A stretch of DNA of 64,000 nucleotides from Gemmatimonadota bacterium. GTDB lineage: Bacteria; Gemmatimonadota; Gemmatimonadetes; Gemmatimonadales; Gemmatimonadaceae. The notes below the pieces were generated by a model that did no database searches, was not told where the DNA came from, and saw only the letters and a program-made list of their open reading frames with translations. Below are positions 1 to 64,000 of the stretch, piece by piece. The translations under genes and the position numbers were made by a program. The stretch covers positions 124,001 through 188,000 of the forward strand of contig BJHH01000004.1 in assembly GCA_014192065.1 (NCBI GenBank), written 5' to 3'. How positions within the stretch are numbered: the first letter of the stretch is position 1; every line of letters begins with the position of its first letter.

Positions 1-954
1 CATGGTCATCGCGTCGGTCACGGTGAGACCCGCGAACCGCAGGGTGTCGCGCAGCAGGCCTGTCATAATCGGCGCGGCGAGCGTTGCTGGCACCGAATCG
101 TGCGAAATGGCGGGCAGGGCGATGTGCGCGCTCATGACCCCGGCGATCCCGGCGTCAATCACCGCGCGAAATGGCGCGAGCTCGACGGCCGCGAGTCTTG
201 CCCAGTCGCTCCGCACCACCGGTAGGGCGAGGTGCGAATCGGTGTCGGTGTCGCCGTGGCCGGGGAAATGCTTGGCAGTCGCGGCCGCGCCGGCCGACTG
301 AAGCCCTCGCACGAAGGCCGCCGAGAAGCGCGCCACCGTCGCCGGGTCCTCACCAAAACTCCGCGTGTTGATCACCGGATTCGCCGGGTTGTTGTTCACG
401 TCCACGACCGGCGCAAACACGAGATGGATACCGGTCGCCCGTGCCTCACGGCCCGAGATGCGGCCAGCTTCTTCGGCGTTCGCCTCATTGCCCGTCGCCC
501 CAATGGCCATCGCATTCGGCAGGACTGTCGCGCTTCCGGCGGTGTATTGCGCAGGAGCGAACGGTCCACCCTCGAGGCGTCCGAGCCCCGGCTCCAAATC
601 GCTGGCGACGAGCAGCGGCACGCGCGCGGCGCGCTGCAACGCATTGACCTTCTCGGCAACCTCGATCGGTGTGCCAAGTGACATCACCACGCCACCGACA
701 TGATCGTCGGCCACCCAGTGTCTGGCCTCCACAAACGAACTGTCCGTCGTGCTCGTGTAATCGCCGAGCACCCAGACCATCACCATCTGCGCGACCCGGT
801 CACGTAGCGAAAGTGATGCCAGCGTTTGATCCACCCAGCGCCGGTCGGCACTATTCAGTGGGGCGTTCGGGGCCATCGGTGATGTCACCCCGCGTCCACT
901 GTTCACGATCGGTGTTCTCACGCACGACATCAGACCTACCACTTGGGCGCACAC
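1..954 (-). CDS. nagZ: Beta-N-acetylhexosaminidase, GH3 family (NagZ-like), 3' end beyond window
   Basis: Retaining glycosidase that removes N-acetylglucosamine from muropeptides during peptidoglycan turnover. The minus-strand frame is open to the left edge, so about 318 N-terminal codons are seen and the C-terminus is missing. The NagZ signature KHFPGHGDTDTDSH is complete, and the frame reaches VTDAMTM at the edge, matching the GH3 nucleophile aspartate region, so it looks catalytically competent. The start is uncertain: GTG at the upper coordinate gives only 11 residues before a cysteine (LMSC, possibly a lipobox), and an ATG lies 24 bases further in. It is divergent from the NamZ-like gene, its known functional partner type. 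Family assignment is firm; localisation is not. Confidence 0.9.
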   Translation of the reverse strand, partial: MCAQVVGLMSCVRTPIVNSGRGVTSPMAPNAPLNSADRRWVDQTLASLSLRDRVAQMVMVWVLGDYTSTTDSSFVEARHWVADDHVGGVVMSLGTPIEVAEKVNALQRAARVPLLVASDLEPGLGRLEGGPFAPAQYTAGSATVLPNAMAIGATGNEANAEEAGRISGREARATGIHLVFAPVVDVNNNPANPVINTRSFGEDPATVARFSAAFVRGLQSAGAAATAKHFPGHGDTDTDSHLALPVVRSDWARLAAVELAPFRAVIDAGIAGVMSAHIALPAISHDSVPATLAAPIMTGLLRDTLRFAGLTVTDAMTM

Positions 955-1020
955 GATGAACCTATGCAGGCGCGACCGCCGCGACCGCCGAACCAGCGGC
1001 GGCGATCCGGCGGCCGGCGA

Positions 1021-2244
1021 GTGCTGACCCGCGTTAATGCGGTCGTCTGCGCCGGCCTCTTTGTGGTGGCTGTCGTCGGCTGCGTGCCGGCGGTCGCTCT
1101 GCGAAGCGAGCGTGGCGCGCCCGAACGTCTGCGTTTCGGTGTCAGCGTACTCCTCGACGATCAACTGTCCCTCGTGCGTGGAAGACGTGTTGGACTGGTG
1201 ACGGACGCCGGCGCGCGCGATGAGCGCGGGCGCGGTGTCGAAACGTTGTTTCGCGCAGACCCGCGCGCGCGGTCGGCGCGTGTGGTGGTCGTGGCTGCTT
1301 GGCGCGCCGACGCCGCAGCGAGTGCGACGGCGGGACCGTACGGCGCGGGAACCGTCGCTGACAGCATCCGGCTGACGGGCATCGCCGATGCGATGGATTC
1401 AATCGCCGCCGTGTCCCAGATCGTCGTCGTCGATCTGTCGGACGACGGCGTGCGCACTGGCGCCGCGCCGTGGATCATGCTGGCGGCGTTGCGCGCGGCG
1501 TCGCAGCACCACGTGGCGCTGTTGGTGCTCGATCGGCCGAATCCGCTCACGGGTGAACACTCCGAGGGTCCGGTGGCGGACGCATCGTCTGGGGCATCGG
1601 ACGCATTATATGGGCTGCCGGCGAGGCATGGAATGACGCTGGGCGAAATGGCGCGCTGGTTCAACGCGACTGGTGCGCTCAATACCGCGCTCACCGTGGT
1701 CCCCGTGCGGGGATGGCGACGGTCCGCGTGGCCGGTCGCACGTGGTGTCACGCTCCGCCGCGGTGACGGCAGCGAGAAGTCCCCTGAGCAGATCGCGATG
1801 CTTGGCGCGCTCGCGCCGTTCGCGGCGACGAACCTGCACGTCCAGGCTGGCAAGGGGCGCACACCCATTCGCGTTGGAGCGCCTTGGCTCGATGCGAAGG
1901 CTGTTGCCGGGATCCTGAGCGACCGACTGATGGCCGGTCTGCAGTTCCGCAGCGACCGCGCAGCCTTCGGCGCCGGAGGGGCGATGCCAGCTTTGGTGAT
2001 TGACGTCACCGACCGCGATCAGGCCTCGGGTCTGCGCCTCCTCGGCACGCTGATGTGGGCCGTTCGCCATCTGCATGCCGGGTCGCTCAGTGTGGACTCG
2101 CTGGCGTTCGACCGCACGGCGGGCTCAGGTGCGATGCGCCGGGCGGTCGTGGGTGGTGAAGATCCAGACGGGGCTGCTGACCGCGAACTTCTTGGTGTGG
2201 TGGACTTTCGTCGCCGCGTTCGCGCTGTTTTACTCTACCGTTGA
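1021..2244 (+). CDS. DUF1343 / NamZ-like protein (exo-N-acetylmuramidase family), motif-degenerate lipoprotein
   Basis: NamZ enzymes remove non-reducing-end N-acetylmuramic acid from peptidoglycan fragments. The family frame is visible: FGVSVLLDDQ then RGRRVGLVTDAG near the N-terminus, VLDRPNPLTG in the middle, and a terminal FRRR-x5-LLY ending. The usual PEHG-x-RG stretch is replaced by AAWRADAA, and the DVGVR-x-YTY stretch reads DDGVRTGAAPW, so activity is doubtful. The GTG start was chosen because it gives a 20-residue lipoprotein signal ending VVGC. ATGs at 943 and 964 would add a long basic leader and crowd the divergent nagZ start. Its position beside nagZ supports a muropeptide role. 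Confidence 0.8.
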   Translation: MLTRVNAVVCAGLFVVAVVGCVPAVALRSERGAPERLRFGVSVLLDDQLSLVRGRRVGLVTDAGARDERGRGVETLFRADPRARSARVVVVAAWRADAAASATAGPYGAGTVADSIRLTGIADAMDSIAAVSQIVVVDLSDDGVRTGAAPWIMLAALRAASQHHVALLVLDRPNPLTGEHSEGPVADASSGASDALYGLPARHGMTLGEMARWFNATGALNTALTVVPVRGWRRSAWPVARGVTLRRGDGSEKSPEQIAMLGALAPFAATNLHVQAGKGRTPIRVGAPWLDAKAVAGILSDRLMAGLQFRSDRAAFGAGGAMPALVIDVTDRDQASGLRLLGTLMWAVRHLHAGSLSVDSLAFDRTAGSGAMRRAVVGGEDPDGAADRELLGVVDFRRRVRAVLLYR

Positions 2245-2356
2245 ACTTGCCCCGGGCGGTAAATTCCTACCGTTACGCACCGCGACCGTTCGGCAGGGCG
2301 TACCTGGCCTAACTCGATGGACTCAGCACCGGTTGGATTCTCCCGTCCCACACGTA

Positions 2357-2976
2357 ATGTCGGCGCTTTGGCAACGGATTCAGAAGGCGTATCTCCGATT
2401 GGTCGAACCACTGGCCGACGCGTTGGCGGCGCGGGGCGTGAGCCCCAACACGATCACCACGATCGGCACGATCTGTACGGTGGCTGCCGGGGGCGCATTT
2501 GCGTTCGGCCAGATCCACCTCGGCGCATGGGTGTTGGGGTTGACGGCGGTGTCCGACGTGCTTGACGGACTGGTCGCACGGCGGTCTCACCGCGTTACCG
2601 CGTTCGGGGCGTTCTACGACTCGACGCTCGATCGGATCGCCGACGGCGCCGTCCTGGCGGGGCTTACCCTGTTCTGGGCGACGCCTGGGACGCGGCACAG
2701 TATCGCGATGGTCGTGGTCTGTCTGCTGGCGATGCTGGGTAGCTTCCTCACGTCGTACACGAGGGCGCGCGCCGAAGGACTTGGAGTCGACGTCACCGTG
2801 GGCTGGATGCAGCGGCCGGAGCGGATCGTACTCCTCGCGGCGCCTCAGGCATTTTTCGGACTCGCATTTGACGGAGCAGTGTTGAAGTTCATTGTCCTGT
2901 TGCTCACGCTGGCGTCGTGGATCACCGTGGCGCAGCGCGTGGCCTACGTTCGGCGCGCTACCGTGGCGTCCAACCG

Positions 2977-2980
<4 letters not shown>
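2357..2980 (+). CDS. CDP-alcohol phosphatidyltransferase, probably phosphatidylinositol-phosphate synthase type
   Basis: Integral membrane enzyme that moves a phosphatidyl group from CDP-diacylglycerol to an alcohol. The full family motif is present: D67-x2-D70-G71-x2-A74-R75, then G84-x3-D88-x3-D92. The protein is 207 residues with several hydrophobic segments after the motif, the normal size. Substrate is inferred from context: its stop codon overlaps the GTG start of myo-inositol-1-phosphate synthase, the pairing expected for inositol phospholipid synthesis. Phosphatidylglycerophosphate synthase is the main alternative. The ATG was chosen because homology begins there; no clear ribosome binding site precedes it. 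Confidence 0.85.
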
Positions 2981-4307
<1,327 letters not shown>

Positions 4308-4311
<4 letters not shown>

Positions 4312-4760
4312 TCAGATATGCGCGGGTGCGACTCGCGGGATGCATGTTGGCCACCGCGATCATCGCGGCGGGATGTGGCGGCCCGTCGATCCCGGCCACC
4401 GACCAACGCCTCTGGACTGAAGATTTCGAGATTCGCGTCACGTCGGATCCGTTGCCGCCGCGGTCTCAGGAGCCCGCCCTGTACACGATCTACGTGCGCG
4501 ACAAGAAGACCCGTGAGCCGATCGTGAACGGCCAGGGCCGGATCTATGCCACGAGCGCCGATCGGCATAACATCAACAACGGACTCTCCTACGGACCCGA
4601 GGTGGGGACGTATCATTCACGGCTGATGTTCATCACGGCCGGCGAGTGGGCGATGGGTGTGCAGTTCCGGCGTGACTCCACGCAGGCGCTGCAGCAGTCG
4701 CTCGATTGGCGGCAGATGATTCGTCCAGCCACTCCACTCGGTGCCGAACAGAGCAAATGA
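4308..4760 (+). CDS. Hypothetical lipoprotein
   Basis: I do not recognise a named family. The 150-residue product begins with a basic n-region and hydrophobic core ending in AAGC, so Cys23 is a likely lipidation site. The mature part looks like a small beta-rich domain, with a stretch about interaction or reference to additive terms (LYTIYVRDKKTREPI, GEWAMGVQFRRD) reminiscent of FixH or YtkA-like periplasmic domains, but this is a weak impression. It starts inside the ino1 stop codon (ATGA) and its own stop overlaps the next start in the same way, so it belongs to the inositol gene transcript. Confidence 0.75.
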
Positions 4761-5068
4761 AACACTTCTATCGCGCACAGCTGAATCCCGACGTCGTCCT
4801 CGCAGAGGCCGACGCGTTCTTTCCCATTATTGGGCTGCGGCAGGTCGCGGCGGCATCGCGGTCGCGCACCTGGGAGGGCGTCGTCGGAACGCCCGAAGAA
4901 CCGGTCACGCTCACCCTCACAGTCAAAATGGAGGGCGGCCACTACACCTTCGTTGAGGCCGCCACCACCGCGCAGGGCGAGAGTCGGCTTGACCGCAACG
5001 TGAAAAAGTTCTTCACCGCGCTGCACAGGCTGTCGGACCCGCGACATGCGCTTGCCGCAGCCTATTAG
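4757..5068 (+). CDS. Hypothetical protein, 103 residues
   Basis: Small protein without signal peptide or membrane segment. It has an N-terminal MKHFYRAQLNPD stretch, a central alternating beta-like stretch (VTLTLTVKMEGGHYTFVEA) and a basic helix near the C-terminus (RLDRNVKKFFTAL). I recognise no family. Its ATG overlaps the stop of the lipoprotein gene (ATGA), which is the main evidence for the start and for its being translated. Confidence 0.65.
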   Translation: MKHFYRAQLNPDVVLAEADAFFPIIGLRQVAAASRSRTWEGVVGTPEEPVTLTLTVKMEGGHYTFVEAATTAQGESRLDRNVKKFFTALHRLSDPRHALAAAY

Positions 5069-5086
5069 TCCCGTGGACGCCACGCG

Positions 5087-5371
5087 ATGACGGATCAGGG
5101 AATGGCGCCGGACGAAGACCCGCCAGCACTGGCGTCTACGGGGAAGCGCGCGGCGGTCGGCTGTTTCACTGCGATCCTCGGTGTCATGAGCGGCGGGATG
5201 GTCGCCGTGCTGTTGTCGAAGTTTGTCGCATTCGTGACCCGCGCCCAGTCGTGCCCGGGAATCCCGACCTGCGATTGGAACCGCTATTGGGTTGGTGGTG
5301 CGGTGATCGGTGGCCTCACGCTGCCGTTGCTCGTGCTGCGGGCGCTTGCCAAGCCGAAGAAATCGAATTGA
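5087..5371 (+). CDS. Hypothetical small membrane protein
   Basis: A 94-residue protein with a hydrophilic acidic N-terminus and two predicted membrane segments, around residues 24-48 (VGCFTAILGVMSGGMVAVLL) and 66-87 ([20 protein letters not shown]). A short loop between them holds two cysteines (SCPGIPTC) that could form a disulfide if the loop is periplasmic. No family recognised. It lies 18 bases after the preceding small gene and 25 bases before the dehydrogenase E2 gene in the same orientation. Confidence 0.65.
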   Translation: MTDQGMAPDEDPPALASTGKRAAVGCFTAILGVMSGGMVAVLLSKFVAFVTRAQSCPGIPTCDWNRYWVGGAVIGGLTLPLLVLRALAKPKKSN

Positions 5372-5396
5372 ACCAGACCTGCAAGAGGAATACACC

Positions 5397-6740
5397 GTGG
5401 CGCGAATAGATGTATTGATGCCGCAAATGGGCGAATCGATCGCCGAGGGCACGGTCTCACGCTGGCTGAAGAAGATCGGCGACGAGGTCAAGCTCGACGA
5501 ACCGATCTTCGAGATCTCAACGGACAAGGTGGACGCCGAGATTCCGTCGCCGACGGCTGGCGTGCTCGCCGAGATCATCGTCGGCGAAGGCAAAACCGTG
5601 GCGGTCCAGGCACTGGTGGCGCGGATCGAGACGGAGAAGGGTGCGTCGATCACTGCGTCGCCATCGCCGGTTGCTGCACCCGCACCGGCGAACGTTCCTG
5701 CGGTCGCCGCGGCACCTGTAGCGCAGGTTGCGGCGCGGCCAGCCGTGCCTCGTCCTGCGCCTGTGCTCGGTGACCAGAATGGTGGGCACGGACTGTCGCT
5801 CGACGAGCGCCTCCGCACCAAGAGTTCGCCGCTCGTTCGACGGATCGCCGCCGAGCATGGCGTCGAGATCGCGCAACTCAGCGGCAGCGGCATCGCCGGG
5901 CGAGTGACCAAGCGCGACCTCCTTGGTTTTATCGAGAGCGGTGCCGCACCGGCCACCGCAGCCGGTCAGGCGACGGGGGCGATGATCGTTCCTGCCGCGG
6001 ACGCGTACGCACCAGCAGCCAGCGCGTGGCCCGGTGACTTGGTGGAGCCGATGTCTAAGCTCCGCCGCCTCACCTTCGACCATATGGCGCTCGCCAAGCG
6101 CGCCGCAGCGCATGTCACCACGGTCTGGGAAATCGACCTCACCCGTGTGGCCAGGGTGCGCGCCGCGATTCGCACCGAGTTCGAGGCGTCGAGCGGCCAG
6201 AAGCTCACCTACCTGCCATTCATCGTGCACGCCGTGGTGCAAAACCTCAGGCGGCACGCCTCGCTCAACTCGGCGACGAACGGCGCCGACATCATCTATC
6301 GCAAGCGCTACAACATCGGCATGGCAGTGGCGCTTGAGCCGACTGGACTCATCGTGCCGGTGATCAAGCACGCCGAGGACATGTCGCTGTCCGGGCTCGC
6401 GAAGGCTACCAACGACCTTGCCAGCCGCGCGCGCGGCAAGAAACTTGGCCCTGCCGACACTTCGGACGCGACGTTCACGATTACTAACTTCGGCACGTTC
6501 GGCTCGATCTTGGGCACACCGGTGATTCCCGTCGGGACGACGGCGATCCTCGGGCTCGGGGCCATTGAGAAGCGCCCAAAGGTTGTCGCGGGTGCGGACG
6601 GTGACGATGTGATCGCGGTGCGTACCTGTGCCTATTTCTCGCTGTCGTTCGACCACAAGCTTGTGGATGGCGCGGACGCGGACCGGTTCATGGGTGACCT
6701 GAAACGCACGCTTGAATCTGTTCCTGACCGGGGGTTCTGA
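5397..6740 (+). CDS. 2-oxo acid dehydrogenase E2 component (dihydrolipoyl acyltransferase)
   Basis: Core acyltransferase of a 2-oxo acid dehydrogenase complex. Domains in order: lipoyl domain with the modified Lys44 in EISTDKVDAEI, an Ala/Pro-rich linker, a peripheral-subunit-binding domain (SSPLVRRIAAEHGVEI then GSGIAGRVTKRDLL), a second linker, and the catalytic domain ending with His420 and the DG pair in SFDHKLVDG. The GTG start has a good ribosome binding site (AAGAGGA) and gives the family-typical beginning ARIDVLMPQMGESI. No E1 or E3 gene is nearby, so whether it serves 2-oxoglutarate, pyruvate or branched-chain acids cannot be told; the lipoyl sequence resembles SucB or BkdB types. 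Confidence 0.92.
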   Translation: MARIDVLMPQMGESIAEGTVSRWLKKIGDEVKLDEPIFEISTDKVDAEIPSPTAGVLAEIIVGEGKTVAVQALVARIETEKGASITASPSPVAAPAPANVPAVAAAPVAQVAARPAVPRPAPVLGDQNGGHGLSLDERLRTKSSPLVRRIAAEHGVEIAQLSGSGIAGRVTKRDLLGFIESGAAPATAAGQATGAMIVPAADAYAPAASAWPGDLVEPMSKLRRLTFDHMALAKRAAAHVTTVWEIDLTRVARVRAAIRTEFEASSGQKLTYLPFIVHAVVQNLRRHASLNSATNGADIIYRKRYNIGMAVALEPTGLIVPVIKHAEDMSLSGLAKATNDLASRARGKKLGPADTSDATFTITNFGTFGSILGTPVIPVGTTAILGLGAIEKRPKVVAGADGDDVIAVRTCAYFSLSFDHKLVDGADADRFMGDLKRTLESVPDRGF

Positions 6741-7000
6741 TGCCGCGCGCGCTCACGATCCAGCGTTCCGTGATTCCTGCGCCGGACCGCACGAAGCAGT
6801 TGGAGCGACTCCGCGCGAAGCGTGATCACTACCGATCTATGCAGTGTCGGTACTGGGTATTCGAGGAGGCGGCCGTGCACGGCGCTTTCCTCGAGTTTGT
6901 CGAGGCGGATTCGGCCGAGTGCTTAGTGACGGCCCATGTGAGCGCCCCGGACGCACCAATCGACGCCACTCGCGTCTACCTCGAATTGGAGCTCAACTGA
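6740..7000 (+). CDS. Hypothetical protein, 86 residues
   Basis: Small soluble protein with no recognised family. A basic helix (DRTKQLERLRAKRDHYR) is followed by a beta-rich half that ends in an acidic stretch. It contains a single Cys-x-x-x-Trp (CRYWVFEE). Its ATG overlaps the last base of the E2 stop codon (TGATG), so it is translated with E2. The pattern of helix then beta sheet could suit a small binding protein, but nothing more can be supported. Confidence 0.65.
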   Translation: MPRALTIQRSVIPAPDRTKQLERLRAKRDHYRSMQCRYWVFEEAAVHGAFLEFVEADSAECLVTAHVSAPDAPIDATRVYLELELN

Positions 7001-7002
7001 AT

Positions 7003-7269
7003 ATGCCGCGCCGCACGATCGTGATTGATGGAGCCTCGTGGGACGTGCTTCCCTCCGGACATGTGACGCAGTACGACGCCGACGAGTTCGGTGTCCACTT
7101 CACGCGCGGTTCAGGCGATTCGCGGGAGTTGCGCGTCACGCGCTACCGGCCGGGTCGGACGCGCGCACGCGAGCAGTCGCTCGCCGAGTGCAGTGAATCC
7201 GAGTTGCGCGAACTGTTCGACCGCTCCCAGTCGAGCGAGATGTCGCCTGAGGGCGGTTACACGACGTGA
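7003..7269 (+). CDS. Hypothetical protein, 88 residues
   Basis: Small basic protein starting MPRRTIVIDGASWDVLPSG, which reads like a beta-rich domain, with a C-terminal helical part rich in Glu and Arg. I recognise no family. The ATG lies two bases after the previous stop. The stop overlaps the GTG start of the PHP gene (GTGA), placing it firmly in the packed operon between the dehydrogenase E2 and the PHP phosphoesterase. Confidence 0.65.
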   Translation: MPRRTIVIDGASWDVLPSGHVTQYDADEFGVHFTRGSGDSRELRVTRYRPGRTRAREQSLAECSESELRELFDRSQSSEMSPEGGYTT

Positions 7270-8123
7270 GTGATCCCGGTGCGGTCGCTGCCGAGCGCGG
7301 GCACATCGATCTTCACGCCCACACCACCGCGTCAGACGGTACTGCGACGCCTGCGCAGTTCGTCGCGGCGGCCGTTGCGGCGAAACTGAGTGCCGTCGCG
7401 GTCACCGATCACGACACCGTCGCATCGGTGGAAGAAGTCACCCGTCTGGCCGCTGCGGAGGGCATCCGCGTGGTGGCTGGCGTCGAGCTCTCGGTACACG
7501 ATGATCTCGATCGCGAAGTCCATCTGCTCGGACTGCACATCGAAAACCTCGCTTTGATGGAGCAGACGCTGATCGGGTTGCGCGATGCGCGCCGGATCCG
7601 GGCGGTGGGCATTGTCGAAAAGCTCAACACGCTCGGTGTGCCGCTCCCATTCGACGATGTGCTGGCGCAGTCGGACGGCGCGGCGATCGGCCGGCCACAC
7701 GTCGCGCGTGCGTTGATGCAGGCGGGGCACGTCTCCAGTCTGCAGGAAGCGTTTGACCGCTGGCTTGGTGGCGGCAAGCCCGCCTACGTCGAGAAGCAGC
7801 GTCTTCGGTTTGCTGACGGCATCGCGTTGGTGCATCGCACGGGGGGCATCGCCGTGTATGCGCATCCGGGCGCAGAAGCGACCCGCGAACGGATCGAACC
7901 GCTTGTGGCCATAGGGCTCGACGGTGTCGAAGTGCGTCATCCGAGTCACGGGTCCGAAGCCATCAAGCGCATCAAGGCGCTCGTGGCGCATTTCGGGCTC
8001 GTGCCGAGCGGTGGATCGGACTGGCACGGCGCCGCCGGAGGCTCAAGGGTCCTCGGGTGCATGCAGGTGAACCCCGAGTGGCTCGACTTGCAGCTCGCAC
8101 GCGTGGCGGCGCAGGCGGCATGA
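7266..8123 (+). CDS. PHP-domain phosphoesterase (RNase AM / nucleoside bisphosphate phosphatase type)
   Basis: Metal-dependent phosphoesterase of the TrpH/YciV group, which removes phosphate from nucleoside 3',5'-bisphosphates or trims RNA 5' ends. The four PHP metal motifs are visible: HIDLHAHTTASDGT at residues 13-26, VTDHDT, the GVELS stretch, and a terminal GSDWHG. IGRPHVARAL in the insertion is typical of this subgroup. The 285-residue length is normal. The GTG start overlaps the preceding stop and the stop overlaps the SDR start (ATGA). Exact substrate is inferred from the family, not proven here. Confidence 0.88.
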   Translation: MSDPGAVAAERGHIDLHAHTTASDGTATPAQFVAAAVAAKLSAVAVTDHDTVASVEEVTRLAAAEGIRVVAGVELSVHDDLDREVHLLGLHIENLALMEQTLIGLRDARRIRAVGIVEKLNTLGVPLPFDDVLAQSDGAAIGRPHVARALMQAGHVSSLQEAFDRWLGGGKPAYVEKQRLRFADGIALVHRTGGIAVYAHPGAEATRERIEPLVAIGLDGVEVRHPSHGSEAIKRIKALVAHFGLVPSGGSDWHGAAGGSRVLGCMQVNPEWLDLQLARVAAQAA

Positions 8124-8878
8124 CCCGACGTGCGGTGCGCGCGGAGGGTACGCTGCGTGGCCGCGTCGCGCTGGTGACCGGTGCAGGGACGCGGATCGGC
8201 CGCGCTATCGCGGTCGGGCTTGGGTCGGATGGAGCCCGTGTCGCGGTACACTACAACGGGTCGGCGGCCGGCGCTCGCGAGACCGTCCGCTTGATCAAGG
8301 AGACCGGGGGTGAGGCGCGGGCCTTTCGCGCCAACCTGACCCGAGTCGAGGCACCGACCAAGCTCATCGAGCAAGTGCTCGAACACTTCGGCCGACTGGA
8401 CCTGTTGGTCAATTCGGCGGCGTCGATTAAGCGAACACCGCTGACGAAAGTGCGCGAACGCGACTGGGACGAGGTGTTCGCGCTCAATCTGCGCGCGCCG
8501 TTTTTCTGCGCTGTGGCGGCGGCGCGCGCCATGGGACGACGCGGGGGCGCGATTGTCAATATCTCGGACCACATGGGGTTCGAATCGTGGCCCGACTACA
8601 TCCCACATGGCGTGAGTAAAGCTGGCGTGGTTGCGTTGACGCATGCGCTGGCGGCCGCGTTGGCTCCGCGCGTGCGCGTCAATGCGGTGGCGCCGGGCTT
8701 CGTGCTCGCGCCCGAAGGCTACCCGGCGCGGGCGCAGCAGGCGTTCGCGCGTGCCACGCCGCTGCGCCGCCTCGGAAGCCCGGCCGACGTCGTCGGGGCC
8801 GTACGCTATCTGGCCACCGCGGAGTTCGTGACGGGAGAAACACTGTTCGTGGATGGCGGACGGCGCGGGGCGCGCTGA
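8120..8878 (+). CDS. Short-chain dehydrogenase, pteridine reductase (FolM/PTR1)-like, His in place of catalytic Tyr
   Basis: NADPH-binding Rossmann oxidoreductase of 252 residues. TGAGTRIG at 20-27 has the arginine typical of pteridine reductases such as PTR1 and FolM. Asp150 (NISD) replaces the ordinary SDR serine, also a PTR1/FolM feature, and lies exactly 13 residues before the catalytic position as in those enzymes. That position is His163 rather than Tyr, followed by Lys167, giving Asp-His-Lys instead of Asp-Tyr-Lys. LAPRVRVNAVAPG also resembles the FolM group. It overlaps the PHP gene by ATGA. Reduction of a pterin is plausible but the altered residue makes function uncertain. Confidence 0.85.
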   Translation: MTRRAVRAEGTLRGRVALVTGAGTRIGRAIAVGLGSDGARVAVHYNGSAAGARETVRLIKETGGEARAFRANLTRVEAPTKLIEQVLEHFGRLDLLVNSAASIKRTPLTKVRERDWDEVFALNLRAPFFCAVAAARAMGRRGGAIVNISDHMGFESWPDYIPHGVSKAGVVALTHALAAALAPRVRVNAVAPGFVLAPEGYPARAQQAFARATPLRRLGSPADVVGAVRYLATAEFVTGETLFVDGGRRGAR

Positions 8879-8881
8879 CCG

Positions 8882-9670
8882 TTGGCTGACGCCGTCGACG
8901 AGCGCGACATACTGGAGCCACGCCGTGACTACGGTACGATCGTCGTCGTGGGCGGAGGGTGCTACGGCTCGCAGTATGTGCGGCAGCTGCGCCGGGCGCG
9001 CGTTGCAGGCAAGACCACTTGGAGCCATCTCATCGTCGTCGATCGCGACGCGCACTGCCTGCATGTCCAGAACGTGGCGGCGGATCCGCGGGGCGTCATT
9101 CACCTCAGTGGCGCAGGTGATTCGTGGGCCGCGATCGATTTCGTTGAGGCAGAGTGGGCCAGCTTTTTCGATGATTGGCTCGGCGAAGCACAGGCCGCGC
9201 CGGCGAACCATCATGCCGATGCGATCGTGCCGTCGCCGCTGATGCCGCATCTGCTGTTTGACTGGTTGGTCACGCGCGCCCGCGCCCGCGGGCCCGGCGA
9301 AGAAATTGCGGTCGAGGTCCCGGGCGAACTCCCCAATGTGCCATGGCAGAAGGCGGGAATGGGTGGCACACGCTATGCCAGTTATGCCACCTGGATCTGC
9401 CCGATCAACTGCATCGAACCGAAGAAGTGCCCGCACACCGGCGGGCCGCGAGATTGGAGTTTTCACGAATCGTTGACGACGGGTGCCGGTCGTGCGGCCG
9501 TGCTTCGGGTCACGCATCGGCACTTCGGTGTCGGAATGATCGACCTGTCGGACGTGCTTGCTGCCGATGCGTGGATTGCCGACATCTTGCCGGCGCGCGG
9601 TGTGGCGAGGATCGCGACGGCGAGTCATTGTCACGCGGCCATCGGTGGAATCGCCATGCGGGGCCCGTAG
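8882..9670 (+). CDS. Unrecognised Rossmann-type protein with conserved-looking cysteine cluster
   Basis: The 262-residue product opens with a nucleotide-binding-like loop (IVVVGGGCYGS at 20-30) and a following acidic end of the second strand (IVVDRD at 51-56), as in NAD- or FAD-binding folds. Cys173, Cys177 and Cys183 form C-x3-C-x5-C in WICPINCIEPKKCPHTGGP, which looks like a metal or iron-sulfur site. No named family is recognised. The only start that leaves the fold intact is TTG three bases after the SDR stop. Close packing with the SDR and PHP genes suggests shared metabolism. Confidence 0.75.
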   Translation: MADAVDERDILEPRRDYGTIVVVGGGCYGSQYVRQLRRARVAGKTTWSHLIVVDRDAHCLHVQNVAADPRGVIHLSGAGDSWAAIDFVEAEWASFFDDWLGEAQAAPANHHADAIVPSPLMPHLLFDWLVTRARARGPGEEIAVEVPGELPNVPWQKAGMGGTRYASYATWICPINCIEPKKCPHTGGPRDWSFHESLTTGAGRAAVLRVTHRHFGVGMIDLSDVLAADAWIADILPARGVARIATASHCHAAIGGIAMRGP

Positions 9671-9752
9671 CCCTCACTTCCCCCCGTGGCGAGATTTCCA
9701 GACGCCCCGGTGCCTTTCCGTGCCGGGAATGACCTGATCCGGAACCGGCGAA

Positions 9753-10748
9753 GTGGCCACACACGAATTTGACGTCGTAACCATCGGCGCGGGCCCAGCA
9801 GGCCTGTGTGCCGGCATGTACGTGGGTCGCGCACTGCTCAAGGGCGTCGTCCTCGAGCAAGGACTTCCCGGCGGCGAGCTGCTTAACACCGAGGTGATCG
9901 AGGATTACATCGGGTTCGAGCACATCCTCGGCTACGATCTCGCCGAGAAGTTCCACGCGCACGCCAATAAATTCGGCGCCGATGTCCGCACATACCAACG
10001 CGTCGAGAAGGTGCGAAAAATTGCCGATGGCACCTTCGAGACGCTCATGGAGAATGGCGACGTCTTCACATCACCGACGGTGATCGTGACCGCCGGCGGC
10101 ACGCCGATAAAGCTCGAGGTTCCCGGCGAAATCGAGTACGCCGGCAAGGGAGTCTCTTACTGCGCTATTTGTGATGGTGCGTTCTTCAAAGACCACACGA
10201 TTCTGGTGGTCGGCGGTGGCGATGCCGCATGCGAGGAGGCCGACTTCCTCACTCGCTACGCCGCCAAGGTGTATCTCGTCCATCGCCGGCACGAGTTCCG
10301 CGCGTCGAAGATCGTCCAGCAGCGGCTCTTCAAGAATCCGAAGATCGAGGTCATCTGGGACACCGTCGTCGACGAAATCGGTGGCCAGGACGGCCTGATG
10401 ACGCACGCAAAGATCCGGAATCTCGAGTCGGGTGAGGCGCGTGAGCTGCAGGCGACGGGCATCTTCATCTTCATCGGCTTCCGGCCGAACACCGGCGTGA
10501 TCGAGGGGCACATTGAGCACGACGCAAGCGGCTATCTGATCACCGACGCCAACATGGAAACGTCGATTCGCGGACTCTTCGCCGCTGGTGACGTGCGCGC
10601 GCAGCTGACTCGTCAGGTGACCACCGCCGTTGGCGATGCCACCACAGCCGCGATTGCCGTCGAAAAATTCCTGACCGCGCGCAAGAACGGAAACCCGGCG
10701 CCCGCGCCCATGCCGATGCTCGAGCGCGGCGGCGGCGGCGGCGCCTGA
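9753..10748 (+). CDS. trxB: Thioredoxin reductase
   Basis: FAD- and NADPH-dependent flavoprotein that reduces thioredoxin. It has the FAD loop GAGPAGL at 12-18, the redox-active disulfide Cys137-Ala-Ile-Cys140 followed by DG, the NADPH loop GGGDAACEE, and the C-terminal FAD motif FAAGDVR. Length is 331 residues, slightly longer than usual because of a C-terminal tail rich in Pro, Met and Gly (about 20 residues ending GGGGGA). The GTG start gives a normal ATHEFDVV beginning. It follows the preceding gene after 82 bases, so it may have its own promoter. Confidence 0.95.
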   Translation: MATHEFDVVTIGAGPAGLCAGMYVGRALLKGVVLEQGLPGGELLNTEVIEDYIGFEHILGYDLAEKFHAHANKFGADVRTYQRVEKVRKIADGTFETLMENGDVFTSPTVIVTAGGTPIKLEVPGEIEYAGKGVSYCAICDGAFFKDHTILVVGGGDAACEEADFLTRYAAKVYLVHRRHEFRASKIVQQRLFKNPKIEVIWDTVVDEIGGQDGLMTHAKIRNLESGEARELQATGIFIFIGFRPNTGVIEGHIEHDASGYLITDANMETSIRGLFAAGDVRAQLTRQVTTAVGDATTAAIAVEKFLTARKNGNPAPAPMPMLERGGGGGA

Positions 10749-10777
10749 GCGGCGGATACTGGCCTGTGGCCGGCGCC

Positions 10778-11398
10778 ATGATCGTCAAACGCGTCACAGT
10801 CGGACCGTTTGAGGAAAACTGCTACCTGCTCGCCGAGGCTTCCGGTGCGGCGGCGGTCATCGTTGATCCGGGCGATGAAGGCGACCGGATCGTGGCGATG
10901 GCGGCGGAGAACGGTTGCACGCCGTCCGCTGTCTGGCTGACGCACGCGCATCTCGATCATATCGGTGCGGTTTCTGCGGTTCGAAGAGCGTGGCCAGGCA
11001 TCCCCGTCACGCTGCACCCAGATGATCTCGTCGTTTATGCCTACGGTGCGATGGCCGCCGAGAAGTACGGCCTGCCGTGGGAACAGCCCGAACCCCCTGA
11101 GCGGCGTTTTGCCGAAGGTAACGTCCTCTCCATCGGGTCACTCCGCTTCGAGGTGTGGCATCTTCCCGGCCATGCGCCGGGTCACGTCGCGTTCATCGGC
11201 GAAGGCCTGATGATCGGCGGTGACTGCCTGTTCAAGGGGTCGGTCGGTCGCACGGACCTGCCGCTCTGCGATCCGGCGGCGTTCTCGAGGAGCCTCCGCA
11301 GAATTCTCACGTTGCCGGACGACACGGTGGTCTATCCAGGTCACGGGTCTCCGACGACCATTGGTCGCGAACGGGCGTCAAATCCGTTTCTTGCGTAA
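10778..11398 (+). CDS. MBL-fold metallo-hydrolase (glyoxalase II-like)
   Basis: Cytosolic metal-dependent hydrolase. The metal motif THAHLDHIG gives His56, His58, Asp60 and His61; further ligands are in LPGHAPGH, GGDCLFKGSVGR and YPGHG. The 206-residue size and GRTDLP segment match the short glyoxalase II-like group (YcbL type) rather than full hydroxyacylglutathione hydrolases. An upstream GTG would add four residues; the ATG giving MIVKRVTVGPFEENC was chosen because family members start there. Nearby trxB suggests thiol chemistry, but that link is only positional. Confidence 0.88.
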   Translation: MIVKRVTVGPFEENCYLLAEASGAAAVIVDPGDEGDRIVAMAAENGCTPSAVWLTHAHLDHIGAVSAVRRAWPGIPVTLHPDDLVVYAYGAMAAEKYGLPWEQPEPPERRFAEGNVLSIGSLRFEVWHLPGHAPGHVAFIGEGLMIGGDCLFKGSVGRTDLPLCDPAAFSRSLRRILTLPDDTVVYPGHGSPTTIGRERASNPFLA

Positions 11399-11474
11399 TG
11401 TTGGTATGGAGGGCGGGGTAGGTCCTGCATTCGCGACGCGCCAACCACAGGCTTCTTCCACCAAATCATTCTCA

Positions 11475-12284
11475 ATGCACAACCGCAAGGTGGTCGCCAC
11501 CCTGATCCTTGCCGCGGCCGTTGCAGTCGGCGCGTGCGACGCCGTGACCGGCGGCACGGGCGGAAGCCCGATCGGCGTCGGCGGTATCTCCGCACGCTCG
11601 AAGGGAACCGGCTACACCGTGGCGCCGCAAATCGCTTTTTATCGTGTGGCCGGCGCCAACTTCGTCTCGGCGCAAGGCGTGAAGGATACCTGCTATCTCG
11701 CCGCGTACTCCGAGCCCAGCACCAGTGGACAGATATCCGCGGCCGCCCTGGGCGCGGGCCCGTACATCATCGTGGCGCTCGGAAGTCGCACCGACTCCTT
11801 GGTGCGCACCGGTGGTGCGCTCGACGCGGCGTATCGCTCGACGCTGGCGTCTGGCATCCCGTTTACGCCGGGCGACTCCATGGTCATCACGGTGCCGGGT
11901 GATCGCGCCGGATTTCCCGCGAGCACGTTCCGTGGCAAGACGGCCGAGCCGTTCTCCATGGTCCCGATCGGCACGCCGGTAGCGGGCAGTCCGATCAACT
12001 TGACCTGGACGGCGGCGAGTGACCTCAATGCCGCGATGTTCGTGACGTTCCGCTACAGCGCGGCGGGAACCGCGCCCGCAACGTTGAACCGCCAGGTCGC
12101 TTGTGCATTCGTCGATGACGGCAGCGGACAGGTTCCCGCGACGGTCGCGGCTGAATGGGTGGCAGCCGCGACCCGGGATTACACGGCGCAGCGCATCCGG
12201 ACGATCCTGACTCAGATCGACCTGCCGTTGTCGTACTTCAACATCGTCTCCACCTTCGACTGGCCCACGCCGGTCTCGCCCTGA
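11475..12284 (+). CDS. Hypothetical lipoprotein
   Basis: A 269-residue product with an MHNRK n-region, a hydrophobic core and VGAC, so Cys21 is a probable lipidation site. The mature protein is rich in Gly, Ala, Ser and Thr and looks beta-rich, with a carbohydrate-binding or immunoglobulin-like feel (SPINLTWTAASDLNAAMFV) and two further cysteines. No family recognised. It follows the MBL gene by 76 bases and no other gene shares its transcript downstream in the same direction until the Rrf2 gene. Confidence 0.72.
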   Translation: MHNRKVVATLILAAAVAVGACDAVTGGTGGSPIGVGGISARSKGTGYTVAPQIAFYRVAGANFVSAQGVKDTCYLAAYSEPSTSGQISAAALGAGPYIIVALGSRTDSLVRTGGALDAAYRSTLASGIPFTPGDSMVITVPGDRAGFPASTFRGKTAEPFSMVPIGTPVAGSPINLTWTAASDLNAAMFVTFRYSAAGTAPATLNRQVACAFVDDGSGQVPATVAAEWVAAATRDYTAQRIRTILTQIDLPLSYFNIVSTFDWPTPVSP

Positions 12285-12386
12285 CTATCGGCGAATCACC
12301 GTGACCGACATGCCGCTGACAGGCGACCGCGAATAGCTGGAGCGCTCGGTCTTGTCGTTCGGGTCTATTTCACGCACTATTCGGAT

Positions 12387-12842
12387 ATGCGCATCACCAC
12401 CTGGGCCGAGTACGGCGTAATCTGCGCGCTTCATCTGGCGAAGCGTACGAATGAGAGCGCCGTCAACGGACGCGACATCGCGGCCCGCGAGGGGTTGCCG
12501 GCTGACTATGTCGAGCAGATCCTCCTCCGTCTTCGCCGCGCCGGAATCGTGTCGAGCACGCGCGGCGCGCGCGGCGGATATGCGCTCGCGAGGCCCGCGG
12601 TCGAAATCACGGTGCGGCAAATCATCGCCGCGGCGGAACTGGTCACGTTCGATGTGCACTGCGAAAGCCATCCGATCGACGAAGTCCGCTGCTCGAGCGC
12701 GCATGAGTGCAGCATTCGGCCGGTCTGGATTATGCTCCAGCGCCGCATCGACGAAGTCCTCGACGGCGTCTTTCTTGCCGACTTGCTACACGCCGAGCCT
12801 GCCGTGCGACAGCGCGTCGGGCTCCCCGTCCTGCAGGCCTGA
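12387..12842 (+). CDS. Rrf2 family transcriptional regulator, probable iron-sulfur sensor
   Basis: DNA-binding regulator of the IscR/NsrR family, 151 residues. The winged helix occupies roughly the first 75 residues (MRITTWAEYGVICALHLA, then the wing STRGARGGYAL). Cys92, Cys102 and Cys108 give C-x9-C-x5-C; IscR has three ligands with the first at the same position, so an iron-sulfur cluster is likely. No isc, suf or nitrosative-stress genes are adjacent, so its regulon is unknown. It stands alone, 102 bases after the lipoprotein gene. Confidence 0.9.
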   Translation: MRITTWAEYGVICALHLAKRTNESAVNGRDIAAREGLPADYVEQILLRLRRAGIVSSTRGARGGYALARPAVEITVRQIIAAAELVTFDVHCESHPIDEVRCSSAHECSIRPVWIMLQRRIDEVLDGVFLADLLHAEPAVRQRVGLPVLQA

Positions 12843-13135
<293 letters not shown>

Positions 13136-13146
13136 TTGGGAGGAGG

Positions 13147-13175
13147 AAGCTAGCGACCGCGCCAGCGATACCCAA
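13147..13175 (-). promoter_or_regulatory. Possible sigma70-type promoter for tRNA-Leu
   Basis: On the minus strand TTGGGT and TAGCTT are separated by 17 bases and end 11 bases before the tRNA 5' end, the expected geometry. Each hexamer matches only three of six consensus bases, so this is a weak sequence call supported mainly by position. Confidence 0.3.
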
Positions 13176-13296
13176 GGGCATCCCGAGTCGTCTGTTGTCA
13201 TGGCGTGTTGTCACCGAGTGTCACCGAGCGTTTCGTTCCGGAAAGGCGGTCCGCGCGTCGCGCGTAAGGCCCTTCCGGCCAGTCCCGAGCCGTCGC

Positions 13297-13779
13297 ATGC
13301 CGAAGCCCACAACACCGAAAACTGAAAAGGGTGAGCCCGTAGTGATCGCGCGCAATAAGCGCGCGCGCTTTGACTATGAGATCGTGGAGACGTGGGAGGC
13401 CGGCATCGTCCTGACCGGTACCGAGGTCAAGTCGCTTCGCGCTGGGCGCGCTCGTATCACGGATGCCTACGGCATCGTCAAGGACAGCGAAGTCTGGCTG
13501 CTGAACATGTACATCGCGCCTTACGAACAGGGGAACCAGTTCAACCATGAGGCGTCCCGCACGCGAAAACTCTTGCTGCACGGACGTGAGGTGCGCCGGC
13601 TCATTGGCGCGGTCGAGCGGCAGGGACTGACGCTGGTGGCACTGGAACTCTATTTCAAGGGATCGCATGCGAAGGTTCGCATCGGGCTCGGCAAGGGTAA
13701 AAAAGTGCACGACAAGCGCGAGACCATCCGCGCCCGCGAGCAGGTGCGTGAGATCGCTCGCGCGCTGAAGACACGATGA
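13297..13779 (+). CDS. smpB: SsrA-binding protein SmpB (trans-translation)
   Basis: Binds tmRNA and delivers it to stalled ribosomes. The 160-residue product has the family hallmarks: VIARNKRARFDYEI at the N-terminus, AGIVLTGTEVKSLR, the conserved HEASRTRKLLLH segment, GLTLVALELYFKG, and a basic C-terminal tail (GKGKKVHDKRETIR) that enters the ribosome. The ATG was chosen because upstream sequence in the same frame is unlike the family. The stop overlaps the amidase start (ATGA). No tmRNA gene is visible in the window. Confidence 0.95.
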   Translation: MPKPTTPKTEKGEPVVIARNKRARFDYEIVETWEAGIVLTGTEVKSLRAGRARITDAYGIVKDSEVWLLNMYIAPYEQGNQFNHEASRTRKLLLHGREVRRLIGAVERQGLTLVALELYFKGSHAKVRIGLGKGKKVHDKRETIRAREQVREIARALKTR

Positions 13780-14642
13780 AACGTCATGTTCGAGGTTTCT
13801 TCTTTGGTGTCGCCATCGCGACGGTGTGCGTGGGCCCGGTGGTCGCCGCGCAGAACACGCGCGCGTCTGCCGACCCGCCGCCTGCTGGCGTTTCGGGATC
13901 GCCGAGGCGGCACACGGTGGTCGTCGATGCTGGTCACGGCGGACCGGACCGCGGAATGACGGGCACGACGCCATCCGGCGAACGGATCTACGAAAAGGAC
14001 GTCACGCTCCAGGTGGCCCGCCGCCTGGCGTCTCGGCTTGAGGCGGCCGGCGTCAACGTGATCATGACGCGTACGTCCGATACGCTCATCGCCCTCTCGG
14101 ATCGTGGCCGAATCGCCAATCGGCAGAACGGTGATCTGTTCATTTCGGTACATGTGAACGCCGCGAATCCAGGCTGGAAGCAACCGGGGGCGGCGCGCGG
14201 ATTCGAGACCTATTTCCTTGCTGAGGCGAAGACCGAGGACGAACGACGTGTGGCGGCCATGGAAAACGAGGCCGTCCGGTTCGATACCGACGACAGCGCG
14301 CCCAAGGACGACGCCCTCGGTTTCATGCTCAGCGATATGCTCCAAAATGAACATCTGCGCGAATCGAGTGACCTCGCGGCGATGATCCAGGGACGATTGC
14401 GCGGGGCGCATCCTGGCCCGAGCCGCGGCGTCAAACAGGCCGGGTTCCGTGTGCTCGTAACCGCGTTCATGCCCGCCGTGCTGGTGGAGATCGGATTCGG
14501 TTCCAATCGGTCCGAGGCGGCCTGGATCGCCAGCGCCCAAGGGCAGTCGGAGCTCGCCGACGCCATGACGCGAGCCACGTTGGATTACCTTGCCCAGTAC
14601 GAACGCCGCGTGGGCGGTGGACCGACGGGTCGAGGCAAGTGA
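13776..14642 (+). CDS. N-acetylmuramoyl-L-alanine amidase (AmiA/B/C type, Amidase_3)
   Basis: Zinc amidase that cuts the bond between N-acetylmuramic acid and stem peptide, usually at the division septum. A signal peptide precedes residue 27 (cleavage near VAAQ). The zinc ligands His54 (DAGHGG), Glu73 (IYEKD) and His126 (FISVHVNA) and the catalytic glutamate in LVEIGFGSN are all visible. Length 288 residues, with no AMIN or LysM domain, so localisation must come from elsewhere. It overlaps smpB at its start and the pyrD GTG start at its end. Confidence 0.92.
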   Translation: MKRHVRGFFFGVAIATVCVGPVVAAQNTRASADPPPAGVSGSPRRHTVVVDAGHGGPDRGMTGTTPSGERIYEKDVTLQVARRLASRLEAAGVNVIMTRTSDTLIALSDRGRIANRQNGDLFISVHVNAANPGWKQPGAARGFETYFLAEAKTEDERRVAAMENEAVRFDTDDSAPKDDALGFMLSDMLQNEHLRESSDLAAMIQGRLRGAHPGPSRGVKQAGFRVLVTAFMPAVLVEIGFGSNRSEAAWIASAQGQSELADAMTRATLDYLAQYERRVGGGPTGRGK

Positions 14643-15589
14643 ATACAGTGCATCAGCCGAATCAGCAACCTCTCGCGGTCACGGCCGCGGGCATGGCGTT
14701 CCAGAATCCGATCGTGCTCGCCGCGGGGACCGCGGCCTACGGCCGCGAAATCGCTGACGTCGTTCGCCTCGATGCGCTTGGCGGGCTCATCACGAAGGCG
14801 GTCAGCGTGGAGCCGCGGGCCGGCGCGCCCGCGCCGCGTGTGGCAGACTTCGGAGACGGCATGATCAACGCCATCGGTCTCGCCAACCCGGGCGCCGAAC
14901 TCGTTCGCCGCGAGGAGTTGCCCTGGTTGGCCCGTGAACTGCGCACCGCGCGTGTGATCGTGAACGTCGTCGGACGCGTGGTTGAAGATTTCGCTGAAGT
15001 GGTCGGCATGCTCGATTCTGTCGACGGGTTTCAGGCTTACGAGCTGAATGTCAGCTGCCCGAACACCCGTCAGGGCGGTCTCGAGTTTGGCGCCGATCCG
15101 GCCGCGCTCGCGACGGTCGTGTCGCGCGCGCGCGCGCAAACGCGGCGCCCCTTGTTCGTCAAACTGTCGCCCACGCTCGCGAACATCGGCGACGTCGCGA
15201 AGTGCGCCGCCGATGCGGGCGCCGACGGGATCACCGTGGTGAATACGATCCCGGGACTCGTCATCGAAACTGGCACCCGAACGACGGCACTGGGTTTCGG
15301 CACCGGTGGCGTGAGCGGGCCGGGGCTGAGGCCGGTTGGTGTGCTCGCGACGTGGAAGGTGAGCCGTGCGGTCACGCTGCCGGTGATCGGCCTTGGCGGC
15401 GTGACCTCTGCAGACGATGCGCTGCAGTATCTGATGGCCGGCGCCACGCTGGTCGGAATCGGCACGGCGGCACTTGCGAATCCGCGGCTTCCCGAACGCA
15501 TCGTGGCCGATCTCGGCGCCTGGTGCTCGGTCCATCGTGTCGCTTCGATCCGTGACGTGATTGGATCCCTGCGATGGCCGGGCTCGTGA
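14639..15589 (+). CDS. pyrD: Dihydroorotate dehydrogenase, class 1B type
   Basis: FMN enzyme oxidising dihydroorotate to orotate in pyrimidine synthesis. The 316-residue product has the class 1 active-site cysteine Cys140 in ELNVSCPNT and the following GG-x-x-FG-x-DP typical of class 1B, plus GGV and GI-T-ALANP FMN motifs at the end. Class 1B enzymes normally pair with PyrK; no pyrK is adjacent. The GTG start overlaps the amidase stop (GTGA), and the end overlaps pyrF by 16 bases, so pyrD and pyrF are coupled. Confidence 0.93.
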   Translation: MNTVHQPNQQPLAVTAAGMAFQNPIVLAAGTAAYGREIADVVRLDALGGLITKAVSVEPRAGAPAPRVADFGDGMINAIGLANPGAELVRREELPWLARELRTARVIVNVVGRVVEDFAEVVGMLDSVDGFQAYELNVSCPNTRQGGLEFGADPAALATVVSRARAQTRRPLFVKLSPTLANIGDVAKCAADAGADGITVVNTIPGLVIETGTRTTALGFGTGGVSGPGLRPVGVLATWKVSRAVTLPVIGLGGVTSADDALQYLMAGATLVGIGTAALANPRLPERIVADLGAWCSVHRVASIRDVIGSLRWPGS

Positions 15590-16278
15590 TCACACATTCG
15601 CCCACGCCGATCATCGCGCTCGACCTCCCCACGCTCGCAGACGCGAAGGCGCTCGTCGCGCGTATCGGGCCCCGTGCAGACTTCTACAAGGTTGGCCTGC
15701 AACTGTTCACGCGAGAAGGGCCGGCGGCGGTCGAATGGCTTCGTGGCGAATCCAAGCGCGTGTTCCTTGATCTCAAGCTGCACGACATTCCGAATACCGT
15801 CCGACGCGCAGCCGAGTCGGCCGCCGCGCTCGGTGCGGAACTATTGACCATTCATGCCATCGGTGGCGAGGCGATGATGCGTGCGGCGGTCGACGGCGCT
15901 GGCCCAACCGGTGTCATCGCCGTGACGGTGCTCACCTCATTCGACGATGCCGCCTACGCGGCCGCTATCGGCGTGCCAGGTACGACGGTTGTGGACACGG
16001 TGCTGCGGTTGGCAGATCGTGCACGTGCTTGTGGCGCGCGCGGAATCGTGTGTGCTGGGACCGAAGCGGGTGCGGTTCGGCGCGCGCATGGCGACGCGCT
16101 CGGCACGTTGGTTCCGGGGCTGCGTCCCCCGGGGGCGCCGGTCAACGATCAGGCGCGCGTGGCGACGCCGCGCGAAGTGCGTGATGCGGGTGCGACCTGG
16201 GTGATTGTCGGACGCGCCGTCACCGCCGCGAGCGATCCTGCTCAAGCGTACGAAGAGATCTGCGTCGCCCTCGGCTGA
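15574..16278 (+). CDS. pyrF: Orotidine 5'-phosphate decarboxylase
   Basis: Last step of UMP synthesis. Catalytic residues are visible in DLKLHDIPNT: Asp66, Lys68 and Asp71, together with Asp17 and Lys39 that complete the charged network. The C-terminal VPGLRPPG phosphate region and VGRAV-TAASDP are also typical. Length 234 residues. The ATG lies within the 3' end of pyrD, which it overlaps by 16 bases. Confidence 0.95.
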   Translation: MAGLVITHSPTPIIALDLPTLADAKALVARIGPRADFYKVGLQLFTREGPAAVEWLRGESKRVFLDLKLHDIPNTVRRAAESAAALGAELLTIHAIGGEAMMRAAVDGAGPTGVIAVTVLTSFDDAAYAAAIGVPGTTVVDTVLRLADRARACGARGIVCAGTEAGAVRRAHGDALGTLVPGLRPPGAPVNDQARVATPREVRDAGATWVIVGRAVTAASDPAQAYEEICVALG

Positions 16279-16357
16279 CCGCCGGTTCACGGCTGCCGTC
16301 TTGCGGCCAGAACCCGAAGGGTCCAGCGTTTTGGCCTCACCCCTGTCAGGAGATTCG

Positions 16358-16930
16358 ATGCAGCAGAGTCGTCCAGCGGTGTTGGCAACGGTCGTCACGG
16401 CCTGCGCGCTGCTGACCGCGTGCGCCGGTAGTGCGGGTTCCGCCACCACGGTTGATACCGCGCCCGCACCGCAGCAGATCATGACGGCCTCCGGCCAGAG
16501 CATCAGGCTTGGCACGACGTCATCGATTGTCGCGGTCTCCGAAGCGATTCGTATCGGAGCGGATTCGGCGTACGGGTTGTTGTTGAAGGTGTACGGGGAC
16601 CTCCAGATACCCACCACCACGCTGGATTCCCGGCAGCACACCGCGGGGAATCCCGCGCTGAAAATCCGGCGTCGGCTCGGCGGCGTTTCGCTCATAAAGT
16701 ATCTCGACTGCGGTCACAAGGACGGCAACCCGAATGCCGATTCGTATGACGTCGTGTTGCATGTTGTCACTGCCGTATCCGGAGCCGCGGAGGGATCCTC
16801 GGTCCTTTCGACGCGCGTGGACGGCGTCGCGACGCATCCGGTGTTCGGCAGTCAAGCCGTGTGCAGTACCACTGGCGAACTTGAGAAGCGGATCGCGGCT
16901 GCGGTCAAGGAAAAATCAGCAGCCAAGTAG
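16358..16930 (+). CDS. Hypothetical lipoprotein
   Basis: A 190-residue product with a short lipoprotein signal ending LTAC (Cys22). A strong ribosome binding site (AGGAG) stands seven bases upstream of the ATG. The mature domain has two cysteines about 75 residues apart that could form a disulfide, and alternating beta-like stretches. I recognise no family. It is separated from pyrF by 79 bases and from the ribosomal gene promoter by 149 bases. Confidence 0.72.
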   Translation: MQQSRPAVLATVVTACALLTACAGSAGSATTVDTAPAPQQIMTASGQSIRLGTTSSIVAVSEAIRIGADSAYGLLLKVYGDLQIPTTTLDSRQHTAGNPALKIRRRLGGVSLIKYLDCGHKDGNPNADSYDVVLHVVTAVSGAAEGSSVLSTRVDGVATHPVFGSQAVCSTTGELEKRIAAAVKEKSAAK

Positions 16931-17179
16931 TTTCAGGACAACTGGTTATCGGTTTATCGGCGAGTTTCCACTGCAAGGGAGCGGGCGCTTGCCGCCCCTG
17001 GGCTGCTACCTGTTTGCACCATGCCAGCGCATGCACACGGTGGGTGAACGGCCATTTCCGTACACGTCAGTCCTGTCCCTTGTGTCAAGGTCCCACGCTA
17101 ACTATCATTCCAGACTGGCCCCAAATCGGGTCCTGGCAAGGTGTTGGCAACGCGTTTGGCCGTTTGAGGGGACTCCCGA
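16931..17179. other. Leader region upstream of the ribosomal protein operon
   Basis: Holds the promoter listed separately and about 70 bases of probable 5' leader before rpmJ. No infA, map or adk, which often precede rpmJ, can be read here in either strand. No clear intrinsic terminator for the upstream lipoprotein gene is visible; a five-base GC hairpin near 16984-17000 lacks a T-run. Confidence 0.5.
17080..17108 (+). promoter_or_regulatory. Probable sigma70-type promoter of the rpmJ-rpmB operon
   Basis: TTGTGT and TATCAT are separated by exactly 17 bases. The -10 box matches five of six consensus bases, the -35 box three of six. It would start transcription near 17115, giving a leader of about 65 bases before rpmJ. 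It is the best promoter-like match in the gap. Confidence 0.5.
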
Positions 17180-17296
17180 GTGAAAGTTCGAACCAGCGTC
17201 AAGCCGATCTGTGAGCACTGCAAGGTGGTAACTCGCCAAGGCGTGACTCGCATCATCTGCAAGCGCAATCCCAAGCACAAGCAGCGGCAGGGTTAA
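17180..17296 (+). CDS. rpmJ: 50S ribosomal protein L36
   Basis: A 38-residue protein beginning with [18 protein letters not shown] when read as a start. Four zinc-binding residues are visible: Cys-x-x-Cys in ICEHC, then a later Cys and His in [12 protein letters not shown], so this is the zinc-containing form. It is followed after six bases by rpsM, the normal order. An upstream GAGGGG may be the ribosome binding site. Confidence 0.95.
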
Positions 17297-17302
17297 CGAC
17301 AT

Positions 17303-17680
17303 ATGGCACGAATTTCAGGCGTCGACCTGCCGCGCGAAAAGCGCGTAGAGATCGGCCTCACGTACATCTACGGCATCGGCCGCGTTATCGCGCGCCGGAT
17401 CATCGAGGCTTCGGGTGTCAACCCGGACCAGCGGATCAAGGACCTCACCGACGCCGACGTCAACAAGCTCCGTCAGGAGATTGACAAGTCTCACCGCGTC
17501 GAAGGTGCGCTCCGCACGGAGATCGCGATGAATATCAAGCGCCTGATGGATATTGGCGCCTACCGTGGGACGCGCCACCGCAAGGGGCTGCCGGTTCGTG
17601 GTCAGCGCACACATACCAACGCGCGCACCAAGAAGGGTCCGCGCCGCGCGATCGCTGGCAAGAAGAAGGTGACCAAGTAA
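17303..17680 (+). CDS. rpsM: 30S ribosomal protein S13
   Basis: Located in the head of the small subunit, contacting the large subunit and P-site tRNA. The 125-residue product has the helix-two-turn-helix start [21 protein letters not shown] (read to residue 20 or so), the YGIGR motif and the basic C-terminal tail [11 protein letters not shown] then GPRRA. Its stop shares a base with the rpsK start (TAATG). Confidence 0.98.
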
Positions 17681-18057
17681 TGGCTATCGGAAAGAAGACC
17701 AAGCGCGTGATCGAGGCCGAGGGTATCGCGCATGTGAGCGCGACCTTCAATAACACCACGATCACGATTACTGACGCGCACGGGAACACCGTGTCGTGGG
17801 GCTCGTCAGGCAAAGCGGGGTTCAAGGGTTCAAAGAAATCCACTCCGTTCGCCGCGACGGTCGCGGCCGAGCAGTGCGCCCGCGAGGCGCTGACCCTCGG
17901 CGTGCGGCGCGTCCATGTCAAAGTGCAGGGCCCCGGTTCTGGTCGCGAAAGCGCGATCCAGGCGCTGGCGGCCGCGGGGCTCGTAGTGAAGTCCATCAAG
18001 GACGTCACCCCGATTCCGCATAACGGTTGCCGGCCGCCCAAGCGGCGGAGGGTCTAA
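17680..18057 (+). CDS. rpsK: 30S ribosomal protein S11
   Basis: Platform protein of the small subunit. Typical features in 125 residues: [18 protein letters not shown], then [25 protein letters not shown], and the C-terminal [18 protein letters not shown]. The NG dipeptide near the end is the site known to form isoaspartate in this family. Follows S13 directly and precedes S4 by three bases. Confidence 0.98.
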
Positions 18058-18060
18058 GCC

Positions 18061-18693
18061 ATGCGTTATACCGGACCCGCCTGCCGCCAGTGCCGTCGCG
18101 AAGGCACCAAGCTGTTTCTCAAGGGCACCAAGTGCTTCACGGAGAAGTGCCCCGTTGAGCGCCGCCCCTATGCTCCCGGTCAACACGGACAGAATACGGC
18201 GCGCCGTCGGAAGGTGTCGGAGTACGCCAAGCAGCTGCGCGAGAAGCAGAAGATCAAGCGCACGTATGGCCTCACCGAAAAACAGTTCCGCAACACGTTC
18301 GAGAAGGTGAGCTCGCTGCCCGGCGTCACCGGTCACAACCTGCTCGCCGCGCTCGAAAGCCGGCTTGACAACATGATTTACCGGATGGGCTTCGCGGCCA
18401 GCCGCCGCGCCGCCCGCCAGCTGATTCGTCACCGTCACATCGAAGTGAACGCCAAGACGGTGGATGTGGCCAGCTTTGTCGTGGATCCGGGCATGGCAGT
18501 CCGCGTGCGTGAAAGCTCGCGTGGCATGCTCGCCGTGCTCGTGTCGCTGGAACAGTCGTCGCGCGGTTCGGCGCCGACCTGGCTTGCCGTGGACAAGGAG
18601 TCGTTCACGGGTCGCATGCTGGAGCGGCCGGTACGTACGGCGATTCCGATCGCTGCGCAGGAACAGCTGGTCGTGGAGTTGTACTCGAAGTAG
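18061..18693 (+). CDS. rpsD: 30S ribosomal protein S4, zinc-binding form
   Basis: Primary 16S rRNA-binding and assembly protein. The N-terminus carries four cysteines (CRQCRREGTKLFLKG then CFTEKC), marking the zinc-type S4. The S4 RNA-binding domain is at about residues 99-160 (SRLDNMIYRMGFA and RQLIRHRHIEVN). In other bacteria S4 represses its own operon by binding a leader pseudoknot. The following gap contains a possible pseudoknot of its own. Confidence 0.98.
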   Translation: MRYTGPACRQCRREGTKLFLKGTKCFTEKCPVERRPYAPGQHGQNTARRRKVSEYAKQLREKQKIKRTYGLTEKQFRNTFEKVSSLPGVTGHNLLAALESRLDNMIYRMGFAASRRAARQLIRHRHIEVNAKTVDVASFVVDPGMAVRVRESSRGMLAVLVSLEQSSRGSAPTWLAVDKESFTGRMLERPVRTAIPIAAQEQLVVELYSK

Positions 18694-18713
18694 TGGGTGT
18701 GCATAGGTCGGAT

Positions 18714-18758
18714 CCCTGACATTCCGACGGGCCTGCCGCGCGTCAGGGGCGGGGCAGG
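18714..18758 (+). promoter_or_regulatory. Interlocked inverted repeats between rpsD and rpoA (possible RNA pseudoknot)
   Basis: CCCTGAC at 18714-18720 pairs with GTCAGGG at 18742-18748. CCTGCC at 18732-18737, inside that loop, pairs with GGCAGG at 18753-18758, outside it. The two stems therefore interlock as an H-type pseudoknot with connecting stretches of 11, 4 and 4 bases. It could be a regulatory site or chance in GC-rich DNA; no T-run follows. Confidence 0.35.
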
Positions 18759-18807
18759 GCGTAGGTGACGCGAGAGCGCTGCCTGACCAATACTAAGGAC
18801 TGAATAC

Positions 18808-19866
18808 ATGGCACAAGCAATCGATCTGCGCGGTCTCGTTCGGCCGGCGCTCGTAGAAGCAACCAAGCGTGACGACAATCAGAACATCGCCGAGTTTCGG
18901 CTGCAGCCGCTGGAGCGTGGCTTCGGTCACACGCTCGGCAACGCCATGCGGCGCATGCTGCTGTCGTCGCTGCGCGGCTCCGCGGTCTGGGGCTTTCGCA
19001 TCGACGGCGTGCTGCACGAGCACCAGACCATACAGGGCGTTGTCGAAGACGTGCATCAGATCATCGGCAACCTCAAGACGCTGACGCTCCAGCTTGACGA
19101 TGATGTCGAAGAGGCGATCATTCGGTTCAACGTATCGCGCGCCGGTGCCGTCACGGCCGCCGCGGTCGAGAATCAGAACGGCGTCCGCGTCGTGAACCCC
19201 AAGCACCACCTGTTCACGCTGCAGGACGATCGGGATCTCTCGGTTGAGTTGTATGTCAACAAGGGCCGCGGATACGTCGAGTCCGATCAGCACCCCGCCG
19301 ACCGCTCCCTCCCCGTCGACCTCGTGCGCGTGGATTCGCTCTACTCGCCGGTCCGTCGCGTCAACTTCTCGGTCAGCGAAACCCGTGTCGGTCAGCGTAC
19401 CGACTACGATCGCCTCGTCCTCACGGTCGAGACAAACGGCACCGTGACGCCAGAAGAGGCGGTGAGCTACGCCGCGGCGCTCGCACAGACGCACTTCCAA
19501 TATTTCGCCGGTTTCGGCTCGCACGCGGCTGCGGCCGTTGGCGATGCGACGTCGAACGCGGCGCGCCTCTCGTTGCTGCTCGCGATGTCGATCGACAGCC
19601 TTGAATTGTCAGTGCGTTCGGTGAACTCGCTCAAGAACTCTGCCGTGCGCACGCTCGGCGATCTTGTGCGACTCACAGAACAGCAGATCCTCGAAGTAAA
19701 AAACTTCGGGAAGAAGTCGCTCCAGGAAATCGCCGACCTGCTTGAGCGTGAAGGACTCAACTTTGGCATGCGGTTCGAGGAAGTCGAGGACGGCATTCGC
19801 GTCACCGACTGGGGCACTCCGCCGAGCCGCGCCGCCGCAAACGCGCCCGACGACGTCGAGGAATAG
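18808..19866 (+). CDS. rpoA: DNA-directed RNA polymerase subunit alpha
   Basis: Scaffold subunit of RNA polymerase. The N-terminal assembly domain (ERGFGHTLGNAMRRMLLSSL) is intact, followed by a linker and the C-terminal domain that binds upstream promoter DNA and activators (SVRSVNSLKNSAVRTLGDLV, then VKNFGKKSLQEI). Length 352 residues, slightly above average because of an acidic C-terminal tail. It is separated from rpsD by an unusually long 114-base gap for this operon. Confidence 0.97.
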   Translation: MAQAIDLRGLVRPALVEATKRDDNQNIAEFRLQPLERGFGHTLGNAMRRMLLSSLRGSAVWGFRIDGVLHEHQTIQGVVEDVHQIIGNLKTLTLQLDDDVEEAIIRFNVSRAGAVTAAAVENQNGVRVVNPKHHLFTLQDDRDLSVELYVNKGRGYVESDQHPADRSLPVDLVRVDSLYSPVRRVNFSVSETRVGQRTDYDRLVLTVETNGTVTPEEAVSYAAALAQTHFQYFAGFGSHAAAAVGDATSNAARLSLLLAMSIDSLELSVRSVNSLKNSAVRTLGDLVRLTEQQILEVKNFGKKSLQEIADLLEREGLNFGMRFEEVEDGIRVTDWGTPPSRAAANAPDDVEE

Positions 19867-19869
19867 CCC

Positions 19870-20226
19870 ATGCGACACCGTAAAGCTGGGCGCTCACTGC
19901 GCCGCACCAGCGAACAGCGCCTTGCGCTGCTTCGCAACCTGGCCACCTCGCTCATCGAGCAGGGCGCCATTCTCACGACCGAAGCCAAGGCCAAAGAGCT
20001 GCGGCCGTTCATTGAGAAACTCATCACAAAGGCCAAGGCTGGCACGCTCCATGCGCGTCGCCTAGCTGGACGTCACGTCCATAAGCGCGCCGCTGCCGAT
20101 AAGCTCTTTCAAGAGATCGGTCCAAAGTTCGCGACGCGAAAGGGTGGATACACACGCATCATCAAGACCGGCCACCGCAAGGGTGACGCGGCGGAAATGG
20201 CGCGCATTGAGCTGGTTGGGGAATAA
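19870..20226 (+). CDS. rplQ: 50S ribosomal protein L17
   Basis: Large-subunit protein near the exit tunnel. The start MRHRKAGRSLRRTSEQRLAL is diagnostic, as are the TTEAKAKELRPFIEKLIT block and the end YTRIIKTGHRKGDAAEMARI. 118 residues, normal size. Three bases after rpoA and three before rpmB. Confidence 0.98.
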   Translation: MRHRKAGRSLRRTSEQRLALLRNLATSLIEQGAILTTEAKAKELRPFIEKLITKAKAGTLHARRLAGRHVHKRAAADKLFQEIGPKFATRKGGYTRIIKTGHRKGDAAEMARIELVGE

Positions 20227-20229
20227 TCA

Positions 20230-20466
20230 ATGGCTATCGATCGTCATAAGTGCTACACCTGCGGGAAGGGCGTGACTTTTGGGAACGCCGTCTCGCATGC
20301 GAACAACAAGACGCGCCGCACGTGGAAGCCCAACCTGCAGGTCGCGCGGATCCTGATCGACGGGAAAGTCACCCGAATCAAGGTGTGCACGCGCTGCCTG
20401 CATGCCAACAAGATCCGCCGCGCGCCGCGCGGTGCGGCAGCGATTGCCGCCGTCGCCGCGAAGTGA
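20230..20466 (+). CDS. rpmB: 50S ribosomal protein L28, zinc-type
   Basis: Large-subunit protein of 78 residues. It carries two Cys-x-x-Cys pairs (CYTCGKG and CTRCL), indicating the zinc-binding form, and the family stretch [20 protein letters not shown] (20 residues). Its place at the end of the alpha operon is not the common one; L28 is usually paired with L33 elsewhere. A strong terminator follows after 20 bases. Confidence 0.96.
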
Positions 20467-20486
20467 CCGTGAGTGCGTTGAACGAA

Positions 20487-20514
20487 GGGAGCCCCTCGCG
20501 GGCTCCCTTTTTTT
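20487..20514 (+). terminator. Intrinsic terminator after rpmB
   Basis: Perfect eight-base stem GGGAGCCC / GGGCTCCC with a five-base loop, followed directly by seven T. This is the clearest terminator in the window and closes the ribosomal operon. Confidence 0.95.
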
Positions 20515-20659
20515 CTTGCCCTTCGCAGACGTCTCCAAGGTGCGGCTGGGGCAGGGACTGGTGCAGATTTCCGGTATGTGCGCTGCAGGCTTTGTCCGCT
20601 CGGCTTCGCCGTAGTGTCTCCGTGGTACTTGCCCCCATTCCCTTTGCATTCCCGTCCCC

Positions 20660-21652
20660 ATGCCTACCGCGCTGATTACCGGCATCACCGGCCAAGACGG
20701 TTCTTACCTCGCTGAGCTGTTGCTGGCCAAGGGGTATCGTGTGGTGGGGATTGTCCGGCGAAGCTCAACCACGCCGTACGAGCGTATTGCGCACATCGTC
20801 GACCGCCTCGAGCTCGTTTCGGCTGATCTGCTCGACCAGACCTCACTCGTCGACGCCATCGCGGAGGCCAAGCCTGATGAGATCTATAATCTCGCGGCAC
20901 AGAGCTTCGTGGCCACATCGTGGACGCAGCCCGTGCTTACGGGGGAGTTCACCGCGCTTGGCGTGACCCGATTGCTTGAGGCCATGAAACGGGCGGCGCC
21001 AAAGGCCCGCTTCTACCAGGCGAGTTCGAGCGAACAGTTTGGCCAGGTGATCGAGACACCACAGCGTGAGAGTACGCCCTTTTATCCACGGTCGCCGTAC
21101 GGCGTCGCTAAGGTTTACGCGCACTGGATCACGGTGAACTACCGCGAGTCGTTCGGGCTCTACGCCGTGAGCGGAATCCTGTTCAACCACGAGAGCCCGC
21201 GTCGCGGGCTCGAATTCGTGACGCGCAAGATTACAGACGCCGTGGCGCGGATCACGCTGGGGATGAGCGACCACGTTGAACTCGGTACGCTTGACGCGCG
21301 CCGCGACTGGGGCTTTGCCGGCGATTATGTGGACGCTATGTGGCGGATGCTGCAGCAGTCTGAGCCTAGCGATTTCGTGGTGGGCACTGGCAAGACTTGG
21401 AGCGTGCGCCAGCTGTGCGAAGAGGCGTTCTCGTACAAAGGGCTCGATTACACCAAGCATGTCCGTCACGCCCCGCGCTACATGCGCCCTGCCGAAGTCG
21501 AGTTGCTGGTTGCCGATCCGTCGCGCGCGCGCGAAGTGCTCGGCTGGGAGCCGAAGGTCGGCTTCCCCGATCTCGTGCGGATGATGGTCGACGCTGACGT
21601 TGAGCGGCACCGCGCCGCGAGCGCCGCGAGCGCCGCCGCCGGCGTTCGCTAG
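20660..21652 (+). CDS. gmd: GDP-mannose 4,6-dehydratase
   Basis: Converts GDP-D-mannose to GDP-4-dehydro-6-deoxy-D-mannose. Extended SDR of 330 residues: NADP loop [11 protein letters not shown] at 7-17, catalytic Ser/Glu in ASSSEQFG (Glu125), and Tyr147-x3-Lys151 in [24 protein letters not shown] is characteristic of Gmd. A C-terminal Ala-rich tail precedes the next gene, which starts one base after the stop; together they make GDP-D-rhamnose. Confidence 0.93.
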
Positions 21653-21653
21653 C

Positions 21654-22622
21654 GTGGCGGCGCGTCGGGCCCTCGTCACCGGAGCAGGCGGGTTCGCGGG
21701 GCAGTGGCTCTGTCGCGAGCTGGTTCGGACTGGATGGGACGTGACCGGGTCGTCGCTCGTCGGCGCGCCGGCGCCGGGGATTCTCTCGGTGGACGATCAC
21801 GTGCTCGTCCGCTGGCGCCGCGACGATCTGCTCCATGCGGGCTCGGTGCGCGGCGCCGTGGACGATGCCATGCCAGACGTCATCTTTCACCTAGCGGCTG
21901 TGTCGTTTGTTCCTGCGGCGAGTCGTGACCCGTCGCTCGCCTTGGATACGAACGTCGGCATCGCCGTCCGGCTCCTCGACGTCGTTGAAGAGCGCCGCGC
22001 CGCCGGCACGCTTGATCCGGTGGTGCTCATCGTGGGCAGCGGGGAGCAGTACGGGCGACACGAGGCGAGCGCCCTCCCGCTGACCGAAGCCGCCGAGTGC
22101 CGGCCGTACTCGCCGTACGCCGCGAGCAAGATGGCGCAGGAGCAGTTTGCGCTCGCCGCGTTTCGCCGAGCGAGTGTGCGCGTTGTGTGCACTCGGTCGT
22201 TCAATCACAGCGGTCGCGGACAATCCACGGACTTCGTCATTCCGGGGCTGGTGCAGCGTGTTGTCGCAGCGGCCCGTGCAGGCGACCGGACGGTCACGAT
22301 CGGCAACACGAGCGTCGCCCGCGATTTTCTTCATGTCGAAGACGTCGCCCGCGCATACGTGGCCTTGGTGGAGCATGGGCTCCCCGGTGAGGTCTACAAC
22401 GTCAGCAGCGGCGTCGCGGTCACGATTGGTGATCTCGCCGCCCAGATCGCAGCCATCGTCAGCGCACCGGTCGAATTCACGCCAGATCCGGCGTTGCAGC
22501 GGGCTGCAGACCTGCCGCACCTCTCCGGGAGTCCACAGCGTCTCCATGCCGATACCGGCTGGACCGCGCGGCTTGGGCTGAAGGACGTCATTCGAGACGT
22601 GGTCGCAGCAGAAATGGCGTGA
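21654..22622 (+). CDS. rmd: GDP-4-dehydro-6-deoxy-D-mannose reductase (Rmd type)
   Basis: Extended SDR that reduces the Gmd product to GDP-D-rhamnose. NAD(P) loop TGAGGFAGQWL near the N-terminus; catalytic pair in SPYAASK; RSFNHSGRGQSTDFVIPG is shared with Rmd enzymes. 322 residues. The GTG start sits directly after the gmd stop; a TTG 54 bases upstream would overlap gmd and add sequence unlike the family. Alternative: another nucleotide-sugar 4-ketoreductase, but pairing with Gmd makes Rmd the best call over fucose synthase, whose sequence differs. Confidence 0.85.
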   Translation: MAARRALVTGAGGFAGQWLCRELVRTGWDVTGSSLVGAPAPGILSVDDHVLVRWRRDDLLHAGSVRGAVDDAMPDVIFHLAAVSFVPAASRDPSLALDTNVGIAVRLLDVVEERRAAGTLDPVVLIVGSGEQYGRHEASALPLTEAAECRPYSPYAASKMAQEQFALAAFRRASVRVVCTRSFNHSGRGQSTDFVIPGLVQRVVAAARAGDRTVTIGNTSVARDFLHVEDVARAYVALVEHGLPGEVYNVSSGVAVTIGDLAAQIAAIVSAPVEFTPDPALQRAADLPHLSGSPQRLHADTGWTARLGLKDVIRDVVAAEMA

Positions 22623-22700
22623 CCGGAGTGTAGTTTTCCCGTCACCGGTCTCACCGCCACCGGCCCTACTCGCCCGCTACCCGCCTTATACGCCCGCCGC

Positions 22701-25924
<3,224 letters not shown>

Positions 25925-25928
<4 letters not shown>

Positions 25929-26509
25929 CCAAGCCTTTTGTGCACGACAGCGCGTATGTGGACGACGGGGCGACCATCGGCGACGGCACGTCAGTGTGGC
26001 ATTTCTGCCATGTGATGCCCGGCGCCGTGATCGGTCGCCACTGTTCCCTCGGACAGAACGTGGTCGTGATGAACGGCACGAAGATCGGAGACAATGTGAA
26101 GATCCAGAACAACGTCTCGATCTACGAGGGGGTGGAGCTTGAAGATGACGTGTTCTGCGGCCCGTCAATGGTGTTCACCAACGTGATCAACCCGCGCAGT
26201 CACGTGTCACGCAAGCACGAATACCAAAAGACGCTCGTGAAGCGCGGGGCGACCATCGGCGCCAATGCGACCGTCGTCTGCGGTGTGACGCTCGGTGAGT
26301 TCGCCTTCGTCGGCGCAGGCGCCGTCGTGACGCGCGACGTCCCCGCGTACGCGCTGATGACCGGTGTTCCGGCTAAGCGCACGGGCTGGATGTGTATGTG
26401 TGGCGTGAAGCTCGAGGAGGGCATTCTCGAGACCTCGTGCGCCGCCTGCGGCACGCGGTATGTGCGCAAGAGTCAGGCGCTCCTGCGCATCGCGGCAGAG
26501 GGCCCATGA
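25925..26509 (+). CDS. UDP-sugar N-acetyltransferase, WbpD/WlbB-like, with C-terminal zinc ribbon
   Basis: Left-handed beta-helix acetyltransferase expected to acetylate the 3-amino group of UDP-GlcNAc(3N)A. Hexapeptide repeats run through residues 10-150 ([20 protein letters not shown] is 20 residues of it), with the catalytic-type RKHEYQKT stretch. The C-terminus adds Cys-x-Cys (CMCG) and Cys-x-x-Cys (CAACG), which look like a zinc ribbon. 194 residues. Coupled to carB upstream and to the oxidoreductase downstream (ATGA). Confidence 0.88.
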
Positions 26510-27543
26510 ACGGCGATGCAAAGGTCAGGCTGGCACTGGTTGGATGTGGGCGCATCGCGCGCACGCACGTGGATGCCATCGCAAAGGTTGGCGATCTCGA
26601 CCTCGTCGCCGTGTGCGACGCGGTCGAGGCGCGAGCGCAGGAGATGGGCGACGCGGTTGGGGTGCCGTGGTACACCGACTACGCGAAGATGCTCCGCGAA
26701 GTCGAGTGCGATGCGGTCACCGTGGCGACGCCAAGCGGATTGCACCCGTCTCACGGCATCGCGGCCGCGAGGGCGGGCAAGCACGTCATTTGCGAGAAGC
26801 CGATGGCCATCTCGCTGAAGGCTGCCGACGAACTCGTCCACGCCTGCGACGACGCTGGCGTCCAGCTCTTCGTGGTCAAGCAGAACCGGCTCAATCCGCC
26901 GATCCAGTTGCTCAAGAAAGCGATCGACAAGGGACGGTTCGGCCGGATCTACGTGGCGAACACGACGGTCTGGTGGACGCGCCCTCAGGAGTACTACCGC
27001 CAAGCACCGTGGCGTGGAACCTGGGAGTTCGACGGTGGCGCGATTCTCAACCAAGCGTCACATTACGTCGACCTGATGCAGTGGCTTGTCGGCCCGGTCG
27101 AGTCGGTGATGGCGCGAACTGCCACGCTCGCCCGAGAGATCGAGGCCGAAGACACGGGCATCGCCGTCCTCAAGTTCCGGAGTGGCGCGCTGGGTTCGAT
27201 TCAGGTCACGATGCTCACCTACCCCAAGAACCTCGAGGGCTCGATCACGATCCTCGGCGAGAAGGGCTCCGTGAAGATCGGCGGCACCGCGGTGAACCGG
27301 ATCGAGACCTGGTCGTTCGCCGACGCCGACCCCGATGACCAGCTCATCGAGCAGGCGAACACGGCTCCGCTCTCGGTGTACGGTTTCGGGCACGAAGGCT
27401 ACTACCGAAACGTCCTGTCCACACTGCGCGGCTCGACCCGTCCGGAGACAGACGGCCGCGGCGGCCGCAAGTCGCTGGAGCTGATCTTGGGGATCTATGA
27501 ATCCGCGAGGACGGGCCAAGAGGTGGCGTTCCCGCTCAAGTAG
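26506..27543 (+). CDS. Gfo/Idh/MocA oxidoreductase, WbpB/WlbA-like
   Basis: NAD-dependent enzyme expected to oxidise C3 of UDP-GlcNAc-uronate before transamination. N-terminal Rossmann loop [14 protein letters not shown], the catalytic-lysine motif CEKPMA, and the C-terminal beta-sheet domain with [17 protein letters not shown]. 345 residues. The ATG overlaps the acetyltransferase stop. The specific substrate comes from the neighbours (acetyltransferase, aminotransferase, dehydrogenase of the same pathway). Confidence 0.88.
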
Positions 27544-27603
27544 GGCCAATGGGCTGAACCGGCCCCGATTCCACTCCTACACGGTCCGTCGGGTTCGTTG
27601 ACT

Positions 27604-27627
27604 TCGCCCTCCCAGAGGGCGATTTTT
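27604..27627 (+). terminator. Intrinsic terminator between the WbpB- and WbpE-like genes
   Basis: Perfect eight-base stem TCGCCCTC / GAGGGCGA around a three-base loop, followed by five T. It lies 61 bases after the oxidoreductase stop and 57 before the aminotransferase start, so the downstream genes need their own promoter. Confidence 0.85.
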
Positions 27628-27683
27628 CAGCGTTGCATGTAAAGACTTACGCTGGGTCACATCACAAAGGTGATATCCTCCTA

Positions 27684-28796
27684 ATGCCTGTCCCGTTACT
27701 CGACCTTCGCGCCCAGCACGCCCGGATCCGGGACCGCGTCGTGGCGGCGATGATGCAGGTCGTCGATGATCAGGCGTTTATCCTCGGGAAGCCGGTCAGC
27801 GACCTCGAGGCTCACGTTGCGGCGCTCTCGCATACGACCTACGCCGTGGGGTGCGCCAGCGGCACGGATGCGCTGCTCCTCTCGCTTCGCGCCGTGGACG
27901 TCGGAGCCGGCGACGAAGTCATCACCACGCCGTTCACTTTTTTCGCGACGGCCGGCACGATCCACAATGTCGGCGCGCGCGCGGTGTTCGTCGACATCGA
28001 TCCGAAGACGTTCAATATCCGCCCAGACCTCGCGGCTGCGGCGGTGACGAGCAAGACCAAGGCGATCATCCCGGTGGACCTGTTCGGCCAGGTGGCCAGC
28101 ATCGAAGAGGTGATGCGGTTGGCGAAGGGGATCCCCGTCATCGAGGACGCGGCCCAGTCGATCGGCGCACGCCGCAAGATTGACGGCGTGTGGCGGATGG
28201 CGGGCGAAGTCGCTACCATCGGCACCTTTTCGTTCTTTCCGTCCAAGAACCTTGGCGGGTACGGCGACGGCGGCATGATGGTCACGCAGGACAAGGCCCT
28301 GTACGACCGGTTGATGCGCCTGCGCACGCACGGCAGTGTAAAGACGTACTTCCACGAGGAAGTCGGTTACAACTCGCGACTCGATGCGCTGCAGGCAGCG
28401 GTGCTTTGTGCCAAGCTGCCATTCCTCGTTGAGTGGTCGGCCAAGCGCCGTGAGCACGCGGCGATATATGACGCCGCCTTCGCCGACCTCGGTGACGTCA
28501 CGACACCGTACGTCGACCCGGCCAACGAGTCGATCTACAACCAGTACACGATTCGCGTGCCGCGACGTGACGCACTCAAGGCACATCTCGCGGCGAAGGG
28601 CATTGGTCACTCGGTCTATTACCCGCTGCCGTTGCACCTCCAGGAGTGCTTCGCTTCCCTCGGCTACACGCAGGGTGCGTGCCCGGAATCAGAACGCGCG
28701 GCGAACGAAGTGCTGTCACTTCCGGTCTATCCGGAACTCACGCGCGCCCAACTGGACGACGTTGTGGCTGCGGTCCGCGGCTTCTACGGGAAGTGA
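27684..28796 (+). CDS. DegT/DnrJ/EryC1/StrS aminotransferase, WbpE-like
   Basis: PLP enzyme expected to aminate C3 of the UDP-3-keto uronate. PLP lysine is Lys188 in FFPSKNLGGYGDGG; the cofactor-binding stretch DLFGQ and EDAAQSIGA are present, as is the ASGTDALLLSL loop. 370 residues. An AGGTGAT sequence about nine bases before the ATG may be the ribosome binding site and lies in a small ATCAC/GTGAT inverted repeat. The family is firm and the substrate is inferred from context. Confidence 0.9.
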   Translation: MPVPLLDLRAQHARIRDRVVAAMMQVVDDQAFILGKPVSDLEAHVAALSHTTYAVGCASGTDALLLSLRAVDVGAGDEVITTPFTFFATAGTIHNVGARAVFVDIDPKTFNIRPDLAAAAVTSKTKAIIPVDLFGQVASIEEVMRLAKGIPVIEDAAQSIGARRKIDGVWRMAGEVATIGTFSFFPSKNLGGYGDGGMMVTQDKALYDRLMRLRTHGSVKTYFHEEVGYNSRLDALQAAVLCAKLPFLVEWSAKRREHAAIYDAAFADLGDVTTPYVDPANESIYNQYTIRVPRRDALKAHLAAKGIGHSVYYPLPLHLQECFASLGYTQGACPESERAANEVLSLPVYPELTRAQLDDVVAAVRGFYGK

Positions 28797-28801
28797 CCCG
28801 G

Positions 28802-30226
28802 ATGGCCTCGCATCTCGTGAAAGACCGCCTGCTTGCCAAGATCAAGGACCGCTCGGCTACGGCGGGCGTGATTGGGCTCGGATATGTTGGTCTCCCGTTG
28901 GCGATGGAGTTCGCTGAGGCCGGCTTTACCGTGATCGGGTACGATGTGAGCGAGCGTGTGGTGCAGGCGCTCATGCGCGGCGAGTCGCACATCCAGGACG
29001 TGTCCTCGGCGCAGGTGGCGCAGCACGTCAAGTCCGGCCGCTTCATCGCGACCACCGACGAGGCGCGCCTCGCCGATGCCGACACGATGTCGATTGCCGT
29101 CCCGACGCCGCTCGCGAAGACGCGCGACCCGGACATGAGCTTCGTGATCGCTGCCGCCGAGGCGGTCGCGCGGCGCGCGCGCAGCGGAATGCTGATCGTG
29201 CTCGAGAGCACGACGTACCCCGGCACGACGCGCGATGTGCTCCAGCCGCGCCTCGAGGCGTGCGGACTCACGGTCGGCACCGACGTGTTCCTCGTCTTCT
29301 CGCCTGAGCGCGTTGATCCGGGCAATCCGACGTGGCACACCAAGAATACGCCCAAGGTGCTCGGCGGTATCACGGCGTCCTGCACGGAAGTCGCGACGGC
29401 GCTCTATGAGGCGTGCATCGAGACGGTGGTTCCGGTGTCCTCGCCCGAAGCAGCCGAACTGGTGAAGCTGCTTGAGAACACCTTCCGGTCCGTGAACATC
29501 GCCATGGTGAATGAAATGGCGATCATCTGCGACCGGCTCGGCGTTGATGTGTTCGAGGTGATCGACGCCGCCTCTACGAAGCCGTTCGGTTTCATGCGGT
29601 TCACGCCCGGTCCGGGCATCGGCGGGCACTGCATCCCACTCGACCCGCACTACCTAGCGTGGAAGATGCGCACGCTGAACTACAAGACGCGGTTCATCGA
29701 CCTCGCGAGCGAGATCAATAGCGCGATGCCGGATGTGGTGGTGCGCAAGGTCGCCGACGCGCTGAACGACGAACGCAAGGCGCTCCGGGGCAGCCGCATC
29801 CTCGTGCTCGGCGTGGCCTACAAGCGGGACATTGACGACATGCGCGAGAGTCCCGCACTCGACGTGATCCGCCTGCTTGAGGAACGCGGTGCCGACGTGA
29901 TGTTCCACGATCCGCACGTCCCGAGTTTCCGCGAAGAGGGTCACGTCCGCACCGGAGTGGCGCTCACCGCGGCTGTGCTGGAGCAGTCTGACGCCATCGT
30001 GATTGTCACCGACCACACCGCGATTGACTGGACCCTCGTCACCTCCCACGCCAGCCTCATCGTCGATACGCGCAATGCGCTCGGCCGTTCCGTCCCGACC
30101 AAGGCGCGTGTCGTGGCATTGACTCCGCGTGCCGCGACGCTGCAACACGCCGCCGCCAACGCCACGATTGCCCCGAAGGCCGGGGCTACGACGGCATCGG
30201 GCGCCGCGCCGCGCCCGCGCAGCTAG
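28802..30226 (+). CDS. UDP-N-acetylglucosamine 6-dehydrogenase, WbpA-like
   Basis: NAD-dependent four-electron oxidation of UDP-GlcNAc to its uronic acid, the first step of the pathway. 474 residues: Rossmann loop GLGYVGLPLA at 25-34, catalytic Cys277 in GPGIGGHCIPLDPHY, and the C-terminal UDP-binding domain with [21 protein letters not shown] with IPLDPHYL marks the WbpA/WbpO group rather than UDP-glucose dehydrogenase. The ATG was chosen; a GTG three codons earlier overlaps the preceding stop and is also possible. The C-terminal 30 residues are low-complexity Ala/Thr. Confidence 0.92.
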   Translation: MASHLVKDRLLAKIKDRSATAGVIGLGYVGLPLAMEFAEAGFTVIGYDVSERVVQALMRGESHIQDVSSAQVAQHVKSGRFIATTDEARLADADTMSIAVPTPLAKTRDPDMSFVIAAAEAVARRARSGMLIVLESTTYPGTTRDVLQPRLEACGLTVGTDVFLVFSPERVDPGNPTWHTKNTPKVLGGITASCTEVATALYEACIETVVPVSSPEAAELVKLLENTFRSVNIAMVNEMAIICDRLGVDVFEVIDAASTKPFGFMRFTPGPGIGGHCIPLDPHYLAWKMRTLNYKTRFIDLASEINSAMPDVVVRKVADALNDERKALRGSRILVLGVAYKRDIDDMRESPALDVIRLLEERGADVMFHDPHVPSFREEGHVRTGVALTAAVLEQSDAIVIVTDHTAIDWTLVTSHASLIVDTRNALGRSVPTKARVVALTPRAATLQHAAANATIAPKAGATTASGAAPRPRS

Positions 30227-30236
30227 GCCAGCCATC

Positions 30237-31541
30237 ATGCGCATTACGGTTATCGGTACTGGGTACGTCGGCCTTGTCGCGGGGGCCTGCTTCGCGGAGA
30301 CCGGCAGCGAGGTGACGTGCGTCGACGTGGACGTTGAAAAGATTGACCGCCTCACGCGGAACATCCTGCCGATCTACGAGCCCGGTCTGGATTCGCTCGT
30401 ACAGCGGAACCAGGAGCAGGGCCGACTGACGTTCTGTACCGACCTCCCCAGTGCGGTCCGCACGGCGGACGTCGTGTTCATTGCGGTCGGCACACCGCCC
30501 GATGAAGACGGTTCGGCGGATCTGCGCCATGTAGTGGCCGTATCGGAGATGATTGGCATTCACCTGGCCCGCGAGACGGTGATTGTGACCAAGTCCACCG
30601 TGCCAGTTGGCACGGCGGACAAGGTGCGGGCGGCGGTTGCTGCGCAGGCCAAGTATCCCTTCCACGTCGTATCCAATCCCGAGTTCCTGAAGGAAGGCGC
30701 CGCGGTTGACGACTTCCTCAAGCCGGATCGTGTGGTGCTCGGTGTGGACAGCGATTTCGCGCGGACGGTGATGGCCGAGCTGTACGCGCCATTCGTCCGC
30801 ACCGGCAAGCCCGTGATTTTCATGGACATTCCGTCGGCCGAAATGACCAAGTACGCCGCCAACGCCATGCTCGCCACGCGCATCTCGCTCATGAATGAAA
30901 TCGCGAACCTGTGCGAGAAGGTCGGTGCGAACGTGGACCTCGTCCGGAAGGGCATCGGCAGCGACAGTCGCATCGGTCCGAGCTTCCTGTTTCCCGGACC
31001 GGGGTACGGCGGGTCCTGCTTCCCGAAGGACGTGAAGGCGCTGTTGAAGACGTCGGAGGCGATGGGCGCGCCGATGCAGGTGCTGCGCGGTGTCGAAAAC
31101 GCCAACGACCGGCAGAAGTCTCGCCTATTCGAAAAACTCCGCGATGCGCTCGGCGAGGTGGAAGGTACGCGCATTGCCGTCTGGGGCCTCGCCTTTAAAG
31201 CGCAGACCGACGATATGCGCGAATCGCCGGCGCTGACATTGATCGATGCGTTGCTGCAAGCCAAGGCCACGGTGACGGCACACGATCCGGCCGCGATGGA
31301 CGAGGCAGAGCGCCGACTCGGATCTCGGATTGCGTACGCCAAGACCAACTACGACTCGCTCGATGGCGCCGACGCGCTCGTCGTCGTGACGGACTGGAAC
31401 GAGTATCGGTTTCCGGATTTTGCACGCATCAAAGCGGCGCTGAAGCGGCCCGTCGTGATCGACGGCCGCAACCTCTACGATCAGGCGAAGATGGCCCAGC
31501 TCGGATTCATCTACCGGTCGATCGGCCGGGGAGCCGCGTGA
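30237..31541 (+). CDS. ugd: UDP-glucose 6-dehydrogenase
   Basis: Oxidises UDP-glucose to UDP-glucuronate. 434 residues: Rossmann loop [13 protein letters not shown], substrate motif [14 protein letters not shown], catalytic Cys261 in [12 protein letters not shown] and C-terminal [23 protein letters not shown] distinguishes it from its WbpA-like neighbour. Directly followed by UDP-glucuronate decarboxylase, its natural consumer. Confidence 0.95.
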
Positions 31542-31557
31542 GCGCGATGGGGCAATC

Positions 31558-32514
31558 GTGAGAGTGCTCATCACCGGCGTCGCCGGATTCCTGGGCTCGC
31601 ACCTCGCCGATCGATTCATCGCTGACGGCCACCATGTCGTTGGCCTCGACAACTTCATCACCGGCCATCCCGACAACATCGCGCACCTGATCGGGGATGA
31701 GCGGTTCAGCTTCGTGAAGCACAACATTTCGGAGTTCTCGTACGTCGCGGGTGACCTTGACGGCGTGCTGCACTTCGCGAGCCCCGCTAGTCCGATTGAC
31801 TATCTCAAGCTGCCGATCCAGACACTCAAGGTCGGATCGCTCGGTACGCATAACGCGTTGGGCATTGCGTTGGCCAAAAAGGCACGGTTCGTGCTGGCGT
31901 CCACGAGCGAGGTATACGGCGACCCGCTCGTGCATCCGCAACCCGAGACGTACTGGGGGAACGTGAATCCAGTCGGGCCACGCGGCGTGTACGACGAGGC
32001 CAAGCGGTTCGGCGAGGCGATCACGATGGCGTACCACCGGATTCACGGTGTGGACACGCGCATCGCGCGCATCTTCAACACGTTTGGGCCGCGGATGCGC
32101 CCGCGTGACGGGCGTGTGGTGTCGAACTTCATCGTGCAGGCGCTCAATAACGAACCCATCACGATGTACGGTGATGGCTCACAGACGCGATCGTTCTGTT
32201 ACGTGGATGATGAAGTCGAGGGGATCTACGGGTTGTTTACGAAGGGCGACGCCAACCCCACCAACATCGGTAATCCGGTGGAGTTCACGGTTCGGCAACT
32301 CGCGGACCTCATCATCGAGTTGACGGGGACGAAGAGCCAAGTGGTGATGAAGCCGCTTCCGGAAGATGACCCGAAGGTCCGGCAGCCAGACATCACCCGC
32401 GCACGCACAATGTTAGGATGGGAGCCGGCGGTGGATCTCCGCACCGGTGTGGCACGCACAATTGACTTTTTCCGCGGGTTGGCCGGATCGCCCCGCATGG
32501 CAGGGACCGCCTGA
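31558..32514 (+). CDS. uxs: UDP-glucuronate decarboxylase (UDP-xylose synthase)
   Basis: Extended SDR converting UDP-glucuronate to UDP-xylose. 318 residues with [15 protein letters not shown], the UXS-specific [28 protein letters not shown], and YDEAKR for the catalytic Tyr-x3-Lys. [10 protein letters not shown] is also diagnostic. It begins with GTG 17 bases after ugd. The stop shares a base with an ATG of the bamD frame (TGATG). Confidence 0.93.
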
Positions 32515-32555
32515 TGGTGCAGCGAACGATGTCCGCGTGTTGGGGTACCTCCATC

Positions 32556-33380
32556 ATGAGGTGCTCGCGCCGTTGGTGTGTCTTCCTCGCCGTCGCGGCG
32601 CTGGCCTCGACGGCGTGCGCGCGCGGGTTCCAGCTGAAAAAGTTCTCGACTAGCGAGGCACTGTTCACGGCTTCCGTCGCCGAGTTCCAGAAAAAGAAGT
32701 GGGACAATGCCGTGACGGGGTTCGAGAAGCTGACGCTCGACCTATCGGCGCGCGACACGTTGCTCCCGCTCTCCCACTGGTACCTCGCGCAGGCGCATGA
32801 GAACCGGCAGGAACATGTCCTCGCGGCGACGAGTTTTTCGCGCCTGGCTGAGTCGTTTCCGGACGACTCGCTCGCCGACGACGCGCTGCTCGCCGCAGGT
32901 GATTCGTACGTCAGGATCTGGAAGAATCCAGAACTCGACCCGCAGTATGGCACGCTGGCCCAGGCTCAGTTCCGCACGCTGATCGGGGTCTACCCCGATT
33001 CGCCGCGTCGCAAGGACGCCGAGGCCGCGCTGCTCGCGCTCGACGAGCAGTATGCGTCCAAGGACTATCTGAACGGCCTCTTCTACGTTCGACGCGGTGC
33101 CTTCGACTCGTCGATCATCTACTTCAAGAGCGTGGTCAAGGATTATCCGAACACCGACCACGCGCGCCTCGCGCTGCTTCGCATGGTCGAGGTGTACCGT
33201 CGCCCGCAGATGAACTACAAGGAAGAAGCGGCGGAAACCTGTACGACGCTCAAGACGGCGTATGCGGGGGACAAGGACGTGGTCAAGACCTGTGCCGTCG
33301 AGGCCGATTCTGTCGCGAAGGTCGTGAAGCCGGAAAAGGCCGCTACGGACTCGGGCGCATCGGTTCGCACGCCGCGCTGA
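32556..33380 (+). CDS. bamD: Outer membrane assembly lipoprotein BamD
   Basis: Tetratricopeptide lipoprotein of the BAM complex that inserts beta-barrels into the outer membrane. The start chosen gives a compact signal with Cys21 in ASTAC; an earlier in-frame ATG that overlaps the uxs stop would add 14 residues and is possible. TPR-like helices follow (LFTASVAEFQKKKWDNAVTG, WYLAQAHEN, SFPDDSLADDAL), all typical of BamD/YfiO. Mature length about 250 residues, slightly longer than E. coli, with an Ala/Lys-rich tail. Confidence 0.88.
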   Translation: MRCSRRWCVFLAVAALASTACARGFQLKKFSTSEALFTASVAEFQKKKWDNAVTGFEKLTLDLSARDTLLPLSHWYLAQAHENRQEHVLAATSFSRLAESFPDDSLADDALLAAGDSYVRIWKNPELDPQYGTLAQAQFRTLIGVYPDSPRRKDAEAALLALDEQYASKDYLNGLFYVRRGAFDSSIIYFKSVVKDYPNTDHARLALLRMVEVYRRPQMNYKEEAAETCTTLKTAYAGDKDVVKTCAVEADSVAKVVKPEKAATDSGASVRTPR

Positions 33381-33426
33381 GCGCGGCTTCCGTTTTGAGC
33401 GCGCCATGATCACACCCGGACGCGCC

Positions 33427-33999
33427 ATGCGCGTTGGCATCTTCGGCGGTACCTTCGACCCTCCGCACATCGGGCATCTCATTGCGGCAGGTGACGCGTG
33501 TGATGTACTCGGGCTCGACACGCTGCTCTTCGTACCCACCGCGACGCAGCCTCTCAAGGCTGACCAGGGGGTCGCCAGCGCGTCCGACCGGCTGGCCATG
33601 GTGCGACTGGCCATCGCGGGCGATCCCCGCTTCGAGGTCGACGCGACCGAGGTGGAGCGGGGAGGGTTATCTTACACCGTTGACACCCTCAGAACGTTTC
33701 GGCAGCGCTGGCCTGCCGGAACGGCCGACTTGGTACTCCTTCTTGGCGCGGATGCTGCGGCACAGTTCCCGCACTGGAAGGAGCCGGAGGCGGTACGGGA
33801 ATTGGTCCGTGTCGTGGTCCTGACGCGCGGCGACGGCGGTGCCGAGCCGGTCCCGGTCGAAGCGGAGGCGGTGGCCACGCGTCGTGTTGACGTGTCGTCC
33901 ACCGAGGTCCGCGAGCGGGTCAAGCACGGAAAGTCGATCCGCGGGTTGGTGGCGGACGCGGTGGCGGCCTACATCGCGCAGTCTGGCCTGTATCGCTAA
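33427..33999 (+). CDS. nadD: Nicotinate-nucleotide adenylyltransferase
   Basis: Makes nicotinic acid adenine dinucleotide in NAD synthesis. Nucleotidyltransferase motif GGTFDPPHIGHL at residues 7-18 and the C-terminal VSSTEVRERV that replaces the ISST-x-IR signature. 190 residues. The ATG before RVGIFGG was chosen; another ATG seven codons upstream is possible. Confidence 0.94.
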   Translation: MRVGIFGGTFDPPHIGHLIAAGDACDVLGLDTLLFVPTATQPLKADQGVASASDRLAMVRLAIAGDPRFEVDATEVERGGLSYTVDTLRTFRQRWPAGTADLVLLLGADAAAQFPHWKEPEAVRELVRVVVLTRGDGGAEPVPVEAEAVATRRVDVSSTEVRERVKHGKSIRGLVADAVAAYIAQSGLYR

Positions 34000-34015
34000 C
34001 GGAGCACGCAACGGA

Positions 34016-37000
34016 ATGCTGAAGTCACTGCTGGGATCGGTCTTCGGGACGCGCCACGAGCGTGAGCGCAAGCGCGTTCAGCCGATTGTGGACGATATCA
34101 ACGAACACTACGCGCGGCTCCAGTCCGTCAGCGAGGACGAACTGACCGGGCAGACGGCGCGGTTTCGGACGCTCATCGAAGCGCGCACCTCAGCCATCCG
34201 CGGTCGCATCGTCGACCTGAGGGAACAGAAGCGGCTGGCCGCCGACCCGGAGGCGCGCGAAGCGATCGACCGCGAACTCGGCGGCGGCGATGGCCAAGGT
34301 GGGCTCGAGCGGGACTACCGGAAGGCGATGGGCGACACGCTCGACGAGCTGCTGCCCGAAGCGTATGCGACGGTGCGCGAGGCCGCGCGTCGCATGCTGG
34401 GCCGTGTGATCGCGGTGACCGGCCGCGACATGACCTGGGACATGGTCCACTATGACGTCCAGCTCATCGGCGGCATCCAGTTGCATCTTGGCCGTATCGC
34501 CGAAATGGGCACGGGTGAAGGCAAGACGCTCGTCGCCACGCTCCCGCTGTATTTAAACGCCTTGCCGGCGCGCGGGGCGCATCTGGTCACAGTCAATCCC
34601 TACCTCGCCCGCCGCGATTCGCAGTGGATGGGGTACCTCTATCGCTACCTCGGCCTCACGGTCGGGTGCCTCGACGACACGGAGCCCGGCACGCCTGAGC
34701 GCCGTGCCGCGTACGAGTGCGACATCACCTACGGCACGAACAACGAGTACGGTTTCGACTACCTGCGCGATAACATGGTGGTGACCCCGGAACAGCGCGT
34801 GCAGCGCAGTCATATCTATGCGATCGTCGACGAAGTGGACTCGGTGCTCATCGACGAAGCGCGGACGCCGCTGATCATCTCGGGCCCGGTAGGCAACGAG
34901 GGCGACGTCGCGTACGCCGAGTTCAATACGTCGATTGGCCGCCTCGTGCGCCGTCAGACGGAACTCGTGAACAACCTTGTCGCGACTGGTGAGCGGGCGC
35001 TCGCCGCCGACGATACGGACGCCGCGATGATGGCGTTCTACCAGGCACGGCTCGGTTCGCCAAAGAACAAACAGTTGATGAAGGTGATGCAGGAGACCGG
35101 CGTCAAGCAGATGGTGCTGAAGATGGAACTGGAGCACATCGCCGACCGGAAACTGCCCGCAGGCAAGCAGGCATACAAGGAACTCGAGAACGACCTGTTG
35201 TTTGTGCTCGACGAACGCGGCCATACGGTGCACCTCACCGACGCCGGCGTGGATTTCATGGCGCCGTCAGACCGTGAGGCCTTCGTGCTGCCCGACATCT
35301 CGACCGAGATCGGACGGATCGACAAGGATCACGCCATGTCCGCGACCGAGAAACTCACGGCCAAGCAGAAGATCGAGACGGAGTATGCGCTCAAGAGCGA
35401 GAAGCTCAACATTGTGCATCAACTCCTGAAGGCGCATGCGCTCTACGAAAAGGACGTGAACTACGTCGTGCAGGACGGACAGGTGCTCATCGTCGATGAG
35501 TTCACGGGCCGTACGATGCCCGGCCGCCGATGGAGTGAGGGCCTGCACCAGGCCGTCGAAGCCAAGGAAATGGTTCAGGTGAAGGGCGAGACGCAGACGC
35601 TCGCCACGATCACCATCCAGAACTATTTCCGCATGTACGAAAAGCTCTCGGGTATGACGGGCACCGCCGAGACCGAAGAAAACGAATTCTTCCAGATCTA
35701 TTCGCTGGAAGTGTCGGTGATTCCGACCAATCGCGACGTCATCCGCGATGACCGCCACGATCTCGTCTACAAGACTCGGCGCGAGAAGTACAACGCCATC
35801 GTTGAGGAAACGCGGCGACTCCACGGACTCGGCTTCCCCGTGCTTGTGGGCACGACGAGCGTCGAGGCGTCGGAGACGCTGTCGCGACTGTTCCAGCGCG
35901 CCGGGCTCGTGCACAATGTGCTCAATGCCAAGTACCACCAGCGCGAGGCGGAGATCGTGGCGCTCGCCGGCCAGCCGGGCGCGGTCACGATCGCGACGAA
36001 CATGGCCGGCCGCGGCACCGACATCAAACTCGGCGCAGACGTCACCATCGCCAAGCCGTCGAAAATCAAAGATCCGGACGGCGATGAAGTAGACGTCGAG
36101 GAGTGCGGTGGTCTGCACATCATCGGGTCCGAGCGGCACGAATCACGTCGCATCGACCGTCAGCTCCGCGGTCGGTCCGGCCGTCAGGGCGATCCGGGGG
36201 CGACGCAGTTCTTCCTCTCGCTGGAAGACGACCTGATGCGACTCTTCGGGTCGGAGCGGATCGGGCGGCTGATGGACCGCATGGGCGCGCAGGAAGGCGA
36301 CGTGCTCACCCACCCGCTGATTACGCGATCGATCGGCTCAGCGCAGCAGCGCGTCGAACTGCAGAACTTTCAGAGCCGGAAGCGGCTCCTCGAATACGAT
36401 GACGTCATGAACCAGCAGCGCGAGGTGATTTACTCGTTGCGCTCGTTCGCGCTCGACGGGGGTGAAGAGCTGAAGGGCGAGTCGGTCAAGATGATCGAGA
36501 AGGCCGTGGCGCGTCGCATCGATGAGTCGGTCGGCGAGCTCGAAGACCCGATGGACTGGGACGTCGAGCTCATCAAGCAGGACTTGCTCATGCGCTACCT
36601 GCTTTCGGTTCCCTGTTTTGAGGAAAGCGGGACGCGGCCGAAATCTGGCGCCGACGCAGCGGCGGAGGGCAGCACGGCCGGACGGGAGGCATTCCATCGC
36701 AAGTTCACGTTGCTCGGCGAGTACGCCGACCAGGTGCTCGCGCTGGTGATGCTCAACGTGCTGGACGAGAAGTGGAAGGACCATCTCTACGACCTCGACC
36801 AGCTCCGCAACGCGATCCACTACCGGTCGTGGGGCCAGAAGGATCCACTCATCGAGTACAAGCACGAAGCGTACACGATGTTCGTGGACCTGATGCACGA
36901 CGTGCACCACACCTTCTCCGAACGATTCCTGCGCGTGCAGGTGCAGTTTGACGGCGATCGTGGGTTCGTACAACCGGCTGCGCCACCGCGGCAGGTCGCG

Positions 37001-37240
37001 GCAACGCATGCGCAGGTGGATGAGTTCGGCGTCGCGGCCGATCCGGTGATGGGCGAGATCGAGGATGCGCTGGGCCCGTCGCGACCGGAACCGACGATCG
37101 TCGGGGCAGGGCGCGGCGTGCGGTCGCTCGCCGCGGGTGGTGGCGGCGCCGCTGGAGTACCGGATTTCTCGACCGTCAGTCGCAACGATCTGTGTCCGTG
37201 CGGTAGTGGTAAGAAATTCAAGAAGTGCCACGGTGCGTAG
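34016..37240 (+). CDS. secA: Preprotein translocase ATPase SecA
   Basis: Motor of the Sec export pathway. 1074 residues, longer than the roughly 900 of E. coli. MGTGEGKTL is the Walker A motif, VDEVDSVLIDEARTPL the DEAD region, and GTDIKLG and GSERHESRRIDRQLRGRSGR (20 residues) the second nucleotide-binding domain. A charged stretch around residues 310-370 (GSPKNKQLMKVMQETG) and two further insertions explain the extra length. The C-terminus ends with the zinc motif CPCGSGKKFKKCHGA that binds SecB or ribosomes. Confidence 0.97.
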   Translation: MLKSLLGSVFGTRHERERKRVQPIVDDINEHYARLQSVSEDELTGQTARFRTLIEARTSAIRGRIVDLREQKRLAADPEAREAIDRELGGGDGQGGLERDYRKAMGDTLDELLPEAYATVREAARRMLGRVIAVTGRDMTWDMVHYDVQLIGGIQLHLGRIAEMGTGEGKTLVATLPLYLNALPARGAHLVTVNPYLARRDSQWMGYLYRYLGLTVGCLDDTEPGTPERRAAYECDITYGTNNEYGFDYLRDNMVVTPEQRVQRSHIYAIVDEVDSVLIDEARTPLIISGPVGNEGDVAYAEFNTSIGRLVRRQTELVNNLVATGERALAADDTDAAMMAFYQARLGSPKNKQLMKVMQETGVKQMVLKMELEHIADRKLPAGKQAYKELENDLLFVLDERGHTVHLTDAGVDFMAPSDREAFVLPDISTEIGRIDKDHAMSATEKLTAKQKIETEYALKSEKLNIVHQLLKAHALYEKDVNYVVQDGQVLIVDEFTGRTMPGRRWSEGLHQAVEAKEMVQVKGETQTLATITIQNYFRMYEKLSGMTGTAETEENEFFQIYSLEVSVIPTNRDVIRDDRHDLVYKTRREKYNAIVEETRRLHGLGFPVLVGTTSVEASETLSRLFQRAGLVHNVLNAKYHQREAEIVALAGQPGAVTIATNMAGRGTDIKLGADVTIAKPSKIKDPDGDEVDVEECGGLHIIGSERHESRRIDRQLRGRSGRQGDPGATQFFLSLEDDLMRLFGSERIGRLMDRMGAQEGDVLTHPLITRSIGSAQQRVELQNFQSRKRLLEYDDVMNQQREVIYSLRSFALDGGEELKGESVKMIEKAVARRIDESVGELEDPMDWDVELIKQDLLMRYLLSVPCFEESGTRPKSGADAAAEGSTAGREAFHRKFTLLGEYADQVLALVMLNVLDEKWKDHLYDLDQLRNAIHYRSWGQKDPLIEYKHEAYTMFVDLMHDVHHTFSERFLRVQVQFDGDRGFVQPAAPPRQVAATHAQVDEFGVAADPVMGEIEDALGPSRPEPTIVGAGRGVRSLAAGGGGAAGVPDFSTVSRNDLCPCGSGKKFKKCHGA

Positions 37241-37328
37241 CCTGGTGCGCCTGCGTTGATGTCATAACGCGCCGTTCGGCGCGGCGAAAAGGTGACGGCG
37301 GAGGCGGGCGACACCGTTATGGTGACGC

Positions 37329-38072
37329 ATGCCTCCGCTTCGCACTCGTGGACCAGTCGTTGCCACCGCGGGGTCCACCGCGCCTCGTCCGCCGCTCAGT
37401 ATCCGTGAACTGCCAGCGGCAGAACGTCCGCGCGAGCGCTTCCGCGCACATGGGCCGCGGTCCCTTTCTGTCACCGAACTGCTCGCGCTCGTGATCGGGT
37501 CTGGTTCGGCCGGTCGTTCGGCGCTGATGGTGGCGCACGACCTCTTGGCGAGCAGCGACGGTTCGCTGCGGCGGCTGGGGTCCTATGCGCCAGCGGCGCT
37601 CACCCGGATTGATGGGCTTGGGTCTGCCCGCGCGCTTGCCATTCACGCGGCGCTCGAACTCGGGCGCCGCATGTCAGCCGAATCGTTCGACGAAGGGGCG
37701 CCGCTACGGTCGCCGCGGGACGTCTGGATGGCGTACGCGCCGCGCCTCGAGGATCTGCCCGTCGAGGAGTTCCACGTCGCGGTACTGGATGCGCAGCACC
37801 GGCTAGACCGCGACATCCTCATTACGCGCGGCATCCTGAACTCTTCGCTCGTGCATCCAAGGGAGGTGTTCCGCGAGGCGATCGCCGAGCGGGCGGCGGC
37901 GATCGTGCTGGTCCACAACCATCCAAGCGGCGATCCGACGCCGAGCGCCGATGACCGGTCGATCACGGCGCAACTGGTGGCGGCGGGCAAGCTGCTGGAC
38001 ATACCAGTCGCGGATCACCTGATCATCGGAAGGGGGAGATATCTGAGTTTTTCCGAAGCCGGGCTGCTCTAG
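37329..38072 (+). CDS. radC: RadC family JAB/MPN metalloprotease-like protein
   Basis: The MPN+/JAMM zinc motif is complete: VLVHNHPSGDPTPSADD with His196, His198 and Asp209. A helix-hairpin-helix-like region (LTRIDGLGSARALAI) precedes it, as in RadC. 247 residues. Biochemical role is unknown in the family despite the old DNA-repair name. It stands between secA and the ppGpp synthetase gene with its own short gaps. Confidence 0.92.
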   Translation: MPPLRTRGPVVATAGSTAPRPPLSIRELPAAERPRERFRAHGPRSLSVTELLALVIGSGSAGRSALMVAHDLLASSDGSLRRLGSYAPAALTRIDGLGSARALAIHAALELGRRMSAESFDEGAPLRSPRDVWMAYAPRLEDLPVEEFHVAVLDAQHRLDRDILITRGILNSSLVHPREVFREAIAERAAAIVLVHNHPSGDPTPSADDRSITAQLVAAGKLLDIPVADHLIIGRGRYLSFSEAGLL

Positions 38073-38144
38073 GGGACAGGATGGGGAGGGGGCGGAAGGG
38101 CGCCATTCCCTTTCCATCTCCATCCCGCGGTAGTTTGGGGGAGT

Positions 38145-40331
38145 ATGCCAACCTCCGCCCTTGCAGACGTCATCCCCGGATGGTCCCTGTCCGCCGAGGT
38201 CAATGCGGATCGCCTCGACGTCGGGCTGTTGGCGCGGGCGTACCAGTTCAGCGATCGCGCGCATGCGGGGCAGCGTCGTAAGAACGGCGATCCGTTCGTC
38301 ACGCACTGCGTCGAAGTCGCGAAGATCCTTGCCGACCTGCAACTCGATTCCGTCACGGTGGCCAGTGGCCTGATCCACGATGTGATAGAGGACACCGATA
38401 TCACGCTCGAGGACGTCGAGCGTGAGTTTGGCCGCGAGATCGCACAGATCGTGGACGGCCTGACGAAGATTGGACACCTGCCGATGACCTCTCTGCAGGA
38501 ACGCCAGGTCGAGAACTACCGGAAGTTGCTCCTCTCGATCGCGAAGGACGTGCGAGTGATCATGGTCAAGCTGGCCGATCGCCTGCATAACATGCGGACA
38601 CTCGACTACCTCGATCCGCCAAAGCGCGCGCGCATCGCGCAGGAAACCCGCGACCTCTACGCGCCGCTCGCCCATCGGTTCGGTCTCGCCAAGATGAAGG
38701 CCGAGCTCGAGGACCTGGCGTTCAAGTTCCTCGAGACGGACGAATACCGACAGCTGGCGAAGCAGGTGGTCCAGAAGCGCGCCGAGCGCGCGGCTCTGGT
38801 CGAGGAGATGGCGGCCCCACTCCGCACGCGCCTCGCCGATGCCGGGATCGTTGTGTACGAGGCGACTGGTCGCCCGAAACATCTCTGGTCGATCTACAAG
38901 AAGATGCAGAAGCGCGACAAGCCGTATGAGGAGATCTACGATCTGCTCGCCATTCGCGTGCTCGTCGAGAACGTGCAGGAGTGTTACCACGCGCTCGGCG
39001 TCATCCACGGCGAGTGGACGCCGCTGCAGGAGCGCATCAAGGATTACATCGCGAGTCCCAAGTCGAACGGTTACCAGTCGCTTCACACGACGATTTTCGG
39101 CCCGCGCCATACGCTGTTCGAAATCCAGATCCGCACTCGCGACATGCACCGTACAGCGGAGTACGGCATCGCGGCGCATTGGTTGTACAAGACCGGCGAT
39201 CCAGACAACGATGAGCTCGACAAGGCGCTGCACTGGTTTCGACAGGTGCTGGAAATGCAACTCGATGCCGAGACGCCTGACCAGTTTCTTGAGTTCCTGA
39301 AGCTCGATCTCTATCAGGACGAGATTTTCGTCTTCACGCCGGCCGGCGATGTGATCCAGCTGCCACGCGGCGCGACGCCGCTCGACTTCGCGTTCGCCGT
39401 CCACACGGAAGTGGGGGTGCATACGCAAGGCGCCAAGGTCAACGGTCGGATCGTCGCGCTGTCCCGCGAGCTGCGCAACTCCGAGACGGTCGAGATCATC
39501 CGTTCACCGAACTCGCGTCCGAGTCGCGACTGGCTTGCGCACGTGCGCACGGGCCGTGCACGTCACAAGATCCGCCAGTGGCTGCGGGTCGAGGAACAGC
39601 GTGCGTCGGTGGCGGTGGGGCAGGAAATCCTCGACCGTGAGCTCAAACGCCGCCGCCATCCCAAGCTGGCCGACGACCAACTGCGTCTGGCGGCGCAGAG
39701 TCTCAAGCTGAACGATGTGAATCACCTGTATGCGTCCATCGCGCAGGGGGACCTCACGGTCACGCAGGTGCTGCGCGCGCTCTACCCGGATTTTGACCAA
39801 CGCGACGATTCGGCGCTGAAACCGAGTCCCCTCGAGCGGTTGCTCGACCGCGTCCGCAGCATCGCGCCGTCACCGCGCGGGCTGCGTGTTCAGGGCGTCG
39901 ACGGGCTGATGGTTCGCTACGCACAGTGCTGCCAGCCCGTGCCCGGTGACAAGGTGGTCGGCTACGTCACCCGCGGCCGTGGTGTCAGCGTCCATCGCGG
40001 CGACTGCCCGAATCTCCTGCAGTTGGCGCTGGAGCCAGAGCGGCGGCTGGAGATTGACTGGCAACAGTCCGACGGTGAACGGTTCCTCATCAGGCTCGCG
40101 ATCGAAGCTACCGACCGTAGGGGGCTGTACGCCGACCTCGCGACAGCCGTCGGCGAGACCGGTACCGATATCCGGTCGCTGGAGCTCAAAACCACCGATG
40201 GCCGCGTCGTTGGAGCGGCGATGGTGGAAGTTGAGCACCTCGCGCACCTCGAGAAGATCCTGAAGGCCATTCGAAAGGTGAAGGGCATCTCGGAAGTCTC
40301 CCGCCGTGAGCGGCTGACATCGGTCGATTGA
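38145..40331 (+). CDS. spoT: Bifunctional (p)ppGpp synthetase/hydrolase, RelA/SpoT family
   Basis: Makes and degrades the stringent-response alarmones. Hydrolase HD residues His54, His78 and Asp79 (LIHDVIEDT) and ADRLHNM are intact. Synthetase motifs follow: YDLLAIRVLV and KSNGYQSLHTT. TGS (DEIFVFTPAGDVIQLPRGAT is 20 residues of it), helical, zinc-finger-like (CCQPVPGD) and C-terminal ACT domains complete a 728-residue protein. Since both catalytic domains look complete it is likely the sole long Rel enzyme. Confidence 0.95.
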   Translation: MPTSALADVIPGWSLSAEVNADRLDVGLLARAYQFSDRAHAGQRRKNGDPFVTHCVEVAKILADLQLDSVTVASGLIHDVIEDTDITLEDVEREFGREIAQIVDGLTKIGHLPMTSLQERQVENYRKLLLSIAKDVRVIMVKLADRLHNMRTLDYLDPPKRARIAQETRDLYAPLAHRFGLAKMKAELEDLAFKFLETDEYRQLAKQVVQKRAERAALVEEMAAPLRTRLADAGIVVYEATGRPKHLWSIYKKMQKRDKPYEEIYDLLAIRVLVENVQECYHALGVIHGEWTPLQERIKDYIASPKSNGYQSLHTTIFGPRHTLFEIQIRTRDMHRTAEYGIAAHWLYKTGDPDNDELDKALHWFRQVLEMQLDAETPDQFLEFLKLDLYQDEIFVFTPAGDVIQLPRGATPLDFAFAVHTEVGVHTQGAKVNGRIVALSRELRNSETVEIIRSPNSRPSRDWLAHVRTGRARHKIRQWLRVEEQRASVAVGQEILDRELKRRRHPKLADDQLRLAAQSLKLNDVNHLYASIAQGDLTVTQVLRALYPDFDQRDDSALKPSPLERLLDRVRSIAPSPRGLRVQGVDGLMVRYAQCCQPVPGDKVVGYVTRGRGVSVHRGDCPNLLQLALEPERRLEIDWQQSDGERFLIRLAIEATDRRGLYADLATAVGETGTDIRSLELKTTDGRVVGAAMVEVEHLAHLEKILKAIRKVKGISEVSRRERLTSVD

Positions 40332-40378
40332 CCCCAAAGGGGCTGCCCGAACAAAGGCCGATATGTTAGTTTTCGCCC

Positions 40379-42448
40379 GTGCCAACAGCCGCCTTCGACC
40401 TTCAGTCGCCGTTCCAGCCGGCAGGTGACCAGCCTCGCGCGATCGCGGAACTGATCGCCGGTCTCGAACGCGGCGAGCGCTTCCAGACCTTGCTTGGCGT
40501 CACGGGCTCGGGCAAAACGATGACCGTCGCTCATGTCATCCAGCACTGGGGACGGCCGGTGCTCGTGCTGTCGCACAATAAGACGCTGGCGGCGCAGTTG
40601 TACGGCGAACTGAAGTCGATGTTTCCGAACAACGCGGTCGAGTACTTCATCTCGTACTACGACTACTACCAGCCGGAAGCCTACGTCCCGTCGAGCGACA
40701 CCTACATCGAGAAGGACGCGTCGATCAACGATGACATTGACCGACTGCGCCTGAGGGCCACGTCATCGCTGATGGAGCGCGATGACGTGATTATCGTCGC
40801 GACTGTGTCTGCCATCTACGGTCTCGGCGATCCCGAGACGTACCGGGCGACGATGGTCACGCTGCACGCGGGGCAGAAGATCGCGCGCGATGACATTCTC
40901 CGGTCGCTCGTAAGAATTCAGTACTCACGCAACGACGTCTCGTTCGAGCGCGGCACCTTCCGGGTGCGCGGCGATACGGTCGAGATCTTTCCGGCCTACG
41001 AAGAACAGGCGGTCCGTGTCGAGATGTTCGGCGACGAGATCGAGCGGATCACTAAAGTGAGTCCGCTCACGGGCGAGACGATCGCGATACTACAGCGGAC
41101 GGCGGTCTATCCGGCGAAGCATTTCGTCACCACGCGCCCGTCGCTCGAGCGCGCGATCGGCATGATGCGCGTCGAACTGGCTGAGCGTCTCGCCGAGTTG
41201 CGCGCGGCAAACAAGCTGCTCGAGGCCCAGCGCATCGAATCGCGGACCAACTTCGACATCGAGATGATGCTCGAGATCGGCACCTGCCCGGGCATCGAGA
41301 ACTACTCGCGCTTGCTCTCGGCCAGGAAGGCTGGCGAACGTCCGGCCTGCCTGCTCGACTATTTCCCGAACGAGTTTCTCGTCGTCGTGGATGAGTCGCA
41401 CGTCACGCTCTCCCAGATCGGCGCGATGTTCAATGGCGATCGTTCGCGCAAGCAGACGCTGGTCGAGTACGGATTCCGCCTGCCGAGTGCGCTCGACAAC
41501 CGGCCATTGATGTTCGACGAGTTCTTGTCGCTGACGCCGCGCGCGCTGAACATTTCTGCGACACCGGGTGATCTGGAGCTCAAGTTGTCCGAAGGCGTAG
41601 TCGTCGAGCAGGTCATCCGGCCGACTGGCCTCATCGACCCGCCGATCGAGATCCGTCCGGTGAAGGGCCAGGTGGACGACCTGCTGCACGAGATCCGACT
41701 GCGCGAGCGAAAGGGCGAACGCGTCCTAGTGACCACGCTGACCAAACGGATGTCCGAGGACCTTGCCGACTATATGCAGCAGGTTGGTGTGCGGGTCCGC
41801 TACATGCATGCCGATATCGACGCCATCGAACGGATGGAAATCGTGCGTGGTCTCCGCCTCGGAGAGTTCGATGTCCTGATCGGCATCAACCTGCTGCGCG
41901 AGGGGCTCGACATGCCCGAGGTGTCGCTGGTAGCGATCCTCGATGCCGACCACGAAGGGTTTCTGCGGAGCGAGCGTTCGTTGATCCAAACCATTGGCCG
42001 CGCGGCACGTCACATCAACGGACGCGCGATTTTCTATGCCGACCGGATTACCGGATCGATGCAGCGCGCGATGGACGAGACATCGCGCCGTCGCGCCATC
42101 CAAGTCGCGCACAACCTGGAGCACGGTATAACGCCGAGGGGTGTGGTCAAGAGCGTGGCTGACGTGCGGTTTGTCACTCGGGTGGCCGACGCGCGCGACG
42201 AGCGCGAGGCCCAGGAAGCCGGACGTGCGGGCGTCAAGCAACAGCAGCGTGTCGCCGAGGCCGGCATCAAGTATGGAACGGACGACATGCCCGGTCTCGT
42301 GAAACAGCTCGAGGAGCAGATGCGTGAGGCGGCCACGAATCTCGACTTCGAGACGGCGGCGCGCCTGCGTGACGAGCTCTTCGATGTCCGCGCCGCGATG
42401 GATGGGAAGGCACGCCGCGCGCCGCGCCGCACGCCAGCGCGCCGATGA
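40379..42448 (+). CDS. uvrB: Excinuclease ABC subunit B
   Basis: Damage-verifying helicase of nucleotide excision repair. Walker A GVTGSGKT at residues 40-47, beta-hairpin region [20 protein letters not shown] (20 residues), DEAD-like VVDESHV, helicase motif [11 protein letters not shown], and the C-terminal UVR domain ([20 protein letters not shown]). 689 residues. GTG start; the stop overlaps the tsaE start (ATGA). Confidence 0.97.
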
Positions 42449-42879
42449 CCGCCACCGCTGCGGCCCATGGGTCCGACGCACTCGACCGCCACGCGCTTGA
42501 TGCGTGGGGTGAACGGTTCGGCGCGTCGCTGGTCGTACCGGCGCTGGTCACGCTCACCGGCGAACTCGGTGCTGGCAAAACGTCGATCGCGCAGGCTATC
42601 TGCCGTGGACTCGGCGTGACGGAGCCGGTCACGAGCCCGACGTTTGCACTCGTGCATCAGTATCGCGGCACGAGGGCCATGGTCTTTCACCTCGACCTGT
42701 ACCGCATTGGGTCACCGCACGAACTCGTGACGATCGGCTGGGATGAGATGCTTGGCGCGAACGCCGTCGTGCTCGTGGAATGGCCTGAGCGTGCTGGGGC
42801 AATGATGTCCGCGCCAGACCATCGGCTCGTGCTCTCGCACATTGAGTCGGCGCCTGACCTTCGGCGGCTCGTCTGGTGA
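42445..42879 (+). CDS. tsaE: tRNA threonylcarbamoyladenosine biosynthesis ATPase TsaE
   Basis: P-loop ATPase of the complex that makes t6A37 in tRNA. Walker [13 protein letters not shown] at 39-50, then [10 protein letters not shown] and FHLDLYRI, all typical. 144 residues. Its stop overlaps the tsaB GTG start (GTGA), so TsaE and TsaB are made together. Confidence 0.93.
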
Positions 42880-43556
42880 GCGCCGTGACCGCACCACCGG
42901 CCGTGACGCTCGCGCTCGATGCCGCCACCTACGAGGGAAGCGTCGCGGTGATTCGCGGCGGTCGCGTCGTGGCCGAGCGCACGGTGGTCATGCGAGGCGA
43001 AACGGAAGAACGACTGATGCCCGCCGTGCTCGCCGCACTCGCCGAAGCCGGCCATTCCGTGCGCGACGTGGAGCATGTGGTCTGCGGTGAGGGGCCTGGC
43101 CGCTTCACGTCGCTCCGGATCGCGGGTGCCATCGCCAAGGGGATCGCGTTCGGCAACGCAATTCCGCTGTATGCGGTGTCGTCGCTCGCGCTCGTGGTTG
43201 CGGGTGCGCTGGACATTCGCCCCGGTGCGTACCTCGCCGTGCTCGACGCGATGCGCGGCGAGCGGTTTGTCGCACCATTCACGCGCGCTGCCGATGGGTC
43301 GCTCACCGTGCTTGGGCTGGCTGCGCGGGTCACCCATGAAGCGGCGGTCGAGGCGGCGTTGCGGGATGGCGCGATCATGATTGGTCCGCTCGAACCGCAT
43401 ACCGCGATGCCGCACGCCCGTGGCGTCGCGCCGCTGCTCGATTCCATCGTCCGGTCAGGGGCCGTATCGGTCGATGCGTGGGAGCCGGTCTATGGAAGAC
43501 TCGCTGAAGCGCAGGTCAAATGGGAGGCGGCGCACGGACGGTCGTTGCCTGCGTGA
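42876..43556 (+). CDS. tsaB: tRNA threonylcarbamoyladenosine biosynthesis protein TsaB
   Basis: Actin-like scaffold partner of TsaD. LALDAATYEGSVAVI is the start of the ASKHA fold, and GPGRFTSLRIAGAIAKGIAF (20 residues) is the most conserved family block. 226 residues. tsaD itself is not in the window. The GTG start overlaps tsaE; the stop overlaps the GTG of rimI. Confidence 0.9.
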   Translation: MSAVTAPPAVTLALDAATYEGSVAVIRGGRVVAERTVVMRGETEERLMPAVLAALAEAGHSVRDVEHVVCGEGPGRFTSLRIAGAIAKGIAFGNAIPLYAVSSLALVVAGALDIRPGAYLAVLDAMRGERFVAPFTRAADGSLTVLGLAARVTHEAAVEAALRDGAIMIGPLEPHTAMPHARGVAPLLDSIVRSGAVSVDAWEPVYGRLAEAQVKWEAAHGRSLPA

Positions 43557-44035
43557 AGGCGGCATCAGCCCGGCCAGGATCTGCTGTGCAGATCCGTCCA
43601 GCGAACGCCGCCGACGTGGACCTGATCCACGGTATTGAGGTGGCCAGCTTTTCCGATCCGTGGAAACGGGAGGGTTTTCGAGACCTGATTCTTGGCGGCA
43701 GCGCCACCGTCGTGGTCGCCGAGGCGGATGGTGTCGTAGTCGGGTTCGCGGTGACGTACGCCGCTGCGGACGAAGCTGAAATCGCGAACGTGGCGGTGGT
43801 CGACGCGGCTCGCCGCCGAGGAATCGGCCGAACGCTGTTGGACTGGGTGATCGCCGCGGTGGTGCGTGGCGGGGCGAAGACCGTCTTTCTTGAGGTCCGC
43901 GACGCCAACGTTGCCGCTCGCACGCTCTATGCGGCGTGTGGTTTTGCCGAAGTCGCCCGCCGCCGCCACTATTATCGCGACCCGGTCGAGGATGCGATCG
44001 TGATGTGCCTCAAAATCCCGGCTGCGCTCAGATGA
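43553..44035 (+). CDS. rimI: Ribosomal protein S18 alanine N-acetyltransferase-like GNAT
   Basis: GNAT acetyltransferase. VQIRPANAADVDLIHGIE is the start of the fold; the acetyl-CoA loop RRRGIGRTLL and the end-of-domain VRDANVAARTLYAACGF are intact. 160 residues. The GTG overlapping the tsaB stop was chosen; earlier starts would run into tsaB. Order tsaE-tsaB-rimI is common in bacteria and supports the RimI name over a generic GNAT. Confidence 0.88.
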   Translation: MKAASARPGSAVQIRPANAADVDLIHGIEVASFSDPWKREGFRDLILGGSATVVVAEADGVVVGFAVTYAAADEAEIANVAVVDAARRRGIGRTLLDWVIAAVVRGGAKTVFLEVRDANVAARTLYAACGFAEVARRRHYYRDPVEDAIVMCLKIPAALR

Positions 44036-44051
44036 TACGGTTTGCAATTGT

Positions 44052-44080
44052 TTGGTGACGCTCTACCGTCGCGATAGATT
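44052..44080 (+). promoter_or_regulatory. Probable promoter of ssb
   Basis: TTGGTG and TAGATT are spaced by 17 bases, 34 bases before the ssb start. Matches are three of six and four of six; the AT-rich setting and position support the call. Confidence 0.42.
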
Positions 44081-44113
44081 CAGGTTGACGCTGTATCCAT
44101 TCCAGGAGGAGTT

Positions 44114-44608
44114 GTGAGTCGGAGCTTGAACAAAGTGACGTTGATCGGAAATCTCGGGAACGATCCCGAAATCCGGACGACGACAGGTGGAGGCAAGGTG
44201 GCGCAGTTCTCTCTCGCCACCGGCCGCCAGTGGAATTCGGCGTCAGGGGAGAAGCAGGAAAAGACCGAGTGGCACAAGTGCGTGGCCTGGAACCAAGGCA
44301 CGCGCGGTACGGGTATGGCCGACATTATCGAGCGGTACGTCAAGAAAGGTGACAAGCTTTATATCGAGGGCCGGATCGAGTATCGGCAGTACCAGGACAA
44401 GGAGAACCAGACGAAGTACGTGACCGAGATCAACGTGCGCGAGATCCTCCTGCTCGGCGGCGGCAAGGGCGGCGGCGGTGGCGACACCGACGGACCGGCT
44501 CCCTCGCGTGCCAAGGGCGGCGCCAAGGGTAGCGATGCGCCCAAGGGCGGAGATTTCGAAGAGTTCCCGAACGCGCTCGAGGCAGAGGACGACGATCTCC
44601 CGTTCTGA
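44114..44608 (+). CDS. ssb: Single-stranded DNA-binding protein
   Basis: Coats single-stranded DNA in replication and repair. OB-fold start SLNKVTLIGNLGNDPEIR, then the WHKCVAWN block and GDKLYIEGRIEYRQYQDKEN (20 residues). A Gly-rich linker leads to the acidic tip ending DDDLPF that binds partner proteins. 164 residues. GTG start with a strong ribosome binding site (AGGAGGA). Confidence 0.97.
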   Translation: MSRSLNKVTLIGNLGNDPEIRTTTGGGKVAQFSLATGRQWNSASGEKQEKTEWHKCVAWNQGTRGTGMADIIERYVKKGDKLYIEGRIEYRQYQDKENQTKYVTEINVREILLLGGGKGGGGGDTDGPAPSRAKGGAKGSDAPKGGDFEEFPNALEAEDDDLPF

Positions 44609-44845
44609 TCAGTTCGTCAGGAACTCATGGATATTGGGGGGCGGCCGGGTATCCGGTCGCCCTCTGTCGCTCCACTCTGTCCCCGTCCATGTTTCGCTCG
44701 GTGGCGTGAGTTCGTCCTCATCCATAATCGCCGATCCCGATCGATGGGGAGTTCCGCCGTTGGAGATTGGGAACCCGTCGGTGACTTGGTTGGACCAGTT
44801 GGTGACCCCGTTACTCTCACACCCGCATGCGATTCTCTCGGTCAC
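44609..44845 (-). CDS. Doubtful small ORF opposite ssb, 78 codons
   Basis: Convergent with ssb, ending on the base after the ssb stop. The product is hydrophilic and acidic in its second half (MDEDELTPPSETWTG) and its codon third positions are GC-rich at roughly 70 percent, lower than neighbouring genes. GTG start with a weak GAGAG upstream. No family recognised. A GC hairpin lies inside it, which argues that this stretch is instead untranslated. Confidence 0.22.
   Translation of the reverse strand: MTERIACGCESNGVTNWSNQVTDGFPISNGGTPHRSGSAIMDEDELTPPSETWTGTEWSDRGRPDTRPPPNIHEFLTN
44639..44662 (+). terminator. Terminator-like hairpin after ssb
   Basis: Ten-base stem GGGCGGCCGG / CCGGTCGCCC with one G-T pair around GTAT, 31 bases after the ssb stop. 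No T-run follows, so it may act as a weak or Rho-assisted terminator or as an mRNA end stabiliser. Confidence 0.4.
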
Positions 44846-44976
44846 GCTCTCATTTCGTTGTAGGCGCAGTTCTCAACGCGACAGGACGTGTAGCGGACGC
44901 ACGGGCGTCGGTCAGGAGCACGGAAAGGATGAGCGGCGGTGTGACACGGGTGCCGGTTTCCGCCAAGTCGCGGTGA
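44827..44976 (+). CDS. Doubtful small ORF before the epimerase gene, 49 codons
   Basis: Runs ATG to TGA and ends seven bases before the epimerase GTG. The product is basic with a short hydrophobic patch (FVVGAVLNA), no family recognised. Position suggests it could be a leader peptide coupled to the epimerase, but base composition gives no strong support. The remaining part of this 375-base gap (44663-44826) holds nothing I can name. Confidence 0.22.
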   Translation: MRFSRSRSHFVVGAVLNATGRVADARASVRSTERMSGGVTRVPVSAKSR

Positions 44977-44983
44977 GCAGGGC

Positions 44984-45943
44984 GTGACTAAACGTCGCGC
45001 GCTGGTCACGGGCGGCGCCGGTTTCATTGGCTCGCACGTGGCGGACGCGCTCGCGTCGGCCGAGTACGACGTCACAGCGCTGGACGATCTCTCCACCGGC
45101 AAGCGACGGAACGTCGCGCCTGGGGTCCGGTTGGAAGAATTGGATATCCGGTCCCCCGAGGCGGCTCACTTGGTCCAGACCGGTGGTTTCGATCTGATCT
45201 GCCACCTCGCCGCCCAGATCGACGTGCGTAAGAGCGTCGCCGATCCAATCGCGGATGCGGATCGCAATATCTTGGGCACGCTCAACCTGCTCGAGGCGGC
45301 GCGTCAGGCTCCGAAGCCGCCGCGCTTCATTTTCTCCTCGACGGGCGGCGCTATCTATGGCGACTTCGCCGAGCCGCCGAGCGCCGAGACCGAGCCGAAA
45401 GATCCGGAGTCGCCATATGGGATCGCGAAGCTCGCGGCGGAGTACTACGTCGCGTACTACGGCCGTGTGCACAAGCTCGACGTGGTGGCCCTGCGGTACG
45501 CCAACGTCTACGGGCCGCGACAGGACCCACACGGAGAGGCTGGCGTCGTCGCGATGTTCTGTCAACGCCTGATTGACGGGACGCCGGTCACGGTCTTTGG
45601 TGATGGACGACAGACGCGCGACTACGTGTTTGTGGGTGACGTGGCGCGTGCAAACGCGCTCGCTGCCTCTGCGGCGATACCGCGGGCCGGCCGGCTCGAC
45701 GTGCGTGCTTTTAACGTCGGCACCGGCGTTCCCACCTCGGTACTGGACTTGGCGGAGGCGCTGATGCGCGCAGCGGGTAAGACCTGCCCCGTCGAGTATG
45801 CGCCAGCGCGACCGGGCGAGCAGCAGCGATCGTTCATCGATGTTTCCAAGTCGGCGAGTGTCCTAGGATGGACACCCAGCGTGGCGCTGGACACGGGACT
45901 CAAGCACACCTACGACTGGTTCCGCGCAATCGCCGGATCCTGA
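44984..45943 (+). CDS. NAD-dependent epimerase/dehydratase, UDP-glucose 4-epimerase-like
   Basis: Extended SDR of 319 residues. TGGAGFIGSHVADAL binds NAD, FSSTGGAIYGD holds the catalytic Ser/Thr, and SPYGIAKLAAEYY has the Tyr-x3-Lys pair. RYANVYGPRQDPHGEAGVVA and the DYVFVGDVARA stretch fit the GalE subgroup that also acts on UDP-GlcNAc. Substrate cannot be fixed from sequence. GTG start; the next gene tolQ begins 31 bases later. Confidence 0.85.
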   Translation: MTKRRALVTGGAGFIGSHVADALASAEYDVTALDDLSTGKRRNVAPGVRLEELDIRSPEAAHLVQTGGFDLICHLAAQIDVRKSVADPIADADRNILGTLNLLEAARQAPKPPRFIFSSTGGAIYGDFAEPPSAETEPKDPESPYGIAKLAAEYYVAYYGRVHKLDVVALRYANVYGPRQDPHGEAGVVAMFCQRLIDGTPVTVFGDGRQTRDYVFVGDVARANALAASAAIPRAGRLDVRAFNVGTGVPTSVLDLAEALMRAAGKTCPVEYAPARPGEQQRSFIDVSKSASVLGWTPSVALDTGLKHTYDWFRAIAGS

Positions 45944-45974
45944 CCACGCCCCACTTCTCCCGTAACGCAACAAC

Positions 45975-46682
45975 ATGATCCTCCAAGCTGGCAACGCCAT
46001 CCCGGGTACCGCAGCGGAACTGATCCTTGCGTCATCGCTCCCGACGAAGATTGTGCTGGTCGTCCTGGCGCTGCTCTCGCTCCTCAGTTGGGCGATTATG
46101 CTCGCTAAGTGGATGGAGATTCGGCGTGTGGCGAAGCAGTCGGCGGCATTCCTCGCCGAGTTCGGACGAGCCGCGACACTCGAGCAAGCGGCCGGCATCG
46201 CGAGGCGGTCGCCGGCGAGCCCGTACACGCGGGTGCTCGCGCGCGCAGTGAACTTTCTGCACGAGCTCCGCCCGGTTGGCGCTGGTACGGGGAGCGATCA
46301 ATCCACGCTGACGGCGGCGCAGGTCGAAGCGCTGCATCTCGTGCTGGACGCCGAGTTCACCGCTGAGCGTGATCGTCTTGGTGAGTATGTGCCCACACTG
46401 GCGGTGATCGGCTCCGCCAGTCCGTTGCTGGGGCTATTCGGCACGGTGCTTGGCGTGATCAACGCATTCGTCGGCATCGCGCAGAAGGGGTCGGGCAACC
46501 TCGGCGCCGTGGCGCCTGGCGTGGCAGAGGCGCTCACGGCAACGGCGGCGGCGCTTGCCGTCGCCGTGCCCGCCGTCTTCGGTTACAACGTCTTCGCGGC
46601 GCGGCTCAACCGGTTCGACGGCGAAATCGAGGGGTTCGGCGCGGAGCTTATCGCTCTGCTCGCTCGCGAGCGTCGCATTTGA
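45975..46682 (+). CDS. tolQ: TolQ, MotA/TolQ/ExbB proton channel family
   Basis: Inner membrane part of the Tol-Pal motor that pulls the outer membrane in at division. Three membrane segments near residues 24-44, 138-160 and 180-202; the signature is GLFGTVLGVINAFVGIA followed by APGVAEALTATAAAL. 235 residues, normal. It is followed by tolR with an overlap (TTGA). Context tolR-tolA-tolB-pal makes TolQ rather than ExbB. Confidence 0.93.
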   Translation: MILQAGNAIPGTAAELILASSLPTKIVLVVLALLSLLSWAIMLAKWMEIRRVAKQSAAFLAEFGRAATLEQAAGIARRSPASPYTRVLARAVNFLHELRPVGAGTGSDQSTLTAAQVEALHLVLDAEFTAERDRLGEYVPTLAVIGSASPLLGLFGTVLGVINAFVGIAQKGSGNLGAVAPGVAEALTATAAALAVAVPAVFGYNVFAARLNRFDGEIEGFGAELIALLARERRI

Positions 46683-47095
46683 GGCGGCGCGCGCGTGGCG
46701 AGCGGACGCCCATGTACGCCGAGGTCAACGTGGTGTCTCTCGTTGACCTGATGATGCTGCTGATGGTGATCTTCATGATTACCGCCCCGATTATGCAGGG
46801 CGGCGTGGATCTGACGCTTCCCAAGGCCGACGCGCGCGCGGTCGAGTCGAAGGGTGGCCTGGTGATCAGCGTGACGCGGGAAGGCCGCATCTTCATCGAC
46901 GAAACGTCGCTGTCGTTCTCGGAGTTCCGTGCCAGCTTCAAGACGCTTGCCGGAACGCAGGGCAAGGACGGCGTGTATATCCGAGGCGACGGCAATGCGT
47001 CGTACGGCATGGTGTTGCGCGTCCTCGCCGTCGTCAAGAACGCGGGCGTGACAAACGTCGCGCTGATGGCTGAGCCTGAGGACACTCCCCGGTGA
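46679..47095 (+). CDS. tolR: TolR, ExbD/TolR family
   Basis: Single-pass partner of TolQ. MYAEVNVVSLVDLMMLLMVI contains the transmembrane segment with the proton-carrying Asp23. The periplasmic domain follows (IFIDETSLSFSEF, VYIRGDGNASYG). 138 residues. The TTG overlapping the tolQ stop was chosen since it supplies the basic RRRARGER leader that TolR proteins have; an internal ATG at codon 12 would remove it. Confidence 0.92.
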   Translation: MRRRARGERTPMYAEVNVVSLVDLMMLLMVIFMITAPIMQGGVDLTLPKADARAVESKGGLVISVTREGRIFIDETSLSFSEFRASFKTLAGTQGKDGVYIRGDGNASYGMVLRVLAVVKNAGVTNVALMAEPEDTPR

Positions 47096-47811
47096 GCGTG
47101 GTCCGGGCGCCGTCGGCCTCGCTGACGCTCCCCATGGTGTCGTCCGCGATTCTGCACGTTGCCGTGCTGGCCCTGGTCGTCTACCGGGCTGCGGCTCCGG
47201 CGAAAGCGCTTCCTCCGCTTTACCGTGTTGAGCTTATCGCGGCCCCAGCTGGCGAGCGGGCCGCTGGCGTCGTGACGGAGACCCCGGCGCCACTCGTCGA
47301 GACCAAGGCGCCACCCGCACCGGAGAGTAAACGGACCGTCGCCACCAAGGCGGCGCCGAAGAAAGCGCCAAAGAAGGCGCCAAAGCCCACCAAGGCGGTG
47401 ACGCCGAACGTGACGCCCACGTTCACCCCGCAGAAGAGTGCGGCGTCCCCCAAGGCTGGCGGTGGCGCGCAGGGTCGGACTGGCACCGACGTGGCGAACG
47501 TGCTCACTGCCGGAATCGAGTTTCCATTTCCGGGGTATCTCAATAATGTGGTTCGGCAAATCGCGCTGCAGTTTGAGGTGCCCGCCAACGCACAGTTGCT
47601 CGTCGCGGAAGTGGCGTTCCTGATTCAGCGTGACGGCACGGTTACGTCCATCCGATTGCTGGCCAAGAGCGGGTCGTACGTCTTTGACCAGTCGTGCATC
47701 GGCGCGGTCGAGGTGGCGGGCCGCCTCAGGAAGTTTGGACCGCTGCCAGACGGGTTCACCGATGACGTGCTGCCGGTGATCTTTAGTTTTGACCCCAAGA
47801 GGATGCGATGA
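47092..47811 (+). CDS. tolA: TolA-like periplasm-spanning protein
   Basis: Energy-transducing partner linking TolQR to TolB/Pal. One membrane anchor at residues 14-32 (PMVSSAILHVAVLALVVY), a Lys/Pro/Ala-rich stretch of about 75 residues (KAAPKKAPKKAPKPTKA), and a C-terminal TonB/TolA-like domain (VAFLIQRDGTVTSIRLLAKS). 239 residues, shorter than E. coli TolA because the helical domain is replaced by a Pro/Lys linker. GTG start overlaps tolR; stop overlaps tolB. Confidence 0.85.
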   Translation: MSVVRAPSASLTLPMVSSAILHVAVLALVVYRAAAPAKALPPLYRVELIAAPAGERAAGVVTETPAPLVETKAPPAPESKRTVATKAAPKKAPKKAPKPTKAVTPNVTPTFTPQKSAASPKAGGGAQGRTGTDVANVLTAGIEFPFPGYLNNVVRQIALQFEVPANAQLLVAEVAFLIQRDGTVTSIRLLAKSGSYVFDQSCIGAVEVAGRLRKFGPLPDGFTDDVLPVIFSFDPKRMR

Positions 47812-49178
47812 ACCAAGCAGTACCCAAAGCACAGCAGGCGCGTCAGACGAGTAGGGCCGTGGCGAGGCGCGGACTCGTTTCGCCCATGCGGTGGCTTCTC
47901 TGCATCGCCTTTTTAGTCTGTGGCCTGACTCCGGCACGAACCCGCGCCCAGGACAGTGCCGCCGCCGGCGTACGGATCGGCCTCACCTACGATCGCACAG
48001 GGAAGCCCGGTGTCGCGATCACGCCGGTAACCGGGTCGAACGCCGACTCGGTGCGGGCGATCTTGGTGCGCGACTTCGACTTCAGCGACCGGATCAGCGT
48101 CATCGCGCTCGAACGCGGTGACGCGCCGTCTGGCGCGCTGAACTACCCCGTATTTGCGAAGCTCGGCGCCGTCGCTGTGGTCCAGGCCGTGGTCACTCCG
48201 GCCGGTGCTCTGCACGTCGCCGTCCACGAGGTGGCCCAGAAGCAGGTCATTCTCGTGCTGAACATGGCGCTCCCGGCGCCGGCGTATTCACCGGAATGGC
48301 GCGCGGTGGTGCACGCCGCTTCCGACTCGATCGAGTGGGCGGTTCTCGGGCAGCGGGGGACTGCAGGCACACGCATCGCCTACGTGCGTGGCAATCAGAT
48401 CTGGACCGTGGACGCCGACGGCGGATCGGCGAGGCCAGTCCCTGGCACCGCGGGTGCGCTGTCGCCAGCCTGGCACCCAACAGGAACGAAGTTGGCCTTC
48501 AACCTGCTCCCGGATGACGGGCGATCACGCATCGTCGTGCGCGACCTGATGGGTGGCGGCGTGTCGCGTACCATCCGCGTCTCCGACCTCAACATGTCGC
48601 CGACCTTTTCGCCGGACGGATCGCAGGTGGTGTTTGCGGCGGGCTCGGACGGGACCGACCTGTATACCGCGTCCACTGCCGGCACCGATCCGCCGACCCG
48701 GCTGACCTCGCGCCGGGGTAGCACCAATACGAGTCCGACCTTCAGTCCGGACGGGCGTCGCATCGCCTTCACCTCCGGGCTGATCGGACACGCTGAGGTG
48801 TATATTATGGACGCGGACGGATCGAGCGCCGATATCCTCACCAGCACAGGGTTTGGAGATCAGTTATACCGATCCAACCCTGACTGGTCGCCGGACGGAA
48901 AACGTGTGGCGTTCCAGTCGAAGATCAATGGTGTCTTTCAGGTGATGACGATTTCGATTCGGGACAAGTCCACGCAACAGCTCACAAGCGACGGCGAGAA
49001 CGAGGACCCGAGCTGGGCTCCGGACGGGCGGCACATCGTTTTTGTGAGTACCCGCACCGGATCGCGCGAACTCTGGGTGCTCGACACCGAGAGTTCGCGC
49101 GCGCGACAACTGACACACGGTGGCAGGGTGCAGAATCCGGCCTGGTCGCCGTTGCTCTCGATGTCTAACCAACCCTGA
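47808..49178 (+). CDS. tolB: TolB, Tol-Pal periplasmic beta-propeller
   Basis: Exported protein with an N-terminal domain and a six-bladed propeller that binds Pal. A long signal peptide ends near residue 47 (RTRAQDS). Propeller repeats carry the SPDG/SPTFSPDG and WSPDGKRVAFQS units typical of TolB and WD40-like PD40 repeats. 456 residues. Overlaps tolA by ATGA; pal follows after 33 bases. Confidence 0.94.
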   Translation: MNQAVPKAQQARQTSRAVARRGLVSPMRWLLCIAFLVCGLTPARTRAQDSAAAGVRIGLTYDRTGKPGVAITPVTGSNADSVRAILVRDFDFSDRISVIALERGDAPSGALNYPVFAKLGAVAVVQAVVTPAGALHVAVHEVAQKQVILVLNMALPAPAYSPEWRAVVHAASDSIEWAVLGQRGTAGTRIAYVRGNQIWTVDADGGSARPVPGTAGALSPAWHPTGTKLAFNLLPDDGRSRIVVRDLMGGGVSRTIRVSDLNMSPTFSPDGSQVVFAAGSDGTDLYTASTAGTDPPTRLTSRRGSTNTSPTFSPDGRRIAFTSGLIGHAEVYIMDADGSSADILTSTGFGDQLYRSNPDWSPDGKRVAFQSKINGVFQVMTISIRDKSTQQLTSDGENEDPSWAPDGRHIVFVSTRTGSRELWVLDTESSRARQLTHGGRVQNPAWSPLLSMSNQP

Positions 49179-49211
49179 GCGGCCCCCAACAACCTTCCGG
49201 AGACTCGCCCG

Positions 49212-49817
49212 ATGATCACACCCCGCCGATTGGTCACCCTCGTTGCGCTCATGGCATTTGCGGCGTGCGCGAAGAAGCAGCCGCCTGCGGCTGCGCCTGC
49301 GCCCGCGCCTGCGCCACGCGTGAACCAGGATTCGATCGACGCCGCGAACCGCGCGCGTGCGGCGGCCACTGCCGCCGCCGAAGCCGAACGTCAGCGCGTC
49401 GCGGCGGCTGCGGCCGCCGAAACTCAGCGTCTGGCAGCCGCTGTTGCCGCCGCCCGGGCCAAGCTCGCCGCCGCCGTCTATTTCGACTACGACATGGACG
49501 AGATTCGAGCGGATCAACTGGCCACGCTCGACGCGAAGGTGGCGATCATCAACGCCAACGCCGATGTGCGTATCCGCATTGCGGGTCACACCGACGATCG
49601 AGGATCCGATGAGTACAATCTCGCGCTCGGACAGCGTCGTTCCGCCAGTATTCGCCGCTACCTCGCCGCCCGCGGCGTCGCCGAATCACGTTTTGAAGTC
49701 GTGAGTTTTGGCGAGCAGCGTCCTGCGCAGCAGGGTGAGGACGAGGAGGTCCGGGCCAAGAACCGCCGCGCCGAGTTCGAAGTCACGGCGGGTGGGCAAA
49801 ACCTCAAAGCTCCGTGA
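49212..49817 (+). CDS. pal: Peptidoglycan-associated lipoprotein Pal
   Basis: Outer membrane lipoprotein holding peptidoglycan. Lipid cysteine Cys19 in AFAAC. A Pro/Ala linker and a coiled-coil-like Ala/Glu stretch lead to the OmpA-like domain: VYFDYDMDEIRADQ, HTDDRGSDEYNLALGQRRS and GVAESRFEVVSFGEQRP. 201 residues, a little longer than usual because of the coiled-coil spacer. The GTG start of the next gene overlaps its stop. Confidence 0.95.
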   Translation: MITPRRLVTLVALMAFAACAKKQPPAAAPAPAPAPRVNQDSIDAANRARAAATAAAEAERQRVAAAAAAETQRLAAAVAAARAKLAAAVYFDYDMDEIRADQLATLDAKVAIINANADVRIRIAGHTDDRGSDEYNLALGQRRSASIRRYLAARGVAESRFEVVSFGEQRPAQQGEDEEVRAKNRRAEFEVTAGGQNLKAP

Positions 49818-50671
49818 TCCTCGGGCCACGCGCGCTGATCTGGTCGCTGCCGGTCGCCCTCGTGGCGACCGGCGGTTGCCTGGCCACGCGGAGCGACATT
49901 GAAAAGCTGCAGGTGAGTGTGGCCACGATGCAGACCACGCTGCGCACTGAACAGGTCCGCTCCGACTCCTCGAACCGTGTGTTTGTGGAAAGTGTCGCGC
50001 GCCAGCTCTCGCTCCAGTTTTCGCGGGAGTTCGGCGTCGTCAGCGATTCGCTTCGCCGGATAGCGTCGGCGGTGCAGCGCCTGCAGGGTGACGTGACCCT
50101 GTCGATGCACGACCTTCGCGTGCAGATCGCGACGGTGCAGGAAGGGGTCGGCCAGAGCCAGAAGCGGATTCAGGACCTGAGGACGAGTGTGGAGGCCACG
50201 GCGACGGCGCCACCGGTCGTGCCGCCGCGCGCGGCGGAGCCAGGGGTGCCGGCTGGTGTACCAGCAGGTGCGACGAGCGCCAACGCTCCGCCGGCGGCCC
50301 AGCTCTTCGTGGCGGCGATCGACCAGCTTCGCCGGGGCGCGACGGCTGCGGCGCGCGAAGGTCTATCGACGCTCATCACGGAATACCCGACGCACGAGAA
50401 GACGGCTGAGGCGCAGATGCTCATCGCCGACGCGTACGCGCAGGAAGGGAATCGGATCGCTGCGGACTCCGTCTACGCTCTCGTCATCAACAAATACGCC
50501 GGACCGCCCGAGGTGATCTCGCGCTCGATTTACAAGCGGGCGATGGCGCTGAAGGAAGTCGGGCAGACGACCGAATCGCTCAAGTTGTTCCAGACGATCG
50601 TGGACAAGTATCCGCGCGCCGACGTGCATGACCTCGCCGTCGAGATGATTCGCACGCTGAAGAAGCCGTAG
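49814..50671 (+). CDS. cpoB: CpoB/YbgF-like Tol-Pal coordinator, TPR protein
   Basis: Links Tol activity with peptidoglycan synthesis at the septum. Coiled-coil N-terminal half (KLQVSVATMQTTLRTEQVRS), an Ala/Pro linker, and C-terminal TPR repeats (PAAQLFVAAIDQLRRGATAA, ADSVYALVINKYAGPPEV). The signal looks like a lipoprotein (VATGGC, Cys22), whereas E. coli CpoB is soluble. 285 residues. GTG overlaps the pal stop. Confidence 0.85.
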   Translation: MILGPRALIWSLPVALVATGGCLATRSDIEKLQVSVATMQTTLRTEQVRSDSSNRVFVESVARQLSLQFSREFGVVSDSLRRIASAVQRLQGDVTLSMHDLRVQIATVQEGVGQSQKRIQDLRTSVEATATAPPVVPPRAAEPGVPAGVPAGATSANAPPAAQLFVAAIDQLRRGATAAAREGLSTLITEYPTHEKTAEAQMLIADAYAQEGNRIAADSVYALVINKYAGPPEVISRSIYKRAMALKEVGQTTESLKLFQTIVDKYPRADVHDLAVEMIRTLKKP

Positions 50672-50689
50672 TCCACTGCGCCGCCGCAC

Positions 50690-51469
50690 GTGCCAATCGA
50701 CCAGCCCACGCCTTCCGAGATGCCGTTCCTCGATCACCTTGAGGAACTGCGCTGGCGCATCGTCAAGAGCTTGATCGCCCTGTTCGTCTGCCTTGGGGCG
50801 TCGTTCTGGTTCAGCTACAGCTTCGACATCCTGCCAGTCCTCGTGAAGCCGATTGCCGCACTGCTGCCCGATGGAAAACTGAACTACACGAACCCGATGG
50901 CCCCGGCGACGATCCTCATGCAGATCTCCGGGGTATTGGGCATTGTGCTCGCGAGCCCGGTAATCGGCTATCAGCTGTGGTGCTTCCTCTCGCCGGCGCT
51001 CTCGCTGCGAGAGCGCAAGGTGATCGTCCCCGTGCTCGGGTTTGCCGCGCTGCTCTTTCTCGCGGGCATCGCACTCGCCGTGTTCGTGTTCGTGCCAGTC
51101 TCGATTGAGCTAATGAACAACATCCAGTCGTCAGCCCTCAAGCCGATGATCACGGCGGAGGCCTATTTCGGCTTCATGTTTTTCATCTGTCTGGCGTTCG
51201 GCGCCATATTCGAGATGCCAATCGTCGTGCTGATCCTCACCGCGCTTGGCCTGGTGACGCCGGCGGTGCTTGGCAAGGCGCGGAGATGGGCGGCGGCCAT
51301 TTCGCTTGTCGCGTCAATGGTCGTCACTCCCGGTGACCAGGTGGTCGGCACCCTGATTCTCTGGCTGCCGATCTACGGCCTGTACGAGTTCAGCATCATT
51401 GTCTCCTGGTTCGTTTACCGGGCGCGTCTGAAGCGCGAGGCCGCCTCGGAATCCATCAGGGCCGAGTGA
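50690..51469 (+). CDS. tatC: Sec-independent protein translocase TatC
   Basis: Membrane receptor for twin-arginine signal peptides. The cytosolic N-terminus holds MPFLDHLEELRWRI, the recognition motif, and six membrane segments follow. A conserved periplasmic glutamate region around AEAYFGFMFF and SPALSLRERK are seen. 259 residues, GTG start. tatA is 10 kb away downstream of the hut cluster. Its stop overlaps the lptD start. Confidence 0.95.
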   Translation: MPIDQPTPSEMPFLDHLEELRWRIVKSLIALFVCLGASFWFSYSFDILPVLVKPIAALLPDGKLNYTNPMAPATILMQISGVLGIVLASPVIGYQLWCFLSPALSLRERKVIVPVLGFAALLFLAGIALAVFVFVPVSIELMNNIQSSALKPMITAEAYFGFMFFICLAFGAIFEMPIVVLILTALGLVTPAVLGKARRWAAAISLVASMVVTPGDQVVGTLILWLPIYGLYEFSIIVSWFVYRARLKREAASESIRAE

Positions 51470-54414
51470 TGCGCGGCGTGGCGCGCTCCGCCTTGTGGAA
51501 GCCGTCGTTCCTGCTCACGCAGGTCGGCGTGATTGGTGTCCTCCTGAGCCTGCGTACGTCGGTGGGCTACTCACAGGTCCTGGTCATCCCCACACTCCCC
51601 GGCCTGGAAAAGGTTGGTGCGCAGGCATTGAAACCTCAATGGGCGCCGGTGGACTCGGTCGCGCTCGAACTGATGAAACGCCCCGGCATGGATGTGGTGC
51701 GTTACCAGGCCGATCGCCTCGAATATCGCGCGAACGATGGCCTGATGATGCTCGTTGGCAAGAAGGGGGAGCGAGCCGCCGTGGATCGGCAAGCCGTATC
51801 GCTCGTCGCCGACACCATCGAGTTTCGAGGTCGCGTCGACAGCGTGCTCGCCCGCGGTGACACGATTGGCATGCGCGACCCAGCCGGCGGAGACGTGGTC
51901 GCCCTCGGTCAGCTGGCGTACGACATGGCGCGCAGGGAGGGGAGCGCCAGCGACGTGTCGAACACTACGACGAGTGGCAACTGGTACGTCGAGGCCCACC
52001 GCGCGGCCTTTTCCGGTGCTGACTCATCCGCCAGTCGCGACCAGGTCTTCTACGGATCGAACAGCACCATGACGGCGTGCGCCGACTCCATACCGCATTT
52101 TCACTATTCGGTCCGTGAGTTGAAGCGCGTGTCGAACGACATGTTGGTGGCGCGCAACGTGGTAATGCACATCCAGGGCGTTCCGGTCTTCTGGCTGCCA
52201 TTCATCTTTCAGGATGCGCGGAGCGGACGGCGGAGCGGCATCCTCACGCCGCGGTTTGGGTTCGCCGAGCTGGTTCGTAACAGTCCGTTCTACCGACGCA
52301 CCGTCGAAAACATGGGCTACTACTTCGCGCTTTCGGACTACGTTGACGTGGCCGCGGGAGTTGACTGGCGGTCGAGTGCCAACGCCACCGATGCCGATCC
52401 CGGCTGGACGCGCTGGAACTCGGAAGTCCGGTATCGATGGCTCGATCGATTTGCGTCGGGACGTCTTGGCGCCAGCGTCCATACGTTGAGCAGTGGCTCG
52501 TCCAACACGCAGCTCTCGTTGACGCATCAGCAGGACTTCTCGATTCGCTCGCACTTGACAGCGAATCTCAATTTCGCCACCAGCACGACGGTGCAGCGTC
52601 AGACCGCGCTGGCGCCCATGGCAGCGCTCGCGACGATCGCGTCGCAGATCAACTACCAGCGTGATTTCGGGCCGTTGCAGATGAGTCTCGGTGGGACGCG
52701 TCGTCAGTATCCCGGCAGGCCGCAGGTTGACCAGGATTTTCCGAATCTCAGCCTGACCTCGCGTCCGATCAGCATCGGCGAATGGTTGACGTGGACGCCG
52801 GGGCTGAATGCCTCGTCCTCGTCGAGCCAGCACCTCGACGGGCAGGGTGACTTCGCCCGTCGATTCATCTCCCGGGCCGATGGCACCATCGACAGCGTAA
52901 AGGTTGATCGCGGCACCCACAACAAATCGTTCACCCTCAGCACGCCGCTCAAGATCTTCGATTTCCAGATCAGCGCGTCCATTAGCGCCTCCCATCGCGG
53001 CAACGACTATCCCGAGATACGAACGATCATCAATCCGGTGGATACGAGCCAGCGGAGCACGCGCGTCTTCGAGAAGACGTGGCTAAGCGCACTCGATTTC
53101 GACTTGGGGATGAACCTGCCGCAGTTTTTCGGCGGGACGCTCAACCTGGTCCCGTCGATCACGATGAGCAACGTCGGTTCCGGCGCACTGTTGGTGCGCA
53201 CCGAACGCACCGGTGCGAACTGGGTGTCGCAGGGCAAGCGCCTGAGCTACGGGCTGGGCATCTCGCCGACCTTCTTTGCCTTGTACAACGGTATCGGCCC
53301 GGTGGCGCGATTCAGACATTCGCTCGCGACCTCCCTCGGCTATTCGTATTCACCGAAGAGCAGCATCTCATCGGAATACCTCGGCGCGTTGGGCCAGACG
53401 CAGGTGGGCTATCTCGGCGCCAACGCGCAAAACCGCGTGACGCTCTCGATCCAGCAGACCTTCGAGGCGAAGATGCGGTCGGATGCAGACACGACGGATG
53501 GCGCACAGGCGCCTATTGTCAAACTGCTCTCGCTCCAGTTTACGCCCATTACGTGGGACTTCGAGCGCGCGCGGGTCACTGGCAAGTCTGGCTTCGCCAC
53601 CGACCGGATGGACATCACGCTGCGGTCGGACCTATTGCCCGGGTTCGACGTCGGGGTGGGCTATTCTCTGTTCCAGGGCAATGTGCTTGCCGACTCAGCG
53701 GTGTTCAGCCCCGATCTTGAGTCGGTGCGCGCCGGCTTCAGTCTCGGTGCCGGATCGGGAATCGGCGGAATCTTCGGTCGGTTCTTTGGCGGGCCTCAAC
53801 TGACCGCGCAGCGGGACAGCACGCCGATCGGTTCCGCATCGATGGGGTCACGGCAGCCGCTGGCGGCCACGGCCGGGATGGCGGGACAGTCCATCCGAGG
53901 CTCTCCGCTTGAACTGCCGACGGGCAAGGCCTTTGAGGCACAGCTGTCGTTCTCGCTCAGTCAGCAGCGACCGCCGGTCGGTGGTCATGTGGTCGAGTAT
54001 GACGCCACGCTGCAGTGCGCCCCGTACCGCGATCTCAACCCGTTGCAGTACGACTTCTGCGTACGCAACGCGCTCGCGACCCCGCCGACGAATGTGAATG
54101 CCTTGCAGACGACCGCGGGCGGTACGTTCTTCCGAATTCCGCCGCAGATCAACATGCAGGCGCGCAGCAGTTTCAACCTCACGCCCAACTGGTCGGCGTC
54201 GTGGTCAACGAACTACGATTTTCAGCGAAGCGAGTTCGGTATGCAGACGGTCTCGCTGCAGCGCACACTGCACGACTGGCGCGCTGTGTTCGGCTTCACG
54301 CAGGCGCCAAACGGTAATTTCACGTTTACCTTTTTCGTAGCACTTACGGCTCAACCGGACATCAAGTTCGACTACAACAGATCGAGCTACGGCAGCCAGA
54401 ACATCTCGAGATGA
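51469..54414 (+). CDS. lptD: LPS-assembly protein LptD (OstA), outer membrane
   Basis: Beta-barrel that delivers lipopolysaccharide to the cell surface. Signal peptide ends near residue 35 (VGYSQ), then an OstA-type N-terminal beta-jellyroll (YQADRLEYRANDGLMMLVGK and DTIEFRGRVDSVLARGDTIG, 20 residues each), YYWLPFIFQ-like (VPVFWLPFIFQDARSGRRSG, 20 residues) and a long barrel region ending in FDYNRSSYGSQNISR. 981 residues. The usual disulfide cysteine pairs are not obvious. Starts at TGATG of tatC; a GTG one codon earlier is possible; overlaps hutH by ATGA. Confidence 0.9.
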   Translation: MRGVARSALWKPSFLLTQVGVIGVLLSLRTSVGYSQVLVIPTLPGLEKVGAQALKPQWAPVDSVALELMKRPGMDVVRYQADRLEYRANDGLMMLVGKKGERAAVDRQAVSLVADTIEFRGRVDSVLARGDTIGMRDPAGGDVVALGQLAYDMARREGSASDVSNTTTSGNWYVEAHRAAFSGADSSASRDQVFYGSNSTMTACADSIPHFHYSVRELKRVSNDMLVARNVVMHIQGVPVFWLPFIFQDARSGRRSGILTPRFGFAELVRNSPFYRRTVENMGYYFALSDYVDVAAGVDWRSSANATDADPGWTRWNSEVRYRWLDRFASGRLGASVHTLSSGSSNTQLSLTHQQDFSIRSHLTANLNFATSTTVQRQTALAPMAALATIASQINYQRDFGPLQMSLGGTRRQYPGRPQVDQDFPNLSLTSRPISIGEWLTWTPGLNASSSSSQHLDGQGDFARRFISRADGTIDSVKVDRGTHNKSFTLSTPLKIFDFQISASISASHRGNDYPEIRTIINPVDTSQRSTRVFEKTWLSALDFDLGMNLPQFFGGTLNLVPSITMSNVGSGALLVRTERTGANWVSQGKRLSYGLGISPTFFALYNGIGPVARFRHSLATSLGYSYSPKSSISSEYLGALGQTQVGYLGANAQNRVTLSIQQTFEAKMRSDADTTDGAQAPIVKLLSLQFTPITWDFERARVTGKSGFATDRMDITLRSDLLPGFDVGVGYSLFQGNVLADSAVFSPDLESVRAGFSLGAGSGIGGIFGRFFGGPQLTAQRDSTPIGSASMGSRQPLAATAGMAGQSIRGSPLELPTGKAFEAQLSFSLSQQRPPVGGHVVEYDATLQCAPYRDLNPLQYDFCVRNALATPPTNVNALQTTAGGTFFRIPPQINMQARSSFNLTPNWSASWSTNYDFQRSEFGMQTVSLQRTLHDWRAVFGFTQAPNGNFTFTFFVALTAQPDIKFDYNRSSYGSQNISR

Positions 54415-55922
54415 CCGTTCACATGACTGTCGCCGTTGACGGCCAGACGCTGACGCTCGCCGCGCTGCGCTCCGTCGCGGCAGACGGCGCCCGCGTGGCG
54501 CTCGCTTCCGCTGCCGTCGAACGGATGCGCGCGAGTCGACAGGTCGTCGATGACGTCGTGGCCTCGGGTGCCGCCGTCTACGGCGTCACGACCGGGTTCG
54601 GCAAGATGTCGGACGTGCGGATCCCTCCCGCCAAGCTCGCCGAGTTGCAGGTCAATCTCGTGCGCTCTCACGTGTGCGGCGTCGGTCCGTTGATGCCGAA
54701 GCGCGAAGTGCGTGCGATGATGTTGCTGCGCGCCAATGTGCTCGCCGCTGGGTTTTCGGGCGCCCGCCCGATCCTCGCCGAGTTGCTGATTGGCATGCTC
54801 AACGCCGACCTCTGGCCGCCGGTCCCGGAGCAGGGCAGTGTCGGCGCAAGTGGAGACCTCGCGCCGCTGGCCCATCTTGCGCTCTCGCTGATCGGTGAAG
54901 GCGACCTGTTCAAGGGCGACACGCGGATGGCCGCCGCCGCGGCACTGGCCGATGCGGGCCTGGCGCCGGTGGTGCTGCAGTCGAAGGAAGGCATCGCGCT
55001 CATCAACGGCACGCAGGCGCATACCGGTATTGGTGCGCTCGCGGTCACCGACGCGATGGTACTTTGGGAAACAGCACAGGTTGCCGGTGCGGCGACACTC
55101 GACGCGCTGCTGGGTACGGACGCGGCGTTCGACGATCGCATCCATGCGGTGCGCGGTCAGGTAGGCCAGCGCGAGGCGGCCAAGCAGTTGTTCGACCTGA
55201 TCCAGGGGAGCGAGATTCGCGAATCACACCGTGTGGCGGACCCGCGAGTGCAGGATGCCTACGCGCTGCGCTGCATGCCGCAGGTGCACGGGCCGGCACT
55301 CGATGCGATTCGGTTCGCGCAGGGGCTGCTCGCGCGCGAGATCAACGCGGCCACCGACAACCCGCTGGTCTTTGCGGATGGCACGATGCTCTCTGGTGGA
55401 AACTTTCATGGACAGGTGGGCGCGATGGCAGCGGATGTGCTCGCGATCGCGCTTACCAATCTCGCGACGATGTCGGAGCGACGCATTGACCGCTTGGTGC
55501 ATCCCGACCTCAATGAAGGACTCGCGCCCTTCCTCGCCCATGAACCGGGGCTGCATTCGGGGTATATGATGGTCCAGGTGTCGGCCGCCGCAATCGCCAG
55601 CGAGTGCAAGGTGCTGTGCCATCCGGCGAGCGTGGACACCATCCCGACCGACGGCGGCAAGGAAGACGTCGTCCCGATGGCAATGGGCGCGGCCATCAAG
55701 CTCCGCCGCGTGGTGCAGAACGTGACGCATGTCTTGGCAATCGAGTTGATGTGCGCGGTGCAGGCGCTCGAAAGCCGCGCGCCGCTCCAGTCGTCGCCCC
55801 GCATTCGAGAGGCCGCCGCCCGCGTGCGCAAGATCGTGCGACCGCTTGGTCCCGATCGCGCGCTCTCCGGCGATATGACGGCGCTCGCTGAAGCCGTGAG
55901 CACGGGCACGTTCCTTGTCTAA
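54411..55922 (+). CDS. hutH: Histidine ammonia-lyase
   Basis: First step of histidine degradation, giving urocanate. The MIO prosthetic group forms from Ala146-Ser147-Gly148 in SVGASGDLAPLAH. YGVTTGFGK and the C-terminal HPASVDTIPTDGGKEDVVPM (20 residues) are family hallmarks. 503 residues. The ATG overlapping the lptD stop was used; a second ATG four codons later is also possible. Confidence 0.95.
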   Translation: MTVHMTVAVDGQTLTLAALRSVAADGARVALASAAVERMRASRQVVDDVVASGAAVYGVTTGFGKMSDVRIPPAKLAELQVNLVRSHVCGVGPLMPKREVRAMMLLRANVLAAGFSGARPILAELLIGMLNADLWPPVPEQGSVGASGDLAPLAHLALSLIGEGDLFKGDTRMAAAAALADAGLAPVVLQSKEGIALINGTQAHTGIGALAVTDAMVLWETAQVAGAATLDALLGTDAAFDDRIHAVRGQVGQREAAKQLFDLIQGSEIRESHRVADPRVQDAYALRCMPQVHGPALDAIRFAQGLLAREINAATDNPLVFADGTMLSGGNFHGQVGAMAADVLAIALTNLATMSERRIDRLVHPDLNEGLAPFLAHEPGLHSGYMMVQVSAAAIASECKVLCHPASVDTIPTDGGKEDVVPMAMGAAIKLRRVVQNVTHVLAIELMCAVQALESRAPLQSSPRIREAAARVRKIVRPLGPDRALSGDMTALAEAVSTGTFLV

Positions 55923-55982
55923 CCTCGCACCATCCGCGACACCATGTCATAACGGGTTCGTCACCTTTCTTCTGTCGCGGTT

Positions 55983-57635
55983 GTGACTCCCGCGCGCGTG
56001 ATCCGTGCACCCCGCGGCAGTACCCTCAGCTGCAAGGGCTGGCATCAGGAAGCCGCCCTCCGCATGCTGATGAACAACCTCGACCCCGAGGTGGCGGAGC
56101 GCCCGGGCGACCTCGTCGTCTACGGCGGCACGGGGAAGGCCGCCCGCAACTGGGAATGTTTCGACGCGATTGTTGCCGCGTTGAAAACTCTCGAAAACGA
56201 CGAAACGTTGCTCGTGCAGAGCGGGAAGCCGGTCGCTGTCTTCCGTACCTTTGCGCACGCGCCGCGCGTGCTGATCGCCAACTCCAATCTCGTCGGCCGC
56301 TGGGCCACGTGGGAGAAGTTCCGCGAGCTCGAGCGCGCCGGGCTGATGATGTACGGGCAGATGACGGCTGGCTCATGGATCTACATCGGCTCTCAGGGCA
56401 TCGTGCAGGGCACCTACGAGACCTTCGGAGCGATGGCGGACCGCCACTTCGGTGGATCGCTTGCTGGGCGTCTCGTGGTCACGGCGGGACTCGGCGGCAT
56501 GGGAGGCGCACAGCCCCTCGCGGCGACCATGCAGGGCGCAGCGATGCTCGCGATTGAGGTCGATCCCACTCGCATCGCCAAGCGCATTGGGACGAAGTAC
56601 TGCGACCAGTCCACCGAATCACTCGACGAGGCACTCGCCTGGCTGAGCGCCGCGCAGCGCGACAAGCGCGCGCTCTCGGTCGCACTGCTCGGGAACGCCG
56701 CCGACGTCATGCCCGAACTCGTCCGTCGCGGCGTCACGCCGGATATCGTCACCGACCAGACCAGCGCACATGACATGCTGAACGGGTACGTGCCGGCCGG
56801 CATGTCACTCGCCGACGCACTACGGCTGCGCGAGACGAACCCGGCCGAATATGTCCTGCGCGCCACCGCGTCGGTCGTCGTGCACGTCCGTGCCATGCGG
56901 GTGCTGCAGGATCGTGGTGCGAGGGCGGTGGATTACGGGAACAACATCCGCACTGTGGCGTTCGATGCCGGGCTCACGGATGCGTTCGATATTCCGGGCT
57001 TCGTTCCCGAGTATGTGCGGCCACTCTTCTGCGAAGGGAAGGGGCCGTTCCGCTGGGCCGCGCTCTCCGGCGACCCGAAGGACATCGCGCGCCTCGACGA
57101 CCTCGTGCTGTCGCTCTTTCCGCAGGACACCCATCTGCGCACCTGGATCGAGCAGGCCCGGGAGAAGATCGCGTTTCAGGGACTGCCGGCACGCATCTGC
57201 TGGCTCGGGCAGGGCGACCGCGCAAAATTCGGCGTAGCGATCAACGATCTCGTCGCGAACGGCGAGGTGACCGCGCCAATCGCCATCGGCCGCGACCATC
57301 TCGACACCGGGAGTGTCGCGTCGCCTTTCCGCGAGACCGAGGGAATGAAGGACGGCACCGACGCGGTGGCCGACTGGCCGATTCTCAACGCGCTGCTCAA
57401 TGTCGCGGGTGGGGCCAGCTGGGTCAGCTTCCACCATGGTGGCGGCGTGGGCATCGGTAACTCGCTGCACGCTGGGCAGGTGATCGTCGCTGACGGCACG
57501 CCGGAAATGCGGGTGCGACTCGAACGGGTGCTCACAAACGATCCGGGTATCGGCGTCGCGCGGCACGCAGACGCGGGTTACGAAACGGCGATCGAGACCG
57601 CTCGGCGCACGGGAATCCAGCGACCGATTCCGTAG
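55983..57635 (+). CDS. hutU: Urocanate hydratase
   Basis: NAD-dependent enzyme adding water to urocanate. The beginning [20 protein letters not shown] (20 residues) and [17 protein letters not shown] are typical, as are [29 protein letters not shown] and [20 protein letters not shown]. 550 residues. GTG start 60 bases after hutH; the radical SAM gene starts nine bases after its stop. Confidence 0.96.
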
Positions 57636-57644
57636 CGCGGCTCC

Positions 57645-58664
57645 ATGCTCTCCACGCGCTTCAAGGCTTGGCACCTCGTCCCCTTCGCTCTTCGCTACGC
57701 GAAGTTGCGGCTCACCCGCCGCCCGGTGCTCGTCCATTTCGAAGTCACGATGCGCTGCAATGCGTCGTGCGATTTCTGCGACTACTGGAAGACCGATACG
57801 GCGGCGAAGGCGACGGAGCTCAAGTCATTCGCCGACGCCGCGCGCCATTTCCGGCCGATGATGATCACCTTTACCGGCGGCGAGCCGTTGCTCCGCGCCG
57901 ACCTGGAAGAGGTAGTGGCTGAGGTCGACCGCGCGGCACCGATGACCTGGATGAGTGTCATCACCCATGGCGCGATGCTCAGTGTGGCGCGCGCGCAATC
58001 GCTCTGGGATGCGGGGATGGCCCAGTTCTGTATTTCGCTCGATTTCCTTGACGAACGGCACGACACGGCGCGCGGGATTCCCGGCTTGGCGGCGAAAATC
58101 CTTCGGACCGTTCCTGAACTCACCGCCCGTGGCATGACCGTGCGATTCAACACGGTCATCAAGCGCGAGAACATGGAGGAGATCCTTCCGATCGTACGCC
58201 GCGCCGCTGCGCTTGGTGCCGGCGTCAACCTCTCCGTGTACACCGATTTCAAGAATGGCAACCGCGCACACCTGATTCACGACGGTGACCTGCCGCGCCT
58301 CGAGTTGCTGGTCGCCGAACTGCTCGCCTTCAAACGGCGGCATCGCGGTGTCATCAGCAACTCCGATTGGTACATCGCGAACATCCCGATCTACCTCAAG
58401 GGTGGACTCCACGAACCCTGCCGTTCCGGCGAGACGACGATCCACATCGATCCCGTCGGCATGGTCCGCCGCTGCCCCGACTTTCCTGCCGACACGCACT
58501 GGTCGGAATACAAGGGGTACGCTCCGATCGCGTGCAACGCCTGCTACTACGCCTGCCGCGGTGAGGCTCAGGCACCGCTCACGATTTCGCGTTTCCGCGA
58601 CCTTGCCGGTTCGCCGCCGCTGCCAGCCGGGCTCGCTGAAACCTCGCCTGCCCCGGTCCTGTAA
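57645..58664 (+). CDS. Radical SAM protein with SPASM-like C-terminal cysteines
   Basis: CNASCDFC gives the Cys38-x3-Cys42-x2-Cys45 cluster that binds the reductive 4Fe-4S centre; ITFTGGEPLLRADL is the following SAM-binding GGEP motif. The C-terminal part has five cysteines (EPCRSG, RRCPDF, ACNACYYAC) suggesting auxiliary iron-sulfur sites. 339 residues. I do not recognise the specific family. It is sandwiched between hutU and hutI, so it may act on a histidine-pathway intermediate or use glutamate-linked chemistry; this is only inference. Confidence 0.82.
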   Translation: MLSTRFKAWHLVPFALRYAKLRLTRRPVLVHFEVTMRCNASCDFCDYWKTDTAAKATELKSFADAARHFRPMMITFTGGEPLLRADLEEVVAEVDRAAPMTWMSVITHGAMLSVARAQSLWDAGMAQFCISLDFLDERHDTARGIPGLAAKILRTVPELTARGMTVRFNTVIKRENMEEILPIVRRAAALGAGVNLSVYTDFKNGNRAHLIHDGDLPRLELLVAELLAFKRRHRGVISNSDWYIANIPIYLKGGLHEPCRSGETTIHIDPVGMVRRCPDFPADTHWSEYKGYAPIACNACYYACRGEAQAPLTISRFRDLAGSPPLPAGLAETSPAPVL

Positions 58665-58845
58665 TGCGCACCATGGCGTGTTGTCTCCTAGGTGCTCGGC
58701 TCCGCTTCGCCTGAACCGCTGCCCGTGAAGCAGGGCGATGCACTCCCTGCACAGGACGACCTTCACTAAGACTGCGCGGCAGCAGTCTGCAGAGTCGTTG
58801 TAGTATCTGGCAGGGCAGGTCGCGCGGCCTAGATTTCAGGACAGC

Positions 58846-60144
58846 ATGCAGACCCTCTTTGTTAACGCGTCGCAGGTCGTCACCTGTGCCGGCCCAGCGC
58901 GCGCGCGCCGCGGCGCCGAGATGCGGAATATGCAGGTCCTCACGGATTCGGCCGTCGCTACGGAGGCCGGCCGAGTCGTCGCGGTCGGCCGGCAAGCGGA
59001 ACTCGGCCGGTCATATGCTGAGGCGGCCGTCGTCGATTGTCATGGTGGAGTTCTGATGCCCGGGCTGGTCGATTCGCACACGCACGGCATCTTCGGCAAG
59101 CCGCGGCACGAAGAGCAGGAACTCCGAGCCTCGGGCGTTAGCTATATGGAAATCGCCAAGCGGGGCGGGGGTATCCACGGATCCGTCCGCGACCTCCGTT
59201 CTCGCTCGGAAGACGAGCTCTTTGTGCTTGCGCTCCCGCGCCTGAGGCGACTTGCCGCCCACGGTACCACGACGGTCGAACTCAAGAGCGGCTATGGCCT
59301 GTCGCTCGACGACGAGATCAAGTCGCTGCGCGTGATCCGGCGGCTCGCCCAGCAACTCCCGCTCCGCATCGTACCAACCTTCCTTGGCGCGCACGAGATT
59401 CCACTGGAATACCGCGCCGCGCCGCGCACGCGAGACCAATACATCGCGCTGCTACTGGAGGAAATGTTGCCGCGCGTGGTGCAGGAATCGTTGGCGAGCT
59501 TCGCTGACATCTTTTGTGAGCCCGGCGTGTACACCGTTGCCGAATCGCGGCGCATCCTCACCGCGGCACGCGCTGCCGGACTCGGGATCAAGCTGCATGC
59601 CGACGAACTCGAAACGAGTGGCGGCGCCGAACTCGCCGCTGAACTTGGAGCCACGAGTGCCGACCATCTCGCTGCCGTCTCTGAGGCAGGCGTGAAGGCG
59701 CTCGCTGGGGCGAACACGGTCGCCACGCTGCTCCCAGGCACGATGATGTTCCTTGGGAGAACCAAGCAGGCCCCCGCCCGCGCGTTCATCGAGGCTGGGG
59801 CGGCTGTTGCGCTTGCAACCGATTTCAACCCTGGTACGTCGCCAACCGTCAACTTTCCGCTGATGCTTTCGCTCGCGGTCAGTCAGCTCCACCTCAGCGT
59901 GGCCGAGGCGATCACGGCGGCCACAGTCAACGGCGCTGCTGCACTTGGACTTGCCCACGAGACCGGTCAGCTGGCTCCCGGCATGTCGGCCGATCTGGCC
60001 CTCTTTGCGATCGACGACATCCGCGAGCTCCCCTATTGGTATGGGGACCACCGGTGCATCGGGTCGTGGGTCAGGGGAATCGCTTGTCACGCCGCTGGCT
60101 CTGACGGTAGCTTTATCCGTTCGACGCCTTCCTCGGCGCTCTAG
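58846..60144 (+). CDS. hutI: Imidazolonepropionase
   Basis: Hydrolyses imidazolonepropionate to formiminoglutamate. Amidohydrolase metal ligands His78 and His80 in GLVDSHTHGIF, HAD-E-L (KLHADEL) and Asp in ATDFNPGTSP. LKSGYGL and GAHEIPLEYR are hallmarks of HutI. 432 residues. The gap before it (181 bases) contains a GACTGC/GCAGTC inverted repeat and no gene, so hutI may have a separate promoter. Confidence 0.95.
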   Translation: MQTLFVNASQVVTCAGPARARRGAEMRNMQVLTDSAVATEAGRVVAVGRQAELGRSYAEAAVVDCHGGVLMPGLVDSHTHGIFGKPRHEEQELRASGVSYMEIAKRGGGIHGSVRDLRSRSEDELFVLALPRLRRLAAHGTTTVELKSGYGLSLDDEIKSLRVIRRLAQQLPLRIVPTFLGAHEIPLEYRAAPRTRDQYIALLLEEMLPRVVQESLASFADIFCEPGVYTVAESRRILTAARAAGLGIKLHADELETSGGAELAAELGATSADHLAAVSEAGVKALAGANTVATLLPGTMMFLGRTKQAPARAFIEAGAAVALATDFNPGTSPTVNFPLMLSLAVSQLHLSVAEAITAATVNGAAALGLAHETGQLAPGMSADLALFAIDDIRELPYWYGDHRCIGSWVRGIACHAAGSDGSFIRSTPSSAL

Positions 60145-60181
60145 ATAGATATTGCGCAGCGCCGACACCTCTTCGATCTCC

Positions 60182-60235
60182 ATGGCCAACGTCGCAGCCC
60201 TCAAGCAGAACGCCGTCGATCAGGCAGCCAAGTGA
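60182..60235 (+). CDS. Very short ORF before the polyprenyl synthase, possible leader peptide
   Basis: Reads MANVAALKQNAVDQAAK and stops, with the TGA overlapping the GTG of the next gene (GTGA). An in-frame TTG 30 bases earlier would extend it to 27 residues. The next gene has a poor ribosome binding site, so coupling from this ORF would help. Size makes it uncertain. Confidence 0.28.
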   Translation: MANVAALKQNAVDQAAK

Positions 60236-61245
60236 CTGAGCTCGCGCTTGAGGCTCGCATCCGCGGGCCCGTGGCCTCGGCGTTGCTCGAACTCCAAGAC
60301 CCCGTACGCGCGAAGTTGGAGCAGGTGCCAGGCGAGATGTGGCGCATCGTAAAAGCCGATGCGCCGATCATCGCGGCGGCCAATGCGCACCTGCGGGGCA
60401 TGAAGGGTAAGATGTTCCGGCCCACGCTGCTGCTGCTTGCGAGCGAACTTGAGGAGACTGCTGACGGGCGCGAGACGGCGCTCGCCGCCGTGGCAGAACT
60501 CGTGCATCTCGCGAGCGTCGTGCACGACGATGCGGTGGACCATTCGAATGTCCGCCGCGGCCAACCGACGATCAACGCATTATTCTCGCATCAGATCGCC
60601 GTGATCATGGGCGACTATCTCTATTCGAAAGCACTCGCAGAACTCGTGCGATTGGGCGACCTCGAGCCGTTGCGCGCCTTCACGGCTGCGTCAAACGAGA
60701 TGACGCTCGGCGAGATGCGCCAGCTGGCGTCGTACGATGCGCTGAGCTTCAGCGAGGCTGATTATTGGCAGCTGATCCACGCCAAGACTGCGTCGCTGCT
60801 CGGTGCGGCCTGTGAGGTGGGCGCGCTGTGTGGAGCGCCGACGTATCGGCAGGCGATGCGCCGGTACGGCGACCAAATGGGCATGGCATTCCAGGTGACC
60901 GACGATCTCCTCGATTACACCGAGGTGGAGTCGGTGACCGGTAAGCCGAGCGGGAATGACCTGCGCGAGCATAAGGTGACACTGCCCCTGATTGCCGCGC
61001 TGCCGCAGATGAGCGCGGTGCAGCGTTCCCGTGTGAATACGCTGTTCGCGAATCCCACGCCGGTCGACGTGGAGATCGCTGACGTGGTGGCGATCGTGAC
61101 GGAGTGTGGCGGGATCGACTATGCGCGACAGAAGGGGCAGGAGTTTGCCGAGCAGGCCGATGTTGCGCTGGAGCCTGTGCCGGCGTCCGCCGCCAGGCAG
61201 TCGCTGTCAGACGCGCTCACGTACGTCATTGACCGCCGGTCGTAG
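60232..61245 (+). CDS. Polyprenyl diphosphate synthase, long-chain trans type
   Basis: Elongates allylic diphosphates for quinone side chains or carrier lipids. First aspartate-rich motif HDDAVD (DDxxD) near residue 103 followed by NVRRGQPT, second motif DDLLDY near residue 224. 337 residues. Octaprenyl or heptaprenyl type is plausible from the residues before the first motif, but chain length cannot be stated. GTG start overlaps the short ORF; three membrane-related small genes follow. Confidence 0.9.
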   Translation: MTELALEARIRGPVASALLELQDPVRAKLEQVPGEMWRIVKADAPIIAAANAHLRGMKGKMFRPTLLLLASELEETADGRETALAAVAELVHLASVVHDDAVDHSNVRRGQPTINALFSHQIAVIMGDYLYSKALAELVRLGDLEPLRAFTAASNEMTLGEMRQLASYDALSFSEADYWQLIHAKTASLLGAACEVGALCGAPTYRQAMRRYGDQMGMAFQVTDDLLDYTEVESVTGKPSGNDLREHKVTLPLIAALPQMSAVQRSRVNTLFANPTPVDVEIADVVAIVTECGGIDYARQKGQEFAEQADVALEPVPASAARQSLSDALTYVIDRRS

Positions 61246-61257
61246 GAGACTGTTTCC

Positions 61258-61539
61258 ATGACATTCAAGGGATCGTCAAAACACAGGCCAGGGTACCACG
61301 TGGCGGTGCTCGCATCGGGCTTTGTGGTGGGTGGATTGCTGAATGCGGTAGCAAGAAATTGGCTACCGACTGGGGCAGTGAAGGAGTTCCTGACGACCGG
61401 GGTGACCCCGTCATTGGGACATATCGACCTGGATTTGGTTATCTTCCAGCTTGGAATAGGGCCCTTTGCGACGGACGTGTCGTTGCTGAGCCTGGTCGGG
61501 GTCCTGATCGCCTATTTGATTGCACGATCGCTGTTCTAG
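61258..61539 (+). CDS. Small membrane protein, DUF4321-like
   Basis: A 93-residue protein with two likely membrane segments (HVAVLASGFVVGGLLNA at 14-30, then LLSLVGVLIAYLIARSLF at the C-terminus) and a GVTPSLGHIDLDLVIFQLGI stretch (20 residues) that matches my memory of DUF4321 proteins. Function unknown. It sits between the polyprenyl synthase and tatA. Confidence 0.65.
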   Translation: MTFKGSSKHRPGYHVAVLASGFVVGGLLNAVARNWLPTGAVKEFLTTGVTPSLGHIDLDLVIFQLGIGPFATDVSLLSLVGVLIAYLIARSLF

Positions 61540-61589
61540 CACTTTCTTTGATTTCGAACGTCCTGCATTCGCTCAGTTAAGGAGGCCAC

Positions 61590-61826
61590 ATGTTCGGGAT
61601 GGGTCCGATGGAGATGTTCCTTGCGCTCGTCGTCGTGCTGCTCCTCTTCGGGGCGAAACGCATCCCTGAGATCGCCGGCTCGTTTGGCAAGGGAATCCGC
61701 GAGTTCAAGCGGAACATGAGCGATGTGTCCAAGGAGATTCAGCAGCCGCAAACGCCGATGGATGCGTTGCCGCCAGCAATGAAGCAAGAGGAGTCAGTTC
61801 CGGTGGAGCCGAAGCGCTTGATCTAG
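61590..61826 (+). CDS. tatA: Twin-arginine translocase subunit TatA/TatE
   Basis: Forms the Tat pore with TatC. One short membrane helix (PMEMFLALVVVLLLFGAKRI) with the FGAKRIPE hinge, then the amphipathic helix IAGSFGKGIREFKRN and a polar tail. 78 residues. A perfect ribosome binding site (AAGGAGG) stands before the ATG. Its partner tatC is about 10 kb upstream. Confidence 0.95.
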   Translation: MFGMGPMEMFLALVVVLLLFGAKRIPEIAGSFGKGIREFKRNMSDVSKEIQQPQTPMDALPPAMKQEESVPVEPKRLI

Positions 61827-61850
61827 GCCAGCGCACGGTGATGGGCTTGG

Positions 61851-61889
61851 AGCGGCGATCGGGCTTGGGCCTGGTCGCCGCTTTGCATT
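61851..61889 (+). terminator. Possible terminator after tatA
   Basis: Eight-base stem AGCGGCGA / TCGCCGCT with two extra pairs inside, a wide loop and then TTGCATT. The stem is strong but the T-run is broken, so this is a weak call. The stretch from here to the ppiD end holds nothing else on the plus strand. Confidence 0.42.
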
Positions 61890-61974
61890 AGCCATGACGG
61901 GCCACCCGTCAGCCGGGGCAGGCGCCGCAGACCCAGCGCACGAAACGGTTCGATCCTAATCGGGGGACAAAAGA

Positions 61975-62011
61975 CGAGGGGCGACGGTGGAAGCTTTCGC
62001 CTCGCCCCTCG
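61975..62011 (-). terminator. Intrinsic terminator of the ppiD-like gene
   Basis: Perfect ten-base stem CGAGGGGCGA / TCGCCCCTCG; on the minus strand it is followed by TCTTTTG. Convergent with the tatA transcript. Confidence 0.75.
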
Positions 62012-62043
62012 CCCCTCAGCAAGTCACGCTTCGCGCGTCACCT

Positions 62044-63873
62044 TCAGATAGCCTGACGCCTCTGCGCGGCATTCAACTCTTTCCGCTTGTCCACGATCTT
62101 CGCGGCTTTGCGCAGGTTGTCTAGGTAGATCCGCACCTTCTGGTCGCGCATGGAGTTGGTGACCTGCAGACGCTGCGTGCTCTTCTGCATCGACCACTTC
62201 GCCGTGTCCGCGCTGACCCGCTTGTCCACGCGAATCACGAACACCGCATCTTCCGTCCGTACGGGTTCGCTGACCGCGCCGACCGTGAGCGTGAACGCCG
62301 CCCCACTCACTTCGCTGACGAAGCCGAACGCCGCCACCGGGGTGCTGCGCGCGAACGGGCCATCCTTCTCGACCGGACGGCCCGCGGTCGTCGCGGCCGC
62401 TTCGAGCGTCGAGCCCGCGGCTTCCTTGGCCATCGCCTGAGCCTTCGGGATCACGGCATCCAGCGCCTTCTGGCGCGCGACCAGATCGCGCACCTCGTCC
62501 TTGACCACCGCGAGGTTCTGCGCGCCTCCGTCACGGATTGAGTCGAGGCGAACCAGGTAGTACGCCGCCTCGTCGTCGAACAGATCGCTCGATTCACCGA
62601 CCGCCACTCCACTGAACGCCCACGCGCTCGCGCTCGGTACCTGACGGCCGAGGTACTCGGCTGGTTGGCCTTCGGTGACGGTAATGCGCGAGATCAGCAG
62701 CCCAATGGCCTTCGCCGTGGTGTCGAATGCCGATGCCACGATGGAGCCCGCCGCATGCGTCGCGAGTTGGTCGGCCAGCCGGTCAGTTTTCGTTGCAGCC
62801 GAATCTCCCTGCTTCACGAGCTTCAGGAGGTGATGGGCATAGGCGGTGTCGGCCGTCCGCTTGTCCACGCGAACGATGTGGAAGCCAAACTCAGTCTTGA
62901 CCGGCTGTGACATTGTGCCGATCGGCAGCGAGAAGATCGCGTCGTCGAACGCCTTCACGTACGCACCCTTCACGCTGCGGCCAAGGTCGCCCCCCTTGGC
63001 TCCTGAGGACGTGTCGTCCGACTCACGCTTGGCAACATCCTCAAACTTGGCACCCTTGGCGATTTCATCGCGCAGCGCCTTGGTCTTGGCAAGCGTTTCG
63101 GCAGTGTCCGCAGCCGTCGGTCGGCGCGGAATCGACACGATCGAGAGTGTCGCCGATCCGGCGCGCTCGAAGTCCTTCCTGTGGGCGTTGTAGTAAGCCG
63201 AGATCTCCGCGTCGGTCACCGCGGTTTTTTGTTCTTTCGTCGGTACCGGCTTGAACGATAGATAGCTGACCGTCGCCGAGTCGTGCGTGTCCTTGTAGAT
63301 CGTCCAGAGACGAGTGTCGCTGATGTAGACATCGCCGGCGATCTGCGAGAAGAGCTTCTGCTTGGGAATCTCGGAGCGGTAGTAGTTCTCCAGATTCACG
63401 AGGATGCCTTGCTGGCGCGCGGCCGGGCTGGCCAGGAACCGCTGATACTTGGCGGCGTCGAAGCGCCCGTCGGTCTGGAGGTCCGGCAGCTGCTGGAACT
63501 GCGGCGGCGGATTGTACCGAGCCATCTCCACGATCTCCGCGTCAGTCACACGGATGCCGCGGCGCTCGTATTCGTTTTCGAGCAGGATGCTGCTGACCAT
63601 CTCGTTGAACGCCTGGTCCTCGACCTGGCGGCGTTCGTCGAGCGTGAGTCCGCGGCCCTGCTGCTGCTCCTGCTGCTGCGCCATCTGGCTCGACGCGTCT
63701 ACCCATTGGGTGTAGAGAATGTCGCGCCCGTCCACCGACGCGACGGTCGTGCTGGTGGTGATGGGACCGAGGCCAAGGAGGCCGGATGTGTCGACGAATA
63801 GGTACGCGCCGACGAACGCCACGGCGATGACGATCCAGATATATGCGGCTTTCGCCCGCATCTGCTGCAACAC
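62044..63873 (-). CDS. ppiD: PpiD-like periplasmic peptidyl-prolyl isomerase / SurA-N foldase
   Basis: Membrane-anchored chaperone for exported proteins. One anchor at residues 12-32 (WIVIAVAFVGAYLFVDTSG), a SurA-type N-terminal helical region with Gln-rich stretch (MAQQQEQQQGRG), a parvulin domain in the middle (FEDVAKRESDDTSSGAKGGD, 20 residues, then GFHIVRVDK) and a second degenerate parvulin-like domain before the C-terminus. 609 residues, the size of PpiD. GTG start with ribosome binding site AAGGAG. Confidence 0.9.
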   Translation of the reverse strand: MLQQMRAKAAYIWIVIAVAFVGAYLFVDTSGLLGLGPITTSTTVASVDGRDILYTQWVDASSQMAQQQEQQQGRGLTLDERRQVEDQAFNEMVSSILLENEYERRGIRVTDAEIVEMARYNPPPQFQQLPDLQTDGRFDAAKYQRFLASPAARQQGILVNLENYYRSEIPKQKLFSQIAGDVYISDTRLWTIYKDTHDSATVSYLSFKPVPTKEQKTAVTDAEISAYYNAHRKDFERAGSATLSIVSIPRRPTAADTAETLAKTKALRDEIAKGAKFEDVAKRESDDTSSGAKGGDLGRSVKGAYVKAFDDAIFSLPIGTMSQPVKTEFGFHIVRVDKRTADTAYAHHLLKLVKQGDSAATKTDRLADQLATHAAGSIVASAFDTTAKAIGLLISRITVTEGQPAEYLGRQVPSASAWAFSGVAVGESSDLFDDEAAYYLVRLDSIRDGGAQNLAVVKDEVRDLVARQKALDAVIPKAQAMAKEAAGSTLEAAATTAGRPVEKDGPFARSTPVAAFGFVSEVSGAAFTLTVGAVSEPVRTEDAVFVIRVDKRVSADTAKWSMQKSTQRLQVTNSMRDQKVRIYLDNLRKAAKIVDKRKELNAAQRRQAI

Positions 63874-63904
63874 GGCTCAGAACTCCTTAATGCGAAGTGG
63901 ATCT

Positions 63905-64000
63905 TCAGGTGGTGCGTTTCTCGCACGCCGGAATCACGTCCCAGCGCCCGGTGGTGCACAGGACCCGAACGGGCAAAATCTGCTGCTTATCCAGCCTATA
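63905..64000 (-). CDS. C-terminal end of an upstream gene, cut by window edge
   Basis: Open frame on the minus strand from the right edge to TGA; the visible tail ends WDVIPACEKRTT. It stops 31 bases before the ppiD-like start, as expected for a preceding gene in one operon. About 31 residues are too few to name it. Confidence 0.4.
   Translation of the reverse strand, partial: YRLDKQQILPVRVLCTTGRWDVIPACEKRTT

Follow-up and report, generated by a model that had tools for sequence, protein, structure and literature searches.

Among SDRs, pteridine reductases are marked by the motif TGX3RXG (not TGX3GXG), which is common to PTR1, Escherichia coli FolM, and similar bacterial proteins (PMC1971073). 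In PTR1, the arginine of this motif touches the pyrophosphate of NADP (PMC1618733). PTR1 works in two steps. In the first, the nicotinamide is held in place by Lys198, and a proton that Asp181 draws from solvent is handed by Tyr194 to N8 of the substrate; in the second, on the other face, the hydride comes from NADPH and the proton from an activated water molecule, as in DHFR (PMC8996148, PMC1618733). Oxidised biopterin is not a substrate of E. coli FolM, which does reduce dihydrobiopterin (PMC1971073). Bacteria that have ThyX and lack FolA still need some DHFR activity, and PMC1971073, with reference to 'Life without dihydrofolate reductase FolA', states that in many of them the responsible gene had still to be found. 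One known answer to missing FolA is DHFR2, the Helicobacter-type flavin-dependent dihydropteroate reductase (PMC1971073), but this is an unrelated flavoprotein fused to DHPS and not an SDR.

The window analysed here is a stretch of 64,000 nucleotides from a Gemmatimonadota genome of 2.45 Mb. It contains an SDR gene whose product has histidine at the position of the catalytic tyrosine; the features of the locus are listed in Table 1. The ATG of the SDR gene overlaps the TGA stop codon of the PHP gene (ATGA, 8120–8123), and this overlap is consistent with co-transcription of the two. The conserved neighbourhood reads, in order, E2, two small ORFs, PHP, SDR, the cysteine-cluster protein, TrxB, and MBL. 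The preliminary description noted an operon that also encodes a PHP phosphoesterase and a cysteine-cluster protein; this operon is real and conserved in the family, but it gives no pointer to the substrate. The minus strand of 8120–8878 is also open, as is common in DNA of 65% G+C, and is unsupported as a gene.

Table 1 Features of the SDR locus (positions in the window).
Feature	Position	Strand	Basis
PHP-domain phosphoesterase; nearest model 3',5'-nucleoside bisphosphate phosphatase / RNase RNM type	7266..8123	+	Pfam, NCBIfam; synteny kept; 4-base overlap with SDR start
SDR gene, D-H-K pteridine-reductase-like, 252 aa	8120..8878	+	Single open frame on translation; Pfam adh_short_C2 3.8e-50; NCBIfam best NF006598
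TGX3RXG motif, TGAGTRIG, codons 20–27; R25 on PTR1 Arg17	8177..8200	+	Translation, alignment; motif described in PMC1971073, PMC1618733
Asp150, GAC (PTR1 Asp181)	8567..8569	+	Invariant in family alignment
His163, CAT, at position of PTR1 catalytic Tyr194	8606..8608	+	Sequence and column tallies
Lys167, AAA (PTR1 Lys198)	8618..8620	+	Nearly invariant
Uncharacterised protein, CPxxCxEPxxCP motif, directly downstream of SDR	8882..9670	+	No Pfam, NCBIfam or PDB-sequence match
Thioredoxin-reductase-like flavoprotein (trxB), next in conserved neighbourhood	9753..10748	+	TIGR01292 341 bits, cut-off 343; synteny
MBL-fold hydrolase (glyoxalase II-like), last of conserved neighbourhood	10766..11398	+	Pfam, NCBIfam, synteny

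The protein encoded directly 3' of the SDR (about 250 residues) has a Rossmann-like start (VVVGGGCYGSYYVRQL), the invariant CPxxCxEPxxCP, and a conserved SHCH. Its gene keeps this place in many Gemmatimonadaceae and some f2 genomes (for example, L009:5768-6574 and L018:5683-6522). Besides the sequence searches of Table 1, Foldseek with the predicted fold gave no match below E 0.001, and the protein is possibly a metal or Fe-S binder. At six other loci of families f2 and f3 (L073, L074, L076, L077, L079, and L104), the D-H-K SDR has a canonical S-Y-K SDR immediately upstream, in a tandem arrangement.

The spacing of the three key residues is D-x12-H-x3-K, as first described. In the alignment with Leishmania major PTR1 (identical to PDB 1e92_A), Asp150, His163, and Lys167 fall exactly on Asp181, Tyr194, and Lys198. 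Arg25, Asn123, and Gly193 fall on Arg17, Asn147, and Gly225, and Tyr160 on Tyr191. The protein thus shares with the PTR1 enzymes of Leishmania and Trypanosoma (PDB 1e92, 1e7w, and 2x9g) the SDR fold, the TGX3RXG motif, and the Asp and Lys of the triad; as known from sequence, it differs in His163, in Ile for Phe113, in Ala for Ser111 (mostly Ala in the relatives as well), and in lacking the long PTR1 insertion. It resembles FolM (alternative dihydrofolate reductase 1; PDB 5tgd and 5bt9) in size and in the motif, and the ten best PDB matches to the SDR family profile include the FolM structure 5tgd. The best of 220 matching NCBIfam models is the pteridine reductase model NF006598 (PRK09135), with 219.5 bits against a cut-off of 288. 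The PTR1/FolM-like subgroup proposed earlier, with Tyr changed to His, is therefore borne out by Asp, Lys, the motif, and this best model; because the tyrosine is missing and the curated cut-off is not reached, the protein is, by its anatomy, a variant filed beside that family and not inside it.

FabG (3-oxoacyl-ACP reductase) shares the fold, and the best-matching structures, 37–42% identical to the window SDR, are FabG-like. This resemblance, together with the PHP, E2, TrxB, and MBL genes nearby, which are not pterin genes, favors an active SDR that acts on an unrelated carbonyl or imine, with His163 as the general acid replacing Tyr. We consider such a role improbable: classical SDRs of the FabG kind have Ser-Tyr-Lys and TGX3GXG, whereas this protein has D-H-K and TGX3RXG, with the motif and the Asp invariant in the family, and the neighbors and distribution of its relatives (see below) point elsewhere. 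A distinct S-Y-K SDR of the FabG kind (L002) is encoded in the window genome as well. An AlphaFold model (mean pLDDT 82.8) matches classical SDRs generally, without telling FabG and PTR1 apart; PTR1 is not among the 50 structural matches listed for this model, which carries no weight either way. A tblastn search of plasmids with the SDR found only generic SDRs of <42% identity.

All close orthologues found by a search of genome contigs (60–73% identity) have His in the Tyr194 column, with invariant Asp and Lys, and the column is also invariant in 10 Gemmatimonadota loci and in every Gemmatimonadaceae locus read. Across 83 Gemmatimonadota loci (identity ≥41%, some duplicate genomes included), His occurs in 78 and Tyr in 5 (D-H-K 77, D-H-R 1, D-Y-K 5), and the Tyr loci belong to the distant families f7, f8, and f9. 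The preliminary description had considered that sister species might have Tyr or that the codon might be misread. The sister species all have His, Tyr being found only in more distant relatives. Although His (CAT) and Tyr (TAT) are one base apart, a sequencing error or single-strain oddity is of negligible probability, since His stands at this column in independent assemblies from many genera. The same conservation rules out a pseudogene or decayed gene.

A broader set of 110 Asp-type relatives was drawn from Gemmatimonadota, a phylum titled Chloroflexi, and a few others. The column holds His in 75, Tyr in 35, and no other residue, and TGX3RXG is present in all 110. PTR1 Arg17, Asp181, and Gly225 are kept in every bacterial row of both types (75 His-type, 34 Tyr-type), as are Lys198 and Asn147 with one exception each; the catalytic Lys is present in 74 of the 75 His-type rows. 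At one locus beside FolB and FolK (L103:2995-3765), His is combined with Arg at the Lys position of YxxxK (D-H-R). The column of Phe113, the pterin-stacking aromatic, is more variable among the His-type rows (Met 43, Phe 29, Trp 2, Ile 1), the window protein having the Ile. On a tree of the 110 rows with four S-Y-K outgroup rows, parsimony needs at least four changes in the Tyr/His column, yet a single His clade is not rejected (p-AU 0.42), and repeated independent switching is not claimed. His at the Tyr194 column is, as read from these sequences, an old and stable state, and the gene represents a D-H-K variant of the pteridine-reductase SDRs that extends across the phylum Gemmatimonadota. 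Within the literature collection searched, nothing relevant was found on SDRs with a natural Tyr-to-His replacement.

The distribution of the gene is complementary to that of folA. An SDR match at E ≤ 1e-40, a class in which the column was read in only part of the matches, is present in 168 of 200 Gemmatimonadota genomes. A FolA-type DHFR (PF00186) was not found in the window genome or in most Gemmatimonadota. Among the 181 genomes tested, a strong match (E < 1e-30) occurs in 17, comprising 15 of the 32 SDR-negative genomes versus 2 of the 149 SDR-positive ones (G013 and G020; Fisher p = 2e-11, from genome counts without species-tree correction). The same holds in family f2 counted by genus (10/14 without the SDR versus 2/13 with it, p = 0.006). 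The SDR is thus present where FolA is absent, as expected of an enzyme that replaces it. In the Chloroflexi-titled phylum, DHFR is nearly absent regardless of the SDR (0/40 and a weak 1/40 in the genomes with and without it), so the association gives no test there.

The thymidylate synthases follow this pattern. The window genome has ThyX and no ThyA. Of the 48 SDR-positive genomes tested, 43 have ThyX and 2 have ThyA; the latter compares with 16 of 32 SDR-negative genomes, where ThyA adjoins DHFR. A strong DHFR was found in none of the 58 ThyX genomes. Fifteen ThyX-positive, DHFR-negative genomes have no SDR match at E ≤ 1e-40, and therefore something else must serve there; some of them have a Tyr-type SDR, as at L214 and L216, where it stands beside FolB-FolK. 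In two genomes of family f8 (G097, contig C19; G177, contig C5), a single long open frame contains two ThyX (PF02511) matches, which suggests tandem or duplicated ThyX domains.

No folate genes adjoin the SDR at the window locus, which gives no folate clue; such neighbors are found in the relatives. In the Chloroflexi-titled phylum, His-type SDRs belong to a folE-SDR-folB-folK cluster (L205/L173) or lie two genes from FolD (L201/L202), and in Gemmatimonadota FolB and FolK directly follow the SDR at L103. The preliminary description had left room for an enzyme inactive on pterins or acting on something else. This is not supported, given these neighbors, a column limited to His and Tyr, and the conservation of the rest of the site. 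Separately, the Tyr-type SDRs L206, L207, L211, and L212 (phylum of G200) adjoin genes that, judged by sequence and not by Pfam, encode MoaC or MoeA for the synthesis of molybdopterin, which suggests a pterin link for the D-Y-K branch too.

The main rival explanation is that the SDR reduces an unconjugated pterin, such as 7,8-dihydrobiopterin or dihydromonapterin, like PTR1, FolM, or dihydromonapterin reductase, and that folate reduction is minor. The window genome carries a cluster of a PTPS-like protein (PF01242), GTP cyclohydrolase I (FolE), and an S-Y-K SDR (G000:C1, approximately 324.1–326.1 kb; L006:424-2220), which looks like a route to tetrahydropterin, and it has no HPPK by PF01288, so de novo folate synthesis is not evident there. 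Moreover, Tyr-type relatives of family f10 stand beside FolB and FolK, the context behind the prediction of a pterin, not folate, role for FolM (PMC1971073). The distribution of the SDR, however, tracks DHFR and ThyX and not the PF00351 aromatic amino acid hydroxylases (14/48 SDR-positive versus 7/32 SDR-negative genomes, p = 0.61), none of which was found in the window genome. We therefore regard the unconjugated-pterin role as unlikely, though a more serious contender than an unrelated substrate; regeneration of the hydroxylase cofactor as the driver is rejected for lack of association. The absence of folA, the ThyX pattern, the folate neighbors of the His-type relatives, and the PF00351 result together argue for a folate/pterin role.

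Here, we propose a substrate, a direction, and a proton route based on PTR1. Arg25 of the TGX3RXG motif would hold the pyrophosphate of NADPH, and Lys167 and Asn123 would position the nicotinamide ribose. The pterin would stack between the nicotinamide and residue 103, which is Ile in this protein but Met, Phe, or Trp in the majority of relatives. Hydride would pass from NADPH to C6 and a proton from an ordered water molecule to N5, the route described in the literature for DHFR and for step two of PTR1. In partnership with Asp150, His163 may still serve as a weak acid or retain water in the site. Since Tyr194 of PTR1 donates its proton (to N8) only in the first step, from oxidised pterin to 7,8-dihydropterin, the change to His need not harm the reduction of dihydrofolate. 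The loss of the phenol should thus weigh most heavily on the reduction of oxidised substrates and least on that of 7,8-dihydrofolate. That no residue but His and Tyr occurs in the column suggests a histidine that continues to carry or relay a proton, or else maintains the hydrogen bond with Asp. A catalytically dead protein, kept for pterin or NADPH binding or for regulation, would account for the missing canonical proton donor, and mutations of the PTR1 triad residues cost much activity (PMC8996148). It is nevertheless very unlikely, because conservation across a phylum extends to the cofactor motif and to Asp, Lys, and Asn, and because the column is never Phe or Ala, as expected where the residue must bond or carry protons.

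Thus, the SDR probably uses NADPH to reduce 7,8-dihydropterins, with 7,8-dihydrofolate as the likeliest substrate; it would act in the manner of FolM and PTR1 and stand in for the absent FolA in a ThyX-dependent bacterium. Counting against this dihydrofolate reductase role are the non-folate neighbors at the window locus, Ala and Ile at PTR1 Ser111 and Phe113, the missing HPPK, the 15 ThyX genomes with neither DHFR nor the SDR, the two genomes with both, and the cost of the PTR1 triad mutations. More tentatively, the D-H-K branch may be the DHFR of ThyX-dependent, FolA-less Gemmatimonadota and of some members of the second phylum; the change of the N8-donating Tyr to His would then have turned a two-step pteridine reductase into a dihydro-to-tetrahydro specialist. 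E. coli FolM coexists with folA (PMC1971073), whereas the D-H-K SDR occurs mostly in folA-less genomes. Gemmatimonadota without FolA should need a DHFR, and this SDR is a strong candidate for it. Conserved, and distributed across one phylum in a pattern complementary to folA, it is a concrete candidate for the gene sought in ThyX bacteria that lack FolA, and a histidine kept over a phylum offers a natural test of the role of the SDR catalytic tyrosine in pterin reduction.
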